The position numbers and the translations under genes are program-made. Of a stretch of 38,007 nucleotides of DNA, positions 1 through 38,007 are shown one piece after another (position 1 is the stretch's first letter; each line of letters begins with the position of its first letter). Under the pieces are notes generated by a model. It saw nothing but the letters and a program-made list of their open reading frames with translations. It ran no database searches and was not told where the DNA came from. The stretch spans positions 1 through 38,007 of the forward strand of contig VBDV01000119.1 in NCBI GenBank assembly GCA_005882765.1, read 5' to 3'. This DNA comes from Chloroflexota bacterium (lineage in GTDB: Bacteria; Chloroflexota; Limnocylindria; P2-11E).

Positions 1-2
1 CG

Positions 3-86
3 GCGCGCATCCGTCGATTTGGGTACATCCAGCTCCTGGTCGGCGCGCTCATCATTCTTGCGATGGTGACCGCCCGCTTGAGCTAG
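3..86 (+). CDS. C-terminal fragment of a membrane protein (truncated by window edge)
   Basis: Open frame from base 3 reads ARIRRFGYIQLLVGALIILAMVTARLS*, a terminal hydrophobic helix followed by TAG. Confidence 0.4.
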   Translation, partial: ARIRRFGYIQLLVGALIILAMVTARLS

Positions 87-106
87 GAAGCCGCGATCAG
101 TCCAAA

Positions 107-131
107 TGAAAGAAGCGCGACGATTCTTTCA
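107..131. repeat. Perfect 8-bp inverted repeat (TGAAAGAA-N9-TTCTTTCA), possible bidirectional terminator or operator
   Basis: Read directly in the sequence; lies between the convergent 3..86 (+) and 160..807 (-) ORFs. Confidence 0.4.
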
Positions 132-159
132 CTGGCTGTGAAAGGTGTCGGCTCGGGTC

Positions 160-807
160 TTAGTCAACTTCGCCGGCTATCAGTCTCAGCATTGATCTGA
201 CCCGTTCCCAAAGCGTGCGTCGGGCCGGGGGTTGGTAAGTCCCTGTGGCGATCGGAACGGTCGGATAAGCCGCGCGGAACTTGGCAACGGCGTCCGCGAC
301 CACGCTGGAGTGGCCACGATCAGGCGACCAAAGAGTGACGCCTTCGATGTCGCGTGCTATCGCTCGGACCCGAGCCTCCATCTCATCGAAAGAGCTGAAG
401 TCGCCGCGCAAGATATCGGACCCGAATTCCCTGAGGGCCTTTGCCTGGCTTTGGAGTTGGGTCGCGATCGCCGTGTCGCTCTGTCCTTTCTGCTCCTTCA
501 GCTCGCTCCAGAGTTCAGGGGCACGGATCATCAGAAGGTTCCCAAGGCCAAACTTGTGCAGCTTCGGTGTCTCCGAGACGAAGACGACAGTCGGAGGCCG
601 AGCGCCCTCGACGAGGCGGATGATGTCCGTCTCTAGCCGGTCGAACTCCTCGCTGCAGGCGATCTTGATCGCGGTCGTCGAGTTCTGATAGGTGACGCTC
701 GTTTCCCACCAGTTCTCGTCCGACCAGTCGACGATCTCACACCCGAATTCGGTCCGTAGGTAGCCGAAATGAGGGTCGACGCGCCGCCCCCAGTGCTTGG
801 CGTCCAT
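160..807 (-). CDS. Hypothetical protein
   Basis: 215-aa ORF with balanced amino-acid composition, unlike the Arg/Ser-rich spurious overlapping ORFs. No family recognised. Confidence 0.6.
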   Translation of the reverse strand: MDAKHWGRRVDPHFGYLRTEFGCEIVDWSDENWWETSVTYQNSTTAIKIACSEEFDRLETDIIRLVEGARPPTVVFVSETPKLHKFGLGNLLMIRAPELWSELKEQKGQSDTAIATQLQSQAKALREFGSDILRGDFSSFDEMEARVRAIARDIEGVTLWSPDRGHSSVVADAVAKFRAAYPTVPIATGTYQPPARRTLWERVRSMLRLIAGEVD

Positions 808-945
808 CTACCGGATTCTCGCCGCATCGTTCGGGTAGAGGCCAGCGGGATGGCCATTTCGATCTCAATCCGGTCCCCGGGAACCGCGTAGGCCCCCTGT
901 CGTCATACAGAGCATTCCCGGCTCAGGGCCGGAGAGGAGGCTGGT

Positions 946-1977
946 ATGCGTGGGTTCCTCGCGGGTCTCGCCGCGGTCGCCGCGGCGCTCATCGTCACAG
1001 CGCAGCCGGCCGCGGCCTGCGCGGGCCTCATCGGCCCCAACGGCGCGGTCAACCTGCTACGCACCACGACGTTCGCGGGCTATCACGACGGCATCGAGCA
1101 CTACGTCACGTCGTTCCAGTTCGCCGGAGGCTCGGGACAGTTCGGATCGCTCATCCCATTGCCGGGCGTCCCGGACAAGGTCGAGAAGGGGGGCGACTGG
1201 ACGCTCCAGCGTCTCATCCGCGAAACGAACCCGATCGTTCGGAATGATGCACGTTCGTTGTTCGCAGTGGCGGCACCGCAGGGCGTTCAGGTTCTCATGG
1301 AAGTTCGGATCGACGCGCTCGACATCACCGTCCTCAAGGGCGGCGGCCCCGAGGTTGGTCGGTGGGCCACCGAGCACGGCTTCCGTCTCCCACCGGCCGC
1401 GCCCGAGGTCCTCGACTTCTACGCAAACCGCAGCCCGATCTTCCTCGCGGCAGTCTTCGATGCTGACGCCGCGAAGGCTCGCGGGCAGCGGATCGGCGAC
1501 GGCACGCCGGTTCACGTGACGATCCCCACGGCGAACCCGTGGGTGCCGCTCCGCATCCTCGGCCTCGGCAAGAACGCCGACGATCGCATCGATGCCGACG
1601 TGTATCTCCTCACGGACCAGCGCCCCGCGCTTCTCCCCTACCCGTTCGCGAACGGCATGCGCCTCGACCACAGCGCGGCGGCCACGAGCGCACTCTTGAC
1701 CGATCTTCGATCTGACAAGGGCATGGGCTGGATCCCGCAGTCGGGGTGGCTCACGAAGATCGCGATCGACGCGTCCGCGAGCCAGCTCACGTACGACCTC
1801 GCCGTCGACACGAAGGGCACGAGCCCGTCGCGAGTCGCGGCCGGCCTGCAGGCCCCTCCGAGCCCGACGAGCTCGTCGGGTCAGCCCTCGAGCGACCAGA
1901 TCGCGCTCATCGGCATCGCACTCGCGTCCCTCGGGGCGATCGTCATCCTCCGCAAGTCGCAATCGGTGACCGCGTGA
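946..1977 (+). CDS. DUF2330-like secreted/membrane-anchored protein
   Basis: Signal peptide followed by CAGLI..., and a C-terminal TM segment (IALIGIALASLGAIVIL). Resembles DUF2330 proteins. Confidence 0.75.
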   Translation: MRGFLAGLAAVAAALIVTAQPAAACAGLIGPNGAVNLLRTTTFAGYHDGIEHYVTSFQFAGGSGQFGSLIPLPGVPDKVEKGGDWTLQRLIRETNPIVRNDARSLFAVAAPQGVQVLMEVRIDALDITVLKGGGPEVGRWATEHGFRLPPAAPEVLDFYANRSPIFLAAVFDADAAKARGQRIGDGTPVHVTIPTANPWVPLRILGLGKNADDRIDADVYLLTDQRPALLPYPFANGMRLDHSAAATSALLTDLRSDKGMGWIPQSGWLTKIAIDASASQLTYDLAVDTKGTSPSRVAAGLQAPPSPTSSSGQPSSDQIALIGIALASLGAIVILRKSQSVTA

Positions 1978-2384
1978 TCGTCCGCACGATCGTCGCATTG
2001 GCGCTCGCCGCACTCGCGGCGAGCGCCTGCACGACAGCCAGCGCGGCACAGCTTCCGACCCACATCGCGATCCGCATCCACTACTCGCATTTCGACCAGA
2101 CCAAGATCGACGTCCCGATGGGCGTGCCGGTCACGTTCACACTCGTCAACGACGATCCCATCGACCACGAATGGCTCATCGGCGACGAGGCCTTCCACGC
2201 ACGCCACCGCGCTGGCACCGAGGCGGTGCACGGCGATCGTCCGAATGAGATCTCGCTGCCGCCCTTCAGCATCAAGACGACGACGCTCACCTTCGACAGG
2301 CCGGGCCCGCTCACCTTCATCTGCCACTTCCCGCAGCACGAGGCCTACGGAATGGTCGGCGTGGTGATGGTGAAACCCGGCTAA
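1974..2384 (+). CDS. Cupredoxin-like (type 1 copper) secreted protein
   Basis: GTG start overlaps the preceding TGA (GTGA). Signal sequence; C-terminal CHFPQHEAYGM matches the type-1 copper C-x2-P-x-H-x4-M loop, with upstream DHEW. Confidence 0.8.
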   Translation: MIVRTIVALALAALAASACTTASAAQLPTHIAIRIHYSHFDQTKIDVPMGVPVTFTLVNDDPIDHEWLIGDEAFHARHRAGTEAVHGDRPNEISLPPFSIKTTTLTFDRPGPLTFICHFPQHEAYGMVGVVMVKPG

Positions 2385-2413
2385 GCGCGTACGAGTTCGA
2401 TCCCAGAACTCGG

Positions 2414-3571
2414 ATGACGGACCTGAGTAAACCAGCGATGCTCAGGCGAGTGCGCTTCTCGATCGTCGCGACCTTCGTCGTCGTGCTCGCTAGCGCTTGC
2501 GTCCCGGCACCGGTAGCCCCAACGGCGACTCCCGTACCAGCCTCCCCATCGTTTGTGGCGGCGCCGAGCGCGACGACCCCGCCGCCAGCACGGAAGTTGA
2601 CCCGTCCCGCACCTTTCCACGGCGACCCGCCAATCCTGCTGCGGGCTCTGCCAGAGGCCGGGACCTTCGCGTCCCGGTCTGGACAGTGGAGGTACGACGG
2701 CGTGCACGGGACACTCGAGCAAGCTCCCACGACCGACGAACCCCTGGAGCATCCGGCGCCTTCGGGGACGCTCGTGGCTATCGAGCACCAGGGACGGACG
2801 CCCGCCGGATACGCGATCTCTAACGAGCTCGCGATCCGCGACGGAGCTGGCGGACCTGAGCGGGTCGTGTACCGCGCGCCGGAGCTCTTCTACTGGTCGG
2901 GCTGGTCGCCCGATGGCCGGTACACCGCCGTCTGGGAGGTCGACTTCTATAGCGGCTCGGTCGACCTCGATGGCCGTCCGCTGCTGGTCATCGACGCGGC
3001 GACCGGGACGAAGGTCACGCTCGGGCGGACGCTCCTGTACGGCAGCACCGCCTGGACGCCGCCGCACGCCCTGGCTTTCGTCGCCGGCCTCGGGCGGGCG
3101 GTCTGGGAGGACAAGCGGCTCAGGCTGTGGTCACCTGAGAACGGAATCCGGGACCTCACCCCGCAAGGGGTCGCGAGCTTCGCGCCCGCGTGGAGCGGCG
3201 ACGGCCAGTCACTCTACTTCGCGAGCGGGCCGTCAGGCGACTACGACCCGCTCGTGGTGTTCGCCGGGCGGGGGGTCGGAGACCGGCGAATTGCGGTGCT
3301 GAATGTGGCGACGGGCGCGCTGCGTTCCCTCCCACATGAGCCTGGCTATGTCGAGGAGGGTGCGCGCCCATCCCACGACGGCACGCGGCTCCTGGTGCTA
3401 CGGCGGAAGACTGTCCCATCGACGGATCTGCACTCGATCGCTGACGCGCCGATCGAGGTCTGGCTGACCGACGCGGACGGCGCTCACGGCACGGCACTGA
3501 TGCGGGTCACGAACAGCTTCGGCTACTACGGGTGGGATCCGGGTCCATCCGAGTGGGACTGGTCGGAGTGA
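2414..3571 (+). CDS. Lipoprotein with TolB/WD40-like beta-propeller repeats
   Basis: Lipobox-like LASAC; WSPDGRY / WSGDGQSLYFAS / SHDGTRLLVL propeller signatures. Confidence 0.7.
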   Translation: MTDLSKPAMLRRVRFSIVATFVVVLASACVPAPVAPTATPVPASPSFVAAPSATTPPPARKLTRPAPFHGDPPILLRALPEAGTFASRSGQWRYDGVHGTLEQAPTTDEPLEHPAPSGTLVAIEHQGRTPAGYAISNELAIRDGAGGPERVVYRAPELFYWSGWSPDGRYTAVWEVDFYSGSVDLDGRPLLVIDAATGTKVTLGRTLLYGSTAWTPPHALAFVAGLGRAVWEDKRLRLWSPENGIRDLTPQGVASFAPAWSGDGQSLYFASGPSGDYDPLVVFAGRGVGDRRIAVLNVATGALRSLPHEPGYVEEGARPSHDGTRLLVLRRKTVPSTDLHSIADAPIEVWLTDADGAHGTALMRVTNSFGYYGWDPGPSEWDWSE

Positions 3572-3595
3572 GGAGCTAGCCGGACTGCGACGACA

Positions 3596-3835
3596 TCAGC
3601 TTGGAGAGCCCTCCGGCGCGACTTCGCGCGGGTGAACGGCCTCGACGAGCTTCAGGTCCGTGAGGGCAACCGGCTCGATCGCCTCCCATTCGTGGTCCGT
3701 CCGCGATCCGGCGGGGCAATAGGCCCACACGCCGTCATGGATCGTGACGGGGTTGACGGCAGCGAGCCTCGCGGTCCGACTCGCAGTCACATGGGCCTGC
3801 GCCCGACAGACATATCGGACGAGATCGGTGTTCAT
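3596..3835 (-). CDS. Small conserved-looking protein (79 aa)
   Basis: C-terminal part of ORF 3596..4231 starting at an internal ATG (MNTDLVRYVCRAQAHVTASRTARLAAVNPVTIHDGVWAYCPAGSRTDHEWEAI...). Balanced composition, unlike the N-terminal part antisense to dnaK. Confidence 0.45.
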   Translation of the reverse strand: MNTDLVRYVCRAQAHVTASRTARLAAVNPVTIHDGVWAYCPAGSRTDHEWEAIEPVALTDLKLVEAVHPREVAPEGSPS

Positions 3836-3918
3836 CCCCACGCCACCGCCTACCGGTATTTGCTGCTTGCTCGACGAGCATACGTCCAGGCGCCTCCCGT
3901 GCAAGTTTCTGGCAGGTA

Positions 3919-3957
3919 AAAACCGAAAAGGCGGAGCGGCCTCCGCCGCGCCGCCTT
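3919..3957 (-). terminator. Intrinsic terminator downstream of dnaK
   Basis: 12-bp stem with one mismatch (AAGGCGGAGCGG / CCGCGCCGCCTT). On the minus strand it is followed by TTTTCGGTTTTT. Confidence 0.7.
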
Positions 3958-3977
3958 CCCGATAGAGCATCGCCGTG

Positions 3978-5912
3978 CTAGCTCTGCTCCTTGAACTCGC
4001 CTTCGATCGTGTCGCCGTCGCGCTTTGCGCCGGCGCCCGCGGGCTCGCCCTCGGTCTGCTCGGCCCCGGGTTGGGCCGGCTGTTCCGCCTGCTGCTTGGC
4101 CTGCTCCTGCTGGTACATGACCTCGCCGATCTTCGTCGAGGATGCCCGCAGTGCCTCCGTCGCCGACTTGATCCGCTCGACATCGTCCGTCTTGAGTGCG
4201 TCGCGTAGCGCCGCGAGCTTCTCCTCGACATCCTTTTTGGTGTCGGCAGGGACTTTGTCGCCGAGATCCTTGAGCGTCTTCTCGATGGAGTAGGCCATCG
4301 TGTCGCCCTGGTTCCGGGCCTCGATCTTTTCGCGGTTGCGGCGGTCCTCCTCGGCGTGCGCCTCGGCGTCCTTCACCAGACGCGAGACCTCGTCCTTGGA
4401 GAGGCCGCTCGATGCGGTGATGGTGACGTGCTGCTCGCGTCCGGTGGCCTTGTCGCGCGCCTTGACGTTGACGATGCCGTTCGCATCGATATCGAACGAC
4501 ACCTCGATCTGCGGGATGCCCCGTGGTGCGGGCGCGATCCCGTCGAGGACGAACCGCGCGAGACTCTTGTTGTCCGCGGCGAGCTCGCGCTCGCCCTGGG
4601 TGACGTGGATCTCCACCTGCGTCTGCGCGTCCGACGCGGTGGTGAAGACCTGCGACTTCGAGGTCGGGATCGTCGTGTTCCGCTCGATGAGCTTCGTGGC
4701 GACGCCACCGAGCGTCTCGATGCCGAGCGAGAGCGGGGTCACATCGAGGAGAAGCACGTCCTTCACCTCGCCCTTGAGCACGCCCGCCTGGATGGCCGCG
4801 CCGACGGCGACGACCTCGTCCGGGTTCACGCTCTGGTTCGGCTGCTTGCCGTTGAAGAGCTTCTTCACCGTCTCGACCACGAGCGGCATGCGCGTCTGGC
4901 CGCCGACGAGGACGACCTCGTTGATCTGATCCGCGGTGTGGCCGGCGTCCTTCAACGCCTGCTTCACCGGTGAGGTCGTCTTGTCGACGAGATCGCCCAC
5001 GAGCTGCTCGAGCTTCGAGCGGGTCAGCGTCATGACGAGGTGCTTCGGGCCGGACTGGTCCGCGGTGATGAACGGCAGATTGACCTCGGTCTGCTGCGTC
5101 GAGCTCAGCTCGATCTTCGCCTTCTCCGCGGCTTCCTTGAGCCGCTGCAGAGCCTGCCGATCGTTGCGCAGGTCGATGCCCTGGTCCTTCTTGAACTCGT
5201 CGATGAGCCAGTCGATCACACGCTGGTCGAAGTCGTCGCCGCCGAGGTGTGTGTCGCCGTTCGTGGCTTTCACCTCGAAGACACCTTCGCCGAGCTGGAG
5301 GACCGAAATGTCGAACGTGCCACCACCGAGGTCGTACACGGCGATGATCTCGTCCTTCTTCTTGTCCAGGCCGTACGCGAGGGATGCCGCGGTGGGCTCG
5401 TTGATGATCCGGAGAACCTCGAGACCCGCGATCTGACCCGCGTCCTTTGTCGCCTGGCGCTGCTGGTCGTCGAAGTAAGCCGGAACGGTGATGACCGCCT
5501 GCGTGACCTTCTCGCCGAGGTACGCCTCAGCATCGGTCTTGAGCTTCTGAAGGATCATTGCCGAGACCTCGGGCGGCGTGAGCTTCTGGCCGTTCCCGAG
5601 AACGATCTCGACGCCGCCGTTCGACGCCGGCTGAATCTTGTACGGGACCATCTTCACGGTCCGCTGGACTTCGGAGTCGGTGAAGCGCCGGCCCATGAGG
5701 CGCTTGACCGAGTAGATCGTGTTTTCGGGGTTCGTGATCGCTTGCCGCTTCGCGACCTGGCCGACGAGGCGCTCTCCGGTCTTCGTGAACGCCACGACCG
5801 ACGGCGTGATCCGTCCGCCCTCCGCGTTGGGGATGATCGTCGGCTCGCCACCTTCCATGTAGGCCATCGCCGAGTTCGTCGTTCCGAGATCGATGCCGAT
5901 CACTTTTGCCAT
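3978..5912 (-). CDS. dnaK: Molecular chaperone DnaK (Hsp70)
   Basis: [22 protein letters not shown]..., [25 protein letters not shown]; start trimmed to MAKVIG. Confidence 0.98.
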
Positions 5913-5913
5913 T

Positions 5914-6489
5914 TCAGTTCTTCTCCTTGCCTTCGCTCCCACTCGAGACGGTGACGAGCGCCGGACGAATTAGCTTGTCGTGTAGCCGGTATGCCTTCTG
6001 GTGCTCCGCGATGATCGTTCCCTCGGGCTGGTCGGACGGGACGTGCGCGACGGCCTCGTGCTGGTAAGGGTCGAACGCGAGCCCGAGCGAGTCCACCGGC
6101 TTCAAGCCCTCGGCTTCGAGGATGCCGCGCAGCTTTCGCTCGAGAAGCCACATACCTTCGACCCACGGGGTCCCCTTGAGCTCTTCCGGGATCGTCGCGA
6201 GCGCGCGATCGAACCCGTCGAGGACATCGAGTATTTTCGAGATGAGGTCCGACTTCGCGAATTTGGCGAACTCGGTGCGCTCCGCCTCGTTGCGCTTGCG
6301 GTAGTTCGCGAAGTCCGCCGCCATACGCTTCAGATCGTTCGTGAGCTCTTCAGCTCTCTGGTCAGGTTGGCTGGCAGCCGGCGCCTCGGCGGCGGCCGCC
6401 TCCGTCTCCACATTCGCGTGCCCGTTGCCACCGCGCTCGCGCGAGCGCTGCTCGAGCAGCTCCTCCGCGCGGCGGATTTTGTCGTCCAT
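5914..6489 (-). CDS. grpE: Nucleotide exchange factor GrpE
   Basis: GrpE family features ([23 protein letters not shown](L)[12 protein letters not shown]); located between hrcA and dnaK. Confidence 0.95.
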
Positions 6490-7541
6490 CAGCGTCCCTC
6501 CATGACTCGAACGAGGTCGCTCATGAGCGACCCCACGTAGCGGACCGCGCCGATCGACCGCGCGTAATCCATTCGCGTCGGGCCGACGACCCCCACGAAG
6601 CCGACCACGTCACCGCTTGCGCCGTAGCGCCCGATGACGAGGCTGCAGTCGCGGAGCGATTCGTGCCGGTGCTCTCGACCGATCGTGATGTGGACCTCGC
6701 CGTCGCCGAGGTCGAGCGGCAGGATCTCCGAGAGGCGGGTGTGATCCTCGAAGAGACTCAGCATCGCGCGGCTCCGGTCGCTCCCGGCGAACTCAGGCTG
6801 GGCCAGGATGTTCTGAAAGCCGTCCACGTACACCTCGCGTGCGCGAACCGTGTCGTACTCGTCGAGGATCCGAGCAAGGGCCCTGGTGATGTCGGCATCG
6901 GCGCCCTGTTCCGCGGCGGCCGCCTCGTGCACTTTCGTCGCCGTCGCGCCTCCGAGCGACTCGGTGAGCCGCGAAGAAAGCGTTCGCAGCTGCTCGGCCG
7001 TGGTGGGCGTCCCGAGCTCCAGAACCTGTTGGCGCACGGCGCCGCCGTCGGCCACCGCGACCAGGAGAACCCGCCGCTCCTGGATCGGAACGACCTCGAC
7101 GTGGCGGAGCGTTGTGCGCGTGCTCGCCGGCGGCGTGACGATCGAGGCCTCGGCCGTGAGCCGGGCGAGGCTCGATGCGGCGACGCGGAGCCACGCCGCC
7201 GTGTCCTGCAAGGCCTGCTGGAACTGGTGCGAGACGGTCACCTGCTCGTCGGCCCGGAGCGACGGGACCGGCATCAGCGTCTCGATGAAATAGCGGTACC
7301 CAAGATCGGTCGGCACCCGTCCAGCCGAGGTGTGCGGGTGCGTCAACAGACCGGCGTCCTCGAGCGCGGCGAGCTCGTTGCGGACGGTGGCCGGCGAAAC
7401 GTCGAGCCGGTACCCGCGGACGAGCTGCACCGAGGCCACGGGCTCGGCGGTCGCGATGTACTCGCGTATGACCGCGCCAAGGACCTGGCGGGCGCGCTGA
7501 TCGAGGTCCGGAAACTCAGCGGGATTGGGTTTCTTGGTCAA
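6489..7541 (-). CDS. hrcA: Heat-inducible transcription repressor HrcA
   Basis: N-terminal winged helix (LGAVIREYIATAEPVAS...SPATVRNELAALEDAGLLTHPHTSAGRVPTDLGYRYF) typical of HrcA; TTG start; stop overlaps the grpE start (ATGA). Confidence 0.95.
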   Translation of the reverse strand: MTKKPNPAEFPDLDQRARQVLGAVIREYIATAEPVASVQLVRGYRLDVSPATVRNELAALEDAGLLTHPHTSAGRVPTDLGYRYFIETLMPVPSLRADEQVTVSHQFQQALQDTAAWLRVAASSLARLTAEASIVTPPASTRTTLRHVEVVPIQERRVLLVAVADGGAVRQQVLELGTPTTAEQLRTLSSRLTESLGGATATKVHEAAAAEQGADADITRALARILDEYDTVRAREVYVDGFQNILAQPEFAGSDRSRAMLSLFEDHTRLSEILPLDLGDGEVHITIGREHRHESLRDCSLVIGRYGASGDVVGFVGVVGPTRMDYARSIGAVRYVGSLMSDLVRVMEGR

Positions 7542-7568
7542 TTAGCACTCTCCCATCGAGAGTGCTAA
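7542..7568 (-). promoter_or_regulatory. CIRCE operator (HrcA binding site)
   Basis: TTAGCACTC-TCCCATCGA-GAGTGCTAA, exact match to the CIRCE consensus (9-N9-9), directly abutting the hrcA TTG start. Confidence 0.97.
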
Positions 7569-7690
7569 GAGCCTACCAAGGCGCGACCGTCGCCGTCAAG
7601 GTCGTAACGCTCGCTGACTTGCCCGTGACCCTGGCACCCAGCGTGCTGGTTGCCTCGCGCGACGCGAACGTAGGGGTGGAGGTCCTGGCG

Positions 7691-8116
7691 ATGTTCTCCG
7701 AGTTCAAGACTTTCCTGCTCAAGGCGAACGTGCTCGCGCTGGCTCTCGCGTTCATCCTCGGCGTGGCTCTCGCGGCGGTGGTCAGCTCGCTGGTGAAAGA
7801 CATCATCTTGCCGCCCGTCGGGCTGCTTTTCGGCGGGGTCGATTTCAACAATCTGTTCATCGACCTCTCGGGCAAGCACCCGGCGAGTCTGAAGGCGGCC
7901 CAAGATGCGGGGCTCGCGACGATCAACTACGGCGTGTTCATCAACACGGTGATCGTGTTCATCATCGTGGCGTTCGTCGTGTTCCTGATCGCCCGGTCCT
8001 TCATACCGAAGGCGGCGCCGACGAAGATGTGCCAGTTCTGCGGCGAGGAGATTCTCGCGTCGGCGACACGGTGCCGCTACTGCACGAGCCAGCTGACGGC
8101 TGGCGCGCGCGCGTAG
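7691..8116 (+). CDS. mscL: Large-conductance mechanosensitive channel MscL with C-terminal zinc ribbon
   Basis: MFSEFKTFLLKANVLALALAFILGVALAAVVSSLVKDIILPPVGLL...; C-terminal CQFCGEEILASATRCRYC. Confidence 0.9.
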   Translation: MFSEFKTFLLKANVLALALAFILGVALAAVVSSLVKDIILPPVGLLFGGVDFNNLFIDLSGKHPASLKAAQDAGLATINYGVFINTVIVFIIVAFVVFLIARSFIPKAAPTKMCQFCGEEILASATRCRYCTSQLTAGARA

Positions 8117-8512
8117 TTACGCGGCGGTCGGCGAGAGGAGCGCGCGGACACGGGTGATGAGGTCGTCGAGCTCGAACGGCTTCGTCACGTAGTCGGCCGC
8201 GCCGAGCTCGGTCGCGTAGAGACGCTCGGACATCCCGAAGATCGCGGTCACCACGATCACCGGAAGGTGCGATATTCGGCCATCCGCGCGGAGCTCGCGC
8301 AGCACCGAGAAGCCGTCCCGCTTCGGCATCATGAGGTCGAGGACCATCACCGAGGGTGAGAGATCGTCGACATCCCGCATGGCCTCATCGCCGTCGTGCG
8401 CGAGCTTGGCGTCGAGGCCGTCGTCCTTCAGGGCGGTCAGCATGACGTCGCCCAGGGTCGGGTCGTCTTCGACGACCAGCACGAGCGGCCGCTTCCGCGG
8501 CGGGGTTGCCAC
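8117..8512 (-). CDS. Single-domain response regulator (REC domain)
   Basis: LVVEDDPTLGDVMLTAL...VMVLDLMMPKRDGFSVL...VIVVTA...GAADYVTKPFELDDL; stop abuts the mscL stop with no gap. Confidence 0.93.
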   Translation of the reverse strand: MATPPRKRPLVLVVEDDPTLGDVMLTALKDDGLDAKLAHDGDEAMRDVDDLSPSVMVLDLMMPKRDGFSVLRELRADGRISHLPVIVVTAIFGMSERLYATELGAADYVTKPFELDDLITRVRALLSPTAA

Positions 8513-8603
8513 CTAGATCAATCTCCGGCTGTCGCCGGAGAAACGCCTCCGGCAGGATCGACTCGCTCCTCCGGCAGAGCCGCTCGTCGCTCGGTAGTCA
8601 CCT

Positions 8604-9281
8604 CTAGAAGCGGACCTCCTTGGCGAGGCGGTCGGCGTCCTTGATCGCGATCCGGCGGCGCCGGATCGAGATGATCTCGCGGCGCTCGAGATCGCCAAGC
8701 ACGCGGTTCACCGAGACCCTCGACGCTCCGATGAACGCAGCGAGCTCGTCCTGCGTTAGGGTCAGCTCGTTCGTGCCGTCGCCGCTCGAGCGCACCAGGT
8801 CGAGCAGGTACTTCGCGACCCGGCTCGGGACGTCCAGGAAGATCAAGTCCTCGACGCGATCCGAAAGCCGGCGAATGGTGCGAGCGAGAGTCTCGAGGAC
8901 GACGCGGAACGACGCCGGATGCGATTCGAGATAAGCGAGGAAATCGTCGCCGGCGAGAAGCGCCGCACGGGTGTCCTCCAGCGCGGTCGCGGATGCCGAG
9001 CGAGGGCTTCGATCGAAGAGCGCAAGCTCGCCGAAGAACTCCCCCGGCCGCATGATCGCCACGAGAGCCTCCTGGCCGAACTCGCCGGGGAGCGCGATCT
9101 TCACCCCACCGTCCAAAACCATGTACAGGTGTGTCCCCGGGTCATCCTTGCGAAAGATCATCTCGCCCCGTTTGAAGCTCTTCGTACGGACGCGCTCCGC
9201 GAGCTCCGCGAGCTCGCTGTCGGGGAGTCGGGAGAAGAGGGGAAGCCGCCGAAGGTGCTCGGCCACGCGCTGCTCGGGCAT
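8604..9281 (-). CDS. Crp/Fnr family transcriptional regulator
   Basis: cNMP-binding fold (LPLFSRLPDSELAELAERVRTKSFKRGEMIFRKDDPGTHLYMVLDGGVKI... GEFFGELALFDRSPRSASATAL) plus Crp HTH (LTQDELAAFIGASRVSVNRVLGDLERREII). The ORF can extend to 9323. Confidence 0.92.
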   Translation of the reverse strand: MPEQRVAEHLRRLPLFSRLPDSELAELAERVRTKSFKRGEMIFRKDDPGTHLYMVLDGGVKIALPGEFGQEALVAIMRPGEFFGELALFDRSPRSASATALEDTRAALLAGDDFLAYLESHPASFRVVLETLARTIRRLSDRVEDLIFLDVPSRVAKYLLDLVRSSGDGTNELTLTQDELAAFIGASRVSVNRVLGDLERREIISIRRRRIAIKDADRLAKEVRF

Positions 9282-9332
9282 CCGCCGGATTCTACGAGGG
9301 GAACTTGACGCCCCGAGCATCATGAGCGGCCC

Positions 9333-10259
9333 ATGGACGAACCGAGGGAGAAGGCTCCCGCTGCGCTCGGCGAGGCATACATCTCAGGCGCGCTGACCGC
9401 GCTCGACGACGGTCCGCGCACGAAGCTCTTCTACGAGCTGCTGGCGGAGATCGCCGAAGCCGCGGGCTTGCGCGCGTATCTTCCCCATCGCGTCACCGAC
9501 CCCGTCGCGGCCGCCCACCTGGATCCGCGTTCGGTTTACGAGATCGACCGCGCACATGTCACGAGCGCGGCCGTGCTCATCGCGTATGCAGGCATCCCCT
9601 CCTTCGGCGTTGGCATCGAGGTAGAGGTCGCGCGTGAGCATGCCGTCCCGGTCATCGTGGTCGCCGAGCGGGACCGGCCCATCTCGCGACTCTTGCTGGG
9701 AAATCCGGCGGTCGTCGAGGTCGTGAAGTTCGCGGACCTCGACGGCTTGCGGCATGGGCTCGCGGCGGCGCTTGCCGCGGTCGCTTCGGTAACGCGCGAC
9801 GGCGTACGCCCCATGGTCTCCGATGACGTCGTCGTGCGGCGATTCATCGCGAGCCTCGAGGAGGCGCGCCGGTTGCCGCCGGCGGAGGTCACCGCGCTCC
9901 TGCGGGTCGGCGAGCTCGACGGCGAGACTGCCGCCGCGATCCGCGAGGCAGTCCTGGGTGGACGTCTCTTCGCCGCCGGCCTCCGCGATCTTGTCGGCCG
10001 GTACGCCCTGCGCGGCGCGGACCTCGGCGCGTTCGTCCTGCGCGACGTCTTGGAGCGGTCGCTTAGCGAATCGGCAGGAACGCTCGGGATCGACCCGCGC
10101 ACGGTGCGCCGTCACGTCGCGACCGCGCGCGTCCGCGTGGGACTGGCCGAGGACGCCGCACCGGATTCGGTCGCACAATGGCTCGTGACCGAGCTCATCG
10201 CGCCGCCGACGCGGGCGCTGCAGCTCCATCTCTTTGGCGTAACGAAGGCCCGCCAATAA
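9333..10259 (+). CDS. Nucleoside 2-deoxyribosyltransferase-like domain fused to a C-terminal helix-turn-helix
   Basis: AYISGALT... SVYEIDRAHVTSAAVLIAYAGIPSFGVGIEVEVAREHAVPVIVV resembles NDT/DUF4406-like folds. TLGIDPRTVRRHVATARVRVGL is HTH-like. Confidence 0.6.
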   Translation: MDEPREKAPAALGEAYISGALTALDDGPRTKLFYELLAEIAEAAGLRAYLPHRVTDPVAAAHLDPRSVYEIDRAHVTSAAVLIAYAGIPSFGVGIEVEVAREHAVPVIVVAERDRPISRLLLGNPAVVEVVKFADLDGLRHGLAAALAAVASVTRDGVRPMVSDDVVVRRFIASLEEARRLPPAEVTALLRVGELDGETAAAIREAVLGGRLFAAGLRDLVGRYALRGADLGAFVLRDVLERSLSESAGTLGIDPRTVRRHVATARVRVGLAEDAAPDSVAQWLVTELIAPPTRALQLHLFGVTKARQ

Positions 10260-10340
10260 CGTGGCGGCCGAAGAAAGAATGGGTGCGGGGCGCTTCGCGC
10301 ACGGGGGCCCCCGCCTCCCCCGCGCTAGAAAAAGGTAGGA

Positions 10341-10448
10341 ATGGGAAAAGGACAGAAGAAGCAGAAGACCAGCGGAAAGCTGGGCTGGCGGAGCAAAAAG
10401 GCGAACCACGGGCGCAAACCCGGAATGGGCCGCGGAAAGCGCAACTAG
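10341..10448 (+). CDS. 35-aa highly basic protein, possibly bTHX-like
   Basis: ATG...TAG encoding MGKGQKKQKTSGKLGWRSKKANHGRKPGMGRGKRN; purine-rich AAAAAGG upstream; followed by a strong hairpin. Below the ORF-track length cutoff. Confidence 0.55.
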   Translation: MGKGQKKQKTSGKLGWRSKKANHGRKPGMGRGKRN

Positions 10449-10450
10449 AG

Positions 10451-10474
10451 AGGGCACGCCGTGGGGCGTGCCCT
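10451..10474 (+). terminator. Strong GC hairpin, probable terminator
   Basis: AGGGCACGCC-GTGG-GGCGTGCCCT, perfect 10-bp stem 2 nt after the mini-ORF stop, followed by a pyrimidine-rich tract (CCCTCCTT). Confidence 0.65.
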
Positions 10475-10502
10475 CCCTCCTTCAGGGCTCCGGCCTCGTC
10501 TT

Positions 10503-10889
10503 CTAGCGGCGCTTCTTGCGAGTCGACGAGCTGCGGCGCGTCGTGCGTTTCGCAGTCGAGCGCCCAGCGCTCTTCCGGCGCGCCGTGGTCTTGCGGCCCC
10601 CGCGCTTCGCTGTCGTCCGTTTCGTCGTGCCGCGCTTGGCGGTGCCCCGCTTGGCGGTCGCGCGCTTCGCGGTCGTTTTGCGCCGGCTCGTCGTGCGCTT
10701 CGCCGTGGTCTTCCGTCCGCCTGCGCTCGTGCTCGCGCGGCGCCGAGTCGTCTTACGACCGCTACCGCCGGACGCTGACCCGCTCATTGGCGAGGGCGGA
10801 GGCGGGGTCGGACTTGCTGGCAGCGGCGTGGGCCAGACCGAGCCGGGCTCCTTCTGCGCGGACCAATCGGTGCCTTCGTCTTCCTGCAT
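10503..10889 (-). CDS. Histone H1-like Lys/Arg/Thr-rich repeat protein
   Basis: MQEDEGTDWSAQ... then tandem KTTAKR / ATAKRG / GTAKRG / TTKRTTAKRG repeats; SD GGGGAGGAACC before ATG at 10889. Confidence 0.75.
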   Translation of the reverse strand: MQEDEGTDWSAQKEPGSVWPTPLPASPTPPPPSPMSGSASGGSGRKTTRRRASTSAGGRKTTAKRTTSRRKTTAKRATAKRGTAKRGTTKRTTAKRGGRKTTARRKSAGRSTAKRTTRRSSSTRKKRR

Positions 10890-10978
10890 GGTTCCTCCCC
10901 AAATATCGGTGGAGTGTTCGCGTGATGCATATCGAATTCCGCTTTGCATAGCAAGCGCCGTGACTCCGCGGCGCTCTG

Positions 10979-12139
10979 CTACGGCAAGAGACGGACGAAC
11001 ACTTCGCTCGCCAGAAGGCGGCCCCGCGCCGTAAGGCGCGCGTAACGACCTTCGACACGGACGAGGTGTGCAGGCTCGACCTCACGCAGGGCAGACCGCA
11101 CGCGTGTGGCCGCGGTGGCGCCGAACCGCGCTGCGTAACGCTCGAGGTCGAGGCCCGAGTCCAGTCGCAGCGCGAGCATCGCGGCCTCGCTCGGCGGATC
11201 GGCCTCCGCGTCGACCACTCGCTCGCTTCCCGACTCCGCCCGCGAGATGTACGCGCGGAGGTCGGCCGGGTTCGCTGACCGCGCGCCCGCGAGATGCGTG
11301 TGTGCGCCGACTCCCACGCCGAGCCAGTCGCGGTCGCGCCAGTACCCGAGGTTGTGGAGCGAACGCTTTCCCGGCCGAGCCCAGTTGGCGATCTCGTAGT
11401 GGCGGTAGGCCGCGCGCTCGAGTGCGCGTTCGGCGACCCGGTACATCCGGGCGATACCGGCGTCATCGGGTTGTGCCTCTGCGGCGGCTCGGCGCCAGCG
11501 TTCGAGGACCGGCCACCCGCCACCAGGCCAATTCGGGATCGACCCCTCCGGATCGAGCCGCAGCTCGAGCGGGTAGCAGGAGATGTGATCGGGGTTCAAC
11601 CCGGCTGCCGTCTGGAGGTCCCGCTCCCAGGCTGCGATGTCCTGTCCGGGCCACCCGAAGATGAGGTCGAGATTTGTGTCCAGCCCGGCATCCCGCGCGA
11701 CAGCGACCGCAGCCGCGCTGTCCTCCGGCTGGTGGGTCCGCCCGAGTGCGCGCAGGCCTCGCGCGTCGAAGCTCTGCGCGCCGAGCGAGAGACGCGTGAG
11801 TCCGAGCGCGAGCCAGGCCTCGAGCCGGGCCCGATCAAGGGTGGCCGGGTTCGCCTCGAGCGTGACCTCGCGCGGCCGAAGGACGAACGCGCGACGGAGC
11901 GCGTCGCCGAGCATCGCGATCTCCGCGGGCTCGAGCAGGCTCGGCGTGCCGCCACCGAAAAAGAGCGTGCGCGCTCGTGGACGGCCGAGGAGCGCTCCCT
12001 CCCGCGCGATCTCGCGCCCGAGCGCGTCGAGGTAGCGCGAGCGGAGCGCGGTCGTGGCGGGCGCGGTGGCGAAATCGCAGTACGGGCAGCGCGAAGCGCA
12101 GAACGGGATGTGTACATACAGGCCGATCCCCTGAGTCAT
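10979..12139 (-). CDS. hemW: HemW-like radical SAM protein (coproporphyrinogen III oxidase family)
   Basis: LYVHIPFCASRCPYCDFAT (CxxxCxxC plus C), LFFGGGTPSLL, EANPATL, LSLGAQSFD, DLIFGWPGQ. Confidence 0.93.
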   Translation of the reverse strand: MTQGIGLYVHIPFCASRCPYCDFATAPATTALRSRYLDALGREIAREGALLGRPRARTLFFGGGTPSLLEPAEIAMLGDALRRAFVLRPREVTLEANPATLDRARLEAWLALGLTRLSLGAQSFDARGLRALGRTHQPEDSAAAVAVARDAGLDTNLDLIFGWPGQDIAAWERDLQTAAGLNPDHISCYPLELRLDPEGSIPNWPGGGWPVLERWRRAAAEAQPDDAGIARMYRVAERALERAAYRHYEIANWARPGKRSLHNLGYWRDRDWLGVGVGAHTHLAGARSANPADLRAYISRAESGSERVVDAEADPPSEAAMLALRLDSGLDLERYAARFGATAATRVRSALREVEPAHLVRVEGRYARLTARGRLLASEVFVRLLP

Positions 12140-12633
12140 CGGGTCACGCCCAGAGGATTGGGGAGCACAGCGTCCGCCGACAGCTCCGCGGTGCGCCCGA
12201 GGTCGAGGAGCCACTCGCGCGATTCGTGGACGAAGGCAAGGAGATGGCTCGGCTGCCAGTCGCTCTCGGTCGCGATGCGCTCCTCGCCGAAATCGGGGAG
12301 GAGCAATACGTAAGCCGTCGCCCGGTCAACGAGGCGCGCCCCAGACACGCCGAATCCGCCCATGCGCTCGGCACCACCGAGCGCCGCCACGACCGACGCC
12401 CGCAGGGGTGCCACGACCTCGGCGAGGCGCGCGTCCAGCCCGGTCGGCTCGACGCCCGCGGCGTGCTGCAGCGCCACGGATGAGCGCGCCGCGTAGAGCC
12501 CTTCGAGCAGCCCACGCGTCTCGCGCGACAGCTTCTCCCACATCGCCGACGCGTCGTTCTCGGAGACGGCGCGCAGGAAGGTTGACGCGGCGAGCTGCGT
12601 GGGATGCTCGAACTGGATCTTCGGCGATTTCAC
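12136..12633 (-). CDS. Hypothetical protein between lepA and hemW
   Basis: 165-aa ORF with GTG start overlapping the lepA stop (GTGA) and its stop overlapping the hemW start (ATGA). Confidence 0.75.
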
Positions 12634-14423
12634 GTCTCGTCACCGATCCGAAGGACGGCGAGGAAGGCCTCCTGCGGGATCTCGACCGATCCCACCATCT
12701 TCATGCGCTTCTTGCCTTCCTTCTGCTTCTCGAGGAGCTTTCGCTTGCGCGTGATGTCGCCGCCGTAGCACTTCGCGAGCACGTCCTTGCGCTTCGCCTT
12801 CACGGTCTCGCTCGCGACGACCTTCCCGCCGATCGCAGCTTGGATGCGAACGTCGAACATCTGCTTCGGGATGAGGCCGCGGAGCTTGTTCACGAGCACG
12901 CGACCGGTCTGCTGTGCGCGCCCCCGGTGGGTGATGATCGAAAGCGCGTCGACAAGTGTTCCGGCAACGAGGATGTCGAGGCGCACGAGGTCCGCCGGGC
13001 GGTACTCCGCGAACTCGTAGTCGAGCGAGGCGTAGCCGCGCGAGCTCGACTTCAGCTGGTCATAGAAATCGACGATCACCTCGGAGAGCGGCATGTCGTA
13101 CTTCAGCATCGCCCGCGTCGGATCGACGTAGCTCATGTCGGCGAGGGACGCGCGCTTGGTCTGCGCGAGCTCCATCACCGGACCCACGTGCGTGGTCGGC
13201 ACGATGACCGTCACCTTCATCCACGGCTCGCGGATCTCGACGATCGTGCCCGGGTCCGGCAGGAGCGCCGGGTTGTCGATCGCGACCTCGGCGCCCTTCT
13301 GGGTTATCACGCGGTACTCGACGGACGGCGATGTGGCGATGAGGTCGAGGTCGTACTCGCGCTCGAGGCGCTCCTGCACGATCTCGAGATGGAGAAGGCC
13401 GAGGAACCCCGCGCGGAAACCGAAGCCCAGTGCCTGCGACGTCTCCGGCTCGTAGATGAGCGACGCGTCGTTTAGACGCAGCTTCTCCATCGCGTCTTTG
13501 AGCAGCGGGTAGTCCTGCGCGTTGGATGGGTAGAAGCCCGCGAACACCATCGGTTTCGCCGGCCGGTAGCCCGGAAGCGGCGCGGTCGCGGGGCGACCGG
13601 CCAGGGTGAGCGTGTCGCCGACGCGGCAGTCGGCCACCGCTTTGAGGCCGGTCGCGATGTAGCCGGTCTCGCCCGTTTCGAGGCGCGGGATCGGCCGCGC
13701 GTCCGGAACGAAGACGCCGAGCTCGAGCAGCTCGCTTTCCTTCTCCGTCGCGAAGAGCCGGATCCGCTCGTGGTCGCCGAGCGAGCCGTCGACGACCCGG
13801 ACGTGCGCGACGACGCCCTTGTACGCGTCGTAGTGCGAGTCGAAGATCAGCGCGCGAAGCGGCGCGCCGACGTCGCCAACCGGCGGCGGGACACGCTCGA
13901 CGATCGCATCGAGGAGCTCGTTCACGCCCGCGCCGGTCTTTCCGGAGACGAGGAGGATCTCTTCGTCGCGGAAGCCGAGGGTAGTGCGCAGCTCCTCTCG
14001 GATGACATCCAGGTCGATGTTCGGCAGGTCGATCTTGTTGATGACCGGGATGACCTCGAGGCCCTGCTCGACCGCGAGGTAGGCGTTCGCGAGTGTCTGC
14101 GCCTCGATGCCCTGCGACGCGTCGACGAGCAGCACCGCGCCCTCGCAGGCGGCGAGCGATCGACTGACCTCGTACGTGAAGTCGACATGTCCGGGGGTGT
14201 CGATGAGGTTGAGCTCGTGGTCGCGCCAGGTCATGCGCACCGCGCGCGCCTTGATCGTGATCCCGTGCTCGCGCTCGAGCTCCATCGAGTCGAGCAGCTG
14301 GTCGCGCATCTCACGCAGGGGCACGGTCCCCGTCGTTTCGAGCAGCCGATCGGAGAGGGTCGTCTTGCCGTGATCGACGTGCGCGATGACGCAGAAGTTG
14401 CGGATGCGGGCGAGCTCGGCCAT
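12630..14423 (-). CDS. lepA: Elongation factor 4 (LepA)
   Basis: [62 protein letters not shown]; full-length 597 aa. Confidence 0.98.
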
Positions 14424-14453
14424 CGCGTTCAGACTAGGGTCAGACGGCCGCGG

Positions 14454-15473
14454 TCACCCTCCGCCGGTCGCGCCCTGGACGTCGCGCCGCTCGAAGAGCC
14501 AGAAGGCGACGCCAGCAAGGACGAGCGTGTAGACCGCGAGTACAGCGATCGAATGGGTCTGATCGGGAAGAGTCGCGGCTGCGCCAAAACCACCCGAGCC
14601 TCCGGTCCACGCCGAGATGTTGCGCACCAGGAGAAAGTCCGCGATGTTCTGGAACCAGCTAAACAGGTTCGAGAAGAGCGCGATGATGAGCTGCTCGGCG
14701 AAGTAATAGCCCAATCCGATCGCCATGCCCGCGGCGGACGATCTCGCGACCACGGTCACGAAGGTCGTGAGCGCGAGGTAGGGCAGGACCGAGGTCCACG
14801 CCTTCCAGAGGGCGAGTCCGGCGTCGGACCACGTCGCCGTGGCTGCGCCCGAGGGCGCCGCCCCTGCGATCGACGTGGCGACGACGCTAGCGATCGCGAC
14901 GGTCGCCAGCGCCACGACGAGCCCGAGGAAGGCGATGACCGCGAGCGTGATCAGCTTCGCCGTGAGGTAGGGCCAACGCCCGATCCCCTGCGTGAGCGCC
15001 GATCGTAGCGTGCCGGCTCCGTAGTCGATCCCGATCGCCGAGGCGGTGAGGATCGCGATGAGAATCAGCGCGAGGGTCTGCACGATACCGAGGGCGGTCG
15101 AGATGCTTCCTGGCAGCGAGAAGCCCTGATAGGCGCGTGCGAGGCGGGCCGGTAACGTCGCCGCCTGCTGGCGGCACTGCGCCGCAAGCCCGGCGACGAC
15201 CTGGGCGTCGAGATCGGCAGGCTGCCGCGCGGGGTTGCCCGAGAGGAGGTCGTTGCAGGCGACCGTGCGCGGCGCGCGTCCCTGCTGTTGCTGCAGCGAG
15301 GCTGGGACGGTCAGCTCGCCGCCCGTCGTCTGGAGGTTCTGGTAGGAGAAGAACTGCCCCCACACCGCGAGCTGCGCGAAGAGGATCGCGAAGACAAGCA
15401 GGATCCACAGCATCCAGCGCCGCCGGAGCTTGAACCACTCCCATCTCGTCAGGTTCGCGACGTTCCCGATCAC
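14454..15473 (-). CDS. ABC-2 type transporter permease
   Basis: Starts GTG ATC GGG... overlapping the upstream ATPase stop (GTGA); multiple TM segments; ends LVLAGVAFWLFERRDV. Confidence 0.88.
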   Translation of the reverse strand: MIGNVANLTRWEWFKLRRRWMLWILLVFAILFAQLAVWGQFFSYQNLQTTGGELTVPASLQQQQGRAPRTVACNDLLSGNPARQPADLDAQVVAGLAAQCRQQAATLPARLARAYQGFSLPGSISTALGIVQTLALILIAILTASAIGIDYGAGTLRSALTQGIGRWPYLTAKLITLAVIAFLGLVVALATVAIASVVATSIAGAAPSGAATATWSDAGLALWKAWTSVLPYLALTTFVTVVARSSAAGMAIGLGYYFAEQLIIALFSNLFSWFQNIADFLLVRNISAWTGGSGGFGAAATLPDQTHSIAVLAVYTLVLAGVAFWLFERRDVQGATGGG

Positions 15474-16402
15474 GACCGTTCCTTTCCGGTCGTTGGATCG
15501 GTGCCCGTGATTTCCATGAAGAATTCCTCGAGCGACCGGTGGACCGGTACGAGCTCGTTGACGTAGACCTGCTGCACCGCCAGATCGCGCGACAGCTCCC
15601 ACGCGCGGGCCTGCGATCCCGTGACCAAGAGGCCACCGTCGTGACGCTCGACGTGCTCCACCCAACGTATGCCGGAGAGAATGGCTTGGGCTTTCGTATC
15701 GTCGGTTGTGCGTAGCCGAAGCCCGTCGTGCTGACGGAGTAGCTCCTTGATCGAGCCCTGCGCGATCAGTCTGCCGCGTGAGAGGACGGCGACGTTGTCG
15801 CAGACCAACTCGGTCTCCGCGAGCAGGTGACTCGACAGAACCACCGTCCGTCCGCCCTTGCCGAGATCGCGGATGAGCTCGCGCACCTCGACGACACCTG
15901 CCGGGTCGAGTCCGTTCGTCGGCTCGTCGAGGAACACGAGCTCCGGATCACCGAGGAGCGCGCATGCGATCCCGAGGCGCTGCTTCATCCCGAGCGAGTA
16001 GGTCGAATATTTGCTGTCGGCGCGCTTTCCGAGGTCCACAAGCTCGAGGAGCCGGTCAACGTCGGCCGGTGCGCCCCGCCGACCGATCCCCTGGAAGTAG
16101 CGCAGATTCCCGCGTCCCGAAAGGTACGGATAGAAGGTCGGCGTCTCGACCATCGCTCCAACCCGCCGGAGCGTCGCCGGGTGGCGAGCGGGATCGCCGA
16201 AGATCCGAGCCTCGCCGCTCGTCGGGTGGACGAGCCCTAAGAGCATGCCCATCGTCGTGGTCTTGCCGGAGCCGTTCGGCCCGAGAAATCCGAAGACGCC
16301 ACCTCGCGGGACGCGGAGCGTCAGGTTGTTCACCGCGACGACGTCTCCGTATCGCTTGGTCAGGTCGGTCGTCTCGATCACGTGCCCGTTCTGAGAGCTC
16401 AT
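15470..16402 (-). CDS. ABC transporter ATP-binding protein (drug-export type)
   Basis: Walker A GPNGSGKTT, signature YSLGMKQRLGIA, Walker B LVFLDEPTNGLDPAG. Confidence 0.96.
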   Translation of the reverse strand: MSSQNGHVIETTDLTKRYGDVVAVNNLTLRVPRGGVFGFLGPNGSGKTTTMGMLLGLVHPTSGEARIFGDPARHPATLRRVGAMVETPTFYPYLSGRGNLRYFQGIGRRGAPADVDRLLELVDLGKRADSKYSTYSLGMKQRLGIACALLGDPELVFLDEPTNGLDPAGVVEVRELIRDLGKGGRTVVLSSHLLAETELVCDNVAVLSRGRLIAQGSIKELLRQHDGLRLRTTDDTKAQAILSGIRWVEHVERHDGGLLVTGSQARAWELSRDLAVQQVYVNELVPVHRSLEEFFMEITGTDPTTGKERS

Positions 16403-16869
16403 GCGGACCTTTTCATCGGGGGCCGAGCTGACGCCCGGGGTCCGATCGAAAGCACGCGGACGAACGCACGGACCGTCGTCGCGAGCGCTTCGCGCTCGTT
16501 CGGGGTCATCCCGCGCAGTGCGCGTGCGAGCTGGGCGTTCGAGCGTTGTTCGAGGCGCCGCAGAAGCCGAGACCCCTTCGCGGCAAGCTCGAGGAGAACG
16601 GCACGGCGGTCAGAGGGATCGGTCTGGCGGCCGACGTACTCGAGGCGAACCAATCGATCGCTCAGGGCTGACGCGCTGGCCAGGCTCATCCCCAGGCGCC
16701 TTGCTAGATCGCTGACGCGAACGGGGTGGTCAGCGGACGCGAGCACGAACAGCGCGCGCAGCTGGGTGAACGTCAAATCGACGTCTGCCCAGGCGTCAGG
16801 GGATCGCGCGGTGAGCTCGCGCATCTGCGCCACGAGCCGGGATAGCTCTGCGTCAGTCGGGCGTCCCAC
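16399..16869 (-). CDS. MarR family transcriptional regulator
   Basis: wHTH HPVRVSDLARRLGMSLASASALSDRLVRLEYVGRQTDPSDRRAVLLELAAKG; ATGA overlap with the ABC ATPase. Confidence 0.92.
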   Translation of the reverse strand: MGRPTDAELSRLVAQMRELTARSPDAWADVDLTFTQLRALFVLASADHPVRVSDLARRLGMSLASASALSDRLVRLEYVGRQTDPSDRRAVLLELAAKGSRLLRRLEQRSNAQLARALRGMTPNEREALATTVRAFVRVLSIGPRASARPPMKRSA

Positions 16870-16954
16870 GTGAATACTCTACGAGACATTGATTATCGAT
16901 GCCCGATGAAGTTTCGGTATCAGGTGCCGATGAGTGCAGAGCCCTTCACCGGCA

Positions 16955-18538
16955 CTAGGCGGCGGCCGGAGGACCCGAACCGCGCGTCAGTCGGGCGCGG
17001 ACCACCGCGAGGATCTCGTGCAGCTCGCCGATCCGTAAGAGATACGCCGCCCCGAGATAGACCAAGCCTCCGACCCCTGCCGCGAGGATCGTCTGAAGCA
17101 GCAGGGTCAGCTTTGGCGGGTCTTTGACGAGATCGAACGGCAGGTTCGTGACATAGATAAACCCGAACATCGCTACGCCCATGAGCAGGCTCGCGCAGAC
17201 CTGCTTCAGGGTCGAGATGCCGAGACCAACAAGTCGCAACCGGGCTCTAGACGCGAGCAGGATGAACAGGAGCGCCGCTTCGAGAAGTGTCGCGATCGAG
17301 TTGGCGAGGGCGAGGCCGTTGATCCCCAGCGGCTGCGAGAGCGTCACGCTGAGCACGACGTTCGCGCCGATCGAGATCAGCGTGAGCGCGAGGGGCGTCG
17401 TCGTGTCCCGGGACGCGAAATACACGCGCGCAAGGATCTGGACGAGCGCGTGGCCGGCGAGACCGAGCGAGTAGAAGAGGAACGCCGCTTGCGTCGCCTC
17501 GCGCGCTTCCGGCCCGAAGCTTCCGTACTGGAAGAGGAGGTTCACGATCGGCCGGCGGAGCACGATCATCACGATCGCCGTCGGGAGCGTCAGGAAGAGG
17601 ATCCAGCGGATCGCCTGCTGCACCGTGTCGCGCATCCGGCCCACCTGGCCCAGCGAAGCGAAGTGCGAGAGTGTCGGGAATACCGCTGCGCTGATCGCGA
17701 TCGAGAAGACGCCGAGTGGGAGCAGGAGCAGCTGGTTCGCGTAGACAAGCGCGGTCAAGGATCCTGGCGCCATGCCTGTGGCGAGATACGTGTCGACGAA
17801 GAACACGATCTGCACCGCGCCCAGCGCGAGCGTGCGCGGACCCGCCAGGCGCATGACATCGCGAACGCCGGCATGCGACAGGTCCAGCGAAAACGAGTAG
17901 CGGGTGCGACGGAAGGTGAGCTCGGGAAGCTGGACGAGCCACATCACAAGAGCGCCGACGACGACGCCGATCGCGACCGCGTGGATGCCGAGGAAGGGAT
18001 ATCCGAACTGGGTGAACAGGATGATCACGAGGTTGTAGACAAGCGGGGCTGTCGCGCTCGAGAGGAACTGCCGGTACGAGTTCAGGATGCCGGTCGTGAG
18101 AGACGACAGGCCCATGAAGATCGGCGACAAGAGCATGATCCGCGTGAGATCGACCGTAAGGGCGATCTGCTTGGGGTCGTGGAACGGCGCGACGAAGGTC
18201 GGCACGACGTACGGAGCGGCGATCCACATGACGATCGAGAAGCCCACGAGCAGAAGCAGGACGGCGTTCATGACACTCGACGCGACGTGCCACGCTTCGT
18301 CCTCCCGTTCCCGAGCCAGGTAGCTCGTGAACACCGGGATGAAAGCTGACGCAAGAGCGCCGGCGACCACGAGTCCGAAGATCGCGTCCGGGATCTTGAA
18401 TGCGGCCAGGTATGCGTCCAGATCGGGCGTCTCGCCGAAGTGCGCGCCGATGACGGACAGCCTGAGCCAGCCGAGTACGCGGCTGGCAACGAGGGTGACG
18501 ATCATGATCGCGGAGGCCCGCGCGATCGACATCGGCAA
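16955..18538 (-). CDS. murJ: Lipid II flippase MurJ/MviN
   Basis: SRVLGWLRLSVIGAHFGETPDLDAYLAAFKIPDAIF, multi-TM MviN family protein of 527 aa. Confidence 0.95.
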   Translation of the reverse strand: MPMSIARASAIMIVTLVASRVLGWLRLSVIGAHFGETPDLDAYLAAFKIPDAIFGLVVAGALASAFIPVFTSYLAREREDEAWHVASSVMNAVLLLLVGFSIVMWIAAPYVVPTFVAPFHDPKQIALTVDLTRIMLLSPIFMGLSSLTTGILNSYRQFLSSATAPLVYNLVIILFTQFGYPFLGIHAVAIGVVVGALVMWLVQLPELTFRRTRYSFSLDLSHAGVRDVMRLAGPRTLALGAVQIVFFVDTYLATGMAPGSLTALVYANQLLLLPLGVFSIAISAAVFPTLSHFASLGQVGRMRDTVQQAIRWILFLTLPTAIVMIVLRRPIVNLLFQYGSFGPEAREATQAAFLFYSLGLAGHALVQILARVYFASRDTTTPLALTLISIGANVVLSVTLSQPLGINGLALANSIATLLEAALLFILLASRARLRLVGLGISTLKQVCASLLMGVAMFGFIYVTNLPFDLVKDPPKLTLLLQTILAAGVGGLVYLGAAYLLRIGELHEILAVVRARLTRGSGPPAAA

Positions 18539-18576
18539 CCCCCAGATATTGAGGCATCAGGTATCGTTCGCACGCA

Positions 18577-18855
18577 ATGCCGGCAAAGAAACGCAAGCGC
18601 TCGGCGCTGAAGCGCATCCGCCAGACCCAGCGGCGCACCTCGATGCGGACGATCGGCCGCTCCGCGGCGCGTACCGCCGTGCGCGCGGCCCGCGAAGCCA
18701 TCAGCAAAGGGGGCGAGGCGGCCTCCGAGATGATCTCGGCCGCGGCAAGTGCGCTCGACAAAGCCGCGAAGCGAGGTTCTGTTCATAAGAACAGCGCGCG
18801 CCGGCGCCGGAGCAGGATCGCGAAGGCCGCGACGAAGGCGAAGAAGAAGACCTAA
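18577..18855 (+). CDS. rpsT: 30S ribosomal protein S20
   Basis: MPAKKRKRSALKRIRQTQRRTSMRT...SVHKNSARRRRSRIAKA. Confidence 0.96.
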   Translation: MPAKKRKRSALKRIRQTQRRTSMRTIGRSAARTAVRAAREAISKGGEAASEMISAAASALDKAAKRGSVHKNSARRRRSRIAKAATKAKKKT

Positions 18856-18868
18856 GCGCGCTTCGCGG

Positions 18869-19327
18869 TCAGCCCCTCAGCTCGCGGTCGATATCGTCCA
18901 GGTGCTCCTTCCGATGGATGGCGCGCGACAGGTTGAATGGCGGCGCGCCGGTCGCACGGATCTTCGCGAGCATCTCATCGTTGAGCGCCTTGACCTTGCC
19001 ATCCGCCTCGTCGGCGAGCCGGAGCGAAAGCTGCGCCGCGTCGCGCGGCCGGAGTGCAAGGCAGAGCGGTTTCGCGGATTCGTTCACCGCTTCTGTGTTC
19101 TCCGGCTCGTAGGCCGAGGGCGGGATGCCCGTCGCCCACTTATCGAGCCAGTAGATCGCTCGCGCGTCCCAGAAGCCGATGTGCGCGAGGACCCCGGCGA
19201 CCGTCCAGCCGGCGGGCATTGGACGACTGAGGTCGGAATCGCTCATACGGTCGATCAGCCGCCGGAGCCGCGCGCGCTCGGCGTCAGTCTCGACATCGTG
19301 ATCACGTTCCCCGGGCACGACGTCCAT
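18869..19327 (-). CDS. DinB-like / mycothiol-dependent maleylpyruvate isomerase-like protein
   Basis: LRRLIDRMSDSDLSRPMPAGWTVAGVLAHIGFWDARAIYWLDKW pattern. Confidence 0.7.
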   Translation of the reverse strand: MDVVPGERDHDVETDAERARLRRLIDRMSDSDLSRPMPAGWTVAGVLAHIGFWDARAIYWLDKWATGIPPSAYEPENTEAVNESAKPLCLALRPRDAAQLSLRLADEADGKVKALNDEMLAKIRATGAPPFNLSRAIHRKEHLDDIDRELRG

Positions 19328-19351
19328 TCTTAGACAGGATCCCGAGCGGCG

Positions 19352-19894
19352 CTATTGAGCCTGCGACTGCAGACAGTACCCGCCGGCGATCTTGGTCCAG
19401 TCGAGCAATTCCACCTCGTACCAGGTCGAATCGTCCCGCACCTCGAGCGCGTAAACAGGCGTCCCCGTCCGAAGCGCGACCGCGACGTCGGGCCCGACGG
19501 GCAGCGCCGCGACGAGAGGTGGCGAGACGACGATCGAGATGCACTGTCGAGGCTCGCCAGGAGTTGCGAGATGCGCGGTCCCGCTCGCGACGACATGCCC
19601 GTCAGGCGCCCGCAGCCGCGCCTCCTTCAACAACCCGGGATTTCCATCCTCCTGGATCTGAAGGGTCTTCCAGTCCGGCAGGTAGAGCCAGCGAACTCGG
19701 AGGATCGGTGGCACAGCAGGGGCGTAGGTCGGATCTGTCTTCGGCGGGTCGTATGGCGTCGTCGTCGGCGCCGCCGTTACGGTAGCGGTCGGCGTCAGCT
19801 GGGGACTCAGCGACGGAGCGTCGACCCGGCCGAGATGGTCTCCGCAGGCAACGAGCGCGACCGCGAGGATCGTCGTACCGAACAGCCTCTTCAC
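19352..19894 (-). CDS. Hypothetical lipoprotein
   Basis: MKRLFGTTILAVALVACGDH lipobox followed by a Thr/Pro-rich linker. Confidence 0.65.
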   Translation of the reverse strand: MKRLFGTTILAVALVACGDHLGRVDAPSLSPQLTPTATVTAAPTTTPYDPPKTDPTYAPAVPPILRVRWLYLPDWKTLQIQEDGNPGLLKEARLRAPDGHVVASGTAHLATPGEPRQCISIVVSPPLVAALPVGPDVAVALRTGTPVYALEVRDDSTWYEVELLDWTKIAGGYCLQSQAQ

Positions 19895-19933
19895 GCCGGC
19901 GCCTCCGATTGGGTGCAGGCCTCGTCCTAATCG

Positions 19934-21232
19934 CTAGATCGGAACGAAGTACGTCTCGCAGGCGAGCTCGACAAGCTCGGGCGTGAGCTCGGCCGGCTTG
20001 AGCAGGAAACGCGAGGCGGCACCGAGGTGCTGCATGAGGTCTCGGGGGTGACAGGAGCGGAGCGGGATGTTCCGCTCGCGGGCGTACGCGGCGATCCACT
20101 CTGCGGCCTTCGGGTAGAACGTGATCTTCTGCGTCTCGCACACGCGGCGCAGGATCTCAGAGAACTCCTGCTCCGTCGGCGGCTTGACCTCGATCTTGTA
20201 CTGAATGCGACGCAGGAACGCTTCATCCACCAGCGAGGAGGGCGTGCGGTTCGTCGCGAAGACGAGGAGCACATCGAACGGCACCTCGATCTTGCGACCG
20301 TCGGACAGTGTGAGGAAGTCGACGTCGCGGTCGAGCGGGACGATCCATCGGTTGAGGAGCATCTCGGGCGAGGCGCGCTGCCGGCCGAAGTCGTCGATGA
20401 GCAGCACGCCACCGCTCGCCTTCATCTGGAAGGGCGCCTCATGCACCTTGGAGTTCTCGTCGAACGTCAGATCGAGGTCCTCGAGCGTGAGCTCGCCACC
20501 GACCTCGACGAACGGACGCGCGACCGGTACCCAGCGGCGATCGAACCGCGCGTCGAGCGCGACGAGCGGACGGTGACGCGACGGGTCGAAGACGCGGATG
20601 AGCTGCTGACCCACGAGGATCGCGTACGGGAGGACGATGCTGCCCCGGAGCATCGTGGCGAGGGTCTCGGCGATCGAGGACTTCCCGGTGCCGGGAGGTC
20701 CGAAGAGAAAGATCGATCGTCCGCTGTTGATGGCGGGGCCGAGCTGCCGAAGCGTCTTTTCCGGAAGCACGAGATGTGTGAGCGCTTTGCGGATCTCGTC
20801 GAAGGTGACCTGCAGGCTGCCGATGGTCTGGGCACGAACGCGATTGACGTACGCCGCCAGAGTCACGGGAGCCGCGCCGACGTAGCCGTTCTTTGCGAAC
20901 GCCTCGCGAGCCCGCTCCTGGCCCTTCGTCGCGATGACGTACACGTAGGTCGCCGCGGCCATGCCCGAGCTGCCCTTGACCTCAACGAAGTGCTCGGTCT
21001 TGAGAAACTCGAGGATGCCCTGGAGGATCTTGGGGAGCGGGAGGCAGATGACGTCGGCCAGCTCGGCGGCGGTGGCCTGTCCCTTCTGGTAGAGGATCTT
21101 CAGGACGAGGTCGGCGATAAAGGCCTGGGTGAGACCGGTCTCTTCGATCGCGACCGGTGCGATGGGGGCGGGAGCCTCCGCGGATGACGTCGCGGCCGGT
21201 GCCAATTGGGGCACGCGCTCCAGTAATGCCAT
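19934..21232 (-). CDS. AAA ATPase with N-terminal winged-helix-like domain
   Basis: Walker A GPPGTGKSS, Walker B GGVLLIDDFGRQ, sensor LLVFATNRTPSSL; N-terminal region YQKGQATAAELADVICLPLPKILQGILEFL resembles a wHTH. Confidence 0.88.
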   Translation of the reverse strand: MALLERVPQLAPAATSSAEAPAPIAPVAIEETGLTQAFIADLVLKILYQKGQATAAELADVICLPLPKILQGILEFLKTEHFVEVKGSSGMAAATYVYVIATKGQERAREAFAKNGYVGAAPVTLAAYVNRVRAQTIGSLQVTFDEIRKALTHLVLPEKTLRQLGPAINSGRSIFLFGPPGTGKSSIAETLATMLRGSIVLPYAILVGQQLIRVFDPSRHRPLVALDARFDRRWVPVARPFVEVGGELTLEDLDLTFDENSKVHEAPFQMKASGGVLLIDDFGRQRASPEMLLNRWIVPLDRDVDFLTLSDGRKIEVPFDVLLVFATNRTPSSLVDEAFLRRIQYKIEVKPPTEQEFSEILRRVCETQKITFYPKAAEWIAAYARERNIPLRSCHPRDLMQHLGAASRFLLKPAELTPELVELACETYFVPI

Positions 21233-21340
21233 CTATTCCTCACTCCCGCTCGTCGGTTTCCGCGTTCGCGTGAGTTTAGGGGCCGCCGGTCTCCCCTTTA
21301 TGGGGGAAATCGTCTCAATCAGTAACGGCGGATGCGGTAG

Positions 21341-21477
21341 CTGTGATCGGCTCCCGGTACCATTTGGAGGCCTAATCCACCAGGAGCGGGGAAACCACCA
21401 CGGGGGCGAAAACTGCGAAAGCAGGAGGGCGCTAAGCACGCCGCCCAAGCCCGACAGCTAACCTCGCCGGCTCTGCG
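21341..21477 (+). ncRNA. c-di-AMP riboswitch (ydaO/yuaA motif)
   Basis: Diagnostic blocks: CGGGGAAACC...GGGGGCGAAAAC, CTGC[GAAA]GCAG helix, GGGCG...CGCCC helix, 3-nt linker, then CCCGACAGCTAACCTCG. Same order as the known ydaO aptamer (GGAGGAACC...GGGGUUAAUC...CCCGACAGCUAACUCCG). The 5' boundary is approximate. Confidence 0.88.
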
Positions 21478-21491
21478 TGATCACCGCGGAG
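21471..21491 (+). promoter_or_regulatory. SD-masking hairpin, candidate translational expression platform
   Basis: CTCTGCG-TGATCAC-CGCGGAG, 7 bp including one G-U; its 3' arm contains GGAG of the SD GGAGG at 21488-21492. Confidence 0.65.
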
Positions 21492-21499
21492 GTCTCGCG

Positions 21500-21652
21500 A
21501 TGTTCCGAGTCCTTGAGCGAATCTTCTACTACCAGTGCGCGTGCTGCGACAAGACTGTTCCCTTCGGGCGTTACATGGACGGCGCCTACTACTGCCTGGA
21601 ATGCTCTCGCGGCGAGCACCGTCACCCCGGCTGGGGCAGCAAAGCCGCCTAG
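21500..21652 (+). CDS. 50-aa four-cysteine (zinc-ribbon) protein under riboswitch control
   Basis: SD GGAGG, 7-nt spacer, ATG...TAG: MFRVLERIFYYQCACCDKTVPFGRYMDGAYYCLECSRGEHRHPGWGSKAA. CxC/CxxC knuckles. Below the ORF-track length cutoff. Confidence 0.8.
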   Translation: MFRVLERIFYYQCACCDKTVPFGRYMDGAYYCLECSRGEHRHPGWGSKAA

Positions 21653-24168
21653 ACCGCGGCCTCTCCCAGCGCGACGGTTCCCGCCGATCCGTCGACGGTG
21701 ACCTGGTCACCGGTCGTGATGCGACCCGTCGCGTCGGGGACTCCCACTACGGCAGGGATGCCGTACTCGCGGGCGACGACGGCGCCGTGCGACATCATCC
21801 CGCCCATCTCCATCACGAGCGCGCCAGCGGTCAGGAAGAGTGGAGTCCATCCGGGATCGGTCGATGGAGCCACCAGAACTTCGCCGGGTTCGAGCCGCGC
21901 GCCGACCGGCGACCGAATCACGTGTGCGATCCCGCGCGCGATACCCGGAGATGCCGGCGTGCCGCGTATGGCACCGTCCGTAGGCGCCGCAATTTCGGTC
22001 TCCGCGTCCGTGCCGTCGGAGAGAAGCACGCGCGGGACGTGGCGGCGGCCCTGCTCGCGGCGATAGAGCGCGCGGCGGTCAACGAGTGTCCCGCGCAGGT
22101 CTTCGCCAGCGATCGCACGACGCAGCTCAGGCAGCGTCAGGAAGAACGCGTCGTCCGGCGCATCGAGCAGTCCCCGTTCGGCGAGCTCCGCTCCCACCGG
22201 CGCGATGAGCGCGTGGCCGAGCGCGAAGACTCGCATGATCTGGAACTTCGGTTGCTCGCGAAGACCGCCGAGGAGCCGGACCCGCCCCAGAAAGAAGCGC
22301 AGGATCGCGCGACGCGGGCCGTGGACGCGCGACGCGAGCGTTTTGATCATTGCCTCCGCCTCGCGCGCACCACGTGCGAACTGCACGTCCGGTGCGGTCG
22401 CCTCATTACCCAGCCGGAGATAGTTCGCGATCGCCCCGAGCAGATGCGCCGGGTCTTCGGACCAGCGCTTCACTCCCAGATCGATCTCCGCGATCGCGCG
22501 GTGCCCATAGCGTTCGAGAAAAGCGGTCAGCTGCTTTTGGAGCTGGGCCGGGAGTGTTCCGGCACGGTACTGCGCCGAGAGCTCGGCGGGAGGCCGCGTG
22601 CGCAGCGCATCGCGCGACGCCGGATCCTCGCGCGCGGCCCGCGCGATCTCCCAGAGCCCGAGGTCCATCTCCGTCGTGGGGTTGTGGGGAAGACCGCGAA
22701 GGACGGTCTGCAGGTCGCCCGGTCGCGCGCGGCCACCGAGCACGCGGCCCGCGAGCGCGTAGCTCAGCACGCCGGGGATCACGATACCGACCAAGCGGGG
22801 AAAGAACCGCGGCGGGAAGGTGAGGATGAGCTGCTCGTAAGCGTCGAGCCGCTGGGCCGACGTTTCCGGGATGCGGACACTCGCAATAGCTCGATCGAGC
22901 TCGGCCAGCACTCTCTTTCGCGTGGCGTCCGGTCGCAGCATCGTGCGCACCGCGCTCTGCGGCGCACCGGTGCGGAGAGCCGCGGCGAGGGTCAGCAAGC
23001 GGGAGCGCGACGCCGATCCGCGCGGTCGCAAACGCGGGTCGTCGAGAAGCTTCGTGAAGATCGCCTTGCTTCGAAACTCCATAACGCTCATGACGCGAGG
23101 AGGTAGCTCTCTTCCGAACGGATCGCGGAGCACGGGCGTCAGGTCGATGAACACGCGCATTCCTGATTCGGCGTAGATCGACGCGCCGCCTGCGGGATGC
23201 TTGACCGGCCGCCCAAACGCCGTCGCGAACGCGGAGCTCAGGAGCCGGAACGTCTGCAGGCCCATCGGGGTGAACGGATCGAACACGCCCTGCGCGACGT
23301 TCGCCGAGAAGTACACGCGTAGATCGTTCTCGTCGTCGGGTGCGTTCGGCGGAAGCGGGTAGAGCGTGGTGATGTCGCGCGACTGCACGATCCAGAGCTT
23401 CCCCGCCCGGTCGATCGCCCACTCGATGTCCTGCGGACGGCCGAAGTGCTCCTCGATCCGCGCTCCGAGCGCGGCGATTTCGCGGAGCTGCGCGTCGCTC
23501 AGGATGTCGCCGCGTCGCTCGAGGACTGCGCCGGATCGGGTGTTCACGACGAAGTGGTCGGGGTTCACCGATCCCGAAACGAGCTGCTCGCCCAAGCCCC
23601 GAACCGCCTCGATCGCGGCGCGCTTGCGGCGGCCGGTTATGGGATCGGCGGTGAAGAGCACGCCCGCGCTCTCCGCATCGACCATCCGCTGCACGACCAC
23701 CGCGAGTCGAAGACCTTGCGCCGGGACGTCGTGGCTCTGGCGGTACGCGACGGCGCGGTCGTTCCAGAGCGATGCCCAGCACCGCCGGACCGCATCGAGG
23801 ACTGCGTCTTCGCCCGAGACGCCGAGCATCGTGTCCTGCTGGCCGGCGAAGCTCGCATCGGGCAGGTCCTCGGCCGTTGCCGATGAGCGGACGGCGACCT
23901 CCGATGCGCCAAGCGCGCGGTAGGCGTCTCGTACCGCGTCGGCGATCCCGGCCGGGACCGGCGACGCGACAAGGCGCACGCGGGCGGTCGCGGGCGTTTC
24001 GCCCGTCACTCCGGCGGCCTCCGCCGCGAGGGCGTATGCGGCGGACGTGATGACGAACCCGTCTGGGACCGGGAACCGGGCCCGTCGCAGCTCGCCGAGA
24101 TTCGCACCCTTGCCGCCCGCCTCGGGCAGATCCGCGGTGGTCAGCTCATCGAGCGACCGAACGAGCAT
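21649..24168 (-). CDS. PEP synthase/PPDK-like enzyme with rifampicin phosphotransferase (RPH)-like architecture
   Basis: N-terminal PPDK_N ATP-grasp (GGKGANLGEL..., VAVRSSATAEDLPDASFAGQQDT). C-terminal mobile His domain EMGGMMSHGAVVAREYGIPAVVG with no PEP-utilising TIM barrel after it. About 839 aa; start trimmed to MLVRSL. Confidence 0.85.
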   Translation of the reverse strand: MLVRSLDELTTADLPEAGGKGANLGELRRARFPVPDGFVITSAAYALAAEAAGVTGETPATARVRLVASPVPAGIADAVRDAYRALGASEVAVRSSATAEDLPDASFAGQQDTMLGVSGEDAVLDAVRRCWASLWNDRAVAYRQSHDVPAQGLRLAVVVQRMVDAESAGVLFTADPITGRRKRAAIEAVRGLGEQLVSGSVNPDHFVVNTRSGAVLERRGDILSDAQLREIAALGARIEEHFGRPQDIEWAIDRAGKLWIVQSRDITTLYPLPPNAPDDENDLRVYFSANVAQGVFDPFTPMGLQTFRLLSSAFATAFGRPVKHPAGGASIYAESGMRVFIDLTPVLRDPFGRELPPRVMSVMEFRSKAIFTKLLDDPRLRPRGSASRSRLLTLAAALRTGAPQSAVRTMLRPDATRKRVLAELDRAIASVRIPETSAQRLDAYEQLILTFPPRFFPRLVGIVIPGVLSYALAGRVLGGRARPGDLQTVLRGLPHNPTTEMDLGLWEIARAAREDPASRDALRTRPPAELSAQYRAGTLPAQLQKQLTAFLERYGHRAIAEIDLGVKRWSEDPAHLLGAIANYLRLGNEATAPDVQFARGAREAEAMIKTLASRVHGPRRAILRFFLGRVRLLGGLREQPKFQIMRVFALGHALIAPVGAELAERGLLDAPDDAFFLTLPELRRAIAGEDLRGTLVDRRALYRREQGRRHVPRVLLSDGTDAETEIAAPTDGAIRGTPASPGIARGIAHVIRSPVGARLEPGEVLVAPSTDPGWTPLFLTAGALVMEMGGMMSHGAVVAREYGIPAVVGVPDATGRITTGDQVTVDGSAGTVALGEAAV

Positions 24169-24178
24169 CGGCGTGATC

Positions 24179-25426
24179 CTAGGCGGCCGCCATCGCGAAC
24201 ACACCCGCCAACGACTCCATCTCTTCTCGCGAAACGTCCGCTCGGGCGGCGACTTCGCGCCAGCTCTCAACGGCGGCGCGGACTTCGGCGACGATCGCTA
24301 GAGCGCCACGGTCAGAGACTCGATAGAGCCGAGCCGTCTCCAACGCCGCGCGCACATCCGGAATATGCGAGATCTCGTCCAGTGCGAGGCTGTGCTCACT
24401 CTTCTCGGGCGCGGGATTGAGGTCGAAGACCGGTGAAAGGCGCCAACCTTTCGATGCGCGGATGAACCCGTGATTGCTAAGATGATCGTCTCTGTTCGCG
24501 GCGAGGATGTTAAAAACAAGTCGCCGAAAAAGCTGCTCTAGATCCGCGTCGATTGCTCGAGGATCGCCATAGAACGTAATGGCCTCAGCAAGATCGAGGT
24601 AGCTCGCCTCGTCTCCGTCTCGTTTGCCGGTCAACGTAATGGCTGATGCATAGAGGCGTCGTCCGCCATTAATCCGGTCGAAGCGTTGCGCGCAGAAGGT
24701 CCTGTAGACGGAGGCCAGTCGCAGCAATTTCGTGTTTGGAACCTCTATCCCAGAACGGAGGGCGAGTTGCGTCATTACGTATTCCCAAGCGCCGACATCC
24801 CTTCGGTCTTCACGAGACGGGAACTTCGCGATCCAGAGGGTTCCATTCGCTTCTTGAAAATTCGACTTCGGGCGAGTCCCGCCGAGTGAGCTGCCCGGTG
24901 CGAGGAGGATGCGCAGCCATTCGGTTTCATCCGATTCAGGAATCCGGTCTTCTTCGGCCTCGCGCGCCAGATGCTCAAGCTCCCGAAGTCGGGCGTTCGC
25001 AGGAATCTCCGGCAGCCTGTCATCTAGGAATCTGCCATCGACAGGGTTCGCAATACGAAGCGCCCCCATCCTGAGTTGGTCGCTTACGCCAAGTAGGAAG
25101 TCCCACTCGTCCAACGTGCGCGGTCTTCGTCCTTCTCGCTTGGCGAGGATGGCTTCACGACGCTCCATTAGCGTCCTGCCCCATCGATCGGGGACTGCGT
25201 CAGTAAAGATGCCCGGAAGGACTTCCGCGTATTGCTCACCTTCATAAAGATCCAGTGACGGGTCTAGCGCGAATTTGTCTTTCCTTGTGAGCCAGGCCTT
25301 CTCATAACTGAACGAGAAAACTCGGCCAGTTCTGGATCGATTGCCCGCGAGCTTCCCGACGAGCCGGTCGCCGCCCAGGTCTACCGCATCAACATGCACG
25401 ACGACCGTGTCGCGCCCGGTCATCAC
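24179..25426 (-). CDS. hipA: HipA-like serine/threonine kinase toxin
   Basis: GIFTDAVPDRWGR..., GSSLGGTRPKSN..., ILAANRDDHLSNHGF catalytic motif, LSPVFDLNPAP. Confidence 0.92.
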   Translation of the reverse strand: MMTGRDTVVVHVDAVDLGGDRLVGKLAGNRSRTGRVFSFSYEKAWLTRKDKFALDPSLDLYEGEQYAEVLPGIFTDAVPDRWGRTLMERREAILAKREGRRPRTLDEWDFLLGVSDQLRMGALRIANPVDGRFLDDRLPEIPANARLRELEHLAREAEEDRIPESDETEWLRILLAPGSSLGGTRPKSNFQEANGTLWIAKFPSREDRRDVGAWEYVMTQLALRSGIEVPNTKLLRLASVYRTFCAQRFDRINGGRRLYASAITLTGKRDGDEASYLDLAEAITFYGDPRAIDADLEQLFRRLVFNILAANRDDHLSNHGFIRASKGWRLSPVFDLNPAPEKSEHSLALDEISHIPDVRAALETARLYRVSDRGALAIVAEVRAAVESWREVAARADVSREEMESLAGVFAMAAA

Positions 25427-25746
25427 TTGACTCGTTTTGTCCTGCCTTTAGACCGGGGCGGTCGAAGTCGCAGGTCTTGCAGGCGTTGTCCGAGTTGATC
25501 ATCGCCGGCAATATGGTCGATGTCTGACTCGAGCCCCAGGACCCCCAGAACGCGGACCAGGAGCGCGAGCCCAGTGGATAGATCGCCCTTTTCAACACGC
25601 CATACCGTCATGCGCGAGGCGTTAACTCTCGCCGCCATCTCCGACAACGAGATCCCACGACGCATACGCGCGAGTCGAAGGCGCTCGCCGAGCGCGACGG
25701 CGCGTCGCCTCGTTTGAGGAAAGAGAGGGCGCTGGGGTCGGGACAT
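25423..25746 (-). CDS. hipB: HipB-like HTH antitoxin
   Basis: LGERLRLARMRRGISLSEMAARVNASRMTVWRVEKGD (HTH_XRE); ATGA overlap with hipA. Confidence 0.9.
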   Translation of the reverse strand: MSRPQRPLFPQTRRRAVALGERLRLARMRRGISLSEMAARVNASRMTVWRVEKGDLSTGLALLVRVLGVLGLESDIDHIAGDDQLGQRLQDLRLRPPRSKGRTKRVK

Positions 25747-25754
25747 GTCTCATA

Positions 25755-25778
25755 AATTAGATCATTGATGGCCTAATT
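25755..25778. promoter_or_regulatory. Candidate HipB operator / hipBA promoter dyad
   Basis: AATTAG-ATCATTGATGGC-CTAATT with internal ATCA-T-TGAT dyad, in the AT-rich stretch immediately upstream of hipB. Confidence 0.5.
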
Positions 25779-25796
25779 GTCCAGTCTATGATGCAC

Positions 25797-28286
<2,490 letters not shown>

Positions 28287-28297
<11 letters not shown>

Positions 28298-29315
28298 CGG
28301 TGACCGGGACGCGCATCTTCGAGGCGACGAACTCGGTGATGTCGGCGAGGCGGCACGCGTAGCCCCACTCGTTGTCGTACCAGGAAATGATCTTGACCAT
28401 GTTGCCCAGGACGATCGTGTCCAACCCGCTGACGATCGTCGAGTGCGCGTCGCCCTTCAGATCGCTCGAGACGAGCGGCTCCTCGGTGTAATCCATGATC
28501 CCCTTGAGCGGTCCCTCGGAAGCGCGCTTGAACGCGGCGTTCACCTCGTCCTTGGTGACCTCGCGTTTCAGATTCGCCGTGAAGTCGACAACCGAGACCG
28601 TCGGCGTGGGGACGCGGAAGGACATGCCGGTGAAGCGGCCCTTGAGCTCGGGAATGACGAGCGCGACGGCGCGCGCCGCACCCGTCTCGGAGGGAACGAT
28701 GTTCTCCGATGCCGCCCGAGCGTCGCGCGGGTCCCCGGCGACCGTATCGAGCAGCCGCTGGCTGAGCGTCTTCGAATGGATCGTCGTGAGGAAGCCCTTC
28801 TCGATGCCGAACTCGTCGTTCAGCACCTTCGCGACGGGCGCGAGACCATTCGTCGTGCACGACGCGTTCGAGATGATGTGGTGCTTCTCGGCATCGAACT
28901 CGTTCTCGTTCACGCCGAGCACGATCGTCTTGTCTTCGTTCTTCGCGGGGGCGGAGATGATCACGTACTTCGCGCCCGCGTCGATATGCGCCTTCGCCTT
29001 CGTGGCGTCGGTGAAGAACCCGGTTGACTCCACGACGATGTCGACGTCCAGGGCCTTCCAGGGCAGCTTTGCGGGATCGCGCTCCTGGAGCACCTTGATC
29101 GTGCGACCGTCGACGACGAGCGAGTCGGCCGTGGCCGAGACGTCTCCCTGGTACCTGCCGTAGTTCGAATCATGCTTGAAGAGGTGGGCGTTCATCTTGG
29201 GGTCAGCGAGGTCGTTCAGCGCGACGATCTCGACCTCCGGATGCCTCTCGAGCGACGCCTTCAGGAACTGGCGGCCGATGCGGCCGAATCCATTGATCGC
29301 AACACGAGCTTTCAT
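28287..29315 (-). CDS. gap: Glyceraldehyde-3-phosphate dehydrogenase
   Basis: [52 protein letters not shown]. Confidence 0.95.
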
Positions 29316-29356
29316 CTGCGCCTCCCCAGATCGATGGAGCGGGTCCCTCTAGAAGA

Positions 29357-30292
29357 CTAGAGGAACCATTCGCCCCGGCCAGCGAGCCGTTCTCGGGCAC
29401 TGATCACGGCACCCAGCATGCCGACATCGCGACCGAGGCCGGGCGGCACCAGGCGTACCGCGTCCGCGGCAACACGGAACGCACGTGTGTCGATCGCGCG
29501 GCGCATCGGCTCGAGCGTGTGCGCGGGCTCGTGCTCGGCGATCGACCCCCCGATGACGATGAGCGACGGATTCAGGCCGTTCACGAGCGTTATCGCGAGG
29601 TTTCCGAGCGCTGCTTCGGCGCGCGCGAGGATCGCGACGGCGCGCGAATCGCCCGACGCCGCGGCGGCGTAGACGCGCGCCGCATCGTCGACGCCATAGG
29701 CCTCCGCGAGAAATCGGCCGGCGGCGAGTGACTCGACGCAGCCGTAGCTGCCGCAGCCGCAGCGCGGTCCCTCGAGCGCGACGGGCCAGTGGCCGATCTC
29801 GCCCGCGATGTTGCTGACCCCGCGAAGCATCCGGCCGCCGCTCACGAGCGCGCCGCCGATCCCGGTGGAAATGGTCACGTAGACGAAATCGCGCACGCCC
29901 TTCGCGGCGCCCGCCACCCCCTCGCCGATCGCGGCCATCACGGTGTCGCGATCCAGGAACACAGCGTCAATTCCGAGCGCCTTCGCGAGGCCCTCCGCCA
30001 AGTGGACGTCGGCGAAGCCGTTTATGTTCGGAGCGTCGTAGACGATCCCCGAGAGGTGGTTGAGCGGACCGGGAGCCGAGCACGCCGCGCCGGCGAGCTC
30101 GCGAGGGGTCGTCCCCATCGCGTCGAGCGCGGCCCGTGAGCTCTCGGCGATCGCGGCGATGACGTCCGCCGCGCCGGTCCGCGGCGTCGGCCGCTCGTCG
30201 CGGGCGACGATGCGCGGGATCGGGTGCTCGTCGCGCGCGATGACGCTCCGGATATTCGAGGCGCCGAGATCGATGCCGAGGTAGAGGCTCAG
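29357..30292 (-). CDS. ROK family sugar kinase (glucokinase-like; apparent CTG start)
   Basis: Frame extends beyond the listed ATG (30118) to LYLGIDLGASNIRSVIA at the N-terminus; GEIGHWPVALEGPRCGCGSYGCVESLAAG zinc motif. Confidence 0.9.
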   Translation of the reverse strand: MSLYLGIDLGASNIRSVIARDEHPIPRIVARDERPTPRTGAADVIAAIAESSRAALDAMGTTPRELAGAACSAPGPLNHLSGIVYDAPNINGFADVHLAEGLAKALGIDAVFLDRDTVMAAIGEGVAGAAKGVRDFVYVTISTGIGGALVSGGRMLRGVSNIAGEIGHWPVALEGPRCGCGSYGCVESLAAGRFLAEAYGVDDAARVYAAAASGDSRAVAILARAEAALGNLAITLVNGLNPSLIVIGGSIAEHEPAHTLEPMRRAIDTRAFRVAADAVRLVPPGLGRDVGMLGAVISARERLAGRGEWFL

Positions 30293-31989
30293 ACCCTCGG
30301 GAGCTTGCCCGCGAGCTCCGGCGCCTGCAGTGCGTTCGTGTCCCCACCAAACACCTGCTGCTGGGCCGCCCTGTAACCCTTCTTCGCTTTGTCCTTGCCG
30401 AACGCGCGCTCGGCATCCTCGTAGATCTGTCGCACCAGCGTGGCCAGATACGGCACGGCCTGGTGCTCGTCGAAGCCTTCGCGCTCGAGTGCCGCCGCAT
30501 CGATGAGGTCATCCACGACCGGCAACGGCCGATCGATCGGGTCGGCCTGCTCGTCTACACGCATGAGGAGATTCGCGAGACGCGTCTCGATCTTGCCCTT
30601 GCCGTAGCCACCGCTGTTGTATTCGACGAGCAGCGCATTCGAGAGCGAAGCGAGCTTTCCCGTTTTGCTCGCTGCCGCGCTCGCGGGTTCGATGCGCGCG
30701 ATCGGCGTCGGCGTCTCATCGCGCCGGAAACGGCCCAGGAACCCACCCTTCTTCTTTTCGGCGGTCGCATCCGCGGCGGCCGACTGTGGCGGCGGCGCCC
30801 ATTCGTCAGCGCGCGACGGCACCGCCTTCGTCGCCGTCGATTCCTGCTGCGGCGCGGGGGCACCCCAGGGATCGGCGTTCGCCGGCTGCTCCTTCGGCTT
30901 GGCGCTCGGGGCCCAGGCGTTCGCTGGTTTCTCGGTCGACGCTGGTGGCGGCGTCGTCCAGGATTCGGGCGGCCTGCCTCCGCCGGGCGCGCGCCACCAA
31001 TCCTTTGGCTCCTGCGGGGGCGTCTCTTTCGTCGCGGGCGCGGGCGTCTGCGGTTGCGGCACGTTCGCGGCGGGTCCCGGAGCAAACAGACCTGACAGAG
31101 ACGACAGCCTGTCGTCGACCGCCGGAGGGACCTCGACCGCCGGCGGAGGCGGTTCAGGCACAGGGGCGAAGCCACCCATGCGCTGCGCGATCTCGTTTTG
31201 CAGGTCCTCGCGGATCGGGGGTGGCGGAGAGACCTGTTCGGGCTGCGCTCGCTGCTCCCTCGGCGCCTCAGGGGTCGGTCGCGACGGCGCGGTGCTGCTC
31301 GACCAATCCGGGGTCGGTCGCGCAGCCTCCTCGTGCGCATCGGGCGGCGGCCACGCTTCGGTCGCGGGAGGCGGCGGCAGAGGTTCCGGCGGCGGAGCGG
31401 GCTCAGGAGCCGCGTACGGCGCCGGTCGCTCGGCGGGGCGATTCTCGGCCGGGGACAAGCCCTCGATGACCCCGTCCTTAACGAGGCCGGACAGAAGAGT
31501 CAGCGTCTGCATCTTTCCGAGGCGGAGCTGCTCGGCGATCGCGGCGACATCGCGCTCGCCATTGACGGCAAGTAGCGCCCGCCAGCGGTCGGGCGTGAAC
31601 GTGACCGCGCCCTGATCGGCGGCCTTCTCGGAGAGCCGGAAGCGCATCCGGTCGTCGGGTATCGACTCGCGAATCGTCGCGATCCGATCGCGCGCCTCGG
31701 CAGCCCGCTTCAGGAGAGAGACAAGATCTCCGGCTTCGAGGTTTGCTTCGGGCGCCGATTCCCATGGCGTGAACTCGAAATCGGCCTGCGAGATCGCAAA
31801 GATAGCGCCGAGGGCGTTCTCGCCTCCCTCGCCATCCATGACCGCCGCGACGAGGCGTCCACCAGCAAAGCCGAGGGCACCGACCTTGGCGTCGCCTCGT
31901 ACCTGGAGCTCCCCTGTCTTCGAAGTGCCTGCGAGGAGACCGATGACTGATTCGAGCGGAAAGTCGCTCGTGGAGCCCCGAAGGGTCAC
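30289..31989 (-). CDS. DUF4388 (PatA N-terminal-like) protein with long Pro-rich linker
   Basis: MTLRGSTSDFPLESVIGLLAGTSKTGELQVRGDAKVGALGFAGGRLVAAVM... then a roughly 200-aa low-complexity Pro/Ala region. Confidence 0.75.
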   Translation of the reverse strand: MTLRGSTSDFPLESVIGLLAGTSKTGELQVRGDAKVGALGFAGGRLVAAVMDGEGGENALGAIFAISQADFEFTPWESAPEANLEAGDLVSLLKRAAEARDRIATIRESIPDDRMRFRLSEKAADQGAVTFTPDRWRALLAVNGERDVAAIAEQLRLGKMQTLTLLSGLVKDGVIEGLSPAENRPAERPAPYAAPEPAPPPEPLPPPPATEAWPPPDAHEEAARPTPDWSSSTAPSRPTPEAPREQRAQPEQVSPPPPIREDLQNEIAQRMGGFAPVPEPPPPAVEVPPAVDDRLSSLSGLFAPGPAANVPQPQTPAPATKETPPQEPKDWWRAPGGGRPPESWTTPPPASTEKPANAWAPSAKPKEQPANADPWGAPAPQQESTATKAVPSRADEWAPPPQSAAADATAEKKKGGFLGRFRRDETPTPIARIEPASAAASKTGKLASLSNALLVEYNSGGYGKGKIETRLANLLMRVDEQADPIDRPLPVVDDLIDAAALEREGFDEHQAVPYLATLVRQIYEDAERAFGKDKAKKGYRAAQQQVFGGDTNALQAPELAGKLPRV

Positions 31990-33071
31990 CGCAACGCTGC
32001 CTCGGTCTGCTTGTCGAAGACGTGAAGCTTCTTGAGATTCAGCCCCACGCGCAGCGTCTGACCGGGCTTGGTCTGCGTCTGCGTTCCGACCCGCGCGATG
32101 AAGTTCGTTGTGTCCGCCGAGAGCAGGAGCTGCAGCTCGTTACCGAGAAATTCGACGACCTCGACCTTCGCGTCGAGCGGAAGCTGCCCGTCCTGCCGTT
32201 CGGTCGCCATGTCGTTGATGTCCTCAGGTCGGATCCCGAGGATCACGTCGCGGCCGACCGCCTCCGCGGCCTTCCCGCTCAAGGGTGCCTTGAAGAATCC
32301 AGCGTCGGCGACGACCTGGCCGTTCGATCCGGTCACCTTCGCGGGAAAGAAGTTCATCGACGGCGAGCCGATGAATCCCGCGACGAAGAGGTTCGCGGGC
32401 CGCTCGTGCAGCGTTTCTGGTGTATCGAGCTGCTGCAGCTTCCCGTCGTTCATGACGGCGATGCGATCGCCCATGGTCATTGCTTCGACCTGATCGTGGG
32501 TGACGTAGATCGTCGTCCGGCGAATGCGTTGATGAAGCTGCTGCAGCATCGCGCGGGTTTGGATGCGCAGCTTCGCGTCGAGGTTGGAGAGCGGCTCGTC
32601 CATGAGGAACACGGCGGGCTCGCGCGCGATCGCACGACCGACCGCGACACGCTGGCGCTGGCCACCCGAGAGCTCCTTCGGCTTGCGCTTGAGGAGCTGA
32701 CCGATCCCGAGCATCTTGCCGACCTCGTTCACCCGTCGATCGATCTCCTGCTTGGGCATGCCACGCAGCTTCAGACCGAAGGCGATGTTGTCGTACACGC
32801 TCATGTGGGGGTAGAGCGCGTAGTTCTGGAAGACCATGGCGATGTCGCGATCCTTCGGCGGAACGTCGTTCACCACCCGCTCGCCGATGCGGATGTCTCC
32901 GGTCGTCTGCTCCTCGAGGCCGGCGAGCATCCGCAGTGCGGTCGTCTTCCCGCATCCGGAGGGTCCGACCAGGACGAGGAACTCCGAGTCGCGCACGGCC
33001 AGGTTCAGGTCGTTCACCGCGACGAACTCGCCGAAGCGCTTGGTGACGTGGTCGTAGGTGACGGTTGCCAT
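31986..33071 (-). CDS. ABC transporter ATP-binding protein, MalK/UgpC/MsmK type
   Basis: VGPSGCGKTTALRMLAGLE, LSGGQRQRVAVGRAIAREPAVFLMDEPLSNLDAKLR plus C-terminal TOBE-like region; start trimmed to MATVTYDHV. Confidence 0.93.
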   Translation of the reverse strand: MATVTYDHVTKRFGEFVAVNDLNLAVRDSEFLVLVGPSGCGKTTALRMLAGLEEQTTGDIRIGERVVNDVPPKDRDIAMVFQNYALYPHMSVYDNIAFGLKLRGMPKQEIDRRVNEVGKMLGIGQLLKRKPKELSGGQRQRVAVGRAIAREPAVFLMDEPLSNLDAKLRIQTRAMLQQLHQRIRRTTIYVTHDQVEAMTMGDRIAVMNDGKLQQLDTPETLHERPANLFVAGFIGSPSMNFFPAKVTGSNGQVVADAGFFKAPLSGKAAEAVGRDVILGIRPEDINDMATERQDGQLPLDAKVEVVEFLGNELQLLLSADTTNFIARVGTQTQTKPGQTLRVGLNLKKLHVFDKQTEAALR

Positions 33072-33143
33072 CTCGCCGCAAGTATGTCGCAGCGCCGCCA
33101 AGCGGGCACGTCGCCTGTTAGCCCGCTCGGCCCGGCGGCCTCG

Positions 33144-33665
33144 TTACGGAAGGAGCCGAGTGGGCGGAATGGCCGCCGGCCACGAAAAAGGCGGCGAGAA
33201 GGTCACCCGGACGGCGCCCGGCGTCGAGAGCGCCTCGGACACGCGAAGACGGGCCAAAACTCGCAGCCGATACGCGACCGCACCGGCCGGCGGATCGAGC
33301 GCGATCTCGACCGTCGCGGTCTCGCCCGCACGGACGAAACTGGCGTCGGTCAATGCGAACTGGCGGGGCCGTCCGCTCGCGCGGTCGTACCAGGCGACCC
33401 GGACGAACGCCTCGCGGACGAGCGGGTCGCTTACCTCGAGCGTCGCCCGAAATCCCGCACGGCCGTCCGGCACCGGGACGAGCCCGCTCTCTATGCCCCA
33501 GGCTCGACCGCCGGGCACACCGACGACGAGCTGCGGCCCATCCGCGCCGAACGACCCGCGCGGCGTCGTGCGGCGGTACGGCGGTCCGCCGTCGGCGCTG
33601 GCCGATAGACCAACGACCGCCATCGCAACAAGTCCGATCACAAGCGAAACCAGGTTCTTTGACAT
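33144..33665 (-). CDS. Hypothetical secreted protein
   Basis: MSKNLVSLVIGLVAMAVVGLSASADGG signal peptide; balanced composition. Confidence 0.65.
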   Translation of the reverse strand: MSKNLVSLVIGLVAMAVVGLSASADGGPPYRRTTPRGSFGADGPQLVVGVPGGRAWGIESGLVPVPDGRAGFRATLEVSDPLVREAFVRVAWYDRASGRPRQFALTDASFVRAGETATVEIALDPPAGAVAYRLRVLARLRVSEALSTPGAVRVTFSPPFSWPAAIPPTRLLP

Positions 33666-33690
33666 GCCGGAGACCGTACTCGACGGACCC

Positions 33691-33760
33691 GTGCGTGTCT
33701 GTCCTCAATTTGTGCGATCCCGTCGCACGTTCGTGCGAAAGCCGTCGCACATTTGTGCGC
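33691..33760. repeat. Array of alternating GTGCGA/TCGCAC half-sites (candidate operator array)
   Basis: Half-sites at 33691 (gtgcgt), 33712, 33723, 33733, 33745 and 33755, spaced 10-12 bp (21 for the first). Contains two tandem CCGTCGCAC[A/G]TT[C/T]GTGCG units 22 bp apart. Confidence 0.75.
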
Positions 33761-33767
33761 ACCGCCG

Positions 33768-36700
33768 TCAGGCGAGCTGCACGATCCAGGTCGCGATCTC
33801 ATAGGGCGCGAGATGGGCCCTCGCGAGGCTTCCATCAATGTCCAGCGGAGCCGCGGTTCGGATCACGTCAAGCCCGTTGTTCCCAAGGCTCTGGTCGCCC
33901 TCCCGGAGATCGACGGGGCGCGAGGCGCGGATGGCCCGGTCGAAGCGGAGGGTGCCGGACACCTCCTCACGTTCCGGGTTTGCGATCCGCACGACGAGGG
34001 TTCCGTCAGGCCCCGCGCGAAGCGAGGTCAGCACGAGCGGCGTGGCCGGATCGACGAAAGACATGAGCGAGCGCGGGCGACCATCCCCCAGAACGGCGAT
34101 CGGGGCCGACAGCCATTCGCGAACGATCCGTGCCGCCCGTGCGACATCGATCTGTTCGTCGATCGGCACGACCGTGTAGCGGTAGGAGCGACTCCCGATG
34201 CACTGCGCCGAAGGCGTCGCGAGCTCGGGCCCGGCGTGGCCGTGGCGCTCGGGAAGGTCGCCTCGCGAGAGGAAGCCCACGGCGCGCAGCAACGTGATCG
34301 CGACCGTGCCGCCATCGTGAAGGACCGAATACTCGCGCAGACCGTCGACCCCGACGGCCAGTCCCTTGGTCGCGCCCTTCACCGCCACGAAGTCGTGCAC
34401 GCATGCCTCCGAGGTTGGTGGTTCGATCCATCGGCGGCGAACCTCAAAGCGGTTGGAGCGCTCGAGCATCGCGAACGCGGCGCCGCATTGGTGTGTAAGC
34501 GCGCGGGTGCCGGTCTCGCACAGCGCGCGCAGGCGATGATCGCTCGCGCGGTTGTCGACCTCGAGCGTGACGTCGACTCGCCGCTCGCCCGCGTCGAGCG
34601 AGACTTCGGTCCTGACCGGGCAATCGACGAGCTCGGGTGAACGCGCGAGCCGATCGTCGCGCAATTGTGCCGGGAGTCGCAGGACGAATTCGACCGTCGC
34701 GGTCGCCCGATCGCCGGTAACGGAAGTCGCTCGCGTCCCAACGACGCCTTCGGAACCGACCGTGGGGCCGGCGTAGGAGTAGGTGTACTCGTCGCCACGG
34801 TCGCCCTCCGAGATCAGCCGGTTCTGCCGCCCGCCGCGGTCGCCGGTGGCCTTGTCGACGATGACGAAGCTCCCGTCGACATCGACCTCCACGCGCAGAA
34901 GGCCGTTTTCGATCGCGGCGTCGCCGTCCGCGCGGACCGCCGGCGCCGGGGCCACGACCACCGGCGCGAGGCCAAGCCCGTTCGAACGAACGCGCGTCGG
35001 GCGTCCGTCGATCGGCACAACCGTGTCGCGGGGCCACGGCAGCGAGTCCCAGAGCATCGCCCTGGTCCCCGGCCCGGCGAGCCGCTCGAGCAGCCGGCTC
35101 GCGAGCGCTGTCCCGCGCTCGCGGACATATTCGAAGCGTGGCGCCATATCGACGTCGTGGACCGCGTCGATCGAGCAGCCGCAGATCGAGTCGTGCGGGT
35201 GGTTTTGCAGGAGCATTCGCCAGAGATCGCGGAGCTCGTCGCGAGCGGTGCCACCGGTGAGCGCGTCGAGCGGCTCGCAACGCTCGAGAAGGAGCCGCTC
35301 GCAGGCGACGTTCTCCTGTTTGATCCACACGCGCGTTGAGTTCACGCCGCGGAGGATCGGGCGGTATCGGCCGCTCGCGATCTCACCGCTGACCCGATGT
35401 TGGAGCGCGGGCATCGCCGAGGCGAAGTCTTCGAGGCTCGCGATACGCACGTCGACGTTGGGGAACGCCTGCCGCATCTCGCGCACCGCCTCCGGCAGGC
35501 GCGCGTACGCCTCGACGTGGTCATCGCCGACCATCAGGAGGACCGCGTCGCCGTTCGCGTAGGGCGTGAGCCGATCGAGGATCTTGGCGGTCTTCTCCTT
35601 CACCCGGCGGCGCAGCGCGTCGGGACCCTCGCTTGCGGGGCCGACCAAGGGCAGCGCGTTGGAGTAGTGATCGACGAGGTGCGCCGCGCGAACGCGATCG
35701 CCGGAGGGCGCCTCCCACCAGAACTCGCTCCCGACCGATTCGCCCTCGTCCCCCATCCCGCGCGCGAAGACGTAGGTGTCGTATCCGAACGCGCGGAGGA
35801 TCTGCGGGAGCTGCGCCGGATGGCCGAACGGGTCGGCGACGTACGCCACGCGCGCGGCACGCCCGAGCTCGCCCGCGCTCCGGAGCCCCTCCTGAAGATT
35901 GCGGACGATCGATTCGCCGGAGACGAGGAGGAGGTCCGCGAGGACGTGCCACGGCCCGATGAGGAGCCGGTCGGACCGGACGAGCGCTTCGACTCGCGCG
36001 AGGTCAGCGGGGCGTTTCTCGAGATAGTCCTGGATCGCGATGGTCTGTCCATCGAAGGTGAATGAGCGAAAGTCGGGGTCGCGTTCGAGGACGTCCAGGA
36101 GGCGCGACACCATCGGAACGAGCCGGGCGCGATATCCCTCGAACCGCTCGTACCACTCGCGGTCCCAGTGCGTGTGCGGGATCACGAAGGCGCGCCAGCG
36201 GAGGCGTCGCCGGACGAGCGCGACCGCGCGCGGGGCGAGGAGCCCGAACACGATGCCGACGGTCATGCCGCCGAGCACGTCGAATGGGTAATGAACGCCG
36301 ACCACCACGCGCGCGAGCGCGCAAGAGATCCCGAGCAGGAGAACGGGCACGCGATAGCGCGGTGAGACGTACGCGAACGCGACGGCGGCACCCATCGCCA
36401 GGGCCGCGTCGCCTGACGGGAACGAGTACGACGAGGGATGCGCGATGACGGTCTCGGGCGCGGGCAGCGGTCCGGGAGCGTTCGCGAGAGCGTCGAACGG
36501 ACGCGGCCGGCGCAGGACGACCTTCGCGATCTCGGTGAAGGCCCACGAGGTGAGGATCGCGAGCACGACCGTGCCGGTCGCGGCGATCCCTCGACGGTTC
36601 AGCCCACGCGAGCGGAGAAGAAGGAACGCGAGGATCCACCAGAAGAACCCGTCCCAGTTCAAGTAGGTGAGGGCAACGGCGATGACCGAGGTCACGAAAT

Positions 36701-36770
36701 TCCGCTGCGCGGCGATCGCGAGGTAGAGCTGCGTGTCGAAGTTGCCGAGCGCGGCGAGAAGGTCGTTCAA
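33768..36770 (-). CDS. PAP2-family phosphatase fused to GH38 alpha-mannosidase / mannosylglycerate hydrolase-like domain
   Basis: N-terminal PAP2 motifs KVVLRRPRP, SFPSGDAA, ARVVVGVHYPFDVLGG. From about residue 200, GH38 motifs IPHTHWDREWYERF, DGQTIAIQDYL, LLIGPW, SGESIVRNL, ADPFGHPAQLPQIL. One uninterrupted 1000-aa frame. Confidence 0.88.
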   Translation of the reverse strand: MNDLLAALGNFDTQLYLAIAAQRNFVTSVIAVALTYLNWDGFFWWILAFLLLRSRGLNRRGIAATGTVVLAILTSWAFTEIAKVVLRRPRPFDALANAPGPLPAPETVIAHPSSYSFPSGDAALAMGAAVAFAYVSPRYRVPVLLLGISCALARVVVGVHYPFDVLGGMTVGIVFGLLAPRAVALVRRRLRWRAFVIPHTHWDREWYERFEGYRARLVPMVSRLLDVLERDPDFRSFTFDGQTIAIQDYLEKRPADLARVEALVRSDRLLIGPWHVLADLLLVSGESIVRNLQEGLRSAGELGRAARVAYVADPFGHPAQLPQILRAFGYDTYVFARGMGDEGESVGSEFWWEAPSGDRVRAAHLVDHYSNALPLVGPASEGPDALRRRVKEKTAKILDRLTPYANGDAVLLMVGDDHVEAYARLPEAVREMRQAFPNVDVRIASLEDFASAMPALQHRVSGEIASGRYRPILRGVNSTRVWIKQENVACERLLLERCEPLDALTGGTARDELRDLWRMLLQNHPHDSICGCSIDAVHDVDMAPRFEYVRERGTALASRLLERLAGPGTRAMLWDSLPWPRDTVVPIDGRPTRVRSNGLGLAPVVVAPAPAVRADGDAAIENGLLRVEVDVDGSFVIVDKATGDRGGRQNRLISEGDRGDEYTYSYAGPTVGSEGVVGTRATSVTGDRATATVEFVLRLPAQLRDDRLARSPELVDCPVRTEVSLDAGERRVDVTLEVDNRASDHRLRALCETGTRALTHQCGAAFAMLERSNRFEVRRRWIEPPTSEACVHDFVAVKGATKGLAVGVDGLREYSVLHDGGTVAITLLRAVGFLSRGDLPERHGHAGPELATPSAQCIGSRSYRYTVVPIDEQIDVARAARIVREWLSAPIAVLGDGRPRSLMSFVDPATPLVLTSLRAGPDGTLVVRIANPEREEVSGTLRFDRAIRASRPVDLREGDQSLGNNGLDVIRTAAPLDIDGSLARAHLAPYEIATWIVQLA

Positions 36771-37402
36771 CGCGAACGCAGGTGGCGCCAGATGAAGACG
36801 CCGACGCCGAGGACGATGAGGCCGACGACGATGTAGTCGAGACCGCGAAGCTGGTGTTTCAGGTCCTGCCAGTTATCGCCGAGGACCATCCCGGCCCACA
36901 CGAGGAGCATCACCCACGGCACGGCGCCGACGATCGAGAAGAGGAGGAACCGCCACAGGGACATGCGGGCGATGCCCGCCGGGACGGAGATGAACGTGCG
37001 CACGATCGGGAGCATCCGCGAGAAGAGCACAGTCAGGTCGCCCCAGCGGCGGAACCAGCGGTCCGCCGTTTCGAGGTCGTGTGTGCTGATCAGGACATAG
37101 CGGCCGTAGCGCTCGAGGAGCGGACGACCGCCGAACGCCCCGACCGCATAGCTGACGAGGGAGCCAGCGGTATTTCCAAGCACGCCGGCAAGCACCGCGC
37201 CCCAATACGTCCACTGCCCACCGGTCAGAGGCTCGATGACCCCTCTCGATACGCTCCACCCCGCGAACGGGAGGATGAGCTCCGATGGGATCGGGATCGC
37301 GGCACTTTCGATGGCCATCGCGATCACGACGCCGATGTAACCGAAACGACCGTACAACGAGTCGATGAAAGGCAGGACGAATTGGTCGACGGCCTCGATC
37401 AA
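36767..37402 (-). CDS. DedA family membrane protein
   Basis: ESAAIPIPSELILPFAGW, GNTAGSLVSYAVGAFGG, FSRMLPIVRTFISVPAGIARM; ATGA overlap with the PAP2-GH38 gene. Confidence 0.95.
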   Translation of the reverse strand: MIEAVDQFVLPFIDSLYGRFGYIGVVIAMAIESAAIPIPSELILPFAGWSVSRGVIEPLTGGQWTYWGAVLAGVLGNTAGSLVSYAVGAFGGRPLLERYGRYVLISTHDLETADRWFRRWGDLTVLFSRMLPIVRTFISVPAGIARMSLWRFLLFSIVGAVPWVMLLVWAGMVLGDNWQDLKHQLRGLDYIVVGLIVLGVGVFIWRHLRSR

Positions 37403-37426
37403 GTCTCCGTATCGTAGTTAACCCAA

Positions 37427-38007
37427 GTGCCTCTGACCTCCGCGCTTCCGGCGGATATGCGCGACGCCCTGCGGATGCAGGAGCGCGCCGACATCGTCGT
37501 AGGCATACCGAGCTTTCGAAACGCGGCGACGATCGGACACGTGACCGAGGCGGCGGCCGAGGGGCTCCGCCGCAATTTCCCCAACATGCGCGCCGTGATC
37601 GTGAACGCCGACGGAGGATCCGAGGACGGCACGCGCGATCGCGTGCGCGCGTCCGCCGACGGTGTGCCGATCGTGACCGGGCGGTACCAGGGCCGGTCGG
37701 GGAAGGGCTCCGCGTTCCGAGCGATCTTCGAGGCCGTCACGCTTCTCGGGGCTCGCGCCTGCGCGGTCGTCGACAGCGACCTCCGCAGCATCACCCCCGA
37801 GTGGATCGCGCGCCTCGTCGGCCCGATCGTGCGCGGCGAAGCGGACTACGTGACGCCGCTCTACGCGCGGCACAAGAACGACGGGACCATCACCAACACG
37901 ATCGCGTACCCGCTCACCCGGGCTCTCTACGGCGCGCGCGTGCGGCAGCCGATCGGCGGCGAGTTCGGTTTCGGCGCGGACCTCGCCCGTGTCTATCTCG
38001 CCGAGCC
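37427..38007 (+). CDS. Glycosyltransferase family 2/81-like (GpgS / mannosylglycerate synthase-like), truncated at window edge
   Basis: From GTG 37427 or ATG 37457: ADIVVGIPSFRNAATIGHV...VNADGGSEDGTRD...GKGSAFRAIFEA...CAVVDSDLRSITPEWI...NDGTITNTIAYPLTRALYGARVRQPIGGEFGFG. Not in the ORF track because it runs off the edge. Confidence 0.85.
   Translation, partial: MPLTSALPADMRDALRMQERADIVVGIPSFRNAATIGHVTEAAAEGLRRNFPNMRAVIVNADGGSEDGTRDRVRASADGVPIVTGRYQGRSGKGSAFRAIFEAVTLLGARACAVVDSDLRSITPEWIARLVGPIVRGEADYVTPLYARHKNDGTITNTIAYPLTRALYGARVRQPIGGEFGFGADLARVYLAE

Follow-up and report, generated by a model that had tools for sequence, protein, structure and literature searches.

A PAP2–GH38 fusion gene next to dedA, conserved throughout one order of Chloroflexota

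The fusion gene and its neighbourhood

The window analysed here (the whole stretch of 38,007 nucleotides, positions 1 to 38,007 of contig VBDV01000119.1 in assembly GCA_005882765.1) stems from a Chloroflexota bacterium and carries one long open reading frame in which two enzyme families are joined in a single protein (Table 1). Pfam detects the PAP2 phosphatase domain (PF01569) at residues 67–183 with an E-value of 1.9e-19 and 70.1 bits against a gathering cut-off of 27.2, followed by the catalytic domain of GH38 glycosidases (PF01074) at residues 194–455 (E-value 2.1e-35), the GH38 mid domain (PF09261, residues 474–564) and the GH38 C-terminal domain (PF07748, residues 620–831), all above their cut-offs; a further match to PF17677 in the C-terminal part of the GH38 half stayed below. 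These domain assignments bear out a preliminary description, made from the letters of the DNA, which had read the frame as one PAP2 and GH38 polypeptide, and all of the motifs it listed are present: K83-x6-R90P91, PSGD (118–121), R154-x5-H160-x3-D164, HTHWDREWY (199–207) and ADPFGH (312–317). In the source genome (2.75 Mb in 195 contigs), Pfam searches detect one PAP2 and one GH38 domain, both of them in this gene, as well as one BacA, a C55-PP phosphatase of the BacA type, elsewhere.

Table 1. Features of the PAP2–GH38 locus (coordinates of the window, residues of the fusion protein)
Feature	Position	Strand	Basis or remark
PAP2–GH38 fusion gene	33768..36770	-	1000 aa, TTG start
PAP2 lipid phosphatase domain with six predicted TM segments, residues 1–189	36204..36770	-	PF01569, AlphaFold helices, loop charges
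PAP2 motif C1, K83-x6-R90-P91	36498..36524	-	alignment of the fused set
PAP2 motif C2, PSGD 118–121 (Asp in place of His in all fused copies)	36408..36419	-	
PAP2 motif C3, R154-x5-H160-x3-D164	36279..36311	-	alignment of the fused set
Junction, residues 184–194, basic end of TM6 into first GH38 strand	36189..36221	-	AlphaFold; free of indels in 25 genomes
GH38 catalytic and helical mid domains, residues 192–565	35076..36197	-	PF01074, PF09261, Foldseek to 5kbp/2wyi
GH38 HTHWD, predicted zinc ligands H201 and D203 (SpGH38 H13/D15, PMC2815779)	36162..36176	-	alignment to 2wyh/3lvt
GH38 predicted nucleophile and zinc ligand D313 (SpGH38 D125)	35832..35834	-	alignment
GH38 predicted general acid/base D417 (SpGH38 D232)	35520..35522	-	alignment
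GH38 H526 (predicted zinc ligand) and D527 (SpGH38 H351/D352)	35190..35195	-	alignment
GH38 C-terminal beta domains, residues 566–1000	33771..35075	-	PF07748; PF17677 below cut-off; model
DedA/VTT gene, undecaprenyl-phosphate flippase family	36767..37402	-	PF09335, E-value 4.7e-22; stop overlaps fusion start (TTGA)
Divergent GT2-type glycosyltransferase, truncated by the contig end	37427..38005	+	weakly like glucosyl-3-phosphoglycerate synthase; full-length relative in L034
Small downstream protein, apparently secreted (hydrophobic N-terminus)	33144..33665	-	conserved neighbour, 11/19 loci
Sugar-ABC ATPase, UgpC/MalK type	31986..33101	-	PRK11650, 470.6 bits, over cut-off; conserved
ROK-family protein, sugar-kinase type	29357..30118	-	PF00480; conserved

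The gene directly upstream of the fusion encodes a DedA protein (79.2 bits against the PF09335 cut-off of 33.9; 161.7 of 250 bits with the NCBIfam equivalog model for UptA). DedA occupies this position in 24 of 24 loci checked, and in many of them its stop codon and the start codon of the fusion gene overlap as TTGA, ATGA, GTGA or TGATG; here, DedA and PAP2 are separate genes with a 4-nt overlap and not one polypeptide. As far as the contigs allow, the downstream order is small protein, UgpC/MalK-type ATPase, DUF4388 protein, ROK protein, GAPDH and PGK, the DUF4388 protein (30289–31989, 566 aa, encoded between the genes for the ABC ATPase and the ROK protein) being found family-wide with a variable middle part. 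The divergent side reads GT2, a debranching-type hydrolase, GT4 and a universal stress protein. At one related locus (L034:776–5342), the genes for GT2, the debranching-type hydrolase (whose best match in the PDB is 7vma) and GT4 overlap, and these are kept beside the fusion across the family. The hydrolase resembles the archaeal-type glycogen debranching enzyme, and this conserved GT2, debranching-type and GT4 group may belong to another pathway. In the sister family DedA-PAP2-GH38 is retained, GT2 and the debranching gene are more distant, and the locus borders on a sugar ABC transporter; at one of its loci (L048:1699–4982) two adjacent genes for dynamin-like GTPases lie beside DedA-PAP2-GH38. 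Since no DedA, GT2 or debranching gene was found among the neighbours of the standalone GH38 loci of the class, this neighbourhood belongs to the fused form.

Junction, distribution and origin of the fusion

In an AlphaFold model of the protein (pLDDT 93.6, pTM 0.91) the last transmembrane helix ends at residue 189 (about position 36204), and residue 192 (about position 36197) opens the first GH38 strand, which leaves a linker of about two residues between the PAP2 (1–189) and the GH38 (192–1000) halves. The helix (162–189) and the strand (192–201) are modelled with a pLDDT of about 95, in agreement with the earlier remark that there is almost no linker; the junction itself (36189–36221) lies slightly upstream of the place given for it before, near 36170–36190.

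In every one of the 25 genomes whose contigs span the junction, the fusion is one open frame; these genomes represent two families of one order, including the sister family's G028, and the identity between fused proteins ranges from 90% down to about 48–50%. Across residues 178–210, a table of 26 loci from these 25 genomes contains no indel. The dN/dS values of 0.11–0.29 for PAP2, 0.03–0.29 for the junction and 0.07–0.27 for GH38 show that both halves and the junction are under purifying selection. Neither a split copy nor a stop at the junction, the two outcomes named in the preliminary description as speaking against a true fusion, was found among the relatives with the junction on the contig, and the fusion stands. 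Frame breaks do occur in G011 (L030/L049) and G016 (L024), inside the GH38 half near residues 450–480 and 587–607; lying away from the junction, they look like sequence errors or pseudogenes. An internal start for a separate GH38 protein was considered as well and rejected, as the GTG at V196 of some genomes is GTC or ATC in others and hence not conserved. That an assembly or frameshift artefact has joined two genes is virtually inconceivable: the junction was judged from assembled sequences, and 25 genomes from separate assemblies and studies, at 48–90% identity, carry it without an indel. Because these independent assemblies agree, a junction error in the source assembly is very unlikely, and the fusion is confirmed as real.

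A match to the fusion protein is present in 25 of the 28 genomes of the family and 26 of the 29 of the order; the three genomes lacking one are incomplete (66–76%) and belong to two other genera. In the remainder of the class (177 genomes), GH38 and PAP2 matches are separate proteins, and a search of 400 genomes of the phylum with the PAP2 profile (E ≤ 1e-12) revealed, among the matches listed, no PAP2–GH38 fusion outside the order. Similarly, when the best 80 of 462 relatives are compared, the PAP2 half is aligned only in members of the fused group. In a GH38 tree of 57 rows, calculated by a quick method with SH-aLRT support only, the 15 fused GH38s form one clade (support 100) on a long stem of 0.74, apart from the standalone GH38s of the class and from the second GH38 that G028 itself possesses. 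These data are best explained by a single fusion event that became fixed in the lineage ancestral to one order of Chloroflexota. The publicly named relatives are uncultured Chloroflexi, and the depth in cm stated in many sample names suggests soil profiles as their habitat. One genome, G022 (L018, L027), harbors a second copy of the fused type, cut by the contig end and 61% identical to the query, which is either a paralogue or a contaminant. A link to phages or defence was rejected, as searches gave neither viral relatives nor a PADLOC match. In other Chloroflexota families, outside the class (L160–L178), several PAP2 domains sit at the C-terminus of frames of about 600–850 aa; by eye these look like kinase-PAP2 fusions of the diacylglycerol-kinase type and are unrelated to GH38.

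Active sites of the two halves

The PAP2 half was described beforehand as complete-looking, a view that its Pfam match and its C1 (KX6RP) and C3 (RX5HX3D) motifs support, one relative lacking the lysine of C1, but from which C2 departs. The canonical PSGH is absent from all fused proteins and replaced by PSGD in 24 of 25 and by PSSD in one, while R90, P91, P118, S119, D121, R154, H160 and D164 are invariant in the 25 genomes. All standalone PAP2 proteins of the class whose C2 was read have histidine at position 121, as do the best PAP2 matches of the phylum that were examined (PSGH or PSAH), so that, within our sample, the aspartate sets the fused lineage apart. The single PSSD protein, that of G021 (L019/L042), is also alone in having glycine at K83, with its GH38 half intact, and the combination suggests that the phosphatase is weakened in this lineage.

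When compared to the characterized membrane phosphatases PgpB, YodM and LpxE (PDB 4px7, 5jki and 6ebu), the fusion shares the membrane PAP2 fold and the C1 and C3 motifs, but these proteins are without a GH38 domain and most of them contain PSGH. An exception is LpxE of Aquifex aeolicus (6ebu), the best PDB match of our PAP2 profile, which reads PSGD like the fusion, a replacement remarked on by the authors of that study, and hydrolyses C55-PP, lipid A and PGP (PMC6581854). Since this active enzyme carries PSGD, the histidine of C2 is not strictly defining and PAP2 membership rests on other features; by analogy, its exchange for aspartate need not mean a loss of activity. The H163A variant of PgpB retains 27% of its activity on C55-PP and 0.09% on PGP (PMC7413402), a hint that loss of the C2 histidine might restrict the enzyme to pyrophosphates. 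This notion is weakened by the PGP hydrolysis of the Aquifex enzyme.

For the GH38 half, residue roles were mapped from the Streptococcus enzyme SpGH38 (PMC2815779). The predicted zinc ligands H201, D203, D313 and H526 and the putative acid/base D417 are invariant in an alignment of 45 sequences and, where covered, in the fused set. In Foldseek, the matches to the structures 5kbp and 2wyi extend across more than 900 columns, with TM scores of 0.71–0.72 by query length. Like SpGH38 (2wyh) and the Enterococcus faecalis protein (5kbp/3lvt), the GH38 half shows the full-length fold, all zinc and catalytic residues and no signal peptide; unlike it, these proteins are soluble and lack a membrane domain, and identity in the structure alignment is about 25%. 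The earlier label 'MngB-like' proved to be loose: MngB belongs to the same family, but the match of the fusion to the MngB equivalog PRK09819 (NCBIfam) reaches 380.9 bits and thereby falls far short of the cut-off of 1138, no PTS partner was seen among the conserved neighbours, and among solved structures the GH38 alpha-mannosidases of Enterococcus and Streptococcus come closest. Judged by these residues, the GH38 half is most likely a zinc-dependent retaining alpha-mannosidase of the active type.

Membrane topology and possible function

The PAP2 half is modelled with helices at residues 2–21, 25–55 (broken), 59–86, 120–135, 137–157 and 162–189. C1 is located at the end of helix 59–86, C2 at the start of helix 120–135 and C3 between the last two helices, which places all three motifs on one side. 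The sixth transmembrane helix begins at the active site (D164) and meets the GH38 strand 28 residues on; the phosphatase site and the GH38 half, at opposite ends of this helix, would therefore lie on opposite faces of the membrane, whatever the direction of insertion. Lysine and arginine residues are concentrated on the GH38 side (per protein 3.8 in loop 2, 1.8 in loop 4 and 3.9 after the last helix) and scarce in the long loop that flanks the active site (0.4), and there is precedent among PAP2 enzymes for an active site facing outward (PMC7413402, PMC12826051). Because of these charges and this precedent, GH38 is predicted to be on the cytoplasmic face and the phosphatase site outside, and the GH38 half has no signal peptide, as expected for a cytoplasmic enzyme. 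The proposal in the preliminary description that the protein could couple the removal of phosphate to that of mannose on one lipid-linked or phosphorylated glycoside fits poorly with sites on opposite faces, and the DedA partner points to recycling of the undecaprenyl carrier instead; coupling on one substrate at one face thus appears unlikely from the model.

We infer the substrates and the purpose of the two halves, and any communication between them, from this framework. In the account that we favour and hold to be reasonably probable, the protein is an outward-facing phosphatase of the C55-PP type, paired with DedA, that carries a membrane-tethered cytosolic alpha-mannosidase, the two halves working on different faces and probably on different substrates. 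The PAP2 half would convert C55-PP, or a similar lipid diphosphate, to C55-P at the outer face, DedA would flip the monophosphate back inward, and the GH38 half would cut imported or locally made alpha-mannosides on the cytosolic side, close to both the membrane and the sugar transporter; the fusion would provide co-location and a 1:1 supply near the membrane. Carrier recycling is the best reading of the PAP2 half because DedA proteins have been reported to flip C55-P and because naturally occurring fusions of DedA with PAP2 (COG0586) are known, which have been read as combining C55-PP dephosphorylation and flipping (PMC10127716, PMC9876793). As in those fusions, DedA and PAP2 are genetically tied here, via the gene overlap, but DedA has a gene of its own and the fusion partner of PAP2 is GH38. 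The sugar-ABC ATPase and ROK genes conserved downstream also count in favour of this account. Against it count the DedA score below the UptA cut-off, the conserved GT2, debranching-type and GT4 neighbours with their possible role in another pathway, the PSGD motif, which would not fix the substrate given the action of Aquifex LpxE on lipid A and PGP as well, and, as regards a sole role, the BacA-type phosphatase, owing to which PAP2 is not the only candidate.

That PAP2 is mainly a membrane anchor for a cytosolic GH38 enzyme, its phosphatase activity being vestigial or lost, might be read from the C2 replacement in all fused copies where standalone PAP2s of the class keep histidine, from the G021 protein that also lacks the C1 lysine and from the presence of BacA. 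We think this unlikely, since an anchor would have no need of the invariance seen at R90, P91, S119, D121, R154, H160 and D164, the dN/dS of the PAP2 half is low as given above and the PSGD-bearing LpxE is active (PMC6581854).

Turnover of dolichol-linked glycans involves a PAP2-type dolichyl-diphosphatase and a cytosolic GH38 mannosidase. As a bacterial parallel, both halves of the fusion might serve one pathway acting on a lipid-linked mannoside or its products, PAP2 freeing the carrier phosphate outside and GH38 demannosylating lipid-linked or released glycans inside. The strict fusion with its fixed junction throughout the order, the adjoining glycosyltransferase genes and the DedA partner are consistent with this, but the active sites lie on opposite predicted faces, the closest GH38 relatives of solved structure are soluble alpha-mannosidases, and polyprenyl-phosphate-mannose is beta-linked and as such not an expected GH38 substrate, so that we regard a shared pathway as improbable. 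It is likewise doubtful that such a two-faced polypeptide, with carrier recycling outside (together with DedA) and demannosylation inside, would serve the turnover or quality control of a mannosylated envelope glycan.

Highly improbable is a role in which GH38 degrades a compatible solute of the mannosyl- or glucosylglycerate type made by GT2 and GT4 while PAP2 dephosphorylates a phospho-intermediate: GT2 resembles glucosyl-3-phosphoglycerate synthase (62.9 bits), GT4 mannosylglucosylglycerate synthase (54.9 bits) and GH38, weakly, MngB, but all three scores are far under the equivalog cut-offs (262, 640 and 1138), the PAP2 site is predicted outside whereas such intermediates are cytosolic, and the neighbouring hydrolase resembles a glycogen-debranching enzyme.

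Our literature searches for PAP2 together with GH38 and for PSGD returned nothing relevant, and no characterized enzyme of this build was found in the literature searched, in keeping with the preliminary description, which knew of none. The order-wide architecture is apparently undescribed, built from two known enzyme kinds and accompanied by a clade-wide change in a phosphatase motif; it is not a new kind of system, but a transmembrane fusion for which we found no precedent and which an entire order has preserved intact. It adds a second lineage of PAP2 proteins with aspartate in place of the C2 histidine, useful for understanding the role of that residue, and should be of interest to envelope biologists. 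If active, the protein would be an example, open to experiment, of a glycosidase linked to the recycling of a lipid carrier.
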